From contig NZ_JADTQG010000007.1 in assembly GCF_016008875.1 (NCBI RefSeq), forward strand, positions 186,001 through 250,000: a DNA stretch of 64,000 nucleotides, in the 5' to 3' direction. The position numbers and the translations under genes were made by a program. Positions 1 to 64,000 of the stretch are shown piece after piece. Under the pieces are notes generated by a model. That model was not told the DNA's origin, ran no database searches, and was given only the letters and a program-made list of their open reading frames with translations. Numbering within the stretch: the stretch's first letter is position 1; every line of letters starts with the position of its first letter. The DNA comes from Ectopseudomonas mendocina. Lineage in GTDB: Bacteria > Pseudomonadota > Gammaproteobacteria > Pseudomonadales > Pseudomonadaceae.

Positions 1-2183
1 TCACGCTGCGCAAGGGCGATCGCTTGCTTGGCTGCGGCCCTGGTAGACCCCGTCTCCCGCGCTATTTCGTCAGCATCGAGCGGATAGTCGGTTCGCATGC
101 GCTCCCGCACAGTCGGCAGAAGGGATTGCACCGTCGGACGGGCCTCGCGTCCGGTAGTACCCTGGACGGCGCCAGCACTGGCCCCGCCAGTGATCAGCAA
201 GGGCGGCGCCGACGGCCTGGTGGCCTCCGCAGCAGCTCGCTGCGCACGTCCGAGCCCATCAGGGCGAGTCAGCACATCAGCCACGGCCTGATCGGAACGA
301 GAGCGAATGGTGTCACGCAGGCTGCGGCCGGCCTTGCCAACGAACTGGCTGAACAGATTCCCGACAGGCGTACCAGCCAGCGCACTCAGCACCAGATCGC
401 CGCCTACGCTGTCAGCATCGGCCATCTCTGCAGCACGGCGTGCGGTAGCGCTATTACCCAGGCTGCGCCCTGCCGTGGTGGACGCGCTCACCTCGAAGTC
501 CAGCAGATCGCTCCAACGCTGGCGAGAAGCGTCGTCCGGCAGCATGGCCGCCACCTTGGCGCGCATTTCCTTGCTGCGCAGGTATTTGGTCACGTCGGCC
601 ATCTTCGCCGGGTCGTTGCCCATCTTGTTGACGATCGCCGACACAGCGCCGATGCGAAAGCCCTCGAGTTCAGACGGGCTCAGTCTGCCGAGGTTGGCGG
701 CCAGCTCCTCGGCGCTGATGTTCCGGCTCAGGATCGTCCGGCCATTCTCTACAGCGTCGATGAACTGACTTGGCCCGGCCCAAGCCGCTCGAGCCTGACG
801 ATAGGTCGGGCTGTGCTTATCCATGATGCCGAGCAGTCGCTCTCGGATATCCTTGATGACCCGAGCTTCGCCGTAGTCACCAGCACGCTCAAGGGTGCCG
901 ATTTTGCTATCCAGCGACTTTTTGACCAGATCCAGATCACCAGTCGACGGGACGTCCTTCACCGTGAAAGAACCGTCCTCTTTCAGATCGATGAATTTCC
1001 CTTGAAAAGTTCTACCCTCGTTCGCCGCACGACGCGCCGCGAGCCTGTATCCCTCCTGCATCGCCGGGCGCTCGAATATTTTTTCCAACTCATGCGACCA
1101 GGGCACGGCCTCGCTGTAAGCTCGCTGGTAGAGCGGCTGGGCATCACGTGAGCGCTGCGCCATTGCGTCTTCCAACGCCTGACGTGCACTGCGCTGATTA
1201 CCGGTGGCGCGGCCAAGATCTTCAGCCGCACGGCTGAAGCTGTCGCGCTCGCTCTTGGTCAACTCCTGCAGCGCCTCGGTGAGCCGTTGGGGCTGCCCCT
1301 GCTGCCGCTCCGTAAGCACTGGAATTACCTGCGAACGGCCAGCGCCTGGCGTCTGCGCCACGCGCTCGAGCAGCCCCTGAACGTTCTCCCCGCCGGCGTC
1401 GGCGGGCATGGCAGCACCAGGGTAGCGCTGCTGCAGCTCATCAGCCTGGCGACGGAACTGGTCGACGCTCATGCCGTCACGCTCCAGCGCGCGTTCCACC
1501 TGCTGCACCGCCGAGCGCTCAGGTGATCGCATGGCGCCAGCCGCAGCCCGGCCACCCATCAGCACCAGTGGAATGCCGGCACCGATTGCAGCGCCAGTGG
1601 TCATTCCATCAACAGCGCCTGGCAATCGCTCCAGCAAATCGCCTTCAGCAGAACCAAGGCCGTAGGCAGCACCATACGCACCACCCACAGCAGCCCCTTC
1701 ACCGGCCGTTCGCAGCAGGCTCGGGGCTGCCTGGGTAACAGGTATTTGAGAGGCGGCACGCGACACCGGCCCAGCGGCAGTACGGCCTGCAGATGGCAGC
1801 AGAGAAGCCCCACCCGTGACCAACATAGGAAGCAGACCACCAGTGATGCCGCCAGCGGCGCTGGCCATGGGGTTCTTCTCACGCGCCTGGCGATCAAGTG
1901 CCCGCTCGCCCTCGACGTTGCGATCGTAGCGCTCACGCCAGGTATCACCGTCATTGCCACTTCCGATGACAGGGTTCAGTGTTGCCGACAGCGCGCTACT
2001 GACCTCGTCGGCAAAGCCCAAGGTCAGACCATCGTTGATGCCACGCAGCAGCGAGCGGCCGGTACTGATGCCTGCATCCACACTCTGCTGTCCTGCTGGC
2101 TGTTCAACCGGGGCGCTTTTCCATGCTGGCTGCTGCTCGCTCTCTCCCTCCACCAGAGGGGCATCTTTCCAACCGGCCATCAT
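1..2183 (-). CDS. Large prophage virion/DNA-ejection-type protein (C-terminus outside window)
   Basis: Open frame of 727 codons read leftward, still open at the window edge. The ATG at 2183 overlaps the TGA of the upstream gene and has GGAGG four bases before it. The N-terminus carries a short repeated motif, WKDAP (residues 5-9) and WKSAP (21-25). A glycine/alanine-rich, membrane-active-looking stretch follows (about residues 90-210), then a long charged helical region. Motifs of this WKxAP kind and Gly/Ala-rich segments are known from podophage proteins that are ejected with the DNA, so an internal virion role is inferred; no enzymatic motif is visible. It is translationally coupled to the gene starting at 3805. 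Exact family is uncertain. Confidence 0.7.
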   Translation of the reverse strand, partial: MMAGWKDAPLVEGESEQQPAWKSAPVEQPAGQQSVDAGISTGRSLLRGINDGLTLGFADEVSSALSATLNPVIGSGNDGDTWRERYDRNVEGERALDRQAREKNPMASAAGGITGGLLPMLVTGGASLLPSAGRTAAGPVSRAASQIPVTQAAPSLLRTAGEGAAVGGAYGAAYGLGSAEGDLLERLPGAVDGMTTGAAIGAGIPLVLMGGRAAAGAMRSPERSAVQQVERALERDGMSVDQFRRQADELQQRYPGAAMPADAGGENVQGLLERVAQTPGAGRSQVIPVLTERQQGQPQRLTEALQELTKSERDSFSRAAEDLGRATGNQRSARQALEDAMAQRSRDAQPLYQRAYSEAVPWSHELEKIFERPAMQEGYRLAARRAANEGRTFQGKFIDLKEDGSFTVKDVPSTGDLDLVKKSLDSKIGTLERAGDYGEARVIKDIRERLLGIMDKHSPTYRQARAAWAGPSQFIDAVENGRTILSRNISAEELAANLGRLSPSELEGFRIGAVSAIVNKMGNDPAKMADVTKYLRSKEMRAKVAAMLPDDASRQRWSDLLDFEVSASTTAGRSLGNSATARRAAEMADADSVGGDLVLSALAGTPVGNLFSQFVGKAGRSLRDTIRSRSDQAVADVLTRPDGLGRAQRAAAEATRPSAPPLLITGGASAGAVQGTTGREARPTVQSLLPTVRERMRTDYPLDADEIARETGSTRAAAKQAIALAQR

Positions 2184-3805
2184 GGTTTCCTCCGGGTAGA
2201 GCCATCAGGAGCGATGAATAGCGACCCTGATGGCAAAGCGTTGTACCCAGCGTCATCATTGATTCGAGCTGGCCCCGATGCGCTGTTTCGCTGCCCATCT
2301 CGAAGCGGGGCGGCCTTACGCTCGGCAGTGCCAAGACCACCACGGATTGACTCCAGAGCGCGCGTCCGAGCTTCAGCTTTCTGATTGAGCACCTGATCGC
2401 TATCACCAGCCTGCGGGAGATACATTTTCCCGTATATTTCCATTTCCTGACTGGTGATAGCTGCGCCGGTGTCTTTTCGGAGGATGGCCGATAGCACCTC
2501 TCGGCCTGATTGCTCAGCCTGCTGTCGCTCTTGCGACACCATGCTGTTAGCCAATGAGGAATCACCCACCCAGGGAGTGCCGCGAATTACCGTATCGGCC
2601 AGCCCTCGCAACCGGCCACGCTCACCTGATGCACGCCCAGTCAACGCATCGCCCTGATTCGCCAATTGAGCGTTGGCCTCATTGCCGCGGGTGTAGTAGC
2701 CCAGATCCTTGCTCTGTTGCTCGGTGAGTTTCAGTGCATCGCCATTACTGCTCGCGGGCTTAGCCTGATTCGACATGAATGCTTTGGGATCAGCCTGCAT
2801 CAAATATTTGCGTTCAGCCCTAGTCCGAGCCTCCCCCTGCAGACTTGGATCATCCAAGCCGGCCAGAATGCCATCCAGCGTCTGCTGACGTTTGATATCC
2901 ATGTCGCCAGCCTGGAGTTGCTGCTGCAGACGCTGCCGCTCCAGTTGGCTGGTGAGACGTTCATCCATGCCAGAGATGATGCTTTGCTGGGTTTGCTGCC
3001 TGGTGAACTCGGTGTCGGCTTGCCGTTCCTCGAGCCTGGCCCGTTGGCGATCGCCCAAGGTTGGCGAACGAGAGCTGTCACGCACAATGGTGAGGCGCCC
3101 GCCGTTGTTGCCGAGCTCACCGCGCTGGCGAATCTCGTTCATCTTGGCGCGCTCTTGATTGGCGCGTTCGAAGGTATCGATGGCCCTTCGTGCATCACCT
3201 GGATCACCTTGCGAGAAAGTACCGAGGCCATCCCCGATCCCTCCAATACCACCAGACGGCATTGCCCGAGCAGAAGAAACTGAACCCGGCGTCGCAGCTT
3301 GATTGCTGAACTCCATCGTCCCGTTAGCACCACGTCGCCCAACAATTTCACCGCCAGTACGATCAGCTCCAATACCCGTTCGGTACCAGTCCCCCGGCTG
3401 CTGCTGAGCTGCAGGGGCCAGGTCGAGCCCATCCAAAAGGCTCATCGGCCGACGGCTCGAAGGATCTGCGACTGGGTTGGCGCCCCCTGCAGTTTGCAAT
3501 TCGGGCTGGATGTCAGCCTGACGCTGCGCCGGCGCATAGTTGGTGATATCGAAGGAAGTCTGCCGAGGTTGAATTGCCGACTCATTAAGCCCGGCAATCT
3601 GCCCAATCAGCGGCACACCCTTGGTAACAGGCTGGTCGTACTGTGCCTGCATACGCTGAGCTCGGGCGGGATCACCTGGTACCGGCTGGCCTGCTGCGCC
3701 AGCCTGAGCCAGCCCCCTCTGAGCTGGTGGGTAGTTCGTAATATCAAAGCTGGTTTGCTTGCGCTTCGCTCCTGGCAAGCCCAGATCATCGTCGTTTGCA
3801 GGCAT
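2180..3805 (-). CDS. Prophage structural protein with duplicated N-terminal QTSFDITNY motif
   Basis: A 541-residue protein, first gene of the leftward operon, with AGAGGG seven bases before the ATG. The N-terminus contains an almost exact duplication: QTSFDITNYPPAQR at residues 17-30 and QTSFDITNYAPAQR at 82-95. The rest is low-complexity: Gly/Pro/Gln-rich to about residue 210, then strongly helical and charged with many Gln, Arg and Glu (about 215-350), consistent with coiled coil. There is no signal peptide, membrane segment or catalytic motif. Coupling to the large downstream ejection-type protein suggests an internal virion or scaffold partner. Function is inferred from context only. Confidence 0.65.
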   Translation of the reverse strand: MPANDDDLGLPGAKRKQTSFDITNYPPAQRGLAQAGAAGQPVPGDPARAQRMQAQYDQPVTKGVPLIGQIAGLNESAIQPRQTSFDITNYAPAQRQADIQPELQTAGGANPVADPSSRRPMSLLDGLDLAPAAQQQPGDWYRTGIGADRTGGEIVGRRGANGTMEFSNQAATPGSVSSARAMPSGGIGGIGDGLGTFSQGDPGDARRAIDTFERANQERAKMNEIRQRGELGNNGGRLTIVRDSSRSPTLGDRQRARLEERQADTEFTRQQTQQSIISGMDERLTSQLERQRLQQQLQAGDMDIKRQQTLDGILAGLDDPSLQGEARTRAERKYLMQADPKAFMSNQAKPASSNGDALKLTEQQSKDLGYYTRGNEANAQLANQGDALTGRASGERGRLRGLADTVIRGTPWVGDSSLANSMVSQERQQAEQSGREVLSAILRKDTGAAITSQEMEIYGKMYLPQAGDSDQVLNQKAEARTRALESIRGGLGTAERKAAPLRDGQRNSASGPARINDDAGYNALPSGSLFIAPDGSTRRKP

Positions 3806-3902
3806 CTGATAGCCCTCTTTTCCGTTGACTCGAGGGCTCTGGTTATGTCACTGGCCGATACGCGCAAGCGCTAATGTGCGGGCTTTCACTGTCACGCAGG
3901 CG

Positions 3903-4535
3903 ATGGTTTACTTGACGCATCACATGCGAGGCCTATTCATCGTGGGTAAGCAACTGACAGACATGCTCAGAGAGCTCACCGACCAGCGAGATGACTGGGA
4001 GAAGCGTGAGCTGCCAAACCTACCGACAGGCGAGATCGATATCAGCGCGTGGGTGAAGATCACTGGCGTCGGCCTAGGCAGCTATGGCCAGTACTTGATC
4101 TCCGAGCGCGGCGTGTCTTTCAAAGGCTGGACGGCCGACCAGATTGCTGAAGCTCCGGTTTGGCAGCAACCCGATATGCTCGCCGAAAATGAGCACTGCC
4201 TATCCTTTCCTTGCACACCACAGCAACTCCTCGACTTTGTCAGGGGCGACGTATCTGGTTGCCTGGGTTCACTGGAACATCCAGTCGAGGCGCTCGTCAG
4301 TAACAAGCCGACACTCCTAGAAGAGCGTATCGGCAAAATACTTGCTGCCTGCCGACAACTCGGATACGACCCGCTGAATATCCCCTATGCCGGTAAACCT
4401 GCCATAAAAGAAATCTGCCTCAGAGCCCCCAAGCTGTTCACCGAAGAAACGTTCAGAAAGGCCTACAGCAAGGCCTCTACTACCAGCCAAATACGACACT
4501 CCGGTCGTGAAAAATACGCGGGCAAAGGGAAATAA
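3903..4535 (+). CDS. Hypothetical phage protein, first gene of the rightward module
   Basis: About 210 residues if started at the ATG at 3903; another ATG lies at 3924, and no start has a good ribosome site. The frame is open further upstream but that part looks non-coding. The C-terminal third (about 145-210) contains GYDPLNIPYAGKPAIKEICL followed by LFTEETFRKAYSKA, a short helical module of a kind seen at the ends of small phage/plasmid proteins. It starts about 100 bases from the leftward virion operon, so the gap must hold divergent promoters. I do not recognise a function. Confidence 0.55.
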   Translation: MVYLTHHMRGLFIVGKQLTDMLRELTDQRDDWEKRELPNLPTGEIDISAWVKITGVGLGSYGQYLISERGVSFKGWTADQIAEAPVWQQPDMLAENEHCLSFPCTPQQLLDFVRGDVSGCLGSLEHPVEALVSNKPTLLEERIGKILAACRQLGYDPLNIPYAGKPAIKEICLRAPKLFTEETFRKAYSKASTTSQIRHSGREKYAGKGK

Positions 4536-4614
4536 CCCACTTTTCCCACTTTGCGGCCCACTCCCCCTTATCCATCAGGCTGTTCCTGTACCAATCAACA
4601 TCAGGAAACAGCCA

Positions 4615-4887
4615 ATGAACACCCATTCAAGCGAACGCCCCTCAGTTAAAGAAATCCAGTGGGTAAATCCGGCGACCACGCTGATCCGCATTCAAAGCGT
4701 GTGTGATCTCACCGGCCTTAGTCGGGTAGCGATCTACAAGCGAATTGCGACTGATCCAACGTTTCCGCGCCAGGTGCCTTTGAGCGACAGCAAGGCACGC
4801 GGGGCGCCCGTGGGGTTCGTCTTGGCGGAAGTTCAAGCATGGTGTAGCGCCCGGATCGCCAAGCGCGATCAGGAGGCCCAAGTATGA
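4615..4887 (+). CDS. AlpA-family DNA-binding regulator (first copy)
   Basis: A 90-residue protein; ATG at 4615 with AGGA about nine bases upstream. It has the AlpA/MerR-like winged helix arrangement: LIRIQSVCDLTGLSRVAIYKR (about residues 22-42) is the helix-turn-helix, followed by FPRQVPLSD and the VGFVLAEVQAWC segment typical of AlpA proteins. These act as transcription regulators or excisionases in P4-like and other integrated elements. Its TGA overlaps the ATG of the KilA-N gene (ATGA), so the two are translationally coupled. A second AlpA gene lies about 750 bases downstream. Whether this copy is excisionase or activator cannot be told from sequence. Confidence 0.85.
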   Translation: MNTHSSERPSVKEIQWVNPATTLIRIQSVCDLTGLSRVAIYKRIATDPTFPRQVPLSDSKARGAPVGFVLAEVQAWCSARIAKRDQEAQV

Positions 4888-5546
4888 ACGAGCCCATCGT
4901 CCATCATCACCAGCAAACCACTCTGGCCATCGATCCAGTAGACGGGATGGTCAACGCGAGCCTTTTGGTCAAGCGCTTCAGCGGCCGAAATCCTGTTGAA
5001 TATCTGATGCTCGACAGCACACTCCCCACCCTCGCAAGGATCGCCGAAACCAACAGCAAGCCGCTTGCCAGCCATTGGCAGGATGGCCGGTTACGCTCCA
5101 GCCGACGCCCAGAGCTCCTTCGCGAGCTGACCGCCGCCGGCATCATGCGCCAGCAGCCCGGAACAGTTGATGGCCACAGGGCCGCAGCGCCAGGCGTGGC
5201 AGGCAACGGCGTCCGCGACTTCGTGCCAGGCCTGTGGATTCATGCGGACTTGGCGGCAGGTCTGGCCCGATGGGCCGAATGCCGCGGAGAAAGCTGGCGA
5301 CCGAGCCCGCTGGCTGAGTTCGTCGATCAGGTACTGGCCGAGCAAACCGGCGGTAAGGCCACCAACCAGCCCTCAGCGCCAGAGAGCGCGGCCGAGACCT
5401 TCGCCGGCATGGTGAATGCCGCCACCCTGCAGAACCTGCGCGCGATGGATCAGATCCTGATCGACGGCGGCCACTCCCTGATCGAACGCCGGCAAGCCCT
5501 TCAAGTCCGCCTGGCGCAGCAAGCCCCTCAAGGGGGTGACGCATGA
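4884..5546 (+). CDS. KilA-N domain protein
   Basis: A 220-residue protein overlapping the upstream alpA stop by four bases. Residues about 20-140 fit the KilA-N domain: DGMVNASLLVKRFSGRNPVEY near the start, the LDSTLPTLARIAE helix, and the FVPGLWIHADLAAGLARWAE signature (about 110-130). KilA-N domains bind DNA and occur in phage antirepressors and host-lethal proteins of P1 type. A helical tail with MVNAATLQNLRAMDQIL follows. Position between two AlpA genes and just upstream of a c4-type RNA fits an antirepressor/early regulator, as in P1/P7 immunity I. The exact role is inferred. Confidence 0.75.
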   Translation: MNEPIVHHHQQTTLAIDPVDGMVNASLLVKRFSGRNPVEYLMLDSTLPTLARIAETNSKPLASHWQDGRLRSSRRPELLRELTAAGIMRQQPGTVDGHRAAAPGVAGNGVRDFVPGLWIHADLAAGLARWAECRGESWRPSPLAEFVDQVLAEQTGGKATNQPSAPESAAETFAGMVNAATLQNLRAMDQILIDGGHSLIERRQALQVRLAQQAPQGGDA

Positions 5547-5639
5547 GCACCTATACCAACCATCGCAGTCATGAAGGCATTGCGATGACGCCGTCTACAG
5601 TGATTCAAGTATCCCCGAGAAAACACTGGACGGTACGCC

Positions 5640-5894
5640 ATGGAACAAGAATTACCAATCACGCTACCAGACGATTACGTGCTTATCCGTCTGCCGGAAG
5701 TGCTGAGAATGACCGGGCTTTCAAGGACGAGCGTTTACAGACTCATAGCGGCGGGAGACTTTCCGCAGCCGGTGCCGCTAACCGACTCTACGCACCAAAG
5801 TGCGCCAATTGGGTTTCTGTTGAGCGAGATGAAAACCTGGGTAAGGCAGCGTTTGGAGGCTCGAAACAGCAACACGCCTCCGGCAATCTTGTAG
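5640..5894 (+). CDS. AlpA-family DNA-binding regulator (second copy)
   Basis: An 84-residue protein. The core YVLIRLPEVLRMTGLSRTSVYR (about residues 13-34) is the AlpA helix-turn-helix, followed by LIAAGDFPQPVPLTD and the IGFLLSEMKTWVRQR segment. It shares layout and several motif residues with the AlpA encoded at 4615, including TGLSR, FP-QVPL/FPQPVPL and the P-GF-L-E pattern, so the two look like diverged paralogues. The start has no strong ribosome site, and a stronger start site lies 97 bases upstream in another frame. It sits immediately before the c4 leader and probably regulates that promoter or excision. Confidence 0.8.
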   Translation: MEQELPITLPDDYVLIRLPEVLRMTGLSRTSVYRLIAAGDFPQPVPLTDSTHQSAPIGFLLSEMKTWVRQRLEARNSNTPPAIL

Positions 5895-5931
5895 TTGATA
5901 CTGGCGGCAACTGGCGCTATGGTTCGCCAGT
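5895..5931 (+). promoter_or_regulatory. Candidate c4 promoter with palindromic operator over the -10
   Basis: TTGATA (5895-5900) and TATGGT (5918-5923) are 17 bases apart, a plausible sigma-70 promoter. A perfect palindrome ACTGGCG-N8-CGCCAGT (5910-5916 and 5925-5931) is centred on the -10, as expected of a repressor operator. Two more short hairpins follow (5932-5947 and 5950-5965). No second copy of the palindrome was noticed. Confidence 0.35.
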
Positions 5932-5983
5932 CGCGGTAAGTCCCGCGGCCGACCTTGGCCGGTCGAGCATAAATAGGCGCACA

Positions 5984-6012
5984 AGCGCCAAGCAGTACAC
6001 GGGCGCTTTTTT
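5984..6012 (+). terminator. Intrinsic-terminator-like hairpin before the c4 RNA
   Basis: AGCGCC (5984-5989) pairs with GGCGCT (6002-6007), followed by six T residues. An alternative pairing, CGGGC (6000-6004) with GCCCG (6016-6020), would disrupt the terminator hairpin, so it may be one state of a switch within the leader. Confidence 0.4.
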
Positions 6013-6025
6013 GTTGCCCGCGTTT

Positions 6026-6140
6026 TATGGCAGCTGTGCGCGGGACACCTTCGGGTGTGCCGGGTTCCTATTTGCCCGGTCGGCCAACCTGCGTACAGCT
6101 GTCACCATCCCTCGCTTGGCCGCGAACGGTGGCAGCTCCC
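6026..6140 (+). ncRNA. c4-type antisense RNA leader
   Basis: The fold matches phage c4 antisense RNA (P1/P7 and many prophages). CAGCTGT (6031-6037) pairs with ACAGCTG (6095-6101) as the closing stem. Inside are a GACACC-TTCG-GGTGTGC-like hairpin (about 6043-6060) and a CCGGG/CCCGG hairpin (about 6060-6079), then the conserved stretch GGCCAACCTGCGTACAGCTG. Downstream, GGTGGCAGC (6129-6137) is complementary to GCTGTCACC (6098-6106) apart from one G-T pair, giving the self-complementary pair through which c4 RNAs control translation. It lies just upstream of the first small gene of the early operon. The identification rests on remembered c4 consensus features plus the visible stems. Confidence 0.75.
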
Positions 6141-6157
6141 AAATAGGAGCTACACCC

Positions 6158-6328
6158 ATGCAACACGCCCTAAATCCGTCCGCAGCTCAGCAACACGCTG
6201 CTGCCTGGCGCGCCCGCGCGATCGCCGCCCTTCATTCCGACTCAAGCCTGTCCGTCCGCCTGGCGCGCTACAACGCCGCGATGGCCCGCGCCCGCGCTCT
6301 GGAAGCTCAGGAGGTGGACCATGTCTGA
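6158..6328 (+). CDS. Small early phage protein directly after the c4 leader
   Basis: A 56-residue protein with ATG at 6158 and GGAG eight bases upstream. The sequence is alanine-rich and amphipathic-helical (QQHAAAWRARAIAALH, ARYNAAMARARALEAQ) with no known motif. Its end overlaps the start of the next gene by eight bases. Placement right behind the c4 complementarity makes it the likely target, or relay, of c4-mediated translational control. Confidence 0.6.
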   Translation: MQHALNPSAAQQHAAAWRARAIAALHSDSSLSVRLARYNAAMARARALEAQEVDHV

Positions 6329-6590
6329 CCTCGACTCCCTGACAATCGATGTCGCCGACGTGCGAGCCGTGGCTCGCGTCGAGCTGCAAACCATCCGCAC
6401 GCAACTGCAGGCGATCGGCGCGGCCTGCAGCGACCCTGCCCTGATGCAATTGATTGCTGCTGCACAGCACCAGGTGACCGAAGCGAATGACGTCATCGCA
6501 GGTCAAGTGGCCTTCCTCGCTCAAGGCTTGGAGCAGTTCGCTGCCACCGCCCTGGGCCAGAAGATCAGCGTAAAGGAGGTTCGGCCATGA
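6321..6590 (+). CDS. Small hypothetical phage protein
   Basis: An 89-residue, mostly helical protein with AGGAGGTG before the ATG. It is rich in Ala, Gln and Leu, has no cysteine pair or membrane segment apart from one Cys near residue 36, and could form a helical bundle. It overlaps both neighbours by a few bases and is therefore part of one translationally coupled early operon. No function recognised. Confidence 0.7.
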   Translation: MSDLDSLTIDVADVRAVARVELQTIRTQLQAIGAACSDPALMQLIAAAQHQVTEANDVIAGQVAFLAQGLEQFAATALGQKISVKEVRP

Positions 6591-6850
6591 GCATTGCATT
6601 GGGACGAACCAAGTCGGATGCCGACCTGATGAGCCGTTCGGGGTATGCCATCGACGCCATCGCTAAGCTGCTGGCGGAAGAATCGCTGAAGCGCGCGGAG
6701 GGTGATAGTGAAGGGCTCATGGACGGTTATCAGGAAGGCGGTCTGCTGGAGGCGATCAAGCTGATCGGCCGCGGTCTCTGCGTTGCAGGAGAAGACCTCC
6801 AGGCGCTGATTGAGCAGGTGGAAACCGAAGCCCACGGAGGTGCCCAATGA
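6587..6850 (+). CDS. Small hypothetical phage protein
   Basis: An 87-residue acidic, helical protein. The ATG at 6587 overlaps the TGA of the previous gene and has AAAGGAGG upstream. The middle holds SGYAIDAIAKLLAEESLKRAEGDSEG followed by a glycine turn and a second helix ending EDLQALIEQVETEA. No recognised domain; it belongs to the small-gene string between the c4 leader and the replication genes. Confidence 0.7.
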   Translation: MSIALGRTKSDADLMSRSGYAIDAIAKLLAEESLKRAEGDSEGLMDGYQEGGLLEAIKLIGRGLCVAGEDLQALIEQVETEAHGGAQ

Positions 6851-7203
6851 CCGACAAGCAGACACCACAGATCCGCTCTCGCGATGACCTGAGCTTCACC
6901 ACGCGCTATGAGCACGGACGCTTGGTCAACTGGCCACGGAACAATCCAGGCGTCAACGGCGACTGGGAAAAGGGCATCGACTTTCTCGAGGGTGAGATAG
7001 CTGCGCTGGCCGCATTCGACGAGACAGAGGCCTTCCATGCCATCGAGTTCGCCATCTGCGGCATGGCTCACCGAGTCACCTCCCTTGAGGGTGGCTTTGC
7101 TGAGTCGATAGCGCGCGCCGCTGTACTCGGCCTACGCGCCATGCGCAACGGGGCGGCTCGCTTCGAGCCAGCGGACGATGACGATTCGGAGGAGGACGTA
7201 TGA
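6847..7203 (+). CDS. Small hypothetical phage protein with acidic tail
   Basis: A 118-residue protein with GGAGG before the ATG, overlapping its upstream neighbour by four bases. The N-terminal 45 residues look extended and basic. A helical core (about 45-105) contains AFDETEAFHAIEFAICGMAHRV and FAESIARAAVLGLRAMRNG, and the end is a run of acidic residues (DDDDSEED). No domain recognised. Part of the coupled early operon. Confidence 0.7.
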   Translation: MTDKQTPQIRSRDDLSFTTRYEHGRLVNWPRNNPGVNGDWEKGIDFLEGEIAALAAFDETEAFHAIEFAICGMAHRVTSLEGGFAESIARAAVLGLRAMRNGAARFEPADDDDSEEDV

Positions 7204-7430
7204 GAAGCCCTTCCGAACTTCTGAGCGCACTTGGTGACTGCGAGCTCGGCCGCCTCATCGAGATGACCGACTCGCCACACCTGACTGGGCGCGAACACGC
7301 CCATGCAAAGGGCTGGCTTCTCGGTTACTTGCTGTGCTTACGAGATCTGGGACGCATCACCGTCGAAGAGTATGAGGCCTGGGCTTCAGACATGAGCCAA
7401 CTCGCTGTAGCCATCAAGCCAGAGGAATAA
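7200..7430 (+). CDS. Small hypothetical phage protein
   Basis: A 76-residue protein with GGAGG just before an ATGA overlap with the previous gene. It is largely helical (LLSALGDCELGRLIEM, HAKGWLLGYLLCLRDLGRITVEEYEAWAS). The second half resembles the small accessory helix-turn proteins common in Pseudomonas prophage early regions, but no named family can be assigned. It ends four bases before the primase-like gene. Confidence 0.7.
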   Translation: MRSPSELLSALGDCELGRLIEMTDSPHLTGREHAHAKGWLLGYLLCLRDLGRITVEEYEAWASDMSQLAVAIKPEE

Positions 7431-7434
7431 CTCA

Positions 7435-8361
7435 ATGAACCGAAAAAACGGCGCCTCTGCGCCGACGGCCTCGCTCGGCCTGGAGAAAGTGGAAATCGCC
7501 TTCCGGAATGCCCTGCAGGAGGCATTCGGCTGGCTCGACTGGTTGCCGCTGGCAGATGGTGAGATTCATCGCTTCCACGTCCCCAGCGACCGCGCAGGTA
7601 GCATGAACGGCTGGTATGTGCTGTACCCCGACGGCATCGCCTCGGGCTGCTTCGGCAGCTGGAAGGCTGGCAGCTCGCACACCTGGTCCATCCGGGAGCC
7701 AGCCAGCCCACTGGAGGCCGAACAGATGCGCCAGCGTCTCGAACAGGCCAGGCGCCAACGGGAAGCCGAGCTGCAGCAGCGCCAGCAGGCCGCTGCCGAA
7801 CGTGCGTCCAGGCTGTGGCGAGACGCCCGTCGCGCCGATCCGGCCCACCTCTACCTGACCGCCAAGCAGGTTCGCCCACACGCCCTGCGGCAGCTCGGCA
7901 GCGAGTTGCTGGTGCCGCTGTACCACGCCGGCCGGCTGGTGAACCTGCAGCGCATCGGCCCGGACGGCAAGAAGCGCTTCCTGCCGGGCGGCCAAGTGAA
8001 GGGGTGCTACTCACCGCTCGGCAGCATCGAGCCCAGGCGGCAGCTCTACATCTGCGAAGGCTGGGCCACCGGCGCCACGCTGCACCAGCACAGCGGCTGC
8101 GCCGTGGCCTGCGCCATGAATGCTGGCAACCTCCTGCCCGTAGCCCAGGTGCTGCGTGCCAAGTACCCGGCCGCCGAGTTGGTGATCGCCGGCGACGACG
8201 ACCGGCAGACCTCAGGCAACCCGGGGAGAGCCGCTGCAATGGCCGCTGCGGTCGCCGTCGGCGCCCTGGTCATCTTCCCCGCCTGGCCGGTAGACGCGCC
8301 CGAGACGCTGACCGACTTCAACGATCTGGCCAACTGGGAGGTCGCGCATGAGCTCGCTTGA
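7435..8361 (+). CDS. Toprim-domain primase-like protein
   Basis: A 308-residue protein, GAGGAAT eight bases before the ATG. The N-terminal 90 residues resemble the small accessory domain of phage primases. A Gln/Arg/Glu coiled coil spans about 92-130. The C-terminal Toprim domain has the catalytic glutamate in YICEGWATG (E208) and the metal-binding acidic triad in VIAGDDDRQ (D254-D256). It lacks a zinc-finger CXXC set, so it is probably a plasmid/phage-type primase working with the overlapping DUF3631 ATPase. The pair is the probable replication module of the prophage. Confidence 0.85.
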   Translation: MNRKNGASAPTASLGLEKVEIAFRNALQEAFGWLDWLPLADGEIHRFHVPSDRAGSMNGWYVLYPDGIASGCFGSWKAGSSHTWSIREPASPLEAEQMRQRLEQARRQREAELQQRQQAAAERASRLWRDARRADPAHLYLTAKQVRPHALRQLGSELLVPLYHAGRLVNLQRIGPDGKKRFLPGGQVKGCYSPLGSIEPRRQLYICEGWATGATLHQHSGCAVACAMNAGNLLPVAQVLRAKYPAAELVIAGDDDRQTSGNPGRAAAMAAAVAVGALVIFPAWPVDAPETLTDFNDLANWEVAHELA

Positions 8362-9871
8362 GCTGAAAGCCAAGAGCCCGATCCAAGAGGCATTGCACAA
8401 CCTGTCCGGCGATGCCGGCGCGCTCTTCGAGCCGGCGATCCTTGAGCAACTGCGCGCGATGCGCGGGAGAAACCCTGCAGCCTTTGCCCGCCTGCGTCTG
8501 CAGGTGAAAGACGCCAGGATGGTCAGCATGTCGGAGTTCGATCGGCTGACCGCCCCCGGCGGGGAGGAAGGCCAGCCGGCAGCCAACGCCGGGATCTTCA
8601 CCGAAGTCGACCCCTGGGCCAGCCCGGTGGATGGCGCCGACCTGCTGGACGATATCACCCACGCCCTGGCGCGCCACGTGATCGCGGACAAGGAGACGCT
8701 GCGCGCGGCAGCGCTGTGGGCCGCCTTCACCTGGTTCGTCGACGTGGTGCAGGTGGCGCCGATCGCCAACATCACCGCACCGGAGAAGCGCTGCGGCAAG
8801 AGCATCTTGCTCACCGCCCTGGGTAAGTTGGTGCATCGGCCGCTGCAGGTCTCCAACATCGCGCCGGCGGCGTTGTTCCGCTCCATTGAGCTATGGGCGC
8901 CGACGCTGCTGATCGACGAGGTGGACGCCTTCCTGGCCGCACACGATGATGCCCGAGGCATCCTCAATGCCGGCTTCACCCGAGACAGCGCCATCGTCAT
9001 CCGCTGCGTTGGCGATGATCACATGCCCACCCCCTTCAACGTGTGGGGCGCCAAGGCGCTGTGCGGTATCGGCAAGATCGCCGACACTCTGGCCGATCGC
9101 AGCGTGCCGCTGCGGCTACGCCGGCGTACTGCCGGCGAAAGCGTAGAAAGCCTGCGCCACTCCGATCCGATGCTCTGGGAGCAACTGCGCTCACGTCTGG
9201 CGCGCTTCGCCCTGGACAACTGCGAGACCATCGAACGGGCCAGGCCAACGCCCATCACCGGCCTGAACGACCGCGCCAACGATGCCTGGGAACCTCTGCT
9301 GGCGATCGCAGAGGCGGCCGGCGAGCACTGGCCGAAATCGGCCCGCAATGCCGCCATCACGCTGCACGGCCTGGAGGGCGAAGCGCCGAGCATCGGCGCC
9401 GAGCTGCTGGCCGACGTGAAAGCGGTCTTCGACACCAAGAAGGCCAGCAAGATCTTCAGCGCGGATCTGCTGGAAGCACTGGTCGCCGATGAGGAGGCGC
9501 CTTGGGCGACCTGGAACCGCGGCAAGCCCATCTCCCCCCGGCAGCTATCGGCCAAGCTCGCCGACTTCGGCATCAAGTCGAAAGACATTCGGATCGGCTC
9601 AGCCAACAAGAAGGGCTACGACCTCGGCAGCTTCCTCGATGCCTTCGGTCGGTACCTGCTCACCGATACCCCCCTTCCATCCGCGACAGCGCGACAAACC
9701 AGCAATGGCGCGGCCTCTAGCGATTTTTTATCCGCGACACCGGGCCACTCTGTCGCGGATGAAAAAGCGTCGCAGCCCAGCAGTGACGCGGGTTGTCACG
9801 TTGTCACGGATGAAACACCCCATCAAGAAAGTGCCCCTGAATGGGACGAAAGCGATGTGGAGGTTTTCTGA
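8348..9871 (+). CDS. DUF3631 replication ATPase/helicase-like protein
   Basis: A 507-residue protein that overlaps the Toprim gene by 14 bases (GGGAGG before ATG). The Walker A motif is in APEKRCGKSILL (G150-K151-S152) and the Walker B is LLIDEVDAF (about 187-195). The DUF3631 region (about 290-450) includes GLNDRANDAWEPLLAIAEAAG, a typical family signature. Family members are phage/plasmid DNA-replication ATPases or helicases. The C-terminal 80 residues are Ser/Thr/Ala-rich and likely disordered. It probably unwinds DNA for the adjacent primase. Confidence 0.85.
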   Translation: MSSLELKAKSPIQEALHNLSGDAGALFEPAILEQLRAMRGRNPAAFARLRLQVKDARMVSMSEFDRLTAPGGEEGQPAANAGIFTEVDPWASPVDGADLLDDITHALARHVIADKETLRAAALWAAFTWFVDVVQVAPIANITAPEKRCGKSILLTALGKLVHRPLQVSNIAPAALFRSIELWAPTLLIDEVDAFLAAHDDARGILNAGFTRDSAIVIRCVGDDHMPTPFNVWGAKALCGIGKIADTLADRSVPLRLRRRTAGESVESLRHSDPMLWEQLRSRLARFALDNCETIERARPTPITGLNDRANDAWEPLLAIAEAAGEHWPKSARNAAITLHGLEGEAPSIGAELLADVKAVFDTKKASKIFSADLLEALVADEEAPWATWNRGKPISPRQLSAKLADFGIKSKDIRIGSANKKGYDLGSFLDAFGRYLLTDTPLPSATARQTSNGAASSDFLSATPGHSVADEKASQPSSDAGCHVVTDETPHQESAPEWDESDVEVF

Positions 9872-10170
9872 TGAGCGCAGCTACCGACTATCTCCGTGCA
9901 CATGGCCTGACCGCCAAGGTCACGGGGAAACGCCTGGTCGTCTCCCCAGCCTCGAAGCTCACTCCGAACGTGCGCAAGTACATCAAGGCCCACCGCCTCG
10001 AACTACTGGCCGAGCTGGCGGCGAACGACGGACAGGAACGGCGCAGCCACTGGCGCATCACCCAAGACGGAAAACCGCTCTGCATCATGATCTGCGACCC
10101 GCTAACGCACACCGAGGCCGTCAGCGCGGCACGGTGGCGCTGGCCTGATGCAGACGTCGAGCACAACTGA
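9871..10170 (+). CDS. Small protein with TubC-N-like N-terminal fold
   Basis: A 99-residue protein whose ATG shares a base with the stop of the DUF3631 gene (TGATG). The first 55 residues, DYLRAHGLTAKVTGKRLVVSP...RKYIKAHRLELLAEL, resemble the helix-strand-strand-helix pattern of TubC N-terminal docking domains, often found in small phage proteins that follow replication ATPases. The remainder contains a Trp-rich segment ending RWRWPDADVEHN. A docking or adaptor role for the replication proteins is an inference. Confidence 0.6.
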   Translation: MSAATDYLRAHGLTAKVTGKRLVVSPASKLTPNVRKYIKAHRLELLAELAANDGQERRSHWRITQDGKPLCIMICDPLTHTEAVSAARWRWPDADVEHN

Positions 10171-10237
10171 ACACCCCTTACAGCAACGCGCCCAACTGGG
10201 GGCGCAACTGCAGACCGCAGAAGCAAGGAGAACGAGC

Positions 10238-10558
10238 GTGACCGACCAGAAAAACGATCAGCCGACCGCGAAAAGCTATGTAGGCTTCGAGCATTTGGCG
10301 CTAGGGCCTGAGCTCACCGAAGCTCTGGGCGCCCGACCTCTCACAGCCAGAGAACTGGTGCAGTGGCTTTGCCGGTGTCAGGAACAGGCGACGGATCTGC
10401 ACCAGCTCCAGTTGATAGCTGATCACGCAACAGGCGTTCTGCACGCACTGTTTCTCTGCTGGCTTATCAGCGCCGCTGAGTCAGAAAGGATGGTTGCTGA
10501 GCTGAATGCGGTCTATGCCGTTCGACAGCGGGCGCTGTCCGGTGCGATCGTCCACTGA
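10238..10558 (+). CDS. Small hypothetical phage protein (GTG start)
   Basis: A 106-residue protein. The GTG at 10238 is chosen because AAGGAG lies seven bases upstream. An in-frame ATG at 10148 would add 30 unstructured residues and overlap the previous gene. The core is helical (LTARELVQWLCRCQEQATDLHQLQLIADHATGVLHALFLCWLISAAESERMV). No family recognised. It is the last gene of the early operon before a 286-base non-coding stretch. Confidence 0.6.
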   Translation: MTDQKNDQPTAKSYVGFEHLALGPELTEALGARPLTARELVQWLCRCQEQATDLHQLQLIADHATGVLHALFLCWLISAAESERMVAELNAVYAVRQRALSGAIVH

Positions 10559-10591
10559 CTGACCTACACCGCAGGGAAAAGGCAAAAGAAG

Positions 10592-10630
10592 CCCCAGCAG
10601 TATCTCCGCGGGATACCCCCATTGCTGGGG
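10592..10630. other. Two-tier stem-loop in the non-coding stretch 10559-10844
   Basis: CCCCAGCA (10592-10599) pairs with TGCTGGGG (10623-10630), with an inner GTATC/GATAC stem (10600-10604 with 10612-10616). There is no T tract, so it is not a standard terminator. The remaining bases up to the ankyrin gene hold no convincing gene on either strand, only a short TGTCT-CAG-AGACA palindrome at 10823-10835. Confidence 0.45.
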
Positions 10631-10844
10631 AACGCGCCACATCGGCCCATACCGGGGCTCCAAGGACGGCGTGGTGCTCCTGGTGCGCCGAAACGCCCTC
10701 TAGGTTGGCCACTACACCGGCCTCCCCTGTGTTGTACGCCCGGCACCAGCGGCCGTCAATTCGGCCGGCCACCTTGAGCCGACCACCTCCCGCGACTACC
10801 GTGATCAGGAGCCCAGTTAATCTGTCTCAGAGACACCTATAGGA

Positions 10845-11426
10845 ATGGACACTACCACTCTGGCGCTATTGGACGCGGCAGCCGCCGGCGACTTCGAGCG
10901 GGTAAGGCAGTTGGCCCAGGCCGGCGCGGATCTGAATGCGCTGGATGACGGGGAGACCCTGCTTGATCGTGTCGTCTCCACTTTCACCATGCCTGCGACG
11001 GTACCGGTATTCGCCGCCGACATGCTGCACCTTCTCCTGCAACTGGGCGCTGATCCCAATCGGCCGGGCGATGAGGGCATGACCGCCCTGCACACCACCA
11101 TGCTGGCCCAGAATGTCGAGCTGATGCGCATCCTGCTCGAGGGGGGCGCAGAACCGAACGGCATGCCCGGCTCGAGCCCTGGCGAAACCCTGTACGACTG
11201 GGCCGAGGTCGACTATCGCTACAGCACCTGGGATGAGCCCTTCGGGCTCCAGGGATCGCTGATGCCCCCGGACGCGCCGACCACCGCCGACAAAGCCAGC
11301 GAAGATGCCTGGCTTCTCTACCTCGATCGCTGCGCGATCAAGCATGGTGCGCGGCGCCCAGACTACCTGTTCCTGCTACGAGAGTTCAGCGCCCGCACTG
11401 CCACGGAATTAGGGCGAAACCGATAG
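10845..11426 (+). CDS. Ankyrin-repeat protein, prophage cargo
   Basis: A 193-residue protein with at least two clear ankyrin repeats: LLDAAAAGDFERVRQLAQAGADLNALD near the N-terminus and GMTALHTTMLAQNVELMRILLEGGAEPN at about 85-115, with a partial one between. Ankyrin repeats mediate protein-protein contacts. No signal peptide. It is monocistronic, with a weak ribosome site and about 100 bases from the attachment site, a typical position for lysogenic-conversion cargo. The partner is unknown. Confidence 0.8.
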   Translation: MDTTTLALLDAAAAGDFERVRQLAQAGADLNALDDGETLLDRVVSTFTMPATVPVFAADMLHLLLQLGADPNRPGDEGMTALHTTMLAQNVELMRILLEGGAEPNGMPGSSPGETLYDWAEVDYRYSTWDEPFGLQGSLMPPDAPTTADKASEDAWLLYLDRCAIKHGARRPDYLFLLREFSARTATELGRNR

Positions 11427-11465
11427 CCGATTTACCCCCCTGAAATGGGCTAGGAACGGACACAA

Positions 11466-11485
11466 TGTATCCCCTGCTGTATCCC
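11466..11485 (+). repeat. TGTATCCC direct repeats near the attachment site
   Basis: TGTATCCC occurs at 11466-11473 and 11478-11485, 12 bases apart start to start and about 45 bases inside the attachment site. Short direct repeats at this distance are typical integrase arm-type sites. Confidence 0.4.
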
Positions 11486-11529
11486 TGAAAAAATCGAACT
11501 AACAAGAAGCCTCTAAAAACAAGCAGATA

Positions 11530-11560
11530 GGATACAGGTTCGATCCCTGTCTCTCGACCA
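11530..11560 (+). other. Prophage right attachment site (tRNA 3'-end-like fragment)
   Basis: The sequence contains a T arm: ACAGG, the seven-base loop TTCGATC, then CCTGT, followed by CTCTCGACCA ending in CCA. No 5' half of a tRNA lies upstream, where prophage sequence is found instead. A terminator follows immediately, as after a real tRNA gene. This is what integration into the 3' end of a tRNA gene leaves at the far side of the element. The acceptor strand is one base short of a standard tRNA, so the parent gene is not identified. Confidence 0.6.
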
Positions 11561-11565
11561 AATCA

Positions 11566-11594
11566 AAAACCCGCCTTAACCGGCGGGTTTTTTA
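11566..11594. terminator. Bidirectional intrinsic terminator
   Basis: ACCCGCC (11569-11575) pairs with GGCGGGT (11582-11588), flanked by an A run and six T residues. It serves the tRNA-like end from the left and the glutaredoxin-like gene from the right. Confidence 0.85.
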
Positions 11595-11622
11595 TTGCCT
11601 GCGATTTGCCGGCATCGGCCTT

Positions 11623-11859
11623 TCAGCTCAGAAAGACCACCACCTGCTCGGCATCGAATGGCCAGTTCAGCTCGCTGCCGGTATCGCAACGGCGCAATAC
11701 CGGAATACGCAAACCGTACTGCTCGACCATCCCTTCGTGCTCGGCAATGTCGATCAACTCGACCAGCAGGCCATTCTCGACGAAGGGCATCAACAACGCC
11801 TCGGCCACCTCGCAGAGGTGACATCCCAGGGTTCCGAAAAGTTGGCATTCCGGTGTCAT
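11623..11859 (-). CDS. Glutaredoxin family protein
   Basis: A 78-residue protein with GAGGTGCG before the ATG. It has the short glutaredoxin-like fold with a CxxC redox motif in GTLGCHLCEVAE (C13, C16) and the cis-proline region YGLRIPVLRR (about 49-57). This is the DUF836-type small thioredoxin-fold family of Pseudomonas. It is cytosolic (no signal peptide) and probably acts as a thiol-disulfide oxidoreductase; the substrate is unknown. First chromosomal gene outside the prophage. Confidence 0.85.
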   Translation of the reverse strand: MTPECQLFGTLGCHLCEVAEALLMPFVENGLLVELIDIAEHEGMVEQYGLRIPVLRRCDTGSELNWPFDAEQVVVFLS

Positions 11860-11907
11860 AAGCGCACCTCACTGTCAGCAAGGTGCGCAGTTTAGCACCG
11901 GCCTGGA

Positions 11908-13047
11908 TCAGCTCGCGTCGACATACTTACCGGCCTGATCGGCGAGCAGCGACTGCAAGCCGTCGAGCAGGCTGCGGTTGAGGCTGTCGGCCTTGTCCAG
12001 ACGCGCCTGGTCGAAGCGTTCATCGAGCGAGAAGCCGCCCTTGAGCAGATCCTTGAGCAGGCCACCGGCATCCTTGCTCAGGCCGTCGGCGCTACGCAGC
12101 GCATCGAGCAGCCCCTGGGCATATTCCTGCAGCCCACCATTGACCGCGCTGGCGCCCTGCCCGGCCACGGCACCGTAGGCATCGGTGGCCTGACGCACGC
12201 TGGTCTGGGTCAGACGCAGGGACATTGATGCCAATTGCTCGCTGTCGATATCCAGCGCCATGGCGCGGTCGAAGGCGCCAGCCAGATCACCCGCATAGAA
12301 CTTGTCGGAGAGGTCCTGCACCTGGCTGAAGAGTTTCTCCAGCGCCTTGACCTCGTCATCATCCAGTTCGCCCTCGACTTCCACTTGCCAGCCGCCGATG
12401 CGCATGCTTCCGGACTGGCTGCTACCGGAGACCGTTGTGGAATTGCCATCGCTGGCGGCAGCGAAGCTGCTCTGCGACCAATTGGCCGAAGCCTGCGCCA
12501 CGGAAATGCGCAGACGATCGCCGTCGCGCGTGGTGACGGACAGGTCGAACGTCTCGGCCACTGCGCTGAAGCGCTCGCTGTAACCCGCCAAGGCAACCTT
12601 GTCGGAAGCGGAAGAAGCCGCACTGCCGAAGCGCTTGTCGAGATCGCCAAGGCCGTCCTGAATGCGCTTGTAGGTATCGTCGATATCGCTGGCCACCTGG
12701 CCCTTGAGCGCGCCCATGCCATCGATGATCTTGCGCGCCTCGGCGAAGCCCTTCTCCACACCGTCGCGCGCCTGGGACAGCAGCTTGTCCAGCTTGGCCG
12801 GATCAGCGCCAGCGGCCGCCTCGCTCTGCAGGCGCTGCTCGATGAAGTCGATGATCCGCCCAGCTACTTTCTCCGGGGTGTAGTCATCACGCGATCCGGA
12901 GAGCGAACCCGGCGGCACGCCCAGCTTCTCGGCAAGGCGGTTGGCCAGGGTGGCCTGAGCGTCGGCAGCATTGTTGCGCGCCGCCATGGACTGGCCGGAT
13001 TGCGCAGCGCGGGACGCGGCGGAATTGAGTGAGCTCAGAAGATTCAT
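11908..13047 (-). CDS. DUF5610 domain-containing protein
   Basis: A 379-residue protein if started at the ATG at 13047 (MNLLSSLNSAAS). The frame is open 62 codons further up but that part reads as non-coding promoter region. The N-terminal 140 residues (helical, with PEKVAGRIIDFIEQRLQSEA and RDGVEKGFAEARKIIDGMG) form the DUF5610 domain. The middle holds strands with VTTRDGDRLRISVAQ and GGWQVEVEGELDDDEVKALEKLFSQV, and the end is helical. No signal peptide. Pseudomonas members are uncharacterised. Divergent from the porin gene. Confidence 0.75.
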   Translation of the reverse strand: MNLLSSLNSAASRAAQSGQSMAARNNAADAQATLANRLAEKLGVPPGSLSGSRDDYTPEKVAGRIIDFIEQRLQSEAAAGADPAKLDKLLSQARDGVEKGFAEARKIIDGMGALKGQVASDIDDTYKRIQDGLGDLDKRFGSAASSASDKVALAGYSERFSAVAETFDLSVTTRDGDRLRISVAQASANWSQSSFAAASDGNSTTVSGSSQSGSMRIGGWQVEVEGELDDDEVKALEKLFSQVQDLSDKFYAGDLAGAFDRAMALDIDSEQLASMSLRLTQTSVRQATDAYGAVAGQGASAVNGGLQEYAQGLLDALRSADGLSKDAGGLLKDLLKGGFSLDERFDQARLDKADSLNRSLLDGLQSLLADQAGKYVDAS

Positions 13048-13364
13048 GGCTGGGTACCCGAATAGGTTATCTGCCGAACTTAACGGCCGAAAGAAGACAA
13101 GCTTTAACCTTATCGACCAATGGCTGCCGTTTTTTCTCAGCCTCATTGGCCGCGAGCGCTTATTTTTCCGATCGATGGCCACCAGCCGATAACCCCCAAA
13201 ACCACGTCCTAGAGCGTAGGTCTGCCAGGCCACGGCTTCGCTTGCAAACGCGCCAGACTAAAGTCTTACAGTCGACTCGCAATCCAGATGCTTTATTTCA
13301 TCGCGCCGTAACTGGCCGGTCACATTGTGGCCAGCCTGCTAATAACAACGAGGAGACAACAATA
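13048..13364. other. Divergent promoter region of the DUF5610 and porin genes
   Basis: 317 bases without a credible gene. A perfect inverted repeat CTGGCC-N11-GGCCAG (13312-13317 and 13329-13334) lies 30 bases before the porin start and could be an operator or a leader hairpin. I could not assign -35/-10 boxes with confidence. Confidence 0.4.
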
Positions 13365-14609
13365 ATGAGCAAGACTCCCCTCGCCCGCGCCGTGGCCCTC
13401 GCCACGCTGGGCGCCAGCCTGACCCTGCCAACCCTGGCACAGGCTGATTTCATTGGCGACAGCAAAGCCACTCTGGAACTGCGCAATTTCTATATGAATC
13501 GCGATCTGCGCGACCCGGGCGTCGCCCAGTCCAAGCGCGAGGAATGGGCGCAGGGCTTCATTTTCAAGGCCGAGTCCGGCTTTACCGAAGGCACCGTGGG
13601 TTTTGGCCTGGATGCCTATGCCGGCCTGGGGTTGAAACTCGACTCCTCGGACGAGCGCGCCGGTACCAACCTGCTGCCCAATAGTTTCGGCAACGAAGGG
13701 CCTGACGAGTACTCCGAAGCCACCGGCGCGGTCAAGGTGCGCCTGTCCAAGACCGTGGGCAAAGTCGGCGGCTTGATGCCCAAGCTGCCGGTCGTCTCCT
13801 CAGGCGACTCGCGCCTGCTGCCGCAGGTCTTCAACGGCGGCATGATCACCTCGCAGGAAATCGACGGCCTGACCCTCAACGGCGGCCAGCTGCGCGAAGT
13901 GAATTTCCGCAACTCCACCAACAGCCAGGACATCACCGCCACCAACGTCGGCGGCGAGAGCGATCGCTACAATTTCGCCGGCGGCGACTACAAGTTCAAC
14001 GGCGGCAACACCACGGTCGGCCTGTGGTACGGCGAGCTGGAAGACATCTACGACCAGAAACTGTACAACCTGATCCATGTACAGCCGATCGGCGACTGGA
14101 AACTCGGCGCCAACCTGGCTTATTTCGACTCCCAGGACAACGGTCGCAAACTCGGCGGCAATCTCGATAACGATCTCACCTCGGTCAACCTCTGGGCCGG
14201 CATTGGCGCGCACACCTTCCGCGTGGGCTATCAGAAGGTCGGTGGCGACAATGCCTTCCCCTTCCTGGCCGAAACCGACCCCTACATCGTCAACTACCTG
14301 CAGATTCTCGACTTCACCCGCAAGGACGAGAAATCCTGGCAGGCCCGCTATGACATCAACTTCGCCAGCTACGGCATCCCAGGCCTGACGGCCTTCGTAC
14401 GCTACGTTACCGGCGACGGCTTCGACGGTGTGGGCGGCGCCAGTGGCAAGGAATGGGAGCGCGACGTCGACATCAGCTACATCATTCAGGAAGGCCCGCT
14501 GAAAAACCTCGGCGTACGCTGGCGTAACGCGATGGTGCGTTCCAACGCAACCATCGGTGACCTGGACGAGAACCGTCTGATCGTCAGCTACACCATTCCG
14601 CTGATGTAA
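13365..14609 (+). CDS. OprD-family outer-membrane porin
   Basis: A 414-residue protein; GAGGAG precedes the ATG at 13365. The signal peptide is about residues 1-26 (cleavage near LAQA-DF). The mature start ADFIGDSKATLELRNFYMNRD is typical of OprD porins, as are the many alternating aromatic/polar strands, the PVVSSGDSRLLPQ segment and the C-terminal LIVSYTIPLM ending of a beta-barrel. OprD channels take up basic amino acids or carboxylates; the substrate cannot be predicted. An efficient terminator follows, so it is probably monocistronic. Confidence 0.93.
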   Translation: MSKTPLARAVALATLGASLTLPTLAQADFIGDSKATLELRNFYMNRDLRDPGVAQSKREEWAQGFIFKAESGFTEGTVGFGLDAYAGLGLKLDSSDERAGTNLLPNSFGNEGPDEYSEATGAVKVRLSKTVGKVGGLMPKLPVVSSGDSRLLPQVFNGGMITSQEIDGLTLNGGQLREVNFRNSTNSQDITATNVGGESDRYNFAGGDYKFNGGNTTVGLWYGELEDIYDQKLYNLIHVQPIGDWKLGANLAYFDSQDNGRKLGGNLDNDLTSVNLWAGIGAHTFRVGYQKVGGDNAFPFLAETDPYIVNYLQILDFTRKDEKSWQARYDINFASYGIPGLTAFVRYVTGDGFDGVGGASGKEWERDVDISYIIQEGPLKNLGVRWRNAMVRSNATIGDLDENRLIVSYTIPLM

Positions 14610-14629
14610 GCTCCACGCCGAAAATAAAG

Positions 14630-14664
14630 CGCCGCAACACCGGTACCGGGTTGCGGCGTTTTTT
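14630..14664 (+). terminator. Porin gene terminator
   Basis: CGCCGCAAC (14630-14638) pairs perfectly with GTTGCGGCG (14650-14658), followed by six T residues. Confidence 0.9.
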
Positions 14665-14716
14665 GTCTATCCGAAAAACAGTCGGCTAGGCTCTAACGAT
14701 CTCGGAGGATAACTCG

Positions 14717-14989
14717 ATGGACGACTACCAACCCCTGGCCTGCGACCTCTACGACTATCTCGAGATCGCCTGCATGCACCGCTATCAACTGGATATCGAA
14801 CTGGTCGACGGTTCCCACCTGCAGGGCCAGGCCCTGTCCACGGAAACCACGGCGAGCAAGGAGGAGTTTCTTTTGGTGCACACGAGCGATGGCCAACAGC
14901 GCCTGCGCATGGATCGCCTGCTGGCGATCACCCCACAGGACGCCGGCGCCAGCTTCGGCCGGGTGCTATTGGGCGGCAAGCGCTGCTGA
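14717..14989 (+). CDS. rof: Rho-binding antiterminator (Rof)
   Basis: A 90-residue protein with GGAGGATA before the ATG. It closely follows the Rof/YaeO pattern: DDYQPLACDLYDYLEIACMHRYQLDIELVDGSHLQGQA, matching the family's YQPI-CD-YD-LE-AC core, then a basic/hydrophobic strand region LRMDRLLAITP. Rof binds Rho and blocks its RNA loading, weakening Rho-dependent termination. It stands alone between the porin terminator and the convergent DUF2058 gene. Confidence 0.85.
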   Translation: MDDYQPLACDLYDYLEIACMHRYQLDIELVDGSHLQGQALSTETTASKEEFLLVHTSDGQQRLRMDRLLAITPQDAGASFGRVLLGGKRC

Positions 14990-15046
14990 GCGCGACGCAC
15001 CACGATCAGTTGCGGTGCATGCAGCGCAGCGCTCAGTAACGCAGCG

Positions 15047-15586
15047 TCACCACATCAGGTCGTCAGGGATCTGATAGGCCGCGTAAGGATCGTCGGCATC
15101 CGGCTCTTCGACATGGGTATTGAGCAGGACGATGCGCGAGGCATCGCGTTCCTGGATCTTCAACGCCGCCTCGCGCGGAATAATTTCATAACCGCCACCA
15201 TGGCGAACGATGGCCAGCCAGCCGTTGGACAGTTTGTTGCGCACCATGTTGTTGACCGGCAGGCGCTTGACCTTCTTGTCGTCGACGAAGTTGTAGTAGT
15301 CCTCGCCATCGAGCTTGGGCAGGCGCGAACGCTCGATCAGTTGCTTGATCTGCGCCGTACGGGCTTTCTGCTCGGCCTTTTCCTGCTGCTGGCGGTTCAG
15401 TTCCTGGTCGCGTGCAGCCTTCTCGGCCTGGGCCTGCAGCGCCGCCTGGCGCGCGCTGTCGTCCAGTTCGGCCTGGCCCTTGTGCGCCAGACGCTTCTGC
15501 TTCTGCTGCTGTTTGCCAACCTGCTTGGCCTGTTTTTCGTTGACCAGGCCGGCTTTGAGCAGCTGGTCGCGCAGGGAAAGACCCAT
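15047..15586 (-). CDS. DUF2058 family protein (YaiL-like)
   Basis: A 179-residue protein from the ATG at 15586 (MGLSLRDQLLKAGLVNEKQ). The N-terminus carries the family's LRDQLLKAGLVN motif, then a long Lys/Gln/Glu/Ala-rich helix (about 20-90). The C-terminal half contains the conserved EDYYNFVDDKKVKRLPVNN and LAIVRHGGGYEIIPREAA. The family is nucleoprotein/polysome-associated in annotation but its function is not established. The longer open frame upstream overlaps a REP element and is not used. Confidence 0.85.
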   Translation of the reverse strand: MGLSLRDQLLKAGLVNEKQAKQVGKQQQKQKRLAHKGQAELDDSARQAALQAQAEKAARDQELNRQQQEKAEQKARTAQIKQLIERSRLPKLDGEDYYNFVDDKKVKRLPVNNMVRNKLSNGWLAIVRHGGGYEIIPREAALKIQERDASRIVLLNTHVEEPDADDPYAAYQIPDDLMW

Positions 15587-15712
15587 GACTAAAGATCCCG
15601 AACATGATGTTGTTGCGGCAGCCACGCAGATTCGCGCTGCCAGTCCAAGGCGCCCAGCATAAGGGCTAAGGCGCAGCGGCTCCAGCCCGAATCGGCGCAC
15701 GATGCGGCCCTC

Positions 15713-15773
15713 GTAGCCCGGATGAAATCCGGGAGCGACTAGCCAGCCATTTCCCGGATTTCATCCGGGCTAC
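15713..15773. repeat. REP pair (convergent palindrome) overlapping the mazG stop
   Basis: GTAGCCCGGATGAAATCCGG (starting 15713) and its reverse complement ending 15773 form a 22-base inverted pair. The TAG stop codon of mazG (15770-15772) lies inside the repeat. Same family as 16604-16664, 29888-29922, 30880-30905, 47508-47529 and 51184-51243. Confidence 0.85.
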
Positions 15774-16588
15774 ATCTTCTCCTGCTTCTTCGCCTCGCCC
15801 CAGAGGGCGTCAAGCTCCTCCAGCGAGCAGCTGTCCAGGCTGCGCCCGGCCTCACGCACGCCTTGCTCGATGAAGCGAAAACGTCGTTCGAACTTGCCAT
15901 TGGCTGCGCGCAGCGCGGCTTCCGGATCGACTTTCAGGTGCCGCGCCAGGTTGGTCACCACGAACAGCAGATCGCCAATTTCCTCGGCCACCGCCTCGGC
16001 ATCGTTCTCGCTCATGGCTTCGAGCACTTCGTCCAACTCTTCGCGCACCTTGTCCACCACCGGCAGCGCCTCAGGCCAGTCGAAGCCGACCTGCGCCGCA
16101 CGCTTCTGCAACTTGGCAGCGCGCGAAAGCGCCGGCAACGCGCTGGGTACATCGTCTAGCAGGGACAGCTGCTCAGGAACCGCGGCCTTTTCTGCGCGCT
16201 CCTGCGCCTTGAGTTCTTCCCAGCGCTGCTTGACCGCGGCCTCCTCCAGCTTCGCCGCATCCGGCGCGCCGTACAGATCACCCTCGGGGAACACATGCGG
16301 GTGGCGGCGGATCAGCTTGGCGGTGATGCCGTCGACCACCTTGGCGAAGTCGAAGCGCCCCTCCTCGCGGGCCAGCTGGCTGTAGTAGACCACCTGGAAC
16401 AGCAGGTCACCCAGCTCGCCGGGCAGGTGATCGAAATCGCCGCGTTCGATGGCATCGGCGACTTCGTAAGCCTCCTCCAGGGTGTAGGGCACGATGCTCG
16501 CGTAGCTCTGCTTGAGGTCCCACGGGCAGCCGTGTTGCGGGTCGCGCAGGCGTGCCATCAGGTGCAGCAGGTCATCGAGTTGGTACAT
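15770..16588 (-). CDS. mazG: Nucleoside triphosphate pyrophosphohydrolase MazG
   Basis: A 272-residue protein with AAGGAG before the ATG at 16588. Two tandem MazG domains: the first has the active-site EEAYEVADAIERGD and GDLLFQVVYYSQLA (about 35-75), the second has EELDEVLEAMSENDAEAVAEEIGDLLF (about 190-220), both with the EExxE...ExxD metal-binding pattern. It hydrolyses NTPs, and in E. coli it limits ppGpp levels during starvation. It follows relA in the same direction, separated by a REP pair. Confidence 0.95.
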   Translation of the reverse strand: MYQLDDLLHLMARLRDPQHGCPWDLKQSYASIVPYTLEEAYEVADAIERGDFDHLPGELGDLLFQVVYYSQLAREEGRFDFAKVVDGITAKLIRRHPHVFPEGDLYGAPDAAKLEEAAVKQRWEELKAQERAEKAAVPEQLSLLDDVPSALPALSRAAKLQKRAAQVGFDWPEALPVVDKVREELDEVLEAMSENDAEAVAEEIGDLLFVVTNLARHLKVDPEAALRAANGKFERRFRFIEQGVREAGRSLDSCSLEELDALWGEAKKQEKM

Positions 16589-16603
16589 AGAACTCCTTGG
16601 AGA

Positions 16604-16664
16604 CGTAGCCCGGATGCAATCCGGGAATGCCTCGTCACACGCCCCGGATTGCATCCGGGCTACG
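16604..16664. repeat. REP pair between relA and mazG
   Basis: CGTAGCCCGGATGCAATCCG starts at 16604 and its reverse complement ends at 16664. It fills the relA-mazG gap and lies just upstream of the mazG ribosome site. Confidence 0.85.
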
Positions 16665-16676
16665 ATTGCTTGCCGT

Positions 16677-18920
16677 TCAACTCACGCGGTGGCGACGCGC
16701 CTCGATGATATTGGGCAACTGGCCGATACGCGCCAGCAGACGGCCGAGCGCATCGAGCCCGGGGATTTCCACGGTGATCGACATGGAGGCGGTGTTGTCC
16801 TCCTTGTCAGAACGCGTATTGACCGCCAGCACGTTGAGCTTCTCGTTGAGCAGCACCTGGGTGACGTCACGCAGCAGGCCGGAACGGTCGTAGGCCTTGA
16901 TGACGATCTCCACCGGGTAGGTCTGCACCGGCACCGGCCCCCAGCTCACCTGGATCATCCGTTCCGGCTCGCGCGCGGTCTGCTGCAGTGCCGTGGGGCA
17001 ATCCTGACGGTGAATGGTGACACCGCGGCCGAGGGTGATGTAACCGACGATGGGGTCGCCCGGCAGCGGCTGGCAGCAGCCGGCCATCTGTGTCAGCAGG
17101 TTGCCGACGCCCTGGATCTGGATATCGCCGCGCTTGCCCGGCTTGAAGCCCTGCGCCTTGCGCGGGATCAACTCGAGCTGCTCGTTGCCGCGCTCCGGCT
17201 CGACCAGTTGCTGCGCCAGGTTGACCGCATGGGCCAGGCGCACGTCGCCAGCGCCCAGGGCCGCGAACAGGTCTTCGGCAGTCTTCAGATTGGCTTTCTC
17301 GGCCAGCTTGTCGAAGTCAGCACCGACCAGTGCCATGCGCGCCAGCTCGCGCTCGAGCAGCTGTTTGCCGGCGGCGACGTTCTGGTCGCGATCCTGCAGC
17401 TTGAACCAGTGGACGATCTTGGCCCGCGCGCGGCTGGTGGTGACGTAGCCCAGGTTGGGGTTGAGCCAGTCGCGGCTTGGCGAGCCCTGTTTGCTGGTGA
17501 TGATCTCCACCTGCTCGCCGGTCTGCAGGCTGTAGGTCAGCGGTACGATGCGGCCGTTGATCTTGGCGCCGCGGCAGTTGTGGCCGATCTCGGTGTGCAC
17601 GCGGTAGGCAAAATCCAGCGGCGTCGCGCCTTTGGGCAGGTCGATGGCGTGGCCGTCGGGAGTGAAGACGTAGACTCGGTCCGGCTCGATATCGACGCGC
17701 AGCTGTTCGGCCAAGCCGCCGATATCACCCAACTCCTCATGCCACTCGATGACCTGACGCAACCAGGAAATCTTCTCTTCATAGTGGTTGGAGCCGGATT
17801 TGACGTCGGTGCCCTTGTAGCGCCAGTGCGCACAGACCCCCAGCTCGGCCTCTTCGTGCATGGCGTGGGTGCGGATCTGCACCTCCAGCACCTTGCCTTC
17901 CGGGCCGAGCACGGCGGTGTGCAGCGAGCGGTAGCCGTTCTCCTTGGGGTTAGCGATGTAGTCGTCGAATTCCTTGGGAATGTGCCGCCACAGGGTATGC
18001 ACGATACCCAGGGTGGTGTAGCAGTCGCGCACCTCCGGCACCAGCACACGCACCGCGCGTACGTCGTAGATCTGGCTGAACTGCAGGCCCTTGCGCTGCA
18101 TCTTGCGCCAGATCGAATAGATGTGTTTCGCCCGGCCGCTGATGTCGGCCTTGATGCCGGTGGCTTCCAGCTCCTGGCGCAGATGGTCCATGGCGTCGTT
18201 GATGTACTGCTCGCGGTCCAGGCGACGCTCGTGCAGCAGCTTGGCGATCTGTTTGTACTGCTCCGGCTCCAAGTAGCGGAAGGACAGATCCTCCAGCTCC
18301 CACTTGATATGGCCGATGCCAAGGCGGTGGGCCAGCGGCGCATAAATGTCGAATACCTCGCGCGCCACGCGCTGGCGCTTCTCTTCGTCGGCTTCCTTGA
18401 CCGCGCGGATGGCGCAGGTGCGCTCGGCCAGCTTGATCAGTGCCACACGCACGTCGTCGACCATGGCCACGAGCATCTTGCGCAGGTTCTCCACCTGCGT
18501 CTGCGAGCCGACCACTACCGACTCGCGCGGGTTGATACTGGCGCTGATCGCCGCCATGCGCAGCACGCCTTCGATCAGCTTGGCCACCACCGGGCCGAAA
18601 CGCTGGTGCACCGCGGCCAGGGTGATCTTGCCCTCGCGTACGCCGCGATAAATGATCGCCGCAACCAGCGAATCCTGATCGAGCTTGAGATCGGCGAGAA
18701 TTTCCGCGATGTCGAGGCCGGCGCGGAATGTCGACGCGCCCTCGCTCCAGTGATGCTCGGTGGTGTTGGCCTGCTGCTCCAGATCGCGGGCGAATTCACA
18801 GGCCTCGTGCAGGGCCTGACGATCCAACGCCGGATCGACGCGGGTGACATGATCCAACCAGGCCTCGAGGTTGATGCTGCCGTCATCGTTGATCGGCTGA
18901 TGCGCTCTCACCTGAACCAT
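16677..18920 (-). CDS. relA: GTP pyrophosphokinase RelA
   Basis: A 747-residue protein, the usual Pseudomonas RelA length, starting MVQVRAHQPINDDGS with AAGG upstream. The N-terminal hydrolase-like domain is degenerate (AAIIYRGVREG where SpoT has the HD motif). The synthetase domain has KEFDDYIANPKENGYRSLHT, and the EFDD form marks RelA rather than SpoT. TGS (VYVFTPDGHAIDLPKGATPLDFAYRVH, about 405-470), zinc-finger-like and C-terminal ACT domains follow. It makes (p)ppGpp on ribosomes stalled by uncharged tRNA. It lies between rlmD and mazG. Confidence 0.96.
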   Translation of the reverse strand: MVQVRAHQPINDDGSINLEAWLDHVTRVDPALDRQALHEACEFARDLEQQANTTEHHWSEGASTFRAGLDIAEILADLKLDQDSLVAAIIYRGVREGKITLAAVHQRFGPVVAKLIEGVLRMAAISASINPRESVVVGSQTQVENLRKMLVAMVDDVRVALIKLAERTCAIRAVKEADEEKRQRVAREVFDIYAPLAHRLGIGHIKWELEDLSFRYLEPEQYKQIAKLLHERRLDREQYINDAMDHLRQELEATGIKADISGRAKHIYSIWRKMQRKGLQFSQIYDVRAVRVLVPEVRDCYTTLGIVHTLWRHIPKEFDDYIANPKENGYRSLHTAVLGPEGKVLEVQIRTHAMHEEAELGVCAHWRYKGTDVKSGSNHYEEKISWLRQVIEWHEELGDIGGLAEQLRVDIEPDRVYVFTPDGHAIDLPKGATPLDFAYRVHTEIGHNCRGAKINGRIVPLTYSLQTGEQVEIITSKQGSPSRDWLNPNLGYVTTSRARAKIVHWFKLQDRDQNVAAGKQLLERELARMALVGADFDKLAEKANLKTAEDLFAALGAGDVRLAHAVNLAQQLVEPERGNEQLELIPRKAQGFKPGKRGDIQIQGVGNLLTQMAGCCQPLPGDPIVGYITLGRGVTIHRQDCPTALQQTAREPERMIQVSWGPVPVQTYPVEIVIKAYDRSGLLRDVTQVLLNEKLNVLAVNTRSDKEDNTASMSITVEIPGLDALGRLLARIGQLPNIIEARRHRVS

Positions 18921-19052
18921 CGTCTTACCTTCCCTACGGTGCGTATAGATCACACCGAGCAGTCGCCGGCCTTCTCTGAGCCGGTCGGATTAACTGAAAG
19001 GATGCGCATCCTGCACACCCCTGCGGTACCGAACGTACCGCTTTGCCCAGAC

Positions 19053-20411
19053 CTAAGCCTCGGGTTTCTCGAACAGTGCCATGGCCTCGACATGCGCCGT
19101 TTGCGCGAACATGTCGAGAATCCCGGCGCGGCGTAGGCGATAGCCCTGCTGCGCCAACTCGGCGGCGTCGCGCGCCAAGGTGGTCGGGTTGCAGGATACA
19201 TAGACCAGACGCCGCGCGCCCAGCTCACCCATCCCACGTACCACCTCCAGCGCCCCGTCACGCGGCGGGTCGAGCAGCACCGCAGCGAAACCGCCGCGCG
19301 CCCAGGCCTCATTGGCCAGCGGGTTGGACAGGTCGGCACGATAAAAGTGCGCATTGCCCAAACCATTGTTTCGCGCGTTGGCTGCCGCGCGCTGCACCAT
19401 CGCCTCGACGCCCTCCACGGCCACCACTTCAGCCGCCTGACGGGCCAACGGCAGGGCGAAGTTGCCCAGGCCGCAGAACAGATCCAGCACCCGCTCGCCA
19501 GGCTGCACTGCCAACCAGTCTAGCGCCTGAGCGACCATGGCCTCGTTGACCAGACCATTGACCTGTACGAAATCACCCGGACGGTAGGCCAGTTGCAGTT
19601 GCCAGCGCTGCAACTCGAAGCCCAACTCGGCGGACGGATCCTCCGGCTCGGGCTGGCCTTCGCCCTGCAGCCACAGCTGCGCGCGGTGCTCAAGACAGAA
19701 CATGCGCAGGCGGTTCAGATCAGCCTCTGTCAGCGCGATGGTGTGGCGCAGCAGCAACGCTTCGGCCGTGCCGCTGAATAGCTCGACGTGGCCAACTGCC
19801 CGTGGTTTTTCCAGGCTGCGCAGCAACGCCGGCAAGGCGTTGAAAATAGGCTGCAAGGGCTGTACCAGCACAGGGCACTCATCGATGGCGACGATGTCCT
19901 GGCTGGCTTCAGCACGGAAGCCAACCTGCAGCTGGCGCGCCTTGGCATCCCAGCGCACGGCGACGCGCGCACGGCGGCGGTAACCCAGCTCTGGGCCCGT
20001 CAACGGCGCTGCCCACTCGTCTGGTTGGATACCGCCCAGACGGGACAGCTGCTCGGCCAGCGTGCGCTGTTTCAGGGCAAGCTGCTCGGCATGCGGCATG
20101 TGCTGGAGGTTGCAACCGCCGCAGCGGTCGGCATGAATGCAAGGCGCCTCTCGGCGCTCGCTACTGGCGGTGATGATGCGTTCGGCGCGCGCTTCGATGG
20201 TTTGGCTGCGGGCGCTGAGCACCCGCGCCTCGACCTGCTCACCGGCCAGGGCGCCGCTGACGAACCAGGTGCGCCCGCCTTCGAAGGCGATGCCGCGACC
20301 GTCGCCGGCCAGACGCTCGATGGCGAGCTTCTGCTTCTTGCCGACCGGAACCTGCGCCGCGCGACTGCCGCCGCTGGGCTGAAAGCGCAGGTTGGAGCTG
20401 CGTCTGGCCAT
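19053..20411 (-). CDS. rlmD: 23S rRNA (uracil-1939-C5) methyltransferase RlmD
   Basis: A 452-residue protein whose ATG overlaps the cysM stop (TGATG). The N-terminal TRAM-like domain (about 20-80) is followed by the iron-sulfur cysteines in [15 protein letters not shown] (about 90-105). The SAM-binding domain has [15 protein letters not shown], and the catalytic cysteine is in [13 protein letters not shown] (about 405-417). It methylates U1939 of 23S rRNA. Conserved cysM-rlmD-relA order in Pseudomonas. Confidence 0.95.
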
Positions 20412-21316
20412 CAGTGCGCCGGTTCTTGGTAAATGCCGGTGGAAAGGTAGCGGTCGCCGCGGTCGCAGATGATCGCCACCAGCACCGCGTTTTCCACCTG
20501 CTGCGACAGGCGCAGCATGCCGGCCACCGAGCCGCCGGAGGACACGCCGCAGAAGATGCCCTCTTCGCGTGCCAGACGACGCATGACGTGCTCGGCCTCG
20601 GCCTGGCCCATGTCCATCACCTGGTCGACCCGTTCGGCCTGATAGATTTTCGGCAGATACTCCTCGGGCCAGCGGCGGATGCCGGGAATGGCCGAGCCTT
20701 CCTGCGGCTGCAGGCCGACGATCTGGATCGCCGGGTTCTGCTCCTTAAGATAGCGCGAGGTGCCCATGATGGTGCCGGTGGTGCCCATGGAGCTGATGAA
20801 ATGGGTGATGGTGCCGCCGGTCTGACGCCAGATCTCCGGGCCGGTACCGCTGTAGTGCGCCTCGGGGTTGTCGCCGTTGGCGAACTGGTCGAGCACCTTG
20901 CCGCGGCCTTCGGCCTGCAGTTTTTCGGCCAGATCGCGCGCACCTTCCATGCCCTCCTCCTTGCTGACCAGGATCAGCTCGGCGCCATAGGCGGTCATCG
21001 CCCACTTGCGCTCGGCGGTGGAGTTGTCCGGCATGATCAGGATCATCTTGTAACCCTTGATCGCCGCGGCCATGGCCAGGGCGATGCCGGTGTTGCCGCT
21101 GGTCGCCTCGATCAGGGTATCGCCGGGCACGATGGCACCACGCAGTTCGGCGCGATCGATCATCGACAACGCCGGGCGGTCCTTGACCGAACCGGCCGGG
21201 TTGTTGCCTTCCAGCTTGACCAGCAGGGTGTTGCTGGTGTCGCCGCCCAGGCGTTGCAGGCGTACCAGGGGGGTATTGCCAATGCAGTCGGCAATGGTAG
21301 GAAATTGCAGGGTCAT
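20411..21316 (-). CDS. cysM: Cysteine synthase CysM
   Basis: A 301-residue PLP enzyme. The PLP lysine is in [15 protein letters not shown] (K45), the phosphate-binding loop is TSGNTG (about 69-74), and [11 protein letters not shown] near residue 260 completes the PLP site. Length and the PDNSTAERK segment fit CysM (cysteine synthase B) rather than CysK. It condenses O-acetylserine with sulfide or thiosulfate. First gene of the cysM-rlmD-relA run. Confidence 0.95.
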
Positions 21317-21475
21317 GGGTCGCTCGAATCCAGACTGACGCGAAGGGGCGTCATGATACGCCGAACCCAGGGCTTCATCACGCCATGATCGGTTTCAGGG
21401 CGTGATCGGACCTTAGCCCGGCTGCAGTTGGCAGTGACCGAGCACTGCCAACCGCAGTCGAGTAAAGCCACGTCC

Positions 21476-22438
21476 TTATTGCACGGCGGCAAAATCCTTC
21501 AGGGTGTTCATCAGCCCCTGGTAGCCACCAGTGGCGATGTACCAGGTAGCCGGCTCGAGATAGAACACCTTGTCCTGCTGCCAGGCCGTGCTGGCCGCGA
21601 CACCTGCATGTTTGCCCAGGGTTTCGGCGCCCTTGCCTTCACCACCGGTGGCCGCACCACGGTCGAGCACCACCAGCCGCTGCGGCTGCTCTTTCAACGC
21701 TGCATCCAGACGCACCTTCTGCCGCTCACGCAATTGCCTGGCCTCGGGCGAATCCGGCGCTGGGCGCCCCTGCGCGACGCTCGCCGGGTCGACCGCCTCG
21801 ACCACCGGACGAGTACCCAGCACTTCGTTGAGCATGCCGAATCGCTCGCCCGGCGCGTGCAGCATCAGCGCATCGTTGATGGTGAACAGGGTCAGAGAGC
21901 TCTGGCCGGCAGTCTTGGCATGAACCGCAGCCAGCTCCTTGCCCAATTGCGCCTCGAGCTGCGCAGCCTGCTCCTGCTTGTCGAAGATCTCGCCCAGCAG
22001 CTTCAGATTGCCGCGCACGCCGGCCAGAAACTGGTCTGGCGCGATGCTCAGGTCGATGGTCGGCGCCAGCGCCGAGAGCGTCTCGAACTGATTGCTGGAG
22101 CGGCCGCCAATGATGATCAGGTCAGGTTTGAGCGCTTCCAGCGCGGCCTGGTTCGGCTCGAACAGGGTGCCGATGTTGACGGTCTCGCGCCCGGCGTATT
22201 GCGCTTTCAGGTAAGCCGGCCCGGCCATCTGCGGCACGCCGGCGGCAGCGATGCCCAGGGCGTCGAGCGTGTCGAGCACGCCCAGATCGAATACGGCGAC
22301 GCGCTTGGGCGCCTCGTCCAGCGTCAGGCTGCCCTGGCCATGTTCAATGGCCAGCGGGTAGGCGGCGTGGGCCGATACGGCGCACATCAGCGCGCCAAGG
22401 TGCAGCAGGTTCGTCAGGGTACGCTTGAATAGCGTCAT
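21476..22438 (-). CDS. Siderophore ABC transporter periplasmic binding protein
   Basis: A 320-residue protein from the ATG at 22438 with GAGGA upstream. The signal peptide (about 1-24) ends SAHA. The TroA/FepB-type fold is shown by PKRVAVFDLGVLDTLDALGI at the N-terminus, LKPDLIIIGGRSSNQFETLSALAPTIDL, and the C-terminal FYLEPATWYIATGGYQGL. No lipobox. It follows pirA by about 110 bases, so it probably binds ferric catecholate siderophore in the periplasm. No permease or ATPase genes are adjacent. Confidence 0.88.
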   Translation of the reverse strand: MTLFKRTLTNLLHLGALMCAVSAHAAYPLAIEHGQGSLTLDEAPKRVAVFDLGVLDTLDALGIAAAGVPQMAGPAYLKAQYAGRETVNIGTLFEPNQAALEALKPDLIIIGGRSSNQFETLSALAPTIDLSIAPDQFLAGVRGNLKLLGEIFDKQEQAAQLEAQLGKELAAVHAKTAGQSSLTLFTINDALMLHAPGERFGMLNEVLGTRPVVEAVDPASVAQGRPAPDSPEARQLRERQKVRLDAALKEQPQRLVVLDRGAATGGEGKGAETLGKHAGVAASTAWQQDKVFYLEPATWYIATGGYQGLMNTLKDFAAVQ

Positions 22439-22546
22439 ATCGCTTTCCTCGTTTTTCTCGATGGGGGTCATGTCCGACGCCGTGCCAGCGCCGGAAACGA
22501 GTTGCAAAAGGCCGCCAGCATCGGCGACCTGGCCAATGCGCAGGGG

Positions 22547-24631
22547 TCAGAAGCTCTGGGTCACACCGAACACGTAGCGCCTGCCGTCGAGGTTGTAGGC
22601 GTAGTCATCGTCGGTGGTGACTTCCTTGTTGGTGACGTTGTAAACGCCGAACTTCAGGCTGAGATCCCGGGTTGGCCGGTACACCAGGCCGACGTCGGCG
22701 AAGGTGTAGGACGGGTAGGTCACGCCGTTGCTGGAGGCACCGCTGGTGCCGGTCTGCCAGCGCCCGGACGTCTCGCCCCGGTAGTTGACCTGGGTCCAGA
22801 GGTTCAGCTTCTCCGTCGCCTGCCAGTCCAGCGACACGTTGAACATGTGCTTGGCCATGTCGTTGAGCGGCTCGCCCTTGTACTGGCCGGACTTCTGCTC
22901 CGTGCTGGTGTAGGTGTAGCTGTGGCGGTACATCAGGTTGTCGAGAAGCTGGTAATCCAGGGTGAACTCGACGCCCCGGAGCTCGGCCTTGTCCACGTTC
23001 TCGTAGGCGGTGTAGCCGAACTGGTGTGCCGGGTAGTTGGTGCCGTTGTAGACGCAGGGCACGTTCGGCTCGCAGATTCGGCCAGTGCGGTTGATCTTGT
23101 CCTTGTAGTCGGTCTGGTAGACGGTCAACGTGGTGTTGAGGCCCAGATCGAAGTTCTCGTAACCGATGCCGAGCTCGCGGTTGAGGCTGGTTTCCGGCGT
23201 GAGATCGGGGTTGCCGATGATCACGCCGCCGCGGGAGGTGGAGCCGAAATCGGTTGCGGCCTGACGCAGGCTCGGCGCCTTGTAGCCGGACGTCACGCCA
23301 CCCTTGAGGGTGAAGTTGTCGTTGATTCGGTAGACCGCATACGCCTTGGGGCTGAACTCGCTGCCGTAGGCCTGGTTGTCGTCGAAGCGGCCGCTGAGAG
23401 TCAGGGTCAGGTCGTCGGTCAGGCTCCAGTTGTCCTCCAGAAACAGGGAGTTCTGGTAGCGGTCCATCTCCACAACGGCGTTGGCATCGGCCACCACGGG
23501 CTCGCGCAAACCACTGCTGGCGCCGTCCTCGAGCTTCTCGTACTTGTGGGTCAGGCCGCCGGTCAGAGCGTGCGAGCCAATGAAGTAGGTCGCCTGGGTG
23601 TTGGCGGTCAGCACGCCGTATTCGATGCCGTTGCCGGTGGTCGCGTTGAGGCGACTGAGGTTTTCCGAGTGGTCGTAGTTGATGTAGCTGTCGGTGAGCA
23701 GATTGTCGTAGCGGCCTTCATGGGTGAGCGCGTAGGTCCGCTGGATGGAGTCGGCGAAGCTCGGCTCGTCGGCCTGCGGCAGGCTCCTGCCGGGATTGGC
23801 CCAGCGCCGCTGGCGCCCCTCGTTGTAGTACATGGTGACGAGGTTTTGCTCATTGATGTTCCAGCCCAGCTTGCCGCCAGCGTTGCTTCTTCTGTAGCGC
23901 GGGTCGGTGGCGCCACTGTCGTCCAGGCCGGCAAGGTGGCTTTCGTCCTGATTCAGAAAGGAGCCGTTGAGCTGCAGGGAAAGCACGTCATGGATCAGCG
24001 GCGCATTGAGGTACGCGCTGGTCTGGTAGCCGTCCTCGTTGACCTTGTTGGCGCTGTCGGCCAGCGAATATTCGCCGGTGATACTGCCGCTGAACTCGTT
24101 GCGGACCTTCTTGGTGATGATGTTGACCACCCCGCCCATGGCGTCGGAGCCATACAGCGAGGACGCCGGGCCGCGGATGACTTCGATGCGTTCGATGGCC
24201 TCGATGGGCGGCAGGAAGTTGATCGGCGTACCGTTCTGGGTACCGTTCAGGCCGAAGGCATCGTTGCCCTGCATCGGCCTTCCGTCGATCAGAAACAGCG
24301 TGTAGCCGGACGTCATGCCGCGGATCTGGATCGAGCGCTCCACCCCGCCACCGGCAATCTGCACCCCAGCCACATTCTTCAGTGCATCGGTCACATCGGT
24401 GTAGGAGCGCTTCTTCAACTCCTCGGCAGAGATGACGGTGATGGCGGCAGGCGCATCCTTGACGCTTTGCTCGAAGCCCGTGGCGGTGACGACTACCGCT
24501 CCGAGTTCCAGTTGCTCGGCCTTTTCCTCGGCTACCGCCGAACAGGCCAACGAGGCCAGCGTGACGGCCAGCAAAGTTTTCTCGAATCGAGGACGAGACG
24601 AGGCAACGAGACGTCGCGTGTTGAGTGACAT
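22547..24631 (-). CDS. pirA: TonB-dependent ferric enterobactin receptor PirA
   Basis: A 694-residue outer-membrane receptor starting MSLNTRRLVASS, with GGAG eight bases upstream. The signal peptide ends near SAVAEE. The TonB box region is LGAVVVTATGFEQSVKDAPA, the plug domain has SIQIRGMTSGYTLFLIDGRPMQ and RIEVIRGPASSLYGSDAMGGVVNI, and the barrel ends YVFGVTQSF with a terminal Phe. It belongs to the FepA/PfeA/PirA catecholate group. The pirR-pirS-pirA order matches P. aeruginosa. Likely induced by iron limitation and by enterobactin through PirRS. Confidence 0.9.
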   Translation of the reverse strand: MSLNTRRLVASSRPRFEKTLLAVTLASLACSAVAEEKAEQLELGAVVVTATGFEQSVKDAPAAITVISAEELKKRSYTDVTDALKNVAGVQIAGGGVERSIQIRGMTSGYTLFLIDGRPMQGNDAFGLNGTQNGTPINFLPPIEAIERIEVIRGPASSLYGSDAMGGVVNIITKKVRNEFSGSITGEYSLADSANKVNEDGYQTSAYLNAPLIHDVLSLQLNGSFLNQDESHLAGLDDSGATDPRYRRSNAGGKLGWNINEQNLVTMYYNEGRQRRWANPGRSLPQADEPSFADSIQRTYALTHEGRYDNLLTDSYINYDHSENLSRLNATTGNGIEYGVLTANTQATYFIGSHALTGGLTHKYEKLEDGASSGLREPVVADANAVVEMDRYQNSLFLEDNWSLTDDLTLTLSGRFDDNQAYGSEFSPKAYAVYRINDNFTLKGGVTSGYKAPSLRQAATDFGSTSRGGVIIGNPDLTPETSLNRELGIGYENFDLGLNTTLTVYQTDYKDKINRTGRICEPNVPCVYNGTNYPAHQFGYTAYENVDKAELRGVEFTLDYQLLDNLMYRHSYTYTSTEQKSGQYKGEPLNDMAKHMFNVSLDWQATEKLNLWTQVNYRGETSGRWQTGTSGASSNGVTYPSYTFADVGLVYRPTRDLSLKFGVYNVTNKEVTTDDDYAYNLDGRRYVFGVTQSF

Positions 24632-24961
24632 GTAGTGGCTCCCAGTGATCGAGGTGAGTCGAGTTGTCGGCTGGGCCGCCAGCAGCCGTCCGAACAGGAA
24701 CTCGAATCCCTGCACGCTCCCGGACACAGGCTGGGCTGACAGACCCGTGCGAACCAGCAACGCAGGCGTCACCACGACAAGCGGCAACAGCCAGCGGTGA
24801 TGACCGCAACCAAACGAAAGGGGCCTGACAAAGCCACGGACGGCCAGATGCACCATCGGGAGCGAGCGCACCTGGAAAAGGGGACGCCACTATTTGCCGG
24901 CCCTCTCGGGTCAGGCGCAAATAGTAAGAATTTACATTTGAGAGTAAATCTAATTTACGAA
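24632..24961. promoter_or_regulatory. pirA upstream region with AT-rich PirR-type operator candidate
   Basis: 330 bases between pirS and pirA with no gene. A perfect palindrome GTAAAT-CTA-ATTTAC (24944-24958) and a direct repeat AATTTAC (24929-24935 and 24952-24958, 23 bases apart) stand out in otherwise GC-rich DNA. Direct repeats about two helical turns apart suit an OmpR-type regulator such as PirR. They are about 300 bases from the pirA start, implying a long leader or a distal site. Confidence 0.45.
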
Positions 24962-26299
24962 CTATACACTTTGCAGGCAGAGCTTGAGCCGCAGACCGGG
25001 CCGGGCATTCTCTGCCCACAGGCGCCCGCCCTGGGTGGCGATCATGCTGCGTGCGATGGCCAACCCAAGGCCAAAGCCATCCCCACCCGGACGGGCAGCA
25101 CTGAGGCGGGTAAAGGGCCGGAAGATGGTCTCCAGCTCGCCTCCGGCGACACCCGCCCCCTGGTCCTCGATCCACAGCAGCCACTGGTCGTCTTCGCGCC
25201 GACCAGCCAGGCGCACCACCCCACCTTCCGGCGAGTGGCGAATGGCATTACGCAGGATGTTTTCCAGCGCCTGCGCCAGGCCATTGAGATTGCCCAGCAC
25301 CCGGCAATCGGCGGGCAGCTCGCAGGGCATGCGCTCGATCGACCAGCCCGTCTCGAAGCCGGCGTTCTCCCGCAGCACGTCCCAGAGCCTGACGATGTCC
25401 ACTTCCTCGAGCGGCAAGCTGGGACGCTCGGTATCCAGCCAGACCAGCTCCAGCGCATCGCCGACCAGCTTTTCCATCTCAGCGACCTCACGCGCCAGGC
25501 GCTGGCGCAGGGCCTCGATGTCCTGCTCGCTCTCCCCGGCCACGCGCAGGCGGGCCAGCGGCGTGCGCAGTTCGTGGGACAGGTCGCGCAGCAGCTGACG
25601 CTGGAACGCCACGGTGCGATCCAGCCGCTCGGCCATATGATCGAAGGTGCGCGCCAGTTCACCCAGCTCATCCTTGCGTCGCGTCACCTGCGGCCCGAGC
25701 CGGGCGGACAGGTCGCCTGCGCTGAGTGCGGTAGCCTGACGCCGGAGGATCGCCAGCGGCGCAATCAGCAGGCGGTACAGCAGCAGCGCCACGACCACCG
25801 CCAGGATCGCCGGCAGTACGCGCTGCAGCAGCAACTCCCATAGCTCGTTGTACCTGCGCGGGTTCAGGCGCTGCGGCAACTCCATTACCAGACGGGCATC
25901 GCTGTCGGCGAAGGGAACGTAGAAGGTCGGCGTACCACCCGGTCGCCCCACGGGAAACTCCAGCCTGCGGACGAAATCCAGGCGCTGCGCCTGCTCGCCG
26001 GTCAAGGGCTGCGAGGACAGCGACTCCTTGTGCGCGTCGACCACCACGGCCCAGATCTGTTCGCGCGCCTGCAGCTTCTGGAGAAACTCATCGACGCCAG
26101 GCGCACCCTGCTCACGCCAGCTGGTTTCCGCCTCCTGGGCGTAGCCCTTGAGCGTCTTGCGGGTCGACTCGGACAGGTAGGACGTCGCATCGATCAGCTC
26201 GCGCCCGACATCCACATGCAGGCTGACCAGCAGCAGGCAGAACAGTGCCAGCGCGCCAGCCAGGCGCCACAGCAGCGAGTGCTTCCCTGGCAGACTCAT
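24962..26299 (-). CDS. pirS: Sensor histidine kinase PirS
   Basis: A 445-residue protein whose ATG overlaps the pirR stop (ATGA). Membrane segments lie at about 8-27 and 160-182, enclosing a 130-residue periplasmic sensor domain. A HAMP region (about 183-235) follows. The phospho-acceptor histidine is in LLRDLSHELRTPLARLR (H242); N, G1 and G2 boxes are NILRNAIRHSPEG, EDQGAGV and GDGFGLGLAIA. It pairs with PirR; by family knowledge the pair activates pirA in response to enterobactin. Confidence 0.9.
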   Translation of the reverse strand: MSLPGKHSLLWRLAGALALFCLLLVSLHVDVGRELIDATSYLSESTRKTLKGYAQEAETSWREQGAPGVDEFLQKLQAREQIWAVVVDAHKESLSSQPLTGEQAQRLDFVRRLEFPVGRPGGTPTFYVPFADSDARLVMELPQRLNPRRYNELWELLLQRVLPAILAVVVALLLYRLLIAPLAILRRQATALSAGDLSARLGPQVTRRKDELGELARTFDHMAERLDRTVAFQRQLLRDLSHELRTPLARLRVAGESEQDIEALRQRLAREVAEMEKLVGDALELVWLDTERPSLPLEEVDIVRLWDVLRENAGFETGWSIERMPCELPADCRVLGNLNGLAQALENILRNAIRHSPEGGVVRLAGRREDDQWLLWIEDQGAGVAGGELETIFRPFTRLSAARPGGDGFGLGLAIARSMIATQGGRLWAENARPGLRLKLCLQSV

Positions 26300-27006
26300 G
26301 CGCCGGCCTGCACCAGGATGTATCCCTTGCCCCACACGGTATCGACGCGCGTGGCCTCGTGACCGACAGCCTGCAGCTTGCGGCGGATATGACTGACGTG
26401 CATATCCAGGCTGCGATCATGCTGGGCGTAGGCGCGGCGTAGTGCCTGTTGATAAAGGAAGGGTTTGCTCAGAGCCTCGTCCTTGTGCCGCCAAAGCAGC
26501 TCCAGTACGCGGTATTCGCTGGGCGTCAGGCCAACCCAGTTGCCACGGAAGGCGACGTCGCTACGCCCTTCGTCGAACTGCAAGCCACTGCCCTCGGTGC
26601 TCGGCTGCGGCTCGCGACGCTCATAGGCGACACGCCGCAGAATGGCCTCCACCCGCACACTCAGCTCGCCCAGACTGAAGGGTTTGGGCAGATAGTCATC
26701 GGCGCCCTGACTGAAACCGGCGATACGGTTCTGCTCGTCGCCCAGCGCCGACATCAGCAACACCGGCACGCTGCGCTGCCGACGCAGGCGCTGCAACACT
26801 TCGAGACCGTTGGTGCCGGGTAGCAGGATATCCATCAGGATCAGGTCGAAATCCTCGTTTTCGGCCAATTGCAGGCCCTCGCTGCCGTCATGGCTGAGCG
26901 TCACATCGAAGCCGCAGCCCATCAGGTGGGACTGCAGATGGCTGGCAAGCAAGGGATCGTCCTCGACTGCGAGGATTCGAGCCGAGGCAGGAGTGGAGGT
27001 CATCAT
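26296..27006 (-). CDS. pirR: Response regulator PirR
   Basis: An OmpR-type regulator of 236 residues from the ATG at 27006 (a second ATG follows at 27003). The receiver domain has acidic residues in LAVEDDP (D16, D17), the phospho-acceptor D59 in LILMDILLPG and the lysine in YLPKPFSLGEL. The C-terminal winged helix contains LTPSEYRVLELLWRHKDEALSK and DMHVSHIRRKLQAVG, ending in VWGKGYIL. An upstream start at 27039 would lie over a promoter-like TAGAAT. Divergent from gacS. Confidence 0.9.
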   Translation of the reverse strand: MMTSTPASARILAVEDDPLLASHLQSHLMGCGFDVTLSHDGSEGLQLAENEDFDLILMDILLPGTNGLEVLQRLRRQRSVPVLLMSALGDEQNRIAGFSQGADDYLPKPFSLGELSVRVEAILRRVAYERREPQPSTEGSGLQFDEGRSDVAFRGNWVGLTPSEYRVLELLWRHKDEALSKPFLYQQALRRAYAQHDRSLDMHVSHIRRKLQAVGHEATRVDTVWGKGYILVQAGA

Positions 27007-27025
27007 GGCGAAAAACCGAACAGGC

Positions 27026-27044
27026 AGAAATGAGAACAATTCTA
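27026..27044 (-). promoter_or_regulatory. Candidate Fur box over the pirR promoter
   Basis: The 19 bases here match the Fur consensus GATAATGATAATCATTATC at 11 positions when read on the plus strand. On the minus strand they include TAGAAT, a plausible -10 box about 35 bases before the pirR start. This fits iron repression, but the match is marginal and no good -35 was found. Confidence 0.3.
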
Positions 27045-27126
27045 CCTACTAAACGACAATCGCTCACCTACAGATTCCCGCGTGCCGAATCGCTACACTG
27101 CTCAGATGTTCTGAAGGAGGAAGATC

Positions 27127-29877
27127 GTGTTCAAGGATCTCAGCATCAAGGGGCGCGTATTGCTGCTCACCCTGCTGCCCACCAGCCTGCTGGCGCTGGT
27201 GCTGGGCGGCTATTTCACCTGGGTGCAGTTGTCGGGTCTGCAGACGCAGCTGTTGCAGCGTGGCGAGATGCTGGTCGAACACCTGGCGCCTTTGGCAGCC
27301 CCGGCGCTGGAACAGCAGGATGTAAAAAGGCTCGAACGCATCGCGCGGCAGGCGCTGGAGCATCCGGACGTTCGCGCGGTAGGTTTTCTCGCCGCCGAGC
27401 GTGCGTTACTGGCACATGCCGGGCCAAGCATGCTCAACCCGTCGCCCACCGGCCAGCCTGGCGTCAGCCTGCTCAGTGGGCAGGACGCCACGCGCTTTCT
27501 GTTACCGGTCTACGACCAGCACCTGGTGCTCAGCGACAGCCTGGATGATGAGCGCACGCTGGAGCTGCTCGGCTGGGTCGAGCTGGAACTCTCGCACCAG
27601 GGCACGCTGCTCAGCGGTTATCGCAGCCTGTTCGCCAGCCTGCTGCTGATCGCCGCAGGCCTCGCTGTCACCGCCCTGCTCGCCCTACGCATGAGCCGCA
27701 GCATCAACGGCCCGCTGCGCGAGATCAAGGCCGGCGTCGCCCTGCTCAAGGACGGCCGCCTTGAAACCCGTCTGCCGCCGCTGGGCAGTCATGAAATGGA
27801 CGAGTTGGCCGCCGGCATCAACCGCATGGCCGAAGCCCTGCAGAACGCCCACGAAGAACTGCAGCACAGCATCGAACAGGCCACCGAGGACGTGCGCCAG
27901 AACATGGAAACCATCGAGATCCAGAACATCGAGCTGGACTTCGCGCGCAAGGAGGCCCTGGAGGCCAGCCGCATCAAGTCCGAATTCCTGGCCAACATGA
28001 GCCATGAGATTCGCACCCCACTCAACGGCATTCTCGGCTTCACCAACCTGCTGCAGAAAAGCGAGCTCAGCCCGCGCCAGCACGATTACCTGTCGACCAT
28101 CGAAAAATCCGCCGACAGCCTGCTCGGCATCATCAACGAGGTGCTCGACTTCTCCAAGATCGAGGCCGGCAAGCTGGTGCTCGAGTCCATCCCCTTCAAC
28201 CTGCGCGACCTGTTGCAGGACACCCTGACCATCCTCGCCCCCGCCGCCCATGAAAAGCAGCTGGAGCTGGTCAGCCTGATCTACCGCGACACCCCGCTGG
28301 CCCTGCGCGGCGACCCGCAGCGCCTGAAGCAGGTGCTGACCAACCTGGTGAGCAACGCGATCAAGTTCACCCGCGAAGGCACCATCGTCATGCGTGCCAT
28401 GGTCGAGGATGAAAGTGCCGACACCGCGCAGCTGCGCATCAGCGTGATGGACACCGGCATCGGCCTGTCGGATGAAGACCTGCGCGCGCTGTTCCAGGCC
28501 TTCAGCCAGGCCGACAACTCGCTCAGCCGCCAGGCCGGCGGCACCGGCCTTGGTCTGGTGATTTCCAAGCGCCTGATCGAGCAGATGGGCGGCGAGATCG
28601 GCGTCGACAGCACCCCAGGCGAAGGTTCCGAATTCTGGATCACCCTGACCCTGCCCAAGGCCCGCGACGACGCCGAAGACCTGCCGCGCACTGCCCTGCA
28701 GGGCCGTCGCGTGGCCGTATTGGAAAGCCACGAGCTGGCGCGTCAGGCACTGGCCCACCAGCTCGAGGACTGCGGCCTGGAAGTGCAGAGCTTCGCCGAC
28801 CCTGGCCAGCTCTTCGAGGCCGTGCACGCCCAGCAGCATGGCCAACCGCCGCTGAGCCTGGCGGTGCTGGGCATCACCGCCAGCCAGATGCCGCCCGATG
28901 TCCTCGGCCAGCGTATCCATGAGCTCGACCACCTCGGCTGCAAGGCCCTGGTGCTGTGTCCGACCACCGAGCTGGGGCTTTTCCACGAATCGCTGCCCGA
29001 CGCTTACACCCAACTGCAGGCCAAGCCTCCGTGCACGCGCAAACTGCACAAGGCGCTGGTGGAAATGGTCAGCCCGCAACGCTCGGCCAGCGAGCCGGTC
29101 GCCATCGGCGACACGCGCCGACCGCAGATCCTCTGCGTCGATGACAACCCGGCCAACCTGCTGTTGGTGCAAACCCTGCTCGATGATCTGGGCGCGCAGG
29201 TCAAGGCGGTGGATAGCGGGTACGCCGCAATAGACGCCGTCCAGCAAGGCAGCTTCGACCTGGTATTCATGGACGTGCAGATGCCCGGCATGGATGGCCG
29301 TGAAGCCACCGAAGCGATTCGTCTGTGGGAAAGCGAAGAAGCCCGTAGCGCCACGCCGATCATCGCCCTGACCGCCCACGCCCTGGCCAATGAGAAGCGC
29401 GCCCTGCTGCAAAGCGGTATGGACGACTACCTGACCAAGCCGATCAATGAGCGCCAACTGGCCCAGGTGGTGCTCAAGTGGACCGGCCTGAACCTGCGCA
29501 ACCAGCCGAGCCACAAGGTCGCGCCACCTGCGCCGCCCCAGCTGCAACCCAAGGTGCTCGACGCCGAGGAAGGCTTGCGCCTGGCCGCGGGCAAAGCCGA
29601 CCTTGCGGCGGACATGCTGAGCATGTTGCTGGCCGGCCTGCCGGGCGACCGCCAGGCCATCCGTCAGGCACGCGACGCCGGCGAGCGCACCGCATTGATC
29701 GAGCGGGTTCATCGGCTGCACGGCGCCACCCGCTATTGTGGTGTGCCACAGCTGCGCGCCGCCTGCCAGCGCAGCGAGACGCTGCTCAAGCAGGATGATC
29801 CCGAGGCTCAACGCGCGCTGGACGAGCTGGACGACGCCATTGCACGCCTGACCGAAGCAGCTGCCCAGAGCGCGTAG
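27127..29877 (+). CDS. gacS: Hybrid sensor kinase GacS
   Basis: A 916-residue tripartite kinase with a GTG start and a strong GGAGGA site. Membrane segments lie at about 10-30 and 165-187, HAMP at about 188-240. The histidine kinase domain has [18 protein letters not shown] (H293) with G boxes MDTGIGLS and [12 protein letters not shown] degenerate receiver-like region (about 520-640) is followed by a true receiver ([10 protein letters not shown], phospho-acceptor D in [13 protein letters not shown] near 717) and an HPt domain with [12 protein letters not shown]. It phosphorylates GacA, which drives rsm small-RNA expression. Confidence 0.95.
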
Positions 29878-29887
29878 GGCCAGAGCT

Positions 29888-29986
29888 GTAGCCCGGATGC
29901 AGTCAGGGTATCCGGGTTACGCAGCTTTTATAGGCGCGAATTTATTCGCGATTGCAGCGCGAATATCGCGAATAAATCCGCACCTA
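29888..29986. repeat. Degenerate REP and palindromic repeats after gacS
   Basis: A single GTAGCCCGGATGC-type unit with its degraded partner (29888-29922) is followed by an imperfect inverted repeat around GGCGCGAATTTATTCGCG and ATCGCGAATAAATCCGC (about 29932-29980). Confidence 0.6.
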
Positions 29987-30043
29987 GCAGACGCCATAGC
30001 GCGCAGCCCCGCGTGATAGCATGCCGGCTGAACCGGAGGACCC

Positions 30044-30475
30044 ATGGCCGAACACGATTTCCGTTATTCCCTGCTCAACCCGCAGCACACCCTTACCGAA
30101 TGCCGCGCTCTTGCACCGGGCCGCTACCAGGTCACCGGCAACGGCGGCTCGATCCAGCCCAGCGACACGCTGCTGGTCACTCTCAAAGGTAGCCGCGACC
30201 TGCACATGCGCCTGGACGTGGAAAAGGTTCGCCACCTGATCAACCCGCCCGGCCAGTGGCTGGCGGTGTGCAAAGGGCCGCAGTTCAAGGAGCTGGCCAT
30301 CCATAACTGGCAGGTGAACTGCGACGGCTGCGGCAAGCAACTGGATTTCGAATTCGCCGTCGATGCCGCCCTCGGCAAAGCCGCGCAAGCACCGGCTGCC
30401 GAGGCCCGCATCGCCGAACTGGGCTGGCGCAACGACGCCGGTCGTCATCTGTGCCGTACCTGCCAGGAGGCCTGA
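30044..30475 (+). CDS. Conserved Pseudomonas hypothetical protein with Cys4 zinc-site pattern
   Basis: A 143-residue soluble protein with GGAGGA before the ATG. The first 65 residues look like a small beta-domain (YQVTGNGGSIQPSDTLLVTL). Four cysteines, in CDGCGKQ (about 94-98) and LCRTCQ near the C-terminus, form a zinc-ribbon-like CxxC...CxxC pattern. No signal peptide. It ends four bases before the META-domain lipoprotein gene and is probably co-transcribed with it. I do not recognise a function. Confidence 0.75.
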   Translation: MAEHDFRYSLLNPQHTLTECRALAPGRYQVTGNGGSIQPSDTLLVTLKGSRDLHMRLDVEKVRHLINPPGQWLAVCKGPQFKELAIHNWQVNCDGCGKQLDFEFAVDAALGKAAQAPAAEARIAELGWRNDAGRHLCRTCQEA

Positions 30476-30479
30476 CCCC

Positions 30480-30875
30480 ATGCACCGCGCCCTGCCCCTT
30501 GCCCTGCTCGCCGCCACACTGGCCGGCTGCGCCAGCGACACGCCGCAACTGGAAACCGAACGCAGCTATCGCGTGGAGTGGATCGGCGAGCGCCCGTTGA
30601 TCGATCGCAGCCACCTGACCATCACCTTCGCCGACGGCCGGGCGCACGGGCATGCCGGCTGCAATCACTGGTTCGCCGGTTATTCACTTGAGGATGACGC
30701 GATCCGTTTCGAGGCACCGGGCAGCACCCGCAAGATGTGCGCACCGGCGCTGATGGAACAGGAGCAGCGCTTCCTCGCAGCGCTCGGCGAGGTGCAGCGC
30801 TGGGACTTCAACGGCATCGGCCAGTTGCAGCTGTGGCCGGCTAGCGGCAAGCCGATCCGCCTATGGGCGGAATGA
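30480..30875 (+). CDS. META-domain lipoprotein (HslJ-like)
   Basis: A 131-residue protein from the ATG at 30480 with GGAGG upstream. The lipoprotein signal has the lipobox LAGC (Cys near residue 17). The single META domain contains ITFADGRAHGHAGCNHWFAGY, GSTRKMCAPALMEQEQRFLAAL and the C-terminal LQLWPASGKPIRL. META/HslJ proteins are envelope proteins linked to stress or motility; the exact role is unclear. Likely co-transcribed with the zinc-site protein before it. Confidence 0.85.
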   Translation: MHRALPLALLAATLAGCASDTPQLETERSYRVEWIGERPLIDRSHLTITFADGRAHGHAGCNHWFAGYSLEDDAIRFEAPGSTRKMCAPALMEQEQRFLAALGEVQRWDFNGIGQLQLWPASGKPIRLWAE

Positions 30876-30879
30876 GAAG

Positions 30880-30905
30880 GTAGTCCGGATGCAATCCGGG
30901 GTTAC
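30880..30905. repeat. Single REP unit
   Basis: GTAGTCCGGATGCAATCCGG, one unit of the REP family, five bases after the lipoprotein stop codon. Confidence 0.6.
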
Positions 30906-30934
30906 CCAATTGGTGCCCCGCTCTGGCAAAGGGA

Positions 30935-31008
30935 TCGCGGATAAATCCGCTCCTACAAGGGCGTACTGCAGTCAGGCAGGGCTGTTGTAGGAGCGGATTT
31001 ATCCGCGA
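30935..31008. repeat. Inverted repeat TCGCGGATAAATCCGCTCC
   Basis: The 23-base sequence 30935-30957 is the exact reverse complement of 30986-31008. It is a second intergenic palindrome family (GGAGCGGATTTATCCGCGA) seen between Pseudomonas genes. Confidence 0.8.
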
Positions 31009-31101
31009 AATGAGCCTGAAGCGGTGCAGCACCCGCCCTCCTTACCCAGTCAGATCGGCTCATCAACAGATAACGCAGAACGCTTGCGGGTTGCATCCGC
31101 G

Positions 31102-32154
31102 TTACGCAAACAGCTCCAACTGCTCCTGCCGCCCGCGCAGGTCATGCAGCCTGACCCCCACACCGAGCAGGCGCACCGGCTTGTCGCCGCGGGCGAAGGC
31201 GTTGCTCAGCAATACTCGATAGCTTTCCAGATCCCGGCTGGCCCCCGCCTGCTCCAGCGTGGTCTGGGTGAAGTCGTGGAACTTGACCTTGACGAAGGGC
31301 TTGTCCGGCCGATAGCTGGCGTCCAGGCGCTGCAGACGGCCGTTCATCTCTTCCAGCAGCGCTGGCAGTTTTTCCAGGCAGGCGTCCAGATCAGGCAGAT
31401 CCTGATCATAGGTGTGCTCCACGCTCAGCGACTGGCGACGGCTGTCCACCTTCACTTCGCGTTCATCGATGCCCTGGGCCAGACGCCACAGGCGCTCACC
31501 GAAACTGCCGAACTCGCGCACCAGTGCCAGCTTGTTCCAGTCGCGCAGATCCAGGCAGGTACGAATGCCCATGCGCGTCAGCTTGTCGGCCGTAACCTTG
31601 CCAACCCCGTGCAGCTTGTTCACCGGCAACTCGGCAACGAAAGCATCGACCTGATCCGGGGTGATGACGAACAACCCATTGGGTTTGCGCCAGTCGCTGG
31701 CGATCTTGGCCAGGAACTTGTTCGGCGCCACGCCGGCTGACACTGTGATGTGCAGCTCCTGCGCCACGCGACGGCGAATTTCCTGGGCGATGCGCGTGGC
31801 GCTGCCGGAAAAATGCGGGGAGTCGCTAACATCGAGATAGGCCTCATCCAGAGACAGCGGCTCGATCAGATCGGTGAACTGGCGAAAGATGCCGTGGATC
31901 TCACGCGAGACGCTGCGGTAGACCTCGAAGCGCGGCTTGACGATCAGCAAGTCCGGACACAACTTCAGCGCATGCCGGGACGACATCGCCGAACGCACCC
32001 CATAGGCACGCGCCTCGTAATTACAGGTGGCGATCACCCCGCGACGCTCCGCCGAACCGCCTACGGCCAGCGGACGATTGGCCAGGCTCGGATCGTCACG
32101 CATCTCGATGGCGGCGTAAAAGCAGTCGCAGTCAACGTGGATTATCTTGCGCAC
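31102..32154 (-). CDS. dinB: DNA polymerase IV
   Basis: A 350-residue Y-family polymerase. The start is GTG at 32154 with GAGGA upstream; no in-frame ATG fits better. The palm metal ligands are in HVDCDCFYA (D8) and SLDEAYLD (D103, E104). The helix-hairpin-helix is around LPVNKLHGVGKVTADKLTRMG, the little finger domain lies at about 235-335, and the C-terminal QLELFA is a beta-clamp binding motif. It carries out error-prone lesion bypass and is usually SOS controlled, but I saw no clear LexA box. Confidence 0.95.
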   Translation of the reverse strand: MRKIIHVDCDCFYAAIEMRDDPSLANRPLAVGGSAERRGVIATCNYEARAYGVRSAMSSRHALKLCPDLLIVKPRFEVYRSVSREIHGIFRQFTDLIEPLSLDEAYLDVSDSPHFSGSATRIAQEIRRRVAQELHITVSAGVAPNKFLAKIASDWRKPNGLFVITPDQVDAFVAELPVNKLHGVGKVTADKLTRMGIRTCLDLRDWNKLALVREFGSFGERLWRLAQGIDEREVKVDSRRQSLSVEHTYDQDLPDLDACLEKLPALLEEMNGRLQRLDASYRPDKPFVKVKFHDFTQTTLEQAGASRDLESYRVLLSNAFARGDKPVRLLGVGVRLHDLRGRQEQLELFA

Positions 32155-32255
32155 AACATCCTCGGAAGCCTTGTCCGGCCTGGTCGAACTCGCTGAAGTC
32201 TAACAGTTGTTTGAGGCTAACCATCTGAGTTGAAAACAGTTTTTGAAGATAATAG

Positions 32256-32283
32256 TTGACGAAAAGCTCTCTGCCGGTAGAAT
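32256..32283 (+). promoter_or_regulatory. Promoter of initiator tRNA copy 1
   Basis: TTGACG (32256-32261) and TAGAAT (32278-32283), 16 bases apart, end seven bases before the tRNA. Confidence 0.75.
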
Positions 32284-32289
32284 GGTCGC

Positions 32290-32366
<77 letters not shown>

Positions 32367-32372
32367 CCTTCA

Positions 32373-32402
32373 GAAAAGGCCACTCAAACGAGTGGCCTTT
32401 TT
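32373..32402 (+). terminator. Terminator after tRNA copy 1
   Basis: AAAAGGCCACTC pairs with GAGTGGCCTTTTT around a four-base loop. Confidence 0.9.
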
Positions 32403-32446
32403 GTTTGCCTGCCGATTAGTATTTTCGATTAAAAGTAACAAACCGA

Positions 32447-32474
32447 TTGACAACACTCTCTCCCTGAGTAGAAT
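32447..32474 (+). promoter_or_regulatory. Promoter of initiator tRNA copy 2
   Basis: Perfect TTGACA (32447-32452) and TAGAAT (32469-32474) with 16-base spacing. Confidence 0.8.
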
Positions 32475-32480
32475 GGCCGC

Positions 32481-32557
<77 letters not shown>

Positions 32558-32562
32558 CCTTC

Positions 32563-32593
32563 AGAAAAGGCCACTCAAGCGAGTGGCCTTTTT
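32563..32593 (+). terminator. Terminator after tRNA copy 2
   Basis: Same GGCCACTC/GAGTGGCC hairpin with T tract; the loop differs by one base (AAGC). Confidence 0.9.
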
Positions 32594-32637
32594 GCTTGTT
32601 CGAAAATTAATATTTTCGATCAAAAGCAATAAATCGA

Positions 32638-32665
32638 TTGACAACGCTTTAAGCAGGCGTAGAAT
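32638..32665 (+). promoter_or_regulatory. Promoter of initiator tRNA copy 3
   Basis: TTGACA (32638-32643) and TAGAAT (32660-32665) with 16-base spacing. Confidence 0.8.
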
Positions 32666-32671
32666 TGTCGC

Positions 32672-32748
<77 letters not shown>

Positions 32749-32753
32749 CCTTC

Positions 32754-32785
32754 AGAAAAAGGCCACTCAAACGAGTGGCCTTTTT
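32754..32785 (+). terminator. Terminator after tRNA copy 3
   Basis: GGCCACTC/GAGTGGCC hairpin flanked by A5 and T5. Confidence 0.9.
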
Positions 32786-32890
32786 CGTTTGCGCCCGTTG
32801 ACCAGCACTGGTCAAGCGTATGATCCATCGCTAGAATTGCGCACTTTTTGATCAGAGGCGCCACCCAGGCGCCCTTAGAGGTTAGCCCGC

Positions 32891-34213
32891 ATGTCCACCG
32901 CCACCCCGAAAGTCGGATTCGTCAGCCTTGGTTGCCCGAAGGCAACTGTCGACTCCGAACGCATCCTGACCCAGCTGCGCATGGAAGGTTACGAGATCGT
33001 ACCGACCTACCAGGATGCCGACGTAGTGGTGGTCAATACCTGCGGCTTTATCGACAGCGCCAAGGCCGAGTCGCTGGACGCCATTGGTGAAGCGCTGGCC
33101 GAGAACGGCAAGGTGATCGTCACCGGCTGCATGGGCGTGGCCGAGGACAGCATCCGCGACGTGCACCCGAGCGTGCTGGCCGTTACCGGCCCGCAGCAGT
33201 ACGAGCAAGTGGTCAGCGCTGTGCACGAGGTGATTCCACCGAAGACCGAGCACAACCCGCTGATCGATCTGGTGCCGCCGCAGGGCATCAAGCTGACCCC
33301 GCGTCACTACGCCTACCTGAAGATTTCCGAAGGCTGCAACCATACCTGCAGCTTCTGCATTATCCCGTCGATGCGCGGCAAGCTGGTCAGCCGCCCGGTG
33401 GGCGACGTGCTCAGCGAAGCGGAGCGTCTGGTCAAGGCCGGCGTGAAAGAGCTGCTGGTGATCAGCCAGGACACCAGCGCCTACGGCGTCGACATGAAAT
33501 ACAAACTGGACTTCTGGAACGGCCAGCCGGTGAAGACGCGCATGCTCGAGCTGTGCGAGGCGCTGTCGTCGATGGGCGTCTGGGTACGTCTGCATTATGT
33601 ATATCCCTACCCCAACGTCGACGACGTGATCCCGCTGATGGCCGCCGGCAAGCTGCTGCCATACCTGGACATCCCCTTCCAGCACGCCAGCCCGAAAGTG
33701 CTCAAGTCGATGAAGCGTCCAGCCTTCGAAGACAAGACCCTGGCGCGCATCAAGAAGTGGCGCGAGATCTGCCCGGAGCTGACCATCCGCTCCACCTTCA
33801 TCGTCGGTTTCCCCGGCGAGACCGAAGAAGACTTCCAGTACCTGCTGGACTGGCTGACCGAAGCGCAGCTCGACCGCGTCGGCTGCTTCCAGTACTCGCC
33901 TGTAGAAGGCGCGCCGGCCAACGACCTGGGCCTGGAACCAGTGCCGGATGACGTCAAGCAGGAGCGCTGGGAGCGCTTTATGGCGCACCAGCAGGCGATC
34001 AGCTCGGCGCGCCTGCAGGCCAAGATCGGCCTGGAAATGGACGTATTGGTCGACGAAGTAGACGGCGAAGGCGCCGTGGCCCGCTCCTGGGCCGATGCCC
34101 CGGAAATCGACGGCAGCGTGTTCATCGACTCCACCAGCGTCAAGCCGGGCGACAAGGTGCGCGTGCGCATCGTCGATGCCGATGAATACGACATGTGGGG
34201 CGAGCTGGTCTGA
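32891..34213 (+). CDS. rimO: Ribosomal protein uS12 (Asp) methylthiotransferase RimO
   Basis: A 440-residue protein with AGAGG before the ATG. The N-terminal UPF0004 domain has cluster cysteines C15, C51 and C80 (SLGCPK, NTCGFI, VTGCMG). The radical-SAM domain has [19 protein letters not shown] (C149, C153, C156), and a C-terminal TRAM domain begins near 375. Motifs such as YVYPYP and PYLDIPFQH fit RimO rather than MiaB. It adds a methylthio group to an aspartate of ribosomal protein S12. Confidence 0.96.
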
Positions 34214-34231
34214 TCGACCACGCCTTGCAGG

Positions 34232-34459
34232 AGCCCCGCTCAGTGCGGTAATGCTGTTCACTTAAGGTTGCACACGCTTCGCTCCCCTCTCCCATTTATA
34301 GGAAAGGGTTGGGGAGAGGGCCGAAAACACCGCGAGACTGCCATTTTCCCCTCGCCGAACGCGGCCCGCCCTAACCCTCTCCCCAGAGGGGCGAGGGGAC
34401 TGATTGCGTTCAACCCTTCCTTATGTGAAAAGCATTACCGTCAGTGCGGGGCTTTTTTT
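34232..34459 (+). terminator. rimO terminator split by an insertion
   Basis: Left arm AGCCCCGC is at 34232-34239. Right arm GCGGGGCT (34446-34453) leads into seven T residues. Removing 34247-34447 (element plus one target copy) restores a compact eight-pair hairpin with loop TCAGT. Confidence 0.75.
34247..34440. mobile_element. 194-bp MITE-like element
   Basis: Terminal inverted repeats of 21 bases, GGTAATGCTGTTCACTTAAGG (34247-34267) and, at 34419-34439, its reverse complement with two mismatches. The flanks are identical 7-base copies of TCAGTGC (34240-34246 and 34441-34447), a target duplication. Internal CCCTCTCC/GGAGAGGG sequences can fold. It has no coding capacity, so it would need a transposase supplied in trans. 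Confidence 0.75.
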
Positions 34460-34739
34460 GTCCAGCGCAGCATCCTGATAACCGCTGAACCGACTGGCTA
34501 CGGCACCTGTGGGAGACGCTTCAGCGGCGAGCTTTTTTCAGCGGTAACACCACTGATCGCGTCTAAAGTCCCTCCCACAAAAAACCGATGCACCGCACTG
34601 GCTTCAGCCGCGAAATTCATGGTGCGCCTGTTCGTGGCTGAAGCCACTCCTCCGGATGTCACACTCCGGACGCAGCTTTCTCACCCCCAGCCTGCACCAT
34701 CACCGGTACAATGGCCTCCTTTTCCTGCCGAGCCAGCCC

Positions 34740-35450
34740 ATGAGCGAACCCACCCGCCTGTCCAAACGCGTCATCGAACTGTTCGGCTGCTCACGGCGCG
34801 AGGCTGACCTGTACATCACCGGCGGCTGGGTCACGGTGGATGGCGATGTGGTCGAGGCGCCGCAGTTCAAGGTCGAGGATCAGCGTGTCGAACTGCTTCC
34901 AGGCGCCAGCCTCGAACCGGTAGACCCGGTCACCCTGCTGGTGCATTGCCCGGCCGCTAGCAGCGCCGCGCAGTTGCAGCACCTGCTGGTGCGCGAGCGG
35001 CACTGGGAGCAAGACCCGCACGCCCAGCGCATTCTGCATGGTCACTTCCTGCGTCAGGAACAAAGCCTGCCATTGCAGAACGGCGCCAGCGGCCTGGTGG
35101 TGCTTAGCCAGGACTGGCGCGCCCAGCGCAAGCTGCGTGAGGACGGCGCCAAGCTGGAGCAGGAATATCTGGTCGATGTCGCCGGCGAACTGCCAGCCAG
35201 CACCTTCGAACGCCTGAAGAAGGGCCTGATCCACAAGGGCACGCAGTTTCCACCGTGCAAGGCCAGTTGGCAGAGCGAACAGCGCCTGCGCTTCGCCCTG
35301 AAGAACCCGGCACCCGACCTGCTGCGGCAGATCTGCGCGGCATTGGGCCTGAAAGTGCTGGGCATGAAGCGCATCCGTATCGGCGGCGTGCCGATGGCCA
35401 AGCTGCCGTCCGGGCAATGGCGCTACCTGGGTGAGAAGGAACGATTCTAA
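34740..35450 (+). CDS. RsuA/RluF-like pseudouridine synthase homologue lacking the catalytic Asp
   Basis: A 236-residue protein from the ATG at 34740. An S4 RNA-binding domain comes first (RLSKRVIELFGCSRREADLYITGGWVTVDG). The synthase fold is shown by KLEQEYLVDVAGEL and the C-terminal QICAALGLKVLGMKRIRIGGV. Where active family members have GRLDxxTxGLLLLT, this one reads LPLQNGASGLVVLS, placing Gln at the catalytic Asp position. It may be an RNA-binding pseudoenzyme. Pipelines would name it rRNA pseudouridine synthase. Confidence 0.8.
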   Translation: MSEPTRLSKRVIELFGCSRREADLYITGGWVTVDGDVVEAPQFKVEDQRVELLPGASLEPVDPVTLLVHCPAASSAAQLQHLLVRERHWEQDPHAQRILHGHFLRQEQSLPLQNGASGLVVLSQDWRAQRKLREDGAKLEQEYLVDVAGELPASTFERLKKGLIHKGTQFPPCKASWQSEQRLRFALKNPAPDLLRQICAALGLKVLGMKRIRIGGVPMAKLPSGQWRYLGEKERF

Positions 35451-35493
35451 GGCCGTGTTAGGCTGTGCCCGTCACGCTCTGGAGACCACCATC

Positions 35494-35700
35494 ATGCGTA
35501 CCCTGCTCCTTACCGCCCTCCTCGCCATGAGCCTGCCGAGCCTCGCCGCGCCAGCGCCCTTCTTTCTCTGGCAGAGCAAGGTCGACGGCCACCTGACCTG
35601 CGCCCAGACCAGCCCTGGCGAAGGCTGGATTCGTTTCACCGGCCCGTTCCGCGACGCCGGTTGCCGGGTGGCACACGACGCGCCCGTCAACCGCCGCTAA
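35494..35700 (+). CDS. Small exported hypothetical protein
   Basis: A 68-residue protein with GGAG before the ATG at 35494. The signal peptide (about 1-20) ends SLAAP. The mature part (about 48 residues) has two cysteines, in LTCAQ and AGCRVA, that could form one disulfide, and Trp-containing strands. It ends ten bases before trmO and may be co-transcribed. Function unknown. Confidence 0.65.
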   Translation: MRTLLLTALLAMSLPSLAAPAPFFLWQSKVDGHLTCAQTSPGEGWIRFTGPFRDAGCRVAHDAPVNRR

Positions 35701-35710
35701 GCAGGACGCC

Positions 35711-36412
35711 ATGCAGCATCTGGTCTCCCCGGTCGGTATCGTCCGTTCCTGCTTCAAGGAAAAATTCGCCATTCCCCGCCAGCCGCATCTCGCACCCGCC
35801 GCGCGTGGCGTGCTGGAACTGCTGTCGCCCTTCGATCAGGGTGAAGCCGTTCAGGGGCTGGAGCAGGTCAGCCATGTCTGGCTGCTGTTTTTGTTCCACC
35901 AGGCGCTGGAAGACAAGCCGCGTCTGAAGGTGCGTCCGCCGCGCCTGGGCGGCAATCAGTCGGTCGGCGTGTTCAGCACTCGTGCAACCCATAGGCCCAA
36001 CGGCATCGGCCAGTCGGTGGTGCGCCTGGAGCGCGTGGAGCCGGGCCGCCTGCACCTGTCCGGTATCGATCTGCTCGACGGCACGCCGGTGCTGGATATC
36101 AAGCCCTATGTGCCCTATGCCGATGCCGTGGCCGATGCACGCAATGACATGGCCGAGACGCCGCCACCGCTGATCGCGGTGGACTGGCAGGAAGATGCGC
36201 TAGCGTTGGCGCGTCAGCATGCGCTGCGTCTGGCCGAGCCCCTGGTGGAACTGATAGAGCAATGCCTGGCGCAGGACCCGCGCCCGGCCTATCAGCAACC
36301 GCAACCCGAACGACGCTACGGCGCGCGCTTCTGGGATCTGGACGTGCACTGGCATTACCCGGAGCCAGGGCACATCCGCGTACTGGATATGCAATTGGCC
36401 ACAGCCAACTGA
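35711..36412 (+). CDS. trmO: tRNA (N6-threonylcarbamoyladenosine-37-N6)-methyltransferase TrmO
   Basis: A 233-residue protein. The TsaA-like beta-barrel (about 1-150) has SPVGIVRSCFKEKFAIPRQP, VSHVWLLFLFHQ, GVFSTRATHRPNGIGQSVVRL and DIKPYVPYADAV, all family signatures. The C-terminal domain has QPQPERRYGARFWDLDVHW. It uses SAM to methylate t6A37 in threonine tRNAs. Formerly called tsaA/yaeB. Confidence 0.93.
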   Translation: MQHLVSPVGIVRSCFKEKFAIPRQPHLAPAARGVLELLSPFDQGEAVQGLEQVSHVWLLFLFHQALEDKPRLKVRPPRLGGNQSVGVFSTRATHRPNGIGQSVVRLERVEPGRLHLSGIDLLDGTPVLDIKPYVPYADAVADARNDMAETPPPLIAVDWQEDALALARQHALRLAEPLVELIEQCLAQDPRPAYQQPQPERRYGARFWDLDVHWHYPEPGHIRVLDMQLATAN

Positions 36413-36504
36413 GCGCATGAAGCGTCATTTCGGCCGACAATGATGCCTGCTTTCCTCGGAGCCAGGCCCTAGGGTGAGGCCTCATCATTCATCGAGGCCT
36501 TCTC

Positions 36505-37278
36505 ATGCATCCGTATTTTTCCCTTGTCGGCCGCACCGCCCTGGTCACTGGCGGTACCCGCGGTATCGGCCTGATGATCGCCAAGGCCTTCGTCGAGGCA
36601 GGCGCTCATGTCTATGTCTGCGCCCGCGATGGCGAAGCCTGCGCGCAAACCGCCAGCGAGCTGTCGGCGCTGGGCCAATGCACCGGCATAGCAGCCAACC
36701 TGGCCAGCGAGGAAGGTGTGCAGGCGCTGGCTGCCGAACTGACCGGGCGCATCGATCAGCTGGATATTCTGGTCAACAACGCCGGCACCACCTGGGGCGC
36801 GCCGCTGGAAAACTATCCGGCCAAGGGCTGGGAAAAGGTCATGCAGCTCAACGTCACCTCGGTGTTCGGCTGCATTCAGCAGTTGCTACCGCTGCTGCGC
36901 AAGGCAGGCTCTACGCAATGCCCGGCGCGAGTGATCAATATCGGCTCGGTAGCCGGCATCAGCGCCATGGGCGAACAGGCCTACGCATACGGTCCCAGCA
37001 AGGCCGCGCTGCATCAGCTGTCGCGCATGCTGGCCAAGGAGCTGGTGAGCGAACACATCAACGTCAATGTGATCGCCCCGGGGCGCTTCCCGAGCAAGAT
37101 GACCCGCTTCATCGCCGAGGACGAAGCCGCGCTGGCCGCCGACACCGCGGTGATTCCGATGAGGCGTTGGGGCCGTGAAGAGGAAATGGCCGCCCTGGCG
37201 CTGAGCCTGGCCGGCAGCGCCGGCGCCTACATGACCGGCGCCATCATCCCCATCGACGGCGGTTTTCACCTGGGCTGA
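36505..37278 (+). CDS. rhlG: SDR family oxidoreductase RhlG-like
   Basis: A 257-residue short-chain dehydrogenase. The NADPH-binding motif TGGTRGIG is at about 15-22, then VNNAGTTWG, and the catalytic Ser-Tyr-Lys lies in INIGSVAGISAMGEQAYAYGPSKAA. MHPYFSL at the start and long stretches such as SMLAKELV...INVNVIAPGRFPS closely resemble P. aeruginosa RhlG. RhlG is a beta-ketoacyl reductase proposed in polyhydroxyalkanoate/rhamnolipid metabolism, though that role is disputed. Convergent with the chemoreceptor, with a three-base gap. Confidence 0.85.
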   Translation: MHPYFSLVGRTALVTGGTRGIGLMIAKAFVEAGAHVYVCARDGEACAQTASELSALGQCTGIAANLASEEGVQALAAELTGRIDQLDILVNNAGTTWGAPLENYPAKGWEKVMQLNVTSVFGCIQQLLPLLRKAGSTQCPARVINIGSVAGISAMGEQAYAYGPSKAALHQLSRMLAKELVSEHINVNVIAPGRFPSKMTRFIAEDEAALAADTAVIPMRRWGREEEMAALALSLAGSAGAYMTGAIIPIDGGFHLG

Positions 37279-37281
37279 GGG

Positions 37282-39231
37282 TCAGGTGCGGAACTGTCGC
37301 ACCAACCCCTGCAACTCCACACCCAGGCGCGCCAGCTCGGCGCTGGAAGCGGCAGTCTGCTCGCTGGCGGTAGCGCTCTGTTCGCCGATGTCACGCACAC
37401 GGGTCACGCTTTCGTTGATCGCCTCGGCCACCGCGCTCTGCTCTTCGGCGGCAGCGGCAATCTGCTGATTCATCTGTTCGATGGTGCTGACCGCCTGGGT
37501 GATACGGCCGAGCGCATCGCCGGCCTCACCGGCCAGCTCGACAGTACGGCGGGTCAGGTCCCGGCTGCTGTCCATCTGCTGCACCGCGCCCTTGGCCATG
37601 CGCTGCAGGCCGGCAATCAGGCTTTCGATCTCCTCGGTGCTGTCCTGAGCGCGCTTGGCCAGTGCCCGTACTTCATCGGCGACCACGGCGAAACCGCGAC
37701 CCTGCTCGCCCGCCCGCGCCGCTTCGATGGCCGCATTGAGCGCCAGCAGGTTGGTCTGCTCGGCAACGTTGCGAATCACCTCCAGCACGGTACCGATACG
37801 CGCGCTCTCCTGATTCAGGTCGGCAATGGCCTTGGCAGACTGCTCCACTTCGCTGGCCAGGCTGTCGATCTGATCCACGGCCTGTTGCACCACGCGGTTG
37901 CCCTGCTGCGCCTCGAGATCGGCATCACGCGCCGCCAGCGAGGCCTGCTCGGCGTTCTGCGCCACTTCCTGCACGGTGGCCGCCATCTGGTGCATGGCCG
38001 TGGCGGTCTGTTCAGTCTCCAGTTTCTGCGTCTGCACACCGGCGCTGGTCTGCGCAGTGATCGCTGACAACTGCTCGGCAGCCGCGGCGATCTGCCCGAC
38101 GCCGCCCCCAATACGACTGACCAGATTGCGCAGGCTGACGGTCATGTCTTGCATGGCGGCGAGCAGTTGCCCGACTTCGTCGCGTCGATCCAGCGGAATG
38201 TCCTGGCTGAGATCGCCGGCGGCGATACGCTGGGCAAAGGTCACGGTCTGGCGCAGCGGTGCGACGATCAGGCGGGTGATCAACAATGCAGCGCACAAGC
38301 CCAGCACCACTGCCGCAGCGCCCATAATACCGAGCATTACCAGCGCACGCTGACTTTCGTCGACCATACCTTGCTCTGCCGCGTCCTCAGCGGCTTCGGC
38401 CAAGTCCACGACCGAACGCGCACGCTCGATCATGGCCTTCTCGGTCGCCTCGTTCTGCTCACTAAGCTGCTGGTAGTAGAGGAAGGAGCGCTGATACAGG
38501 GTCAGCGCCTGCAAGGCGGTGTCGATGGCGGCTTTCTGATCATCGTCGAGCCAGACCTTCAGACTGCCGGCAACGGTTTGCAGGTCTTCGCTGACGTATT
38601 CCCACTCCTCCAGCGCTTCAGCGGAGCCGTCGATGATGTACAGGCTCTCGTGACCTCGCAGGTCGAGCATGCGCTTGCTCAGGCCGGAGGCGGTTTCCGC
38701 CAGGGTCAGCGGGTCGCTGCCGCGCAGGTTGTCACCCTGCAGGCGCAGCTCACGCACGGCGTCGTACATGTCCAGCTCGATCACCTCGAACTGGTCACGA
38801 GTTTCTGCCGCGGCGGTGCGCATGTCCTGACGGGCTTCTCGTGCCTTGTCCTGCTGCTCGACATAATTGTCGAACTGTTTCAGGTACTCGGCGGTAGCCT
38901 GCTGCATGGTCTTTACGCGCGTACCTTCGGCCGCATCCTGACTCAGGCGCTCCAGCATGCCTTGCACCTTGAGCAGGCTTTCGCGCACTTGCGCCGCGCT
39001 CTCCGGAGTCTGCTCGATGGCAAAACCGCGCTCGAGGAGACGTGCCTGGAGAATTTCCTGGTTTACCTGGGCCAGTTGTCCGACCTGCTCGTGCCCCTTC
39101 AACACCGCCTGCACGGCCAGATAGCCGATGACCGTCATGGCAGCGGTAAGCAATAGGACCAGACCGAAACCGACGAAAAGCTTCTTGCCCACGGCAAGGT
39201 TGGCGAAAAAGCGTGTGGCAGACGTGAACAT
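37282..39231 (-). CDS. Methyl-accepting chemotaxis protein with HBM sensor domain
   Basis: A 649-residue receptor. Membrane segments lie at about 18-40 and 300-323. The long all-helical periplasmic region between them (about 260 residues) matches the helical bimodular (HBM) ligand domain of McpS-type receptors. A HAMP domain (about 325-380) is followed by the signalling domain with the conserved hairpin [41 protein letters not shown] receptors often sense TCA intermediates or short organic acids, but the ligand here is unknown. Confidence 0.93.
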
Positions 39232-39545
39232 AAGGGGATAGCTCCGAGCTCTTCTTATTGCAGTCGCGCCTCGTGGGCTCGACTTTATTCAACTGAGTAG
39301 GCAACAGCTGTGCCATTGCGCACACAGTCTATCGGCAGGAAGTGGGAGCCGCTTGAGTGCTGGCAATTCGCCAATAAATTACTGGCCGCATAGCCAATGT
39401 CTTACATGGAAAAGGGAATATTCGGCAATTATCCGCTTATCGATGCCTAATTACTGGCGATTAACCGCCGATGGCTGAGGCAGTCCTTACTTTAGAAAAG
39501 GCGCAGCTTCTGACGAAACTGCGCCTTTATCGACTCGCTTGTGCA
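39232..39545. other. 314-base intergenic region upstream of the chemoreceptor
   Basis: Contains the transporter terminator (39497-39528) and presumably the chemoreceptor promoter. An AT-rich stretch lies at about 39360-39470 (AATTCGCCAATAAATTACTGG, TTCGGCAATTATCCGC). No gene is seen. Confidence 0.5.
39494..39529 (-). terminator. Terminator of the sodium-dependent transporter gene
   Basis: AAAGGCGCAG (39497-39506) pairs with CTGCGCCTTT (39519-39528). Read leftward it ends in TTTTCT, 17 bases after the transporter stop. Confidence 0.85.
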
Positions 39546-41006
39546 TCAACGTCCGGCGAGCACTGGCACCACCCGCGGTCGCAGCATTTCCCCGGCCACA
39601 GCCAGCAGGCCGATGGCACCCGCGATCCAGTACCACTGCGCGACCGGGTCGAACAACAGCCAGCCCAGCGCATGCAGGAACACCACCATGATTAGCACCG
39701 GGCTGACGTAGCGCGCCATGAACAGCCACAGGGCGTAGCCAGCCGGCGGCAGGTCCAGCTCCTCGCGCATGATCTCGCTGCGCAGCGCGTAACCGGCCAG
39801 CAGCACGATGAGGATGCCACCCAGCGGCATCATCCAGCGCGAGGTGAGGTAGTCCAGCCAGTCGAAGAGGTTCTTGCCCAAAGGCGTCCAGCCCGACAGC
39901 AGGTTGAACGACAGCATCGCCAGCAGGCTGATCACCAGCAGCACAGCGCCGGAAGCCAGGGCGGCACGCAGACGGCTGATGCCGTGCTTCTCATTCAGGT
40001 AGGCGACCGTGGCTTCGATCATCGAGATGGCCGAGGTCAGCGCAGCGATCGACACCATGGCGAAGAACAGCACGCCGAACGCGGTACCCAATGGCATCTG
40101 CTGGAAGGCAAGCGGCAGGCTCATGAAGATCAAACCTGGTCCTGCCCCGGGGCTCATGCCGTTGGCGAAGATGATCGGGAAGATCGCCAGGCCGGCGAGC
40201 AAGGCCACGCAGGTGTCGCAGATCGCCACCAGGAAAGTGGTGCGGGCGATGGACTGGCCATCGGGAATGTACGAGCCGTATGTAAGGATGGCACCCGACG
40301 CCAGACTCAGGGTGAAGAAGGCATGCCCCAATGCGGCCAGCAGCGCCTCGCCGGTGATCTTCGAGGCATCGAAATGGAACAGGAAATCGAAACCGGCCTT
40401 GAAACTGCCGCTGGTGAAGGCGTAGCCGACCAGTACGATGAGCATCAGGGCCAGGCCCGGCATCATCCAGCGCACCGCGTTCTCGATGCCCTTCTGTACA
40501 CCCTTGGCCACGATCCACAGGGTCAGCAACGCCACCAGCACGCTCCAGCCACCGAGTTGCCAGGGGTTGGCATTGTGCGCCTCGAACACCCCGCCGAGGG
40601 CCTCGACGCTGGTGGCAGCCAGGGAGCCGTCGAGCATCTTCCAGGTGTAGGCGAATGCCCAGCCGGCGACGACCACGTAGAAGCACAGGATCATGAAGCC
40701 GGCGAGCATGGCCATGCCGCCGACGGCCTTCCACAACGGGTTGCCACCGTTCTCGCGGACCACGCGGCCAATGGCGTCGATCGGGCTGCCACGGCCACGA
40801 CGGCCAATGGCGATCTCGGTCATCATCACCGGAATACCGATGGCCAGGATGCACGCCAGGTACATCAGCACGAAGGCGCCGCCGCCGTACTCGCCGGTGA
40901 TGTAGGGGAATTTCCAGATATTGCCCAGGCCAACGGCCGAGCCGGTTGCTGCGAGAATGAAGCCCCAGCGTGAGAGCCAGAGGTTCTTCGGTTTTTCACG
41001 GGTCAT
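39546..41006 (-). CDS. Sodium-dependent transporter (SNF/NSS family)
   Basis: A 486-residue inner-membrane protein with about 12 hydrophobic segments. The N-terminus WLSRWGFILAATGSAVGLGNIWKFPYITGEYGGGAFVL is the NSS-family hallmark that forms sodium and substrate sites in TM1. These symporters carry amino acids or amines. It is 91 bases downstream of maiA in the tyrosine-degradation cluster and in the same direction, so import of tyrosine or another aromatic amino acid is a reasonable inference. Confidence 0.9.
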   Translation of the reverse strand: MTREKPKNLWLSRWGFILAATGSAVGLGNIWKFPYITGEYGGGAFVLMYLACILAIGIPVMMTEIAIGRRGRGSPIDAIGRVVRENGGNPLWKAVGGMAMLAGFMILCFYVVVAGWAFAYTWKMLDGSLAATSVEALGGVFEAHNANPWQLGGWSVLVALLTLWIVAKGVQKGIENAVRWMMPGLALMLIVLVGYAFTSGSFKAGFDFLFHFDASKITGEALLAALGHAFFTLSLASGAILTYGSYIPDGQSIARTTFLVAICDTCVALLAGLAIFPIIFANGMSPGAGPGLIFMSLPLAFQQMPLGTAFGVLFFAMVSIAALTSAISMIEATVAYLNEKHGISRLRAALASGAVLLVISLLAMLSFNLLSGWTPLGKNLFDWLDYLTSRWMMPLGGILIVLLAGYALRSEIMREELDLPPAGYALWLFMARYVSPVLIMVVFLHALGWLLFDPVAQWYWIAGAIGLLAVAGEMLRPRVVPVLAGR

Positions 41007-41097
41007 GCGTCACCTGCTTGTTTTTATCTGTGACGGAATCGGACCCGCCGCGCTCGTGGCGCAGCGGAATGCAAGGCTTGGGTTGAAGCCGGAGATG

Positions 41098-41748
41098 TCA
41101 CTGGGCGTCGGCTTGCACCTCCGGCGCGGCCAGTTGAAAGGCCTCCAGGGGTTCACAGCGCGCCGCCATGGCGACAATGCGTGGATACGCGGCAAGGTCA
41201 CAGTTAAAACGCCGCGCATTATACAGCTGCGGAACCAGACAGGCTTCCAGATATCCGGGGCGCTGGCCGAGCGACAGGCGGCCGTCGAATACGGCCAGGC
41301 CCTCCTCCACCGCTGTAAGACCGAGCGCGACCCAGTGCCGATACCAGGCGTTCTTCGCCTCGTCGGAGGCGCCCAGTTCACTGGACAAGTACTGCAGCAC
41401 GCGCAGGTTGTTCAGCGGGTGCACGTCGCAGGCCAGATGCAGCGCCAGCGCCCGTACCTGCGCACGCTCGGCCGGATCGGCCGGCAACAGCGCCGGCACC
41501 GGGAAGATTTCCTCAAGGTACTCGATGATCGCCAGGGACTGGGCGATGCGTACGCCACCGTTTTCCTCGTCCAGCAAAAGCGGTAGCAGGCCCTGCGGGT
41601 TCAGCGTGCGGTAGTCGGCGCCATGCTGCTGGCCGCCATCCTTGACCAGATGCACCGGCACTTGCTCGTAGGCCAGGCCCTTGAGGTTCAGGGCGATGCG
41701 CACACGGTAGGCGGCGCTGGAGCGCCAGTAGCCGTAGAGTTTCAACAT
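41098..41748 (-). CDS. maiA: Maleylacetoacetate isomerase
   Basis: A 216-residue zeta-class glutathione-S-transferase-like enzyme from the ATG at 41748. The N-terminal thioredoxin fold contains YGYWRSSAAYRVRIALNLKGL, whose SSAAYRVR is the typical glutathione site, and the helical C-terminal domain has LALHLACDVHPLNNLRVLQYL. It isomerises maleylacetoacetate to fumarylacetoacetate using glutathione. Last enzyme gene of the cluster read from hpd. Confidence 0.93.
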   Translation of the reverse strand: MLKLYGYWRSSAAYRVRIALNLKGLAYEQVPVHLVKDGGQQHGADYRTLNPQGLLPLLLDEENGGVRIAQSLAIIEYLEEIFPVPALLPADPAERAQVRALALHLACDVHPLNNLRVLQYLSSELGASDEAKNAWYRHWVALGLTAVEEGLAVFDGRLSLGQRPGYLEACLVPQLYNARRFNCDLAAYPRIVAMAARCEPLEAFQLAAPEVQADAQ

Positions 41749-41835
41749 GAGGCTGCGCCTCCAGCGGCAAGCCGCAAGCGACAAGCCTCAAGCAAAAGCC
41801 TGCGCGCACCCTGCTTGCAGCTTGTGGCTTGCAGC

Positions 41836-42819
41836 TTATGGCTCATAACGTTCCACCACCTGGTCGATGGCGCCGAAAATGCTCTGGCCAGCTGCGTCGA
41901 ACATCTCGATGCGCACCCGGTCGCCGAACTTGAGGAACGGCGTTTTCGCCTCGCCCTGCTCGACGATTTCCAGCATGCGTTTCTCCGCCAGGCAGCTGGA
42001 GCCGGCGCTACGGTCATAGTTGGACACGGTGCCCGAACCGATGATGGTGCCGGCGCCCAGCGGGCGGGTCTTGGCGGCGTGTGCCACGAGGGTCGGGAAG
42101 TTGAAGGTCATGTCCACGCCAGCATCCGGCTGGCCGAACAGCGCGCCGTTGATATGCGAGACCAGCGGCCGGTGCACCTTGCCGTCCTTCCAGCTCTCGC
42201 CCAGCTCGTCCGGGGTGATGGCGACCGGGGAGAAGCTAGACGAGGGCTTGCTCTGGTAGAAACCAAAGCCCTTGGCCAGTTCGCCAGGGATCAGGTTGCG
42301 TAGCGAAACGTCGTTGACCAGCATCAGCAGACGGATGTGTCCGCCCGCCTCGGCTGGAGTGGCGCCCATCGGCACGTCATCGGTGATTACCGCCAGCTCG
42401 GCTTCCAGATCGATGCCCCAGGCTTCGTCGGCCAGGCAGATCGGGCTATGCGGCGGGATGAAGGCATCGGCGCCGCCCTGATACATCAGCGGATCGTGCC
42501 AGAAGGATTCGGGCATCTCGGCGCCGCGGGCCTTGCGCACCAGCTCGACGTGATTGACGTAGGCGCTGCCGTCGGCCCAATGGTAGGCACGCGGCAGCGG
42601 GCTGTGGCAGGCCGCCTGATCGAAAGCGAACGCGCCCTCCTCCAGGCCATCGTTAAGGCGCTGATAGACCGCCTCCAGCCTGGGTCGGGCCACGGCCCAG
42701 TCGTCCAGCGCGGCCTGCAGGGTGATGGCGATCTGCGGCGCAAGCACGGCGCGGGTCAGATCGCGGGAAACCACGATCAGCACGCCATCGCGGCCTTGGT
42801 TCAGTGATGCGAGTTTCAT
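41836..42819 (-). CDS. Fumarylacetoacetate hydrolase family protein
   Basis: A 327-residue protein from the ATG at 42819 with AAGGA upstream. Metal-binding and active-site motifs of the FAH fold include EAWGIDLEAELAVITDDVP, GSGTVSNYD and FLKFGDRVRIEM. It is the shorter bacterial form of fumarylacetoacetase found with this type of homogentisate dioxygenase. It cleaves fumarylacetoacetate to fumarate and acetoacetate, the last step of tyrosine degradation. A perfect 24-base palindrome separates it from the dioxygenase gene. Confidence 0.9.
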   Translation of the reverse strand: MKLASLNQGRDGVLIVVSRDLTRAVLAPQIAITLQAALDDWAVARPRLEAVYQRLNDGLEEGAFAFDQAACHSPLPRAYHWADGSAYVNHVELVRKARGAEMPESFWHDPLMYQGGADAFIPPHSPICLADEAWGIDLEAELAVITDDVPMGATPAEAGGHIRLLMLVNDVSLRNLIPGELAKGFGFYQSKPSSSFSPVAITPDELGESWKDGKVHRPLVSHINGALFGQPDAGVDMTFNFPTLVAHAAKTRPLGAGTIIGSGTVSNYDRSAGSSCLAEKRMLEIVEQGEAKTPFLKFGDRVRIEMFDAAGQSIFGAIDQVVERYEP

Positions 42820-42841
42820 CAGTAATCCTTCGAATTCTGAG

Positions 42842-42908
42842 GTAGGAGCGAGCTCTGCTCGCGAACCCGGACCGAATAAAAAGCTTCGCGAGCAGAGCTC
42901 GCTCCTAC
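42842..42908. repeat. Perfect 24-bp inverted repeat
   Basis: GTAGGAGCGAGCTCTGCTCG... (42842-42865) is the exact reverse complement of 42885-42908, with a 19-base loop. It is a REP-type palindrome inside the tyrosine operon that could stabilise upstream mRNA or attenuate downstream expression. Confidence 0.85.
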
Positions 42909-42922
42909 AGGTTTGTTTAACC

Positions 42923-44056
42923 CTACAGCCCCGGCGCGCGCCAGGAATTGACGTACTCGGCGACATCCACCGCACCGGCGGCATCGGCCACTTCCAGGGC
43001 GCGGCGGGTGTCAATCATCACGGCCACCTCGTCGATGAAGGTGGCCGGGTCCTCCAGACTCTTCTTCAACGCCTTGGGATGCGGACCGTGCGGGAAGCCA
43101 CAGGGGTGCAGGGTGACCATGCCCTGCTCGATGTTGTCGCGGCTGAAGAAATTGCCACGGTGGTAGAACAGCACTTCGTCGTAGTCGTCGTTGTTGTGGA
43201 AGAACGGTACCTTGAGCGCACCGGGGTCGGATTCCACCGGCCGCGGGGTAAAGGTGCAAACCACAAAACCATTGGCAACGAAGGTGGTGTGCGCCGACGG
43301 CGGCAGGTGATAGCGATGACTGACCAGCGGACGGATGTCGCGCCAGTTCAGGCGCACCACGGTGTTGTCGCCGTGCCAGCCGACCACGTCCAGCGGATTG
43401 TAGGGATAGGTCACGGTACTGATCTGGCCGCGCCGCTTGATGCGAATCTGCCAGGTGTTTTCGTCCTGCTGCGCCTTGAAGGCGTTATCGATATGCGGAT
43501 GCTCCAGCACCGCTAGGTCGAAGATTGCCTGCGGGCCGAGCAGGCCCTTGTCCGGCAACTGGTAGGCGCCGTCGGTGTTCTCGATCAGCAGGAAGTAACT
43601 CGGCGTGCTGGCCTCGATACGCCAGGCGGTGCCACGGGGGATCAACAGGTAGTCGCCGTCGCGGTATTCCAGATGGCCGAAGTCGCAATAGAAATGCCCG
43701 CTGCCTTCATGGACGAACAGCAGCTCGTCGCCATCGGCATTGCGCACCAGATGGCGCATGGCGCCGTGGGTGCGCCAGACGCGCAGCTTGACGTCGGCGT
43801 TGTGCAGCGTCAGCGGCGCTGCCAGCGGGCAATCGCGCTCGCTGGGGATGTCGTTGAAGTTGAACGCGTGCGGGCGCAGCGGGCCTTGCCAGTCGATCCA
43901 GCCGGTCGGCGGATGCTTGTGGTGCAAGTGCGCGGTGGGGCCGAAGAAGCCCTCGCGGCCCATTTCTCGCTCGTAGGTGCCCTGCGGCAGATCGCAGTGC
44001 GCCTGGCGCGAGCACTCGCCTTCACGCAGGGGAAAGCGGATCCATTGACGGCTCAT
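42923..44056 (-). CDS. Homogentisate 1,2-dioxygenase (short bacterial form)
   Basis: A 377-residue cupin-fold dioxygenase with GAGGAG before the ATG. An N-terminal beta-domain is followed by GDGDYLLIPRGTAWRIE-like cupin strands (around DGDYLLIPRGTAWRIEA), and the iron-site region includes DEVLFYHRGNFFSR and LHPCGFPHGPHPKA. It is about 60 residues shorter than classical HmgA, but the motif PHGPHP and its genomic partners (hpd, FAH, maiA) support ring cleavage of homogentisate to maleylacetoacetate. Four bases downstream of hpd. Confidence 0.88.
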   Translation of the reverse strand: MSRQWIRFPLREGECSRQAHCDLPQGTYEREMGREGFFGPTAHLHHKHPPTGWIDWQGPLRPHAFNFNDIPSERDCPLAAPLTLHNADVKLRVWRTHGAMRHLVRNADGDELLFVHEGSGHFYCDFGHLEYRDGDYLLIPRGTAWRIEASTPSYFLLIENTDGAYQLPDKGLLGPQAIFDLAVLEHPHIDNAFKAQQDENTWQIRIKRRGQISTVTYPYNPLDVVGWHGDNTVVRLNWRDIRPLVSHRYHLPPSAHTTFVANGFVVCTFTPRPVESDPGALKVPFFHNNDDYDEVLFYHRGNFFSRDNIEQGMVTLHPCGFPHGPHPKALKKSLEDPATFIDEVAVMIDTRRALEVADAAGAVDVAEYVNSWRAPGL

Positions 44057-44060
44057 GGCA

Positions 44061-45158
44061 TCACTCCTCGGAGATCACACCGCGACGCAGCTGGTCTTCC
44101 TCGATCGACTCGAACAGCGCCTTGAAGTTGCCCTCGCCGAAGCCCTGGTTGCCCTTGCGCTGGATGATCTCGAAGAAGATCGGGCCGATCACCGTGTTGG
44201 TGAAGATCTGCAGCAGGATGCCGTCATCACCCGACGTACCGACGCCCGGAGCTCCGTCAATCAGCAGGTTCAGTTCGCGCAGTTGATCGAGTGGCTCGCC
44301 ATGGCCGGCAACGCGGGTGTCGACCTTCTCGTAGTAGGTGTCCGGGGTGGTCATGAAGTCGACGCCGTTGGCGCGCAGTTGGCGCACGGTGGCGTAGATG
44401 TCGTCGGTGCTCAGGGCGATGTGCTGGATGCCTTCGCCGTGGTACTCGCGGATAAATTCCTCGATCTGCGACTTGTCATCGGCCGACTCGTTGATCGGGA
44501 TGCGGATCTTGCCGCACGGCGCGGTCATGGCGCGGGAGAACAGGCCGGTGAGCTTGCCTTCGATGTCGAAGTAGCGGATCTCGCGGAAGTTGGCGATACG
44601 CTCATAGAAACCGGACCAGACATCCATCTGCCCACGGCGCACGTTGTGGGTCAGGTGGTCGATGCACTGCAGGCCGACGGCGTTGTCGTTGGGGCTGCGG
44701 CCTTCGACGTACTCGAAGTCGACGTCGTAGATGGTCTTGTCGCCATAGCGATCGACGAGATACAGCAGCGAGCCGCCGATGCCTTCGACGCAGGGAATGT
44801 TCAGCTCGCCGAAGTTAGCGTGACTGCCCACCAGAGTAGCGCCCTGCTGCTCGACGTAAGCAGCGGCCTGCGCGGCGTTCTTGACCCGGAACGCCATGGC
44901 GCAGGCGCTGGGGCCGTGCTTCTCGCCAAAGGCACGCACATGCCCGGTGGGGCTGCCATTGAGCACGATGTTGATGTCGTTCTGCTGGAACAGCCACACC
45001 TCTTTGGAGCGGTGCTTGGCAGTTTCGGTAAAGCCCATGGCGGTGAACAACCCGCGCAGTTGCTCGATGCCTTCGGCAGTCGGTGCGGTGAATTCGACGA
45101 ACTCGAAGCCGTCGGTGCCGATGGGATTGTGCTGCTCGATCTTGTTCATGGCGTTCAT
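44061..45158 (-). CDS. hpd: 4-hydroxyphenylpyruvate dioxygenase
   Basis: A 365-residue enzyme with AGGAGG before the ATG at 45158. Two vicinal-oxygen-chelate domains. The iron ligands are H168 (CIDHLTHNV), H246 (QHIALSTDD) and E330 (GPIFFEIIQRKG), the standard 2-His-1-Glu triad. It converts 4-hydroxyphenylpyruvate to homogentisate. First gene of the leftward run hpd, homogentisate dioxygenase, fumarylacetoacetase, maiA and transporter. Confidence 0.96.
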   Translation of the reverse strand: MNAMNKIEQHNPIGTDGFEFVEFTAPTAEGIEQLRGLFTAMGFTETAKHRSKEVWLFQQNDINIVLNGSPTGHVRAFGEKHGPSACAMAFRVKNAAQAAAYVEQQGATLVGSHANFGELNIPCVEGIGGSLLYLVDRYGDKTIYDVDFEYVEGRSPNDNAVGLQCIDHLTHNVRRGQMDVWSGFYERIANFREIRYFDIEGKLTGLFSRAMTAPCGKIRIPINESADDKSQIEEFIREYHGEGIQHIALSTDDIYATVRQLRANGVDFMTTPDTYYEKVDTRVAGHGEPLDQLRELNLLIDGAPGVGTSGDDGILLQIFTNTVIGPIFFEIIQRKGNQGFGEGNFKALFESIEEDQLRRGVISEE

Positions 45159-45382
45159 CTTGCCTCCTGATTGTCATTGTTATGGCGAACGCACGAATGC
45201 GCTGCGGACAACCTCATGACAACCGAGCGCAGACCCGCTCTCAAGATGGCTTGCGACACTTCGACACAGTAGGCAAGCGCAGCACCGGAAAATTTTCGTT
45301 ACGCCAGGCCACTCATGCAGACATCGCCCCGCTTGGCGTAAAGGAAACCTTACAGACCGGTCTGCCGGCTTGCCGTTGACAT

Positions 45383-45709
45383 TCAGCCAGAACGTGAGAA
45401 GGTGTAGGCGCGTTCGACCTTGGCCACCCGTGTGGCAAATGCGGCGTACCAATCGGCTCGTCCTTGCTCACGCACGGCGCTGTGCTCGGCGTGCTCACGC
45501 CAGGCGCGGATCGCCTCCTCGCTCTGCCAATAGGACAGCGTGATACCCAGGCCATCGCTGCGCGCCGACTCCACGCCGAGAAAACCGGGTTGTTGCGCGG
45601 CCAGTTCCAGCATGCGTTGCGCGGCCTCGGCGTAGCCGGCGTCCATCTCCGTGCGCTGGGAGGTGAAGATCACCACGTAATAGGGTGGCTCCGGCGTGGC
45701 GGCGATCAC
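45383..45709 (-). CDS. Antibiotic biosynthesis monooxygenase (ABM) domain protein
   Basis: A 108-residue protein with a GTG start that overlaps the stop of the gene before it (GTGA). The single ferredoxin-like ABM domain has YVVIFTSQRTE, MLELAAQQPGFLGVESAR and LSYWQSEEAIRAWREHAEHSAVRE, a pattern shared with heme-degrading and quinone-oxidising ABM enzymes. The substrate is unknown. Coupling to the amidotransferase-like gene suggests the two work together. Confidence 0.85.
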   Translation of the reverse strand: MIAATPEPPYYVVIFTSQRTEMDAGYAEAAQRMLELAAQQPGFLGVESARSDGLGITLSYWQSEEAIRAWREHAEHSAVREQGRADWYAAFATRVAKVERAYTFSRSG

Positions 45710-46443
45710 GAGGCCACGGCCAGATGGGCTTCGTGTACCGACTGCACCGCACAGGCCCCGACCAAACCGGCCACGACCGGCGGCAGGCGACCTTCCAGCG
45801 CCGCGCGCTCGGGCTGGAACAGAGTGGCGATGAAGAAAGGATGATCCTCAAGCTCGATGGCGCGTACTGCGCCCGCTTCGTCATGCCCGGAGGCCTTCAG
45901 CGCCTGCGCCATCAGCGGCTCGACGAAAGCGTCACTCAAGCCGTAGCGGCACAGATACTGCTCACTGATCTCGCGCACGCCGTACAACTCGGCGATGCGT
46001 GAACCAGAAACCAGATGCACGTGCTCGCTGACGTCCAGCAGTGCACAAGTCAGCGGCGCGATCAGCTGTGTCTGCGCCTGCGGCGACAGTTCGGCGTGCT
46101 CGGCATCGACCCAACCCAGGCGGTTACGCGCGTATTCGAGCAGCGCGTGCTGGAAGCCGCCACAGGTACCGAGAAACGGCACGCCCTGCTCACGGGCAAA
46201 GCGAATGGCGCGTAGCGCGCCCTCGGTCGCGACATAGGGGCTGCCAGGCACGCACCAGATGCCGTCATAGGCCATCAGGGCTGCATCCTCGAGAATGCCG
46301 TCAGTGGCCAGCCAATCATGCTCGACCGCCACTCCCAGGGCTTCACTGGCCAGGCGCAACGCCTCGGGGATGGCCCGGTGCGCGGTGATCGCCGGATCGT
46401 AATCACCGACCAGCGCAACCCTGACTCGACACTTGCTGTACAT
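45706..46443 (-). CDS. CTP-synthase C-terminal-region-related (GATase-like) protein lacking the triad His
   Basis: A 245-residue class I glutamine-amidotransferase fold from the ATG at 46443 with GGAGGG upstream. The nucleophile elbow is FLGTCGGFQHALLEY (C94), and LMAYDGIWCVPGSPY matches the CTP synthase glutaminase domain. Where CTP synthase has FHPE, this has LFQPE, so Gln replaces the catalytic His. It lacks the CTP synthase kinase domain. Probably not a standard glutaminase; the reaction is unknown. Divergent from a LysR regulator. Confidence 0.85.
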   Translation of the reverse strand: MYSKCRVRVALVGDYDPAITAHRAIPEALRLASEALGVAVEHDWLATDGILEDAALMAYDGIWCVPGSPYVATEGALRAIRFAREQGVPFLGTCGGFQHALLEYARNRLGWVDAEHAELSPQAQTQLIAPLTCALLDVSEHVHLVSGSRIAELYGVREISEQYLCRYGLSDAFVEPLMAQALKASGHDEAGAVRAIELEDHPFFIATLFQPERAALEGRLPPVVAGLVGACAVQSVHEAHLAVAS

Positions 46444-46539
46444 ACGCTTTCCCTCCAACTTGCATGGCAGCCTCCTTGCCACTATAAGATGGCGCTCGCG
46501 CAATAATAATTGGCGAATAGACAAGCAGAGATTGCAGCT

Positions 46540-47403
46540 ATGCAATATCAAATCGACCACACCGACCTCTCTCTGGTACTCGCTCTGGTGCGCAGCCGCT
46601 CCCTGGCGCGGGCTGCAGAACTGCTGCAGGTGGACGTCTCCACCGTATTTCGCGCCGTACGCCGGCTCGAAGCGGCATTGGGTGTGGCGCTGTTCGAAAA
46701 GAGTCGGCGCGGCTACGAACCCAGCGAAACCGCACGCGCCCTGGCGGAACAGGCCGAACGTGCCGAGCAGGCACTGGATGCCGCACGCGTCGCACTGGAA
46801 CTGGGCAAGCAGGTAGTCAGCGGTACGGTGCGCCTGACCTGCACCGACGCCGTACTGAGCAGCCTGCTGCTACCGGCTATGGCGCGTTTCATGCCCAACT
46901 ACCCGGCCCTGGCGCTGGAGTTGGTAACGTCCAATGACTTCGCCAACCTCAGCCGGCGCGACGCCGACCTTGCCCTACGCCTGACCAATCAGCCACCGGA
47001 GCACCTGGTGGGCCGGCGTCTCGCCAAGGTGTCATATCTGGTTTGCGCCCGCGATGATGGCCAGGATCGCAGTGACCTGGCGCGGCAGAGCTGGATCGCC
47101 CCGGACGAGGCGATGCCGGATCACAGCACGGTGCTTTGGCGCCTGCGCGAATTGCCAGGCGTCACGCCCAACTACCGCTGCAGCAGCATGTACGCCGTAG
47201 CACAACTGGCGCGCGCCGGCCTGGGCGTTGCCGCCCTGCCAGACTTTGTACTGCGCGCCCATCCGGAGCTCAAGGCACTCGGCCCGCCCCTGGCCAGCTG
47301 CGACACCGAGCTCTGGCTGCTGACCCGCCCCGACTGCCGGGCGTTGCGCTCGGTGCAGACGCTGTTCGAGGAGTTGAGCGAAGCGTTGATGAGCGATAGC
47401 TGA
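46540..47403 (+). CDS. LysR-family transcriptional regulator
   Basis: A 287-residue regulator from the ATG at 46540. The winged helix-turn-helix is at about 5-65 (LALVRSRSLARAAELLQVDVSTVFRAVRRLEAALGVALFEK), followed by the linker helix and a substrate-binding-like domain (GTVRLTCTDAVLSSLLLPAMARF...). It shares a 96-base divergent promoter region with the amidotransferase-like/ABM pair, which it probably controls. Inducer unknown. Confidence 0.93.
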   Translation: MQYQIDHTDLSLVLALVRSRSLARAAELLQVDVSTVFRAVRRLEAALGVALFEKSRRGYEPSETARALAEQAERAEQALDAARVALELGKQVVSGTVRLTCTDAVLSSLLLPAMARFMPNYPALALELVTSNDFANLSRRDADLALRLTNQPPEHLVGRRLAKVSYLVCARDDGQDRSDLARQSWIAPDEAMPDHSTVLWRLRELPGVTPNYRCSSMYAVAQLARAGLGVAALPDFVLRAHPELKALGPPLASCDTELWLLTRPDCRALRSVQTLFEELSEALMSDS

Positions 47404-47409
47404 GGCGGA

Positions 47410-47645
47410 ACGTCGCCGCTAAAGCGCCTCCCACAGAGCAGGAGAGCAGTCGTTGTAGCGCTGGAATCTTGTGGGAGGGGCTTTAGCCGCGACTGTCCAG
47501 GAAGCTGCGTAGCCCGGATGCAATCCGGGGACATTGGTTGCGCAAAAGAGCATCGCGGCTGAAGCCGCTCCTACCTATCCCGTAGAAGATCCGTAGGGCG
47601 GGTGCAACCCGCCAGGCCGCTGATGGCGGGTTACACCCGCCCTAC
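47410..47645. repeat. Cluster of palindromic intergenic repeats
   Basis: CGCCGCTAAAGCGCCTCCCAC pairs imperfectly with GTGGGAGGGGCTTTAGCCGCG (about 47413-47491). One REP unit lies at 47508-47529. A GTAGGGCGGGTGCAACCCGCC palindrome (47593-47614) has a near-exact inverted partner at 47624-47645. No gene in this 292-base gap. Confidence 0.75.
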
Positions 47646-47695
47646 AACTGTCATTCCTTGGAACGGCCATTCCGATTCAACCGCGAAGTAGCCAC

Positions 47696-49477
47696 TCACC
47701 CCTGCTGCAAATGCCCATACAGCTTGGCGTACAGCCCGCCTTCGGCGATCAGTTGCTGATGGTCGCCATCCTCGGCAACGCTGCCGCCGTCGAACACCAA
47801 TACCCGATCGGCCTGCTTCACCGCACTCAGGCGGTGGGCGATGATCAGGGTGGTGCGGCCTTCGAGAAACTGCGCCAGCGCTTCGTGCAGGGCGTACTCG
47901 GTCGCCGCATCCAGCGCTGAAGTGGCTTCGTCGAGGATCACCACCTTGGGTTCTGCGAGCACCATGCGGGCGATGGCCAGGCGCTGGCGCTGCCCGCCGG
48001 ACAAGCGCACGCCACTGCGTCCGACAACGCTGTCCAGCCCCTGCGGCAGTTGCGCAATGCTGTCGTGCAGCTGGGCGATGCGCAGCGCCTGCCAGCAGGC
48101 CTCGTCGCTGCGCTCGCGGCCCATGGTGAGGTTGGCGCGCACCGTGTCGTTGAACAGCGCCGGGTGCTGCAGCACCACCGCAACGTTGTCACGCACACCG
48201 TCCAGGCCGATCTCCTCCAGCCTGCTGCCGCCGAAGCGGATGCTGCCGGCCTGCGGCGTATACAGCCCCAACAGCAGTTGCACCAACGTGCTCTTGCCGC
48301 CGCCCGATGCGCCAACGATGGCGACCTTCTCGCCTGGGCCAATGGACAGGTCGAGACGATCCAGCACCGGCTCGTCGCCATAGCCGAAGGTCAGCCCGCG
48401 CACCTCTATACCTACCGTGTCACGGCCCTTGAAGGGATCGACGCGCCCTTCGTACTGCGGCTCATCCTTGCGCGCCAGCAGCTCGTTGATCCGCGTCAGC
48501 GCACCACCGGCTGCATAGAAGGCGTACTGCAGGCTGAGCAGTTGCTCCACCGGGCCGATCATGAACCACAGGTAGCTGAACACGGCGAGCATCTGGCCGA
48601 TGGACAGGTCGGAGAACAGCACGGTGAGCATCGCCGCGGCGCGGAATACATCGATGCCGAACTGGAACAGCAGGCCGCTGGCACGGTTCGACGCGTCGCT
48701 CTTCCATTGCGAGGCCACGGCGTAATCGCGCACCTCACGCGCCCGACCGCCAAGGCGACCCAGAAAGTAGCCCTGGCGGTTACCGGCACGCACTTCCTGA
48801 ATCGCCTCCAGAGTTTCGGTCAAGGCCTGGGTGAAGCGCGAGGTGCTGTCGTTCTCCAGCTTTTTCAGGTGCTTGACCTTCTTGCCCAGCAGCACGGTGG
48901 CGTAGATCACCAGCGGGTTGAACAGCAGGATCAGCAAGGCCAGCTGCCAGTGCATCCAGATCAGGATGGCCGAGGTGCCGACCAGGGTCAGGATCGCCAC
49001 CAGAAAGCGGCTGAGGGTCTCGCCGACGAACTTGTCGAGGGTATCCAGATCGGTGACCAGATGGGTGGTCACCGTGCCGCCGCCCAAACTTTCGTATTCG
49101 CCGAGGGAGATGCGCTTGAGCCGTTCGATCAGGCGCATGCGGATGCGGTAGACGATGTCCTTCGACAGCCTGGCGAACAGGCGTGCCTGCAGCACGTTGA
49201 AAATCAGCGCCGAGCCGCGCAGCAGCAAGGTCAGCAACAGCATCAGGCCGATGTAGCCGGCTGCCGTTTCCCAGTCGGCCGGCAGGAAGTTGTCCATCAC
49301 CTTGAGCGCCGCATCGCCGTCGTGCAGCAGCACTTCGTCCACCAGCAACGGCAACAGCAACGGGATCGGCACGCTGCACAAGGTCGCCAGCACGGCGACC
49401 AGATTGGCCAGAATCAGCGCTTTCTTGTGACGCAGGGCCAGGCGGCGGATTTCTGCCCAGCTCAACCGATCAGGCAT
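47696..49477 (-). CDS. ABC transporter, fused permease and ATPase (MsbA-like)
   Basis: A 593-residue half-transporter from the ATG at 49477, overlapping the DsbA-like gene by eight bases. About six membrane segments (15-330) precede the nucleotide-binding domain. Walker A is VGASGGGKSTL, the signature is VRLSGGQRQRLAIARM, and Walker B is VVILDEATSALD with the H-loop IIAHRLSAV. Type I exporter architecture; the substrate is unknown but could be lipid or drug. Confidence 0.92.
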   Translation of the reverse strand: MPDRLSWAEIRRLALRHKKALILANLVAVLATLCSVPIPLLLPLLVDEVLLHDGDAALKVMDNFLPADWETAAGYIGLMLLLTLLLRGSALIFNVLQARLFARLSKDIVYRIRMRLIERLKRISLGEYESLGGGTVTTHLVTDLDTLDKFVGETLSRFLVAILTLVGTSAILIWMHWQLALLILLFNPLVIYATVLLGKKVKHLKKLENDSTSRFTQALTETLEAIQEVRAGNRQGYFLGRLGGRAREVRDYAVASQWKSDASNRASGLLFQFGIDVFRAAAMLTVLFSDLSIGQMLAVFSYLWFMIGPVEQLLSLQYAFYAAGGALTRINELLARKDEPQYEGRVDPFKGRDTVGIEVRGLTFGYGDEPVLDRLDLSIGPGEKVAIVGASGGGKSTLVQLLLGLYTPQAGSIRFGGSRLEEIGLDGVRDNVAVVLQHPALFNDTVRANLTMGRERSDEACWQALRIAQLHDSIAQLPQGLDSVVGRSGVRLSGGQRQRLAIARMVLAEPKVVILDEATSALDAATEYALHEALAQFLEGRTTLIIAHRLSAVKQADRVLVFDGGSVAEDGDHQQLIAEGGLYAKLYGHLQQG

Positions 49478-50102
49478 TGGCGGCGCGCTCCAGCCAACGG
49501 CCCAGCAGCGGAGACAAGGCATCGAGTGGCTGGTAGCCATTGGTCAGCAGCGCCAGCTGACCATCGCGCTCGGCCAGCAAGGTGGGAAAACCGGCGATGC
49601 CCAGATCCTGCACCCAGCTGAAGTCCGCGGCGGTGGCCACGTGCATGGCCTGGCTGTCGAAGGCCTCGGCGAACTCGATGCGCGGAATCCCGGCCTGTTC
49701 GGCCAGTTGCACCAACACGCTGGCCTGGGTAACGTCGGCGCCCTCGGTGTAGAAGGCGCGCTGGATCAGCTTGAGCAGCGTCCAGGCGCTGGGCGTATCG
49801 AGGTTGCGCGCAGTGACCAGCGCGCGGCAGGCCGGCTCGGTGTCATACACCAGCCCCTCGGGCAGGCCTCGGTCGAAATCGAACAGCTGCCCGGTGCTGG
49901 CATTCACCGCCTGCCAATAACCCAGGTAACGAACGCGTGCGGCGGCATCGATCGCCACCTGATCGCGGCGCAGGCCGCCCACCACGATCTGCAGCGGCAC
50001 GCCGGCTGCCGCCGCCTGCTCCGCCAGCGCTTCGACCACCGGGGCAAAGCCCCAGCACCAGGAGCACATCGGGTCCATTACGTAGAGCAGGCGGCTCGCC
50101 AT
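49470..50102 (-). CDS. DsbA family protein (FrnE-like)
   Basis: A 210-residue thioredoxin-fold protein with an early CxxC motif in DPMCSWCWGF (C13, C16). An alpha-helical insertion of about 100 residues follows, and the cis-proline is in GIAGFPTLLAERDG. With no signal peptide it should be cytosolic, as for FrnE-type DsbA relatives, and act as a thiol oxidoreductase or isomerase. It is three bases downstream of trhO and overlaps the ABC exporter gene. Confidence 0.87.
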   Translation of the reverse strand: MASRLLYVMDPMCSWCWGFAPVVEALAEQAAAAGVPLQIVVGGLRRDQVAIDAAARVRYLGYWQAVNASTGQLFDFDRGLPEGLVYDTEPACRALVTARNLDTPSAWTLLKLIQRAFYTEGADVTQASVLVQLAEQAGIPRIEFAEAFDSQAMHVATAADFSWVQDLGIAGFPTLLAERDGQLALLTNGYQPLDALSPLLGRWLERAANA

Positions 50103-50105
50103 GGG

Positions 50106-51044
50106 TCAGGCCTCGTTCAGTTGGCGGGGGTCACGGCCGATGGGATGCGGCTGGTTTCGCTGGCGCGCCAGTTCGATCTGCTTCTGTCGCTCGCGGGCGC
50201 TCTCGCGGGTCTTCTCCGGTAGCGAATCCCAGCAGTGCGGGCAACTGACGCCGGGGCTGTAGAACTCGGACTGGCGGTCCTCCACGGAGATCGGGGTGCG
50301 ACAGGCATGACACTGATCGTAGTCGCCTTCGGACAGGTCGTGGCGCACGGTCACGCGGTTGTCGAAGACAAAGCAGTCGCCTTGCCACTTGGTCTGATCC
50401 TGCGGCACTTCCTCGAGGTACTTGAGGATGCCGCCCTTGAGGTGATAGACCTCCTCGAAGCCTTCGCCGAGCATATAGCTGGAGGCTTTCTCGCAGCGGA
50501 TACCGCCGGTGCAGAACATCGCCACCTTCTTGTGTTTGCTCGGGTCGAAGTGGGCCTTGATGTACTCGGGGAACTCGCGGAACGACTTGGTCCTGGGGTC
50601 GATGGCGCCCTCGAAGGTACCGATGGCTACCTCGTAGTCGTTACGCGTATCGATAAGCAGCACTTCCGGATCGCTGATCAGGGCGTTCCAGTCCTGTGGT
50701 TCGACGTAGGTGCCGACGCGCTGGTTGGGATCGACGCCCGGCACGCCAAGGGTGACGATTTCCTTCTTCAGCTTGACCTTGGTGCGATAGAACGGCTGTT
50801 CATCGCAATAGGATTCCTTGTGGTCGATATCGGCCAGGCGAGCATCCAGGTGGAACCAGGCGAGCAGCGCATCGATGCCGGCGCGGCTGCCGGACACGGT
50901 GCCGTTGATACCTTCTTCGGCGAGCAACAGCGTGCCCTTGATGCCATTGTCGATAAGGGTTTGCAGCAAAGGCTCGCGCAGCGCCTGGTAATCCGGCAGG
51001 GAGACGAATTTATACAGCGCCGCGACGACGATCTTGTCGGTCAT
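50106..51044 (-). CDS. trhO: tRNA uridine(34) hydroxylase TrhO
   Basis: A 312-residue protein from the ATG at 51044. The N-terminal acylphosphatase-like domain ([17 protein letters not shown]) is followed by a rhodanese domain with the active-site loop [13 protein letters not shown] (C178). A C-terminal region has four cysteines, in CHACR and CPHCW, likely binding zinc. TrhO (YceA) makes 5-hydroxyuridine at position 34 of tRNAs. Head of the trhO-dsbA-ABC run. Confidence 0.92.
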
Positions 51045-51183
51045 GAATGTTCTCTCAGTAGTCACCCACGTAAAGGGCGGACTGGCGTGACATGAAAAAC
51101 GCCGGCATAGCCGGCGCGGAGGGGATTGTAACAAAGCAGAGAATCGCCGGGGCGGGTTGGCGACAAGGCGCGACAGCCTGTCA

Positions 51184-51243
51184 CGTAGCCCGGCTGCAAT
51201 CCGGGAACTGCCGATGGGTTTCCCCGGATTTCATCCGGGCTAC
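51184..51243. repeat. REP pair between trhO and the bolA-like gene
   Basis: CGTAGCCCGGCTGCAATCCG starts at 51184; the inverted partner CCCGGATTTCATCCGGGCTA ends at 51243, directly after the bolA-like stop codon. Confidence 0.85.
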
Positions 51244-51244
51244 C

Positions 51245-51538
51245 TCAATGACCACCACGGCAGGTCGGCGAGGCGGGGGCTACGCCCTGCGCCGCCCACT
51301 CTTGCGGCGTGTAGGTGTGCAGCGCCAGCGCGTGGATCTGCCCCATCAGTTCACCGACAGTGGCATAGACCTTCTGATGTCGCTTGACCGCATTGAGCCC
51401 GGCAAACGCCGGACTGACGATCACCGCCTTGTAGTGAGTCTCCAGGCCGCGGCTGTGCATATGGCTCTCGTCCAGCACCTCGAGATGCTCGGGCTCCAGC
51501 GCAGCGAGGGCAGCGGTGATCAGGTCTTGCTTGGACAT
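51245..51538 (-). CDS. BolA family protein
   Basis: A 97-residue protein. The ATG at 51538 is preferred because GGAG lies six bases upstream; an ATG at 51550 overlaps the previous stop. The BolA fold has LEPEHLEVLDESHMHSRG and ETHYKAVIVSPAFAGLNAVKRHQKVYATVGELM, with the conserved helix-turn-helix-like segment and HxH. BolA proteins bind glutaredoxins and handle iron-sulfur clusters. The C-terminus SPTCRGGH is typical of the Pseudomonas BolA. Confidence 0.92.
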   Translation of the reverse strand: MSKQDLITAALAALEPEHLEVLDESHMHSRGLETHYKAVIVSPAFAGLNAVKRHQKVYATVGELMGQIHALALHTYTPQEWAAQGVAPASPTCRGGH

Positions 51539-51549
51539 CTTGGGCTCCA

Positions 51550-52047
51550 TCAGGGTTGTTTCGGCAGTCCGAGCTCGCCGCTCATGTCGGCCAGCAGCTT
51601 GTTCACCTCAGGCACAGCGGCTTCCAGCTTGCTCTGGGTGATCTGCGCGGATTGCGCGGTCAAAGTCGGCATCTTCTGCAGCACCTTCTGCCCCAGCGGC
51701 GACTCGTAGAAGGCAATCAGGTCCTTGAGCTCCTGCTCGTTGAAGTTGCTGGTGTAGAGCTTGACCATGTCCGGCTTCAGCTTGTCCCAGCCCACCGCCT
51801 TGTCCAGCGCGGCATTGGCCTTGGCCTGATAGCTCTCCAGCACCGCCTTCTTGCCGTCCGGCGCCTCGGCGAAACGCTGGGCGAACATCTGCTGCACCTG
51901 GCCGTACACGGGCACGGTCAGCTTGTCGGCATGGGCCAGCTTGAGAAAACGCTCGGCATCGGCGGCGTGGCTGGCGGCATCGGCCATGGCCAGGGATGCG
52001 CTCGCGCTGAGCAGAACGGCGGTGCAGAGTGTGGAGAAACGGAGCAT
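51550..52047 (-). CDS. Exported DUF2059 protein
   Basis: A 165-residue protein with signal peptide (about 1-22, ending LAMADA). The mature part is all helical and contains the DUF2059 signature: LYTSNFNEQELKDLIAFYESPLGQKVLQKMPTLTAQSAQI. Periplasmic; molecular role unknown. Its TGA overlaps an ATG just before the bolA-like gene, so the two are co-translated. Confidence 0.9.
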   Translation of the reverse strand: MLRFSTLCTAVLLSASASLAMADAASHAADAERFLKLAHADKLTVPVYGQVQQMFAQRFAEAPDGKKAVLESYQAKANAALDKAVGWDKLKPDMVKLYTSNFNEQELKDLIAFYESPLGQKVLQKMPTLTAQSAQITQSKLEAAVPEVNKLLADMSGELGLPKQP

Positions 52048-52323
52048 GGGAAGGCGTCCAGGGTTATGAATGAGTCTGGGTAGACTGCGGTGGCGGCATT
52101 TTGTGCCCTGCGCCCAAAACCCTCAAGCGATGCGAGTTGTGCACTGGCTCACAGCAGCCATGCAGACCGGCGCACCCGCTGGTCAGTTGCCAAAATGCCA
52201 GTACTTGCTCATCCTTGGGCGAGCTCGGCATCCTGCGTGATATTCACCATTCTTATCAAGGCGTGCGCACTCCCCGGACTCGGCAATTGATCGCCAGCCT
52301 GCGCACAAACATGGACGTGCCCG

Positions 52324-53334
52324 ATGACCAGTCTCACCTCACATGAGCCGCTTCCGCGCCAGCCACTCTGCGACAGCAAGGGCCGCTTGCTGGACGAGGC
52401 CATTGGCTGGTCCAGCCGCCCGCAAGTGGACTGCGCCCTACGCGGCCATCTGGGACGGCGCAAACGCTGGAACCACTGGTGCATCACCACTCCGCAATGG
52501 ATGCTCGCGCTGACCCTGGCCGACCTTGACTACCTTGGCTACGGCGCCGCCTATTTTCTCGATCTGGAGTCCGGCCAGTCGGTCGCCCACGCTCGGTTCC
52601 GCCTTTTCGCCCTGGGCTGCCAACTGCCCGACCTGCCGCAGGAGAGTCACGCCTTCAACCACTCTCGTCTGCAGCTGCGTGCCGATGAACATCCCGGGCG
52701 TCTGCGTCTTACCGCATCAGCGCCTGATATCGGCGGCCAACCGCTGCAGATCGCCCTGGACATTCAGCGACCTGCGCACCTGCAATCGGTCAATCTGGTG
52801 GCGCCGCTGAAAAATGGTGGTTTCCATGCCACCAGTCGCCACCTCGGGCTGCCCACCGCCGGCAGCCTGCAACTGGGAAACAAGCATTACAGCTGCGTGC
52901 CTGGCCAAAGCTTCGCCGCGCTGGATTTCGGTCGTGGCGTCTGGCCGCTGCACAGTCACTGGCAGCGAGCCGCTTTCGCCGCCGCGGGCGGTATCGCCGG
53001 CAATTTCGGTACGGGCTGGCTGGATCACAGCGGCCTGTCGGAAAACGCCCTGTGGTTCGGCGGTGAAGTACAGCTGCTCGACAGCCCGCTGCATATCGTC
53101 CGCAGCTCGCAGGCGCCTCTGGCCCCCTGGCGCCTGGACAGCGAAGACGACCGCGTGTCCCTGCGCTTCACCCCCCGCCAGCTACATAGAGCCTGCCCCA
53201 AGTTCGGCCCCTTCCGCGCCAACACCGCACAGCGCTTCGGCCACTATGATGGTGTGCTGCGCGGCCCGAAGGGCGAGCGCGTTCCGGTAGATGGCGCGCT
53301 GGGCTGGCTGGGCGAAACGCACGCCCGCTGGTAA
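52324..53334 (+). CDS. DUF2804 domain-containing protein
   Basis: A 336-residue soluble protein covering one DUF2804 domain: DEAIGWSSRPQVDC, KRWNHWCITTPQWMLALTLADLDYLGYGAAYFLDLES, the DFGRGVWPLHSHWQRAAF core and the C-terminal RFGHYDGVLRGPKGERVPVDGALGWLGE. It is mostly beta and related in fold to lipocalin-like hydroxyneurosporene-synthase domains. No known reaction. Adjacent to fumC in the same direction. Confidence 0.87.
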   Translation: MTSLTSHEPLPRQPLCDSKGRLLDEAIGWSSRPQVDCALRGHLGRRKRWNHWCITTPQWMLALTLADLDYLGYGAAYFLDLESGQSVAHARFRLFALGCQLPDLPQESHAFNHSRLQLRADEHPGRLRLTASAPDIGGQPLQIALDIQRPAHLQSVNLVAPLKNGGFHATSRHLGLPTAGSLQLGNKHYSCVPGQSFAALDFGRGVWPLHSHWQRAAFAAAGGIAGNFGTGWLDHSGLSENALWFGGEVQLLDSPLHIVRSSQAPLAPWRLDSEDDRVSLRFTPRQLHRACPKFGPFRANTAQRFGHYDGVLRGPKGERVPVDGALGWLGETHARW

Positions 53335-53418
53335 TCGGAGCGATAGATAAGTTGCGGAACCAGTCTCCGGCGGCGCGACCTAAACTGCCAGCAACCTCGA
53401 ACATGCCCGGAGAACGCC

Positions 53419-54813
53419 ATGAGCCGCACCGAAACTGACAGCATCGGCCCCATCGAAGTCCCCAACGACGCCTACTGGGGCGCGCAGACCCAGCGTTCGC
53501 TGATCAACTTTGCCATCGGCCAGGAGCGCATGCCGCTGGCCGTGCTGCACGCGCTGGCGCTGATCAAGAAAGCCGCTGCACGGGTCAACAGCCGCAGCGG
53601 CGAGCTGCCGGCTGATATCGCACGGCTTATCGAGCAGGCCGCCGACGAAGTGCTCGAAGGCCAGCACGACTCGCAGTTCCCCCTGGTGGTCTGGCAGACC
53701 GGCAGCGGTACGCAGAGCAACATGAACGTCAACGAGGTGATCGCAGGCCGCGCCAACGAATTGGCTGGTGGCCAGCGCGGCGGCAAGACTCCGGTCCACC
53801 CTAACGACCACGTCAACCGCGCGCAGAGCTCCAACGACTGCTTCCCCACTGCCATGCATATTGCCGCCGTCCAGGGCGTTCGCCATTGCCTGCTGCCGGC
53901 GCTGGCCGAGCTGCGTGACGGTCTGCAGGAGCAGGCGCAGCGCCACGCCAACCTGGTCAAGACCGGGCGCACCCATATGATGGACGCCACGCCAATCACC
54001 TTCGGCCAGGAGCTGTCTGCCTTCGTCGCCCAGCTCGGCCATGCCGAAGCGGCGATTCGCGCCGCCCTGCCCGCCGTCTGTGAACTGGCCCAGGGCGGCA
54101 CCGCCGTCGGCACGGGTTTGAATGCGCCGGCCGGTTTCGCCGAGGCCATTGCCGCCGAACTGGCGGCCCTCTCCGGCCTGCCGCTGACCAGCGCACCGAA
54201 CAAGTTCGCCGCACTGTCCGGGCATGAGCCGCTGGTGCAACTCTCCGGCGCGCTGAAAACCCTCGCCGTGGCCTTGATGAAACTGGCCAACGACCTGCGC
54301 CTGCTCGGCTCGGGCCCGCGCGCCGGCTTCGCCGAGGTACGCCTGCCGGCCAACGAGCCAGGCAGTTCGATCATGCCCGGCAAGGTCAACCCGACCCAGT
54401 GCGAAGCGCTGTCGATGCTCGCCTGCCAGGTGCTGGGCAACGATGCCACCATCAGCTTCGCAGCCAGCCAGGGGCACTTGCAACTCAACGTGTTCAAGCC
54501 GGTGATCATCCATAACCTGCTGCAGTCGATCCGCCTGCTCGCCGACGGCTGCCGTAACTTCCAGCAGCACTGCGTGGCCGACCTGCAGCCGGATGCTGCA
54601 CAGATGGCCGCGCACCTGGAAAACGGCCTGATGCTGGTGACAGCGCTCAATCCCCACATCGGCTACGACAAAGCCGCTGAGATCGCCAAGAAGGCCTACG
54701 CCGAAGGCAGCACGCTGCGCCAGGCAGCACTGCAACTCGGTTATCTGAACGAAGAGGAGTTCGACCAATGGGTCAGGCCGCAAGACATGCTCGGAGCCGG
54801 GCGGCATGAGTGA
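53419..54813 (+). CDS. fumC: Class II fumarate hydratase
   Basis: A 464-residue enzyme with GGAG before the ATG. It starts [24 protein letters not shown]. The active-site elements are [40 protein letters not shown] and the fumarase signature [11 protein letters not shown]. It interconverts fumarate and malate without an iron-sulfur cluster, usually under iron limitation or oxidative stress in Pseudomonas. It overlaps the following flavodoxin-fold gene by eight bases. Confidence 0.96.
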
Positions 54814-55423
54814 GGGCAAGAGCGGTGCCACACCGCTGGAAGGCGATGGCAAACGAATCCTGCTGATTCTTGGCACGCCGAAAAAGGACAGCCTCTGCCA
54901 TGCTCTGGCTGACGCCTATACCCACGGCGCACGCGGCAAGGGCCATGTAGTCCGCCAGTTGAGACTGGGTGAAATGCAGTTCGACCCGATACTGCGCGAC
55001 GGTTACGAACAGAGCCAGAGCCTGGAGCCGGACCTGCTGGAAGCACAGCGCCTGATCCACTGGGCCGAACATCTGGTGTTCGTCTACCCGGTGTGGTGGG
55101 GCGGCATACCGGCCTTGCTCAAGGGCTTCTTCGACCGGGTATTCCTACCCGGTTTCGCCTTCAAGTACCGCAACCGCTCGCAGCTCTGGGACAAGCTGCT
55201 CAGCGGCCGCAGCGCCGACCTGCTGGTGACCATGGACACGCCACGCTGGTACTTCCGCTGGATCTACGATGCCCCGGCGCATCGGCAGATGGTGCGCACC
55301 ATCCTCGGTTTCTGCGGTATCAAGACCCGCCGCCTGAACGAGTTCGCCCCGGTGCGCCCGTCCGGCGAAGAGCAGCGTCAGAGCTGGCTGCGCAAGGCTG
55401 AAACGCTGGGAAGCAGCGTTTAA
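54806..55423 (+). CDS. NAD(P)H-dependent flavodoxin-fold oxidoreductase
   Basis: A 205-residue protein of the NQO1/MdaB-like group. [21 protein letters not shown] is the FMN/FAD phosphate loop, [33 protein letters not shown] is the family hallmark, and the helix around [14 protein letters not shown] closes the fold. It likely performs two-electron quinone reduction. The ATG overlaps the end of fumC. Convergent with the EamA gene, with only six bases between stops. Confidence 0.88.
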
Positions 55424-55429
55424 ACGTCG

Positions 55430-56380
55430 TCAGGACCTGGCCTTGCGCGCCCGCAGAGCCGCCATCAGCGACGGGCCAAGCGCGGTGAGTGCCGAGCCGA
55501 GCACGACCACCACCGCACCGGCATAGGCGATCCAGTTGACCTGTTCGGGCAGCACGTGGTCCGGCCACCAGGTCGAAGCCAGGGCTACGGAAACGAAAGT
55601 CACCAGCGGGGTCAGCGCCAGGGTCGCACTGACCCTGGAGGCTTCCCAGTGCGCCAACGCCTCGGCAAAAGCGCCGTAGGCCACCAGGGTGTTCAGGCAG
55701 CAGGCCAGCAGCAGCCAACCCTGGAGCGGGCTCAGCTCCAGCACTTGCAAGGGATGCGCCCAGGGCGTCAGCAACAGAGCGCAGGCCAGGTAGATGACCA
55801 TCATCACCTGCACGGAGCTCCACGAGGTGAGCAGCTGCTTCTGCGCCAGGCCATAGAAAGTCCAGACGAAGGCCGCAGCCAGCACGGTCAACACGCCGGT
55901 GGTGTAGGTCGTAAGCGAGGTCAGCAGCTCACCCAGGCGCTGATTGAAGAACAGACCGAAGCCCAGCAGCATCACCATCAGGCCCAGCGCCTGGCCCAGA
56001 CTGAAACGCTCGCGAAAGACGAACAGACTGCTGATCAGCAACAGGATCGGTGCGACCTGAATCACCAGCTGCGTGGTTCCGGGACTCAGCAGATTGAGCC
56101 CGACCAGATACAGCACGTAGTTGCACGTCAGCCCACCGACGGCCAGCGCCAGAAGCCAGCCGCCCTTGCGCCCGAGCGGGCGAAAACGCGGTAAGCGCCG
56201 AGTCGCCGCCAGATAGGCGAACAACAAGGAGCCCGCCACGGCCAGGCGATACCAGGTGACGGTTACCGGGTCCATCACCTGGAGAACTTCTTTGAGCTTG
56301 ATTGGCAGGATGCCCCAGAGCACGGAAGTGATCAGGGCGAGCAGCAGGCCGTACATCCAACGGCCGGAGGAAATGTGCAT
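55430..56380 (-). CDS. EamA/DMT family transporter
   Basis: A 316-residue inner-membrane protein from the ATG at 56380 (GAGG upstream; an ATG five codons earlier is less well placed). Ten hydrophobic segments in two EamA repeats; the first contains TWYRLAVAGSLLFAYLA and the loop GTTQLVIQVAPILLLISSLFVFRERFSLGQALGLMVMLLGF typical of RarD/YdcZ-like exporters. Substrate unknown. Confidence 0.9.
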   Translation of the reverse strand: MHISSGRWMYGLLLALITSVLWGILPIKLKEVLQVMDPVTVTWYRLAVAGSLLFAYLAATRRLPRFRPLGRKGGWLLALAVGGLTCNYVLYLVGLNLLSPGTTQLVIQVAPILLLISSLFVFRERFSLGQALGLMVMLLGFGLFFNQRLGELLTSLTTYTTGVLTVLAAAFVWTFYGLAQKQLLTSWSSVQVMMVIYLACALLLTPWAHPLQVLELSPLQGWLLLACCLNTLVAYGAFAEALAHWEASRVSATLALTPLVTFVSVALASTWWPDHVLPEQVNWIAYAGAVVVVLGSALTALGPSLMAALRARKARS

Positions 56381-56656
56381 GGTGACCTCAGGCAAGCGGT
56401 CGACAGAGCACGTCGTCCGCAGCCGACCATTTTAGGAGAGGTGAGGTCATCGACACAGCAACAGTTCGGACGGGCAGACGAGCCCAACTGTACTGCTCAA
56501 GATTCAGACCTGCCGACAGATTGGCGTCAAATATCTAAAAAATCGCTAAAATCTACAAAAAATGCGGCCAAAATCGACCATTTGTCGTTTTGCCAGGTGC
56601 ACCGTTTCGCTTGTATTAGGCTTGAATCATCCAGCCCCTCAGATGGAGCTTTCATC

Positions 56657-56917
56657 ATGTTCGGCCAACGTATCGCTGACTCGCACCCAGGCACGCATTA
56701 CCGCAGTTCTCGCGTCAGCGCCGTCAATGGCCAGTATTTCTTTGCCACCCGCGAAGGCACGCTGGAAGGTCCGTTTCTCTCCCGCCACGATGCCGAGCAA
56801 AGCATCACGCGCTATATCGAGCGCATGGCCATGTCCGACAAGCTGCTGCGCCACAGCAGCGAACACATCGACAACCTGCAGCGCCGCGAAGCGATCAAGC
56901 ACAATCAGGAGCTCTGA
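56657..56917 (+). CDS. Small DUF6316-type protein
   Basis: An 86-residue protein with GGAG before the ATG at 56657. It contains HYRSSRVSAVNGQYFFATREGTLEGPFLSRHDAEQSITRYIERM, a short strand-rich domain common in small Pseudomonas proteins that resemble a GYF/DUF-type reader, and a helical tail. An AT-rich promoter region precedes it (around 56530-56580). Function unknown. Confidence 0.75.
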   Translation: MFGQRIADSHPGTHYRSSRVSAVNGQYFFATREGTLEGPFLSRHDAEQSITRYIERMAMSDKLLRHSSEHIDNLQRREAIKHNQEL

Positions 56918-56926
56918 ACGCTCGCG

Positions 56927-57916
56927 CTACAAACGTGCCAGTCCCAGATCCTCTCGATGCGCCGCAAGGTGCGGCAGCACCGCGGCCAGCAGCGGCTCCT
57001 TGAAGGCATCCTGAAAGCGATGCGCCAAACCCGGAATCAGCTTGAGTTCGGCGCCCTTGATATGCGCCGCCACATGCACGCCGTGCATCACCGGCAGGAG
57101 CGGGTCGGCGGTGCCGTGCACCACCAGCGTCGGCACTTTCAGGCGATTGAGCAGCTCAACTCGGCTCGACTCGGCGAGAATCGCCAGCAACTGACGTTGC
57201 ACGCCTTCGGGATTGAACGACCGGTTATAGGCCACTTCGGCCTGGTGCAGCAACAAGGCGCGATCATCATGTACCGAAGGACTGCCGAGCGCCGCGAGCA
57301 GATCGGCCTGCTGCTGCAGAGCGGCCTCACGACTACCGGCCTCCCGCCGCGCCAGCAGGGCCACCAGGGCATCGCTGGGCGCCGGCAAGCCTTGCGCACC
57401 CGAGCTGGTCATCACCAACGTCAGGCTAAGGACGCGCTGCGGCGACAGATCGGCCAGGTGCTGGGCGATCATTCCGCCCATGCTCGCGCCCAGGACGTGG
57501 AAGGCATCGACACCGAGACTGTCCATCAACGCCAGGGCATCGCTCGCCATGTCACGCAGGTGATAAGGCGCGCCGAGCGACAGCCCCAGGCGGTAACGCA
57601 GCACTTCGTAAGGCAGATTGATGCTCGGCGCCGGCTTGCGCCAGCTGCTCAGCCCCACATCGCGATTGTCGAAACGCACGACGCGAAAGCCCTGCTCACA
57701 CAGGCGCTCGACCACTTCGTCAGGCCAGTGGATCAGTTGTCCGCCCAGGCCCATGACCAGCAGCAGCGTCGGGTCGCGCTCGCTACCGACACTCTGGTAG
57801 GCCAGGCGCACGTCGCCGACGTCGGCATACCGGGTTGGCTCGGAAATATCACAACGGTTGGCCGCAAAAGACGGCAGGCCGCACAGCATCGCGACCACAA
57901 AAATGAATGCACGCAT
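56927..57916 (-). CDS. Exported alpha/beta hydrolase
   Basis: A 329-residue protein from the ATG at 57916; the signal peptide is about 1-18 (PSFA-AN). The nucleophile elbow is HVLGASMGGMIAQ (S145), the acid is probably in VVHGTADPLLPV and the histidine in PGLAHRFQDAF. An oxyanion-hole loop LVMGLGGQLIHWP is present. It resembles exported esterases/thioesterases of the abhydrolase_1 group. Substrate unknown. Confidence 0.88.
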   Translation of the reverse strand: MRAFIFVVAMLCGLPSFAANRCDISEPTRYADVGDVRLAYQSVGSERDPTLLLVMGLGGQLIHWPDEVVERLCEQGFRVVRFDNRDVGLSSWRKPAPSINLPYEVLRYRLGLSLGAPYHLRDMASDALALMDSLGVDAFHVLGASMGGMIAQHLADLSPQRVLSLTLVMTSSGAQGLPAPSDALVALLARREAGSREAALQQQADLLAALGSPSVHDDRALLLHQAEVAYNRSFNPEGVQRQLLAILAESSRVELLNRLKVPTLVVHGTADPLLPVMHGVHVAAHIKGAELKLIPGLAHRFQDAFKEPLLAAVLPHLAAHREDLGLARL

Positions 57917-58114
57917 GAAAACACCAGAAACGCAGAACCCCACTGGAACGCGATTCTGGTGAAAGTCGTTCGACTGCGCTGCCACACAAGCATGACAGTT
58001 TGATGAAGGAGGACGAACGGTCGGCGGTCAGGTGACGACAGCGGCCGGCCATAGCGTCGCGCCATGAAGCCCCTCGCTACGCGGGAGGAGCTTCAGCCAC
58101 GACAACCTGGAACA

Positions 58115-60403
58115 TCAGGCCAGCTCGGCACGCAATTGCCTGGCCGCCGCGACCATATTCACCAGTGCTGCCTCGGTCTCAGGCCAGGCGCGGGTTTTCA
58201 GGCCGCAATCGGGGTTGACCCACAACCGCTCCAGTGGAATCCGCTGCGCCGCCTTACGCAGCAGGTTGGCCATCTCGGCGCTGTCCGGCACACGTGGCGA
58301 GTGGATGTCGTAGACGCCTGGGCCAATCTCGTTGGGATAATCGAAGCGCTCGAAGGCCTCCAGCAACTCCATGTCCGAACGTGAAGTCTCGATGGTGATC
58401 ACGTCGGCATCCATCGCCGCGATGGACTCGATCACGTCGTTGAACTCGCTGTAGCACATGTGAGTGTGGATCTGGGTTTCGTCACGTACGCCACTGGCGG
58501 TCAAGCGAAAGGCTTCGGTGGCCCAGTCCAGGTAATGCTGCCAGGCGGCCTTGCGCAGCGGCAGGCCTTCGCGGAACGCAGCTTCGTCGATCTGGATGAT
58601 CCTGATGCCCGCGGCCTCCAGATCCACCACCTCGTCGCGAATCGCCAACGCCAGCTGCCGCACCTGCACTTCGCGGGACACATCCTCGCGCGGGAAGGAC
58701 CACATCAGCATGGTCACCGGGCCGGTCAACATACCCTTCACCACCTTGTCGGTCAGACTCTGGGCATAGCGGATCCACCCCACGCTCATGGCCTGCGGGC
58801 GACTCAGATCGCCGACGATCACTGCCGGTTTGACGCAACGCGAGCCATAGCTCTGCACCCAGCCGAAGCGGGTGAAGGCGTAGCCGTCGAGCTGCTCGGC
58901 GAAGTACTCGACCATGTCGTTGCGCTCGGCCTCGCCGTGCACCAGCACATCCAGGCCGAGGCGTTCCTGCGTCCGTACGGCTTCACGTATTTCGCCGTGC
59001 ATGGCCTCAAGGTAATCGGCAGCGCCGAGTTTGCCCTGCTTGAACGCCTGGCGTGCCAGGCGGATGGCCGAAGTCTGCGGGAACGAACCGATACTGCTGG
59101 TCGGCAGCACCGGCAACTGCAGGCGCTCGCGCTGTTTGCCGATACGCTCGGCGAATGGCGACTGACGCTGGGCATGACGCGGGCGAGTCGCCGCCAAACG
59201 CGCCTGAACCTCGGGCTTGTGAATGCGCGTCGATGCAGCGCGAGCAGCCTGTACCGCACGGCTGGCCTCCAGTGCAGCCTGTACAGAGGCATCATCCGGC
59301 GCCTCCAGTGCCCTGCCGAGCACGGCAACCTCCGCGCATTTCTGTACGGCGAAGGCGAGCCAGCCCTTCAGTTCGGCGTCGAGTTGATCCTCGCGCGCCA
59401 GGTCCACCGGGCTGTGGAGCAGCGAGCAGGACGGCGCCACCCACAACCGCCCGCCCAGACGTTCGTGAGCGTGACGCAGCACCTCCAGGGCCTTGTCCAG
59501 ATCGCAGCGCCAGACATTGCGGCCGTTGACTACGCCCAGCGACAGCACCTTGTAGGCCGGCAGGCGATCGAGAATGGTCGGGTACTGCTCCGGCGCCCGC
59601 ACCAGGTCGATATGCAGGCCATCCACCGGCAGGTTGGCTGCCAGGCCGAGGTTGTCTTCCAGGCCGCCGAAATAGGTGGCGATCAGCTTCTTGCAGGGTT
59701 CGCGCTGGATCAGGTTGTAGGCACGCTCGAAGGCGTTCTTCCAGTCCTGCGGCAAATCCAGCGCCAGAATCGGTTCGTCGATCTGCACCCACTCCACGCC
59801 TTGCGCAGCCAGGCGCTGGAGAATCTCGCCATACACCGGCAGCAGACGCTCGAGCAGCTCCAGCTTGTCAAAATCAGCGCCTTTGGCCTTGCCCAGCCAT
59901 AAATAGGTCAGCGGGCCGATCAGTATCGGTTTGACCCGATGGCCAAGGGCATGCGCCTCCTCCACCTCTTCGAACAACTGCTCCCAGCTCAGGGCGAACT
60001 GCTGGTCAGCGCTGAATTCCGGTACCAGGTAGTGGTAGTTGGTGTCGAACCACTTGGTCAGCTCCTGCGCATGAGCGCCGTTACAGCAGCTGTTTCTGAC
60101 GCCGCGGGCCATGGCGCACAGCGTCTCCAGTGTCGGCTTGCCGTCCGCCGGACGGAAGCGCTCGGGAATCACGCCGAAAGCCAGCGAATGACCGAGCACT
60201 TGGTCGTACCAGGCAAAGTCGCCCACCGGCAGCAGGTCGATGCCGGCGTCCTTCTGCAACTGCCAGTGCTCGGCGCGCAGGCGCTGACCGACCGCACGCA
60301 GGCCAGCTTCATCCAGCTCGCCTTGCCAGTGCGCTTCGAGGGCTTTTTTCAGTTCACGGTCACGACCGATACGCGGGAAACCGAGGGAATGGGACAGGGC
60401 CAT
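58115..60403 (-). CDS. metE: Cobalamin-independent methionine synthase
   Basis: A 762-residue enzyme of full length starting [23 protein letters not shown]. Two homologous barrels: the N-terminal one has [18 protein letters not shown], and the catalytic C-terminal one has [29 protein letters not shown], the zinc-site [16 protein letters not shown] and NPDCGLKTR. It transfers a methyl group from 5-methyltetrahydropteroyl-glutamate to homocysteine. Divergent from metR with a MetR box between them. Confidence 0.97.
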
Positions 60404-60513
60404 GACTTGACGCTCCACAATAAATCGAGATGGCGCCATTTTCGGCATCGGCCATGAGTGAGACAAACTCAAGATTTTCGCCTTGATCTATAGATTTACT
60501 CATGTAGGCTGTA

Positions 60514-60526
60514 TGAAGCATATTCA
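60514..60526. promoter_or_regulatory. MetR binding site in the metE-metR gap
   Basis: TGAA-GCATA-TTCA matches the MetR consensus TGAANNNNNTTCA exactly, 57 bases before the metR start and 111 before metE. Confidence 0.8.
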
Positions 60527-60570
60527 TCCAGCTCTGAAACTGGATGAGTGAAACCTTCGCAGAGACCGCC

Positions 60571-61488
60571 ATGCTCGAGCTACGCCACCTGAAGACCCTG
60601 CACGCCCTGCGCGAAACCGACAGCCTGGTAGAGGCAGCCGAGCGCTTGCATCTGACCCAGTCGGCACTGTCACACCAGTTCAAGGAGCTGGAGGAGCGCC
60701 TTGGCCTGCAGTTGTTCGTGCGCAAGACCAAGCCGGTGCGTTTCACCAGTGCCGGCCTGCGCCTGCTGCAGCTGGCCGACGCTACCCTGCCCCTGCTGCG
60801 CGGCGCCGAACGCGACCTGGCGCGCCTGGCCGGCGGCACTGCCGGCCGCCTGCATATGGCCATCGAATGCCACAGCTGCTTCCAGTGGCTGATGCCGACC
60901 ATCGACCAGTTCCGCGATGCCTGGCCGGAAGTGGAGCTGGACCTGGCCTCGGGTTTCTCCTTCGCCCCGCTGCCGGCACTGGCCCGTGGCGACCTGGATC
61001 TGGTGGTGACCTCAGATCCGATCGAGCTGGCGGGCATCACATACGTGCCGCTGTTCACCTACGAAGCCCAGCTGGCGGTCGCCAATCAGCATCGCCTGGC
61101 CTCCAGGGCCTTCATCCAGCCCGAGGACCTGGCCAGTGAAACCCTGATCACCTACCCCATCGAGCGCGACCGCCTGGACATCTTCACCCGCTTTCTCGAA
61201 CCAGCCGACGTCGAGCCGGCGCAGGTTCGTACCTCCGAGCTGACGGTAATGATGATGCAACTGGTGGCCAGCGGCCGTGGCGTCTGTGGCCTGCCCAACT
61301 GGGCGCTGCACGAATACAGCTCGCGGGGCTACGTCAGCGCCAAGCGTCTGGGCGAGAAAGGTCTGTACTGCACGCTGTACGCGGCGATCCGCAGCGACAT
61401 GCTCGACGCGCCCTTCATGCGCGATTTCCTGCTGACGGCCAAGGACACCTCCTTCGCCAGCCTTGAGGGTGTCAGCGTGGCGCGCTGA
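60571..61488 (+). CDS. metR: LysR-family regulator MetR
   Basis: A 305-residue regulator starting MLELRHLKTLHALRETDSLVEAAERLHLTQSALSHQFKELEERLG, the normal MetR N-terminus; an ATG nine codons upstream is not needed. The co-inducer domain follows from about 90 (GRLHMAIECHSCFQWLMPTI). It activates metE with homocysteine as co-inducer. Divergent position over a TGAANNNNNTTCA box supports the assignment. Confidence 0.94.
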   Translation: MLELRHLKTLHALRETDSLVEAAERLHLTQSALSHQFKELEERLGLQLFVRKTKPVRFTSAGLRLLQLADATLPLLRGAERDLARLAGGTAGRLHMAIECHSCFQWLMPTIDQFRDAWPEVELDLASGFSFAPLPALARGDLDLVVTSDPIELAGITYVPLFTYEAQLAVANQHRLASRAFIQPEDLASETLITYPIERDRLDIFTRFLEPADVEPAQVRTSELTVMMMQLVASGRGVCGLPNWALHEYSSRGYVSAKRLGEKGLYCTLYAAIRSDMLDAPFMRDFLLTAKDTSFASLEGVSVAR

Positions 61489-61722
61489 GCCAGCTAGGCA
61501 GAACGCTGGTTCACGCCGATGAAAAGCTGCACCCGCCCCGTGGCGGGACTGCCACACAAGAACAGCGCAGGCGCCACTGACGTGTAGAACCGGCGCCCCG
61601 CTGCGAAGCGTTCGACAACACCCCGCAAAACTAACAACTTCGCCCCTAGGCGGGCTCCTACACGAAAGCGTTTGATGCGCTAGCCGCAATTTCCTTGTTA
61701 CAACTCCCACCTTGCCGCATCG

Positions 61723-61753
61723 TGACCAACAGTCATAGCATGACCACCGGTCA
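61723..61753. promoter_or_regulatory. Tandem operator candidates for the TetR regulator
   Basis: TGACCACCGGTCA (61741-61753) is a perfect 5-3-5 palindrome, and TGACCAACAGTCA (61723-61735) is an imperfect copy 18 bases upstream. They end 20 bases before the tetR start codon. Confidence 0.55.
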
Positions 61754-61773
61754 CAATCTTTGGTGGAAAGCCC

Positions 61774-62430
61774 ATGCGCTACCAGGATCAACTCTTCCAG
61801 CAACGCGAAAGCGCTCTGCTCGAAGCCGCCCGCCAGCTGTTCCAGAATCACTCCTGGGATCGCGTCACCATTGCCGAGGTGGCGCGCCATGCCGGCATCG
61901 GTAAAGGCACCGTTTACAAGCACTTCTCCAGCAAGGAAGCGCTCTATGCGCGCCTGGTGCTGGATTGTTCGCGCCAGCACCTGGCCGAGCTGCAGGACAT
62001 CGCCCGCAACGCGCCCACGGAAACTGCCATGCGCCGGGTCATTCGCCGCGCCTTCGAATTGCTGCAGGCTGACCCACTGCAGGCGCAGCTTTGCCTGCTG
62101 TGTGACCGCCCGGCCTTTCAGGAGCGCCTGGAGGCGCCCTACCGCGCCCAGTTCGTCGAGTTGGAAGGCCATTACATGAAGCTGTTCAGCGGCCTTCTGC
62201 AAGACAGCTTCAGCGACCTGCAGCTCTCCCCCGCGCACTGCCAACACCTTTTGTGGGGCGTGGAGGCCTGCGTTAACGGCGTCATGACGCGCATCGCCTC
62301 CGGCGGTTTCGCGCACTGGGCCGAATACATCGAACTGGGCGCGTACTTCGACCGCGTTACCGACTTCATCATCGCCGGCCTGCAGGGCCAGGCCGCCGCG
62401 CTGCTGGCAGCGCCCGCCACCAACGAGTAA
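61774..62430 (+). CDS. TetR/AcrR-family regulator of the efflux operon
   Basis: A 218-residue regulator. The helix-turn-helix is in LLEAARQLFQNHSWDRVTIAEVARHAGIGKGTVYKHFSSKEALY (about 15-58); the rest is the helical ligand domain with a C-terminal hydrophobic helix. It heads an operon with an RND adaptor and permease. The tandem TGACC-N3-GGTCA sites in front suggest autorepression of the whole operon. Confidence 0.92.
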   Translation: MRYQDQLFQQRESALLEAARQLFQNHSWDRVTIAEVARHAGIGKGTVYKHFSSKEALYARLVLDCSRQHLAELQDIARNAPTETAMRRVIRRAFELLQADPLQAQLCLLCDRPAFQERLEAPYRAQFVELEGHYMKLFSGLLQDSFSDLQLSPAHCQHLLWGVEACVNGVMTRIASGGFAHWAEYIELGAYFDRVTDFIIAGLQGQAAALLAAPATNE

Positions 62431-62439
62431 GCCATCGCC

Positions 62440-63528
62440 ATGTTCGCGCAACTCAGCAAACGTCCCTGGATCATCGCCGTCATCATCGCCATCGTGCTGC
62501 TGCTCTGGCTGCTCAGCGGCGACCGCTTCGTCGCGCGCGACGAGGTACAGGCCGAACCCGATAAACCGGCCACGAGCGCCGAACTCGCCCGTGTAGAAGT
62601 GACGTGGCTGGCAGCTCAGCCCATGCAGCGCCAGCATGTGGTGCAGGGACAGATCGAGGCTTGGCGCCGCGTGGAACTGCGCGCCCAGGTCAGCGGCAGC
62701 GTGCAGAATCTGGATCAGGACAAGGGCAACCGCGTCGCCGCCGACCAGGTGCTGCTCAGCCTCTCGCCTGATGACCGTCCGGCCCAGGTCGCGCGCAGCG
62801 AGGCCGATGTTCGTCAGCGGCAAAGCGACGTCACCGCGGCCAAACGCCTGCGTGAGCGCAGCCTGGTTTCGGCCAACGAACTGATGCGCCTGGAGAGCGA
62901 GCTGGCCAAGGCCCGCGCCGAACTCGACAGCGCCCGCCTGCAGCAACGCAACACCAAGATCAGGGCACCGTTCGCCGGCATCTACGACCAGCGCATGGTC
63001 GAGCTGGGCGACTTCGTTCAACCCGGCCAGAGCCTGCTGACCCTAGTGGACATCGACCGCCTCAAGGTCAGCGCGCAGATCGCCCAGCAGCAGGTGACCC
63101 AGCTCGAACTGGGCCAGCCGGTGAAAGTGGAGCTGCTCGACGGCCGCACGCTGCAGGGCGAACTGCACTTCATCGCTGCCGCCGCCGACCCGGGCTCGCG
63201 CAGCTTCCGCATCGAGGTCAAGGTGGACAACCCGGACGGCCTGCGCCTGGCCGGTGCCAGCGCCACGCTGCATATCCAGACCGGCGAAGCCATGGCTCAT
63301 CGTCTTTCCCCCGCCCTGCTCAGCCTGGACGAAAACGGCCGCCACGGCGTCAAGTGGGTCAACGATGCGCAGCGCGTGGAGTTCACCCCGGTCGAGCTGA
63401 TCAGCGTCGACAACCAGGGCGCCTGGGTCAGCGGCCTGCCGTCCAAGGTGGCGTTGATCACCCTTGGCCAGGGCTTCGTCCAGCCCGGCCAGCAGGTGAA
63501 TGCGCAACTCGCGGCCGAGGGCAGTTGA
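62440..63528 (+). CDS. RND efflux periplasmic adaptor subunit
   Basis: A 362-residue membrane fusion protein with an N-terminal membrane anchor (about 8-26). The biotinyl-lipoyl-like halves are around VVQGQIEAWRRVELRAQVSGSV and FAGIYDQRMVELGDFVQPGQSLLTLVDIDRLKV. An alpha-hairpin of about 65 residues lies between, and beta-barrel and membrane-proximal domains follow (to about 340). It links the inner-membrane pump to an outer-membrane channel not seen here. It starts nine bases after tetR. Confidence 0.92.
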   Translation: MFAQLSKRPWIIAVIIAIVLLLWLLSGDRFVARDEVQAEPDKPATSAELARVEVTWLAAQPMQRQHVVQGQIEAWRRVELRAQVSGSVQNLDQDKGNRVAADQVLLSLSPDDRPAQVARSEADVRQRQSDVTAAKRLRERSLVSANELMRLESELAKARAELDSARLQQRNTKIRAPFAGIYDQRMVELGDFVQPGQSLLTLVDIDRLKVSAQIAQQQVTQLELGQPVKVELLDGRTLQGELHFIAAAADPGSRSFRIEVKVDNPDGLRLAGASATLHIQTGEAMAHRLSPALLSLDENGRHGVKWVNDAQRVEFTPVELISVDNQGAWVSGLPSKVALITLGQGFVQPGQQVNAQLAAEGS

Positions 63529-63529
63529 A

Positions 63530-64000
63530 ATGCACGCACTGATCGCCGCCGCGCTCGACCGCAGCCGCACCACCATCCTGATCCTATTGTTCCTGCTCTG
63601 CGGCGGGCTGGTGGCCTACGTCGCCATGCCCAAGGAGTCCAATCCCGACGTCACCATCCCGATGATCTACGTCTCGGTGACCCTCGAAGGCATCAGCCCG
63701 GAAGATGGCGAGCGCCTGCTGGTGCGCCCGCTGGAGCAGGAGCTGCGCAGCCTGGAAGGGGTCAAGGAAATGCGCTCGATGTCCAGCGAGGGTCACGCCT
63801 CGGTGATCCTGGAGTTCGATGCCGGCTTCGACGCCAAGGTGGCGCTGGCCGACGTGCGCGAGAAGGTCGACACCGCGCGCAGCAAGCTGCCCGAGGAGGC
63901 CGACGAGCCGACCGTCACCGAGGTCAACGTGGCGCTGTTCCCGGTGCTGTCGGTGGGCTTGTCCGGGCCGATTGCCGAAACCGAACTGGTGTACATCGCC
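63530..64000 (+). CDS. RND efflux permease, N-terminal part (runs off window)
   Basis: 157 codons visible. It begins two bases after the adaptor stop. The N-terminus LIAAALDRSRTTILILLFLLCGGLVAYVAMPKESNPDVTIPMIYVSVTLEGISPEDGERLLVRPLEQELRSL is the first membrane helix and the porter-domain start of RND pumps, and VALADVREKVDTARSKLPEEADEPTV is the PN1 motif region. It resembles the AcrB/HAE-1-like group; the substrate cannot be predicted from this part. Confidence 0.93.
   Translation, partial: MHALIAAALDRSRTTILILLFLLCGGLVAYVAMPKESNPDVTIPMIYVSVTLEGISPEDGERLLVRPLEQELRSLEGVKEMRSMSSEGHASVILEFDAGFDAKVALADVREKVDTARSKLPEEADEPTVTEVNVALFPVLSVGLSGPIAETELVYIA

Follow-up and report, generated by a model that had tools for sequence, protein, structure and literature searches.

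An insertion in the rimO terminator

The stretch of DNA analysed here (the window; 64,000 nucleotides) carries rimO on the forward strand at positions 32,891–34,213, an open reading frame of 440 amino acids, stop included, that is so named because similar DNA carries a rimO annotation. Downstream lies a terminator in two parts. Its 5′ arm, AGCCCCGC (34,232–34,239, forward strand; inverted repeat I12), is complementary to GCGGGGCT at 34,446–34,453. Together with the T-tract, GCGGGGCT makes up the 3′ part (34,446–34,459, forward strand; identified from the sequence and the inverted repeat), in which seven T residues occupy 34,453–34,459. Between the arms are 206 nucleotides, most of them contributed by a MITE of 189 bp (34,249–34,437, given on the forward strand, the orientation being arbitrary) that begins TAATGC and ends GCATTA. 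Its boundaries come from its repeats and from alignment with other copies. The MITE occupies the loop of the intrinsic terminator, of which both arms and the T-tract are still present.

The left terminal inverted repeat (34,249–34,267, forward strand), recognized by repeat search and end-motif matches, agrees with the right one (34,419–34,437, reverse strand; inverted repeat I1) at 17 of 19 positions, and the end pattern is matched twice in the window, against 0.03 matches expected by chance. The complementary ends span 34,246–34,267 and 34,419–34,440, that is, 22 nucleotides at 91% complementarity; the preliminary description had counted the two mismatches correctly but gave the span as 21 bases. 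A target duplication flanks the element. Comparison with other copies places its 12-bp left copy, CGCTCAGTGCGG, at 34,237–34,248, 23 nucleotides beyond the end of rimO, and its right copy, CCGTCAGTGCGG, at 34,438–34,449 (both forward strand; 10 of 12 positions identical). The direct repeat TCAGTGCGG is found at 34,240–34,248 and 34,441–34,449. The same comparison ruled out the length of 194 bp and the 7-base duplication that had first been proposed, whereas the MITE-like character of the insert stood. Short, bounded by terminal inverted repeats, flanked by a duplication whose copies differ at 2 of 12 positions, and too small at 189 bp to hold a transposase gene of its own, the insert in the rimO terminator has the properties of a MITE, and the evidence supports this assignment. 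Further inverted repeats (CCGCTGAA...TTCAGCGG) lie at 34,482–34,545, between the terminator and the downstream open reading frame.

Copies of the element and sites without it

The genome that contains the window (5.1 Mb in 44 contigs, Pseudomonas-type as judged by similarity) yielded 84 aligned pieces at E values up to 10, a figure that includes cross-matches between palindrome halves, and 50 matches to the end motif compared with 1 for a reversed control pattern. Of the 30 loci fetched first (L001–L030), 22 have two ends that could be paired, which gives at least 22 copies; this count covers the fetched loci rather than every aligned piece, and loci at which one end is unrecognizable (L003, L014, L022, L024, L026, L027, L029 and L030) were left uncounted. 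Matches to the MITE at E < 1e-12 occur in at least 6 of 119 genomes of the genus, including this one; with six candidates scored per genome, the number of copies counted in each relative is a minimum.

We found rimO in 43 of the 57 genomes searched, again including this one. The MITE is absent within 600 nucleotides of the rimO stop from all 29 loci fetched among the 42 relatives with a rimO match. A strict terminator lies within 150 nucleotides of the stop in 21 of the 29; several of the remaining eight have a rimO terminator by eye, and L063 does not. A lone terminal-repeat flag at L087, which would have indicated a second rimO insertion, was a chance match with four mismatches. Two findings had been named in advance as counting against an insertion, namely relatives without any empty site and a lack of other copies with these ends; neither was seen, and dispersed copies (at least 22 with paired ends) coexist with relatives that lack the insert (0 of 29 rimO loci occupied). 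The two flanks of the copies at L007, L008, L016, L114, L138 and L143 cannot be aligned as a duplication, which points to decay or to recombination with another copy.

Predicted refolding of the split terminator

Joining the flanks produces AGCCCCGCTCAGTGCGGGGCTTTTTTT, an ordinary intrinsic terminator with an 8-bp stem (−20.1 kcal/mol for 41 nucleotides), and thereby rebuilds the compact hairpin followed by seven T residues that the preliminary description had expected. In the occupied site, a consensus scan of 34,000–34,750 found no compact terminator. The region folds at −119 kcal/mol, compared with a mean of −79.1 kcal/mol for shuffled sequences (z = −7.78; 0 of 200 shuffles as low), in agreement with the suggestion that the internal sequences make the element fold. 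In the minimum-free-energy structure, the terminator arms are paired at the base of the helix, which runs four pairs into the U-tract. The arms had been described as about 200 bases apart, which is close to the actual separation, yet they are still predicted to pair because the element is largely self-complementary. Calculations for 53 MITE sites (elements of 150–230 bp) gave a mean of 19.3 expected flank-to-flank pairs, against 14.8 with shuffled interiors. At 50 of these 53 sites the flanks pair more than they do on average with 10 shuffled interiors, in some cases marginally; the gain is modest and stems from an equilibrium calculation, in which co-transcriptional kinetics play no part. The excess supports, rather than demonstrates, retained termination.

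It is conceivable that rimO lost its terminator through the insertion: the long hairpin would form too slowly for RNA polymerase, and transcription would enter the downstream gene. The distance of 206 nucleotides between the arms and the lack of a compact terminator in 34,000–34,750 make this outcome far from negligible, although we consider it doubtful. The arms are still paired at the U-tract in the lowest-energy RNA, the 3′ half of the element could zip onto the 5′ half before the second arm emerges, and many other copies at strong terminators retain both arms and the A- and T-tracts. On the basis of the folding model, rimO termination is probably weakened rather than abolished.

IS4-family elements with matching ends

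The transposase domain PF13006 (Nterm_IS4) is present in 18 of 199 genomes of the genus. Many of these IS4 elements are approximately 1.42 kb long and carry the 18-nucleotide sequence TAATGCTGTTCACTTAAG at both ends, to which the left end of the MITE in the window is identical; beyond these 18 nucleotides, the MITE has a boxC-like interior that, by eye, does not resemble the ends of the insertion sequences. The terminal repeats can thus be matched to a transposase family, as the preliminary description had proposed to do. The transposase of one such element (L127) scores above the cut-off for PF13006, PF01609 and NF033592, the NCBIfam IS4 model, and its reading frame contains a YREK motif, YQERWEIELGFRDIK, read by eye. 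The IS4 subgroup is characterized in the accessible text of De Palmenaer et al. (2008; PMC2266710) by -AATR--- ends, direct repeats of 10–13 bp and a YREK transposase. The elements studied here have TAATG ends and exact duplications of 10–14 bp (mode, 11), and the L127 partner has a YREK-type DDE transposase. The MITE shares the ends and the repeat length of that subgroup but has no transposase gene.

Because ends, duplications, profile matches and the YREK motif are all marks of the IS4 subgroup, the transposase of the MITE was probably of this kind. Profile searches of the genome that contains the window, which detected PF01609 in an E. coli control, gave no match to PF13006 or PF01609, and among the genomes with listed MITE matches only G085 is also among those with PF13006. 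The transposase has probably been lost from this genome or lies in an unassembled stretch.

A second IS4 type (L117, L119, L124, L125 and L137) has one end, AATGCCAGTCAGTTAAGCTGACTGGCATT, that is itself a perfect hairpin; the terminator rule described below is satisfied at the sites of L117, L124, L125 and L137. Mid-size elements with the same ends as the MITE occur at terminator-like sites in L148 (2,533–3,168; 636 bp) and L223 (1,426–2,162; 737 bp).

Preference for intrinsic terminators

We scored insertion sites after joining their flanks, requiring a stem of at least 6 pairs, at least 4 of them GC pairs, and an A- or T-tract. This home-made, purely sequence-based rule classes 53 of 83 rebuilt MITE and IS4 insertion sites as terminator-like, with the proviso that the 83 sites are partly non-independent phylogenetically and that the two sets composing them may share genomes. 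In the first set, 20 of 36 MITE sites and 18 of 19 insertion-sequence sites pass, compared with 301 of 24,034 flanking positions; in the second set, from named genomes, the figures are 10 of 22 for MITEs, 2 of 3 for mid-size elements and 3 of 3 for insertion sequences, compared with 183 of 18,363. The background is therefore 1.0–1.3% of flanking positions, and 2.0% (103 of 5,165) of positions outside predicted genes. Sites tend to follow genes, with 62 of 81 within 120 nucleotides of a predicted gene 3′ end and 13 of 81 between divergent predicted genes.

The 80 fetched loci are part of at least 119 stretches from one scan. For the first set of sites we retained 55 loci from 65 end pairs, omitting ten that seemed spurious or could not be used: L006 at 208, L099 at 1,442, two L111 pairs, L118 at 521, L131, the 199-bp pairs of L127, L136 and L142, and the 1,458-bp pair of L142. 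Poor pairs at L129, L166, L192, L203, L216 and L219 were kept, of which L192 passes the rule despite its likeness to the omitted L131.

Exact duplications of 10–14 nucleotides, most often 11, flank the element at 40 of the 83 sites. The outer three bases of the duplication pair mutually at 18 of these 40, compared with 130 of 6,248 random 11-mers. Where the exact duplication is 11 bp long (18 sites), an A stands five positions before it in all 18 and a T is the fifth base after it in 17. These constant positions of A and T give the insertion point a fixed place in a unit of A-tract, stem, loop, stem and T-tract. The rule fails at 30 of the 83 sites, many with decayed duplications. Some of the failing sites are other palindromes (by eye, REP-like CGCTCCCAC at L005 and L012), and a few resemble non-terminators.

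Separately from the 83 sites, IS4 relatives beyond the genus were judged by eye at L267–L272 and lie within a terminator at 4 of 5 distinct sites: L267, L269, L270 and L271, from Acinetobacter, Aeromonas caviae, Photobacterium and E. coli. The fifth site, shared by L268 and L272, is a hairpin without a clear T-tract.

One terminator appears to have been hit twice. The L011 and L092 sites are orthologous on both sides (88% and 82–83%), and their MITEs, of 176 and 192 bp, lie in opposite orientation with different duplication letters in two species, a clear case of two separate insertions as judged by sequence. For L134/L163 (an insertion sequence and a MITE) and L120/L223, the match reaches the insertion, within about 10 nucleotides, on one side only, and these are only probable double hits because the match on the other side is offset by about 450 and 300 nucleotides, respectively. 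L006/L162 and L023/L111 share their regions but differ in insertion point and were rejected as double hits. The target statistics are independent of all these cases.

A check for inverted duplications gave a single instance, L002 (1,490–1,704), where one copy of the duplication is the inverse complement of the other and the whole site forms one long palindrome; this single case may reflect templated arm-to-arm correction. Flags of the same kind at L124 and L127 arose because the targets there are palindromic; their duplications are exact direct repeats.

Selection could, in principle, produce such a pattern from untargeted insertion, with copies elsewhere removed and terminators harbouring the least harmful survivors. 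Compact genomes do tolerate insertions at gene 3′ ends, and Silby et al. (PMC2718517), in the text available, proposed that other Pseudomonas repeats occupy a ‘least worst’ location. We nevertheless consider this explanation improbable, given the fixed distances of the A- and T-tracts from the duplication, an orthologous terminator clearly struck twice with two more probable cases, the low frequency of terminator-like positions in intergenic DNA overall (2.0%) and the occurrence of 1.4-kb insertion-sequence copies at the same kind of site. The rimO terminator is probably not a chance victim of a family that prefers terminators.

A boxC-like interior between IS4-type ends

The interior of the MITE contains two boxC/PIT-like motifs, neither assigned to a strand. 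The first (34,283–34,320; CCCTCTCCC ... GGGAGAGGG) was recognized from internal repeats and named after PMC4666352, and the second (34,369–34,413), found by similarity matches, is common to E. coli repeats. The core that they delimit (34,283–34,413) matches the boxC/PIT intrastrand-triplex repeat, as also in L265 and L266, and part of the element is matched in 5,375 of 5,426 E. coli genomes. The interior has the CCCTCTCCC/GGGAGAGGG triple block, for which the triplex itself is a prediction. At one E. coli boxC locus, inspected by eye over about 135 nucleotides in two strains, similarity extends slightly past the motif and no IS4-type ends were seen. A link between boxC/PIT repeats and IS4-type MITEs is possible.

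L162 (6,470–6,676), L199 (5,799–6,004) and L176 (3,624–3,818) represent another type of MITE, which shares the ends and the preference for terminator sites. By eye, its interior contains two strong, ready-made terminator-like GC hairpins flanked by A/T runs, which could preserve termination more directly.

The palindromic interior and its boxC/PIT-like core, common to E. coli, might suggest a REPIN-type palindrome moved by RAYT or a static boxC-type structural repeat, but this is highly improbable, since duplications of 10–14 bp and IS4-type ends fit neither and the same ends and targets recur in elements whose interiors differ.

Relationship to known systems

MITEs and IS4 elements are known kinds of DNA, and so is the use of terminators by mobile elements. 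The 2008 IS4 survey noted arm specificity as a pattern, and the word ‘terminator’ is absent from its main text (PMC2266710). The nearest named transposase that we saw, approximately 63% identical to that of L127, belongs to ISAeme15 (name from a plasmid annotation); one of its ends, CAATGCTGATCAGTTAAGG, is unlike that of the MITE, and its annotated copy (L268) is in the hairpin that lacks a clear T-tract. In Aeromonas caviae, an unannotated relative with 63% identity (L269) lies inside a clear terminator.

Judging by the accessible text of PMC4923244, IS1272 and TnSha1 of the IS1182 family similarly insert, repeatedly and in both orientations, into hairpins that include confirmed terminators, but with a blunt deletion of the stem, no target duplication and another transposase family. 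Such a deletion-type insertion was rejected for the MITE: its target is duplicated, and the hairpin is rebuilt by removing the element and one duplication copy. Class C group II introns also use intrinsic terminators as landing sites; they are retroelements that insert downstream of the hairpin rather than inside it (PMC3522654, available portion). MITEPsy1 and MITEPsy2 of Pseudomonas syringae are likewise MITEs thought to depend on the transposases of other elements, but they have unrelated ends, and MITEPsy1 makes 4-nucleotide duplications at CTAG or YTAA; the main text of that report (PMC3189936) never uses the word ‘terminator’. BoxC/PIT repeats of E. coli share their motif with the MITE core but, in the portion of PMC4666352 consulted, the isolated repeat has no promoter or terminator activity, whereas in the MITE it is carried as cargo, with IS4-type ends on either side.

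The literature searched, which covered few subscription journals, contained no description of this MITE family or of terminators as IS4 targets; the accessible parts of a 2024 MITE review (PMC10969869) and of PMC2965389 describe neither. Within that literature, the combination appears to be new: an IS4-type transposase and MITEs inside intrinsic terminators, with duplications of about 11 bp and self-folding interiors.

A model for the rimO insertion and its implications

We propose, with a probability of roughly 85%, that a terminator-preferring IS4-family DDE transposase once moved the MITE in trans, and that rimO termination was weakened, not lost. The proposal builds on what the sequences show: the ends, the other copies, the duplication, the insert-free relatives, the target preference and the IS4 elements with matching ends. 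The transposase would recognize TAATGCTGTTCACTTAAG ends and mobilize the MITE, preferring intrinsic terminators composed of an A-tract, GC stem, small loop, GC stem and T-tract; insertion would duplicate 10–14 bp over the loop and upper stem. Since searches of the genome gave no matching transposase, the rimO insertion would now be stuck. Its RNA would refold into one long hairpin, with the original terminator stem as its base at the U-tract, so that termination would be weakened without being lost.

More tentatively, and at somewhat less than even odds, a large IS4 clade across Gammaproteobacteria may target terminators, with MITE interiors selected to rebuild a working terminator after insertion. 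If so, selected interiors, whether long palindromes or the ready-made hairpins that L162, L199 and L176 carry near both ends, would make landing almost cost-free. Such a preference would provide a concrete target rule for a subgroup of insertion sequences with previously noted arm specificity, and suggests a strategy of safe landing at gene 3′ ends. It may also offer an IS4-type vehicle for boxC/PIT repeats, and dozens of natural, insert-bearing terminators in which long-range hairpin termination could be tested.
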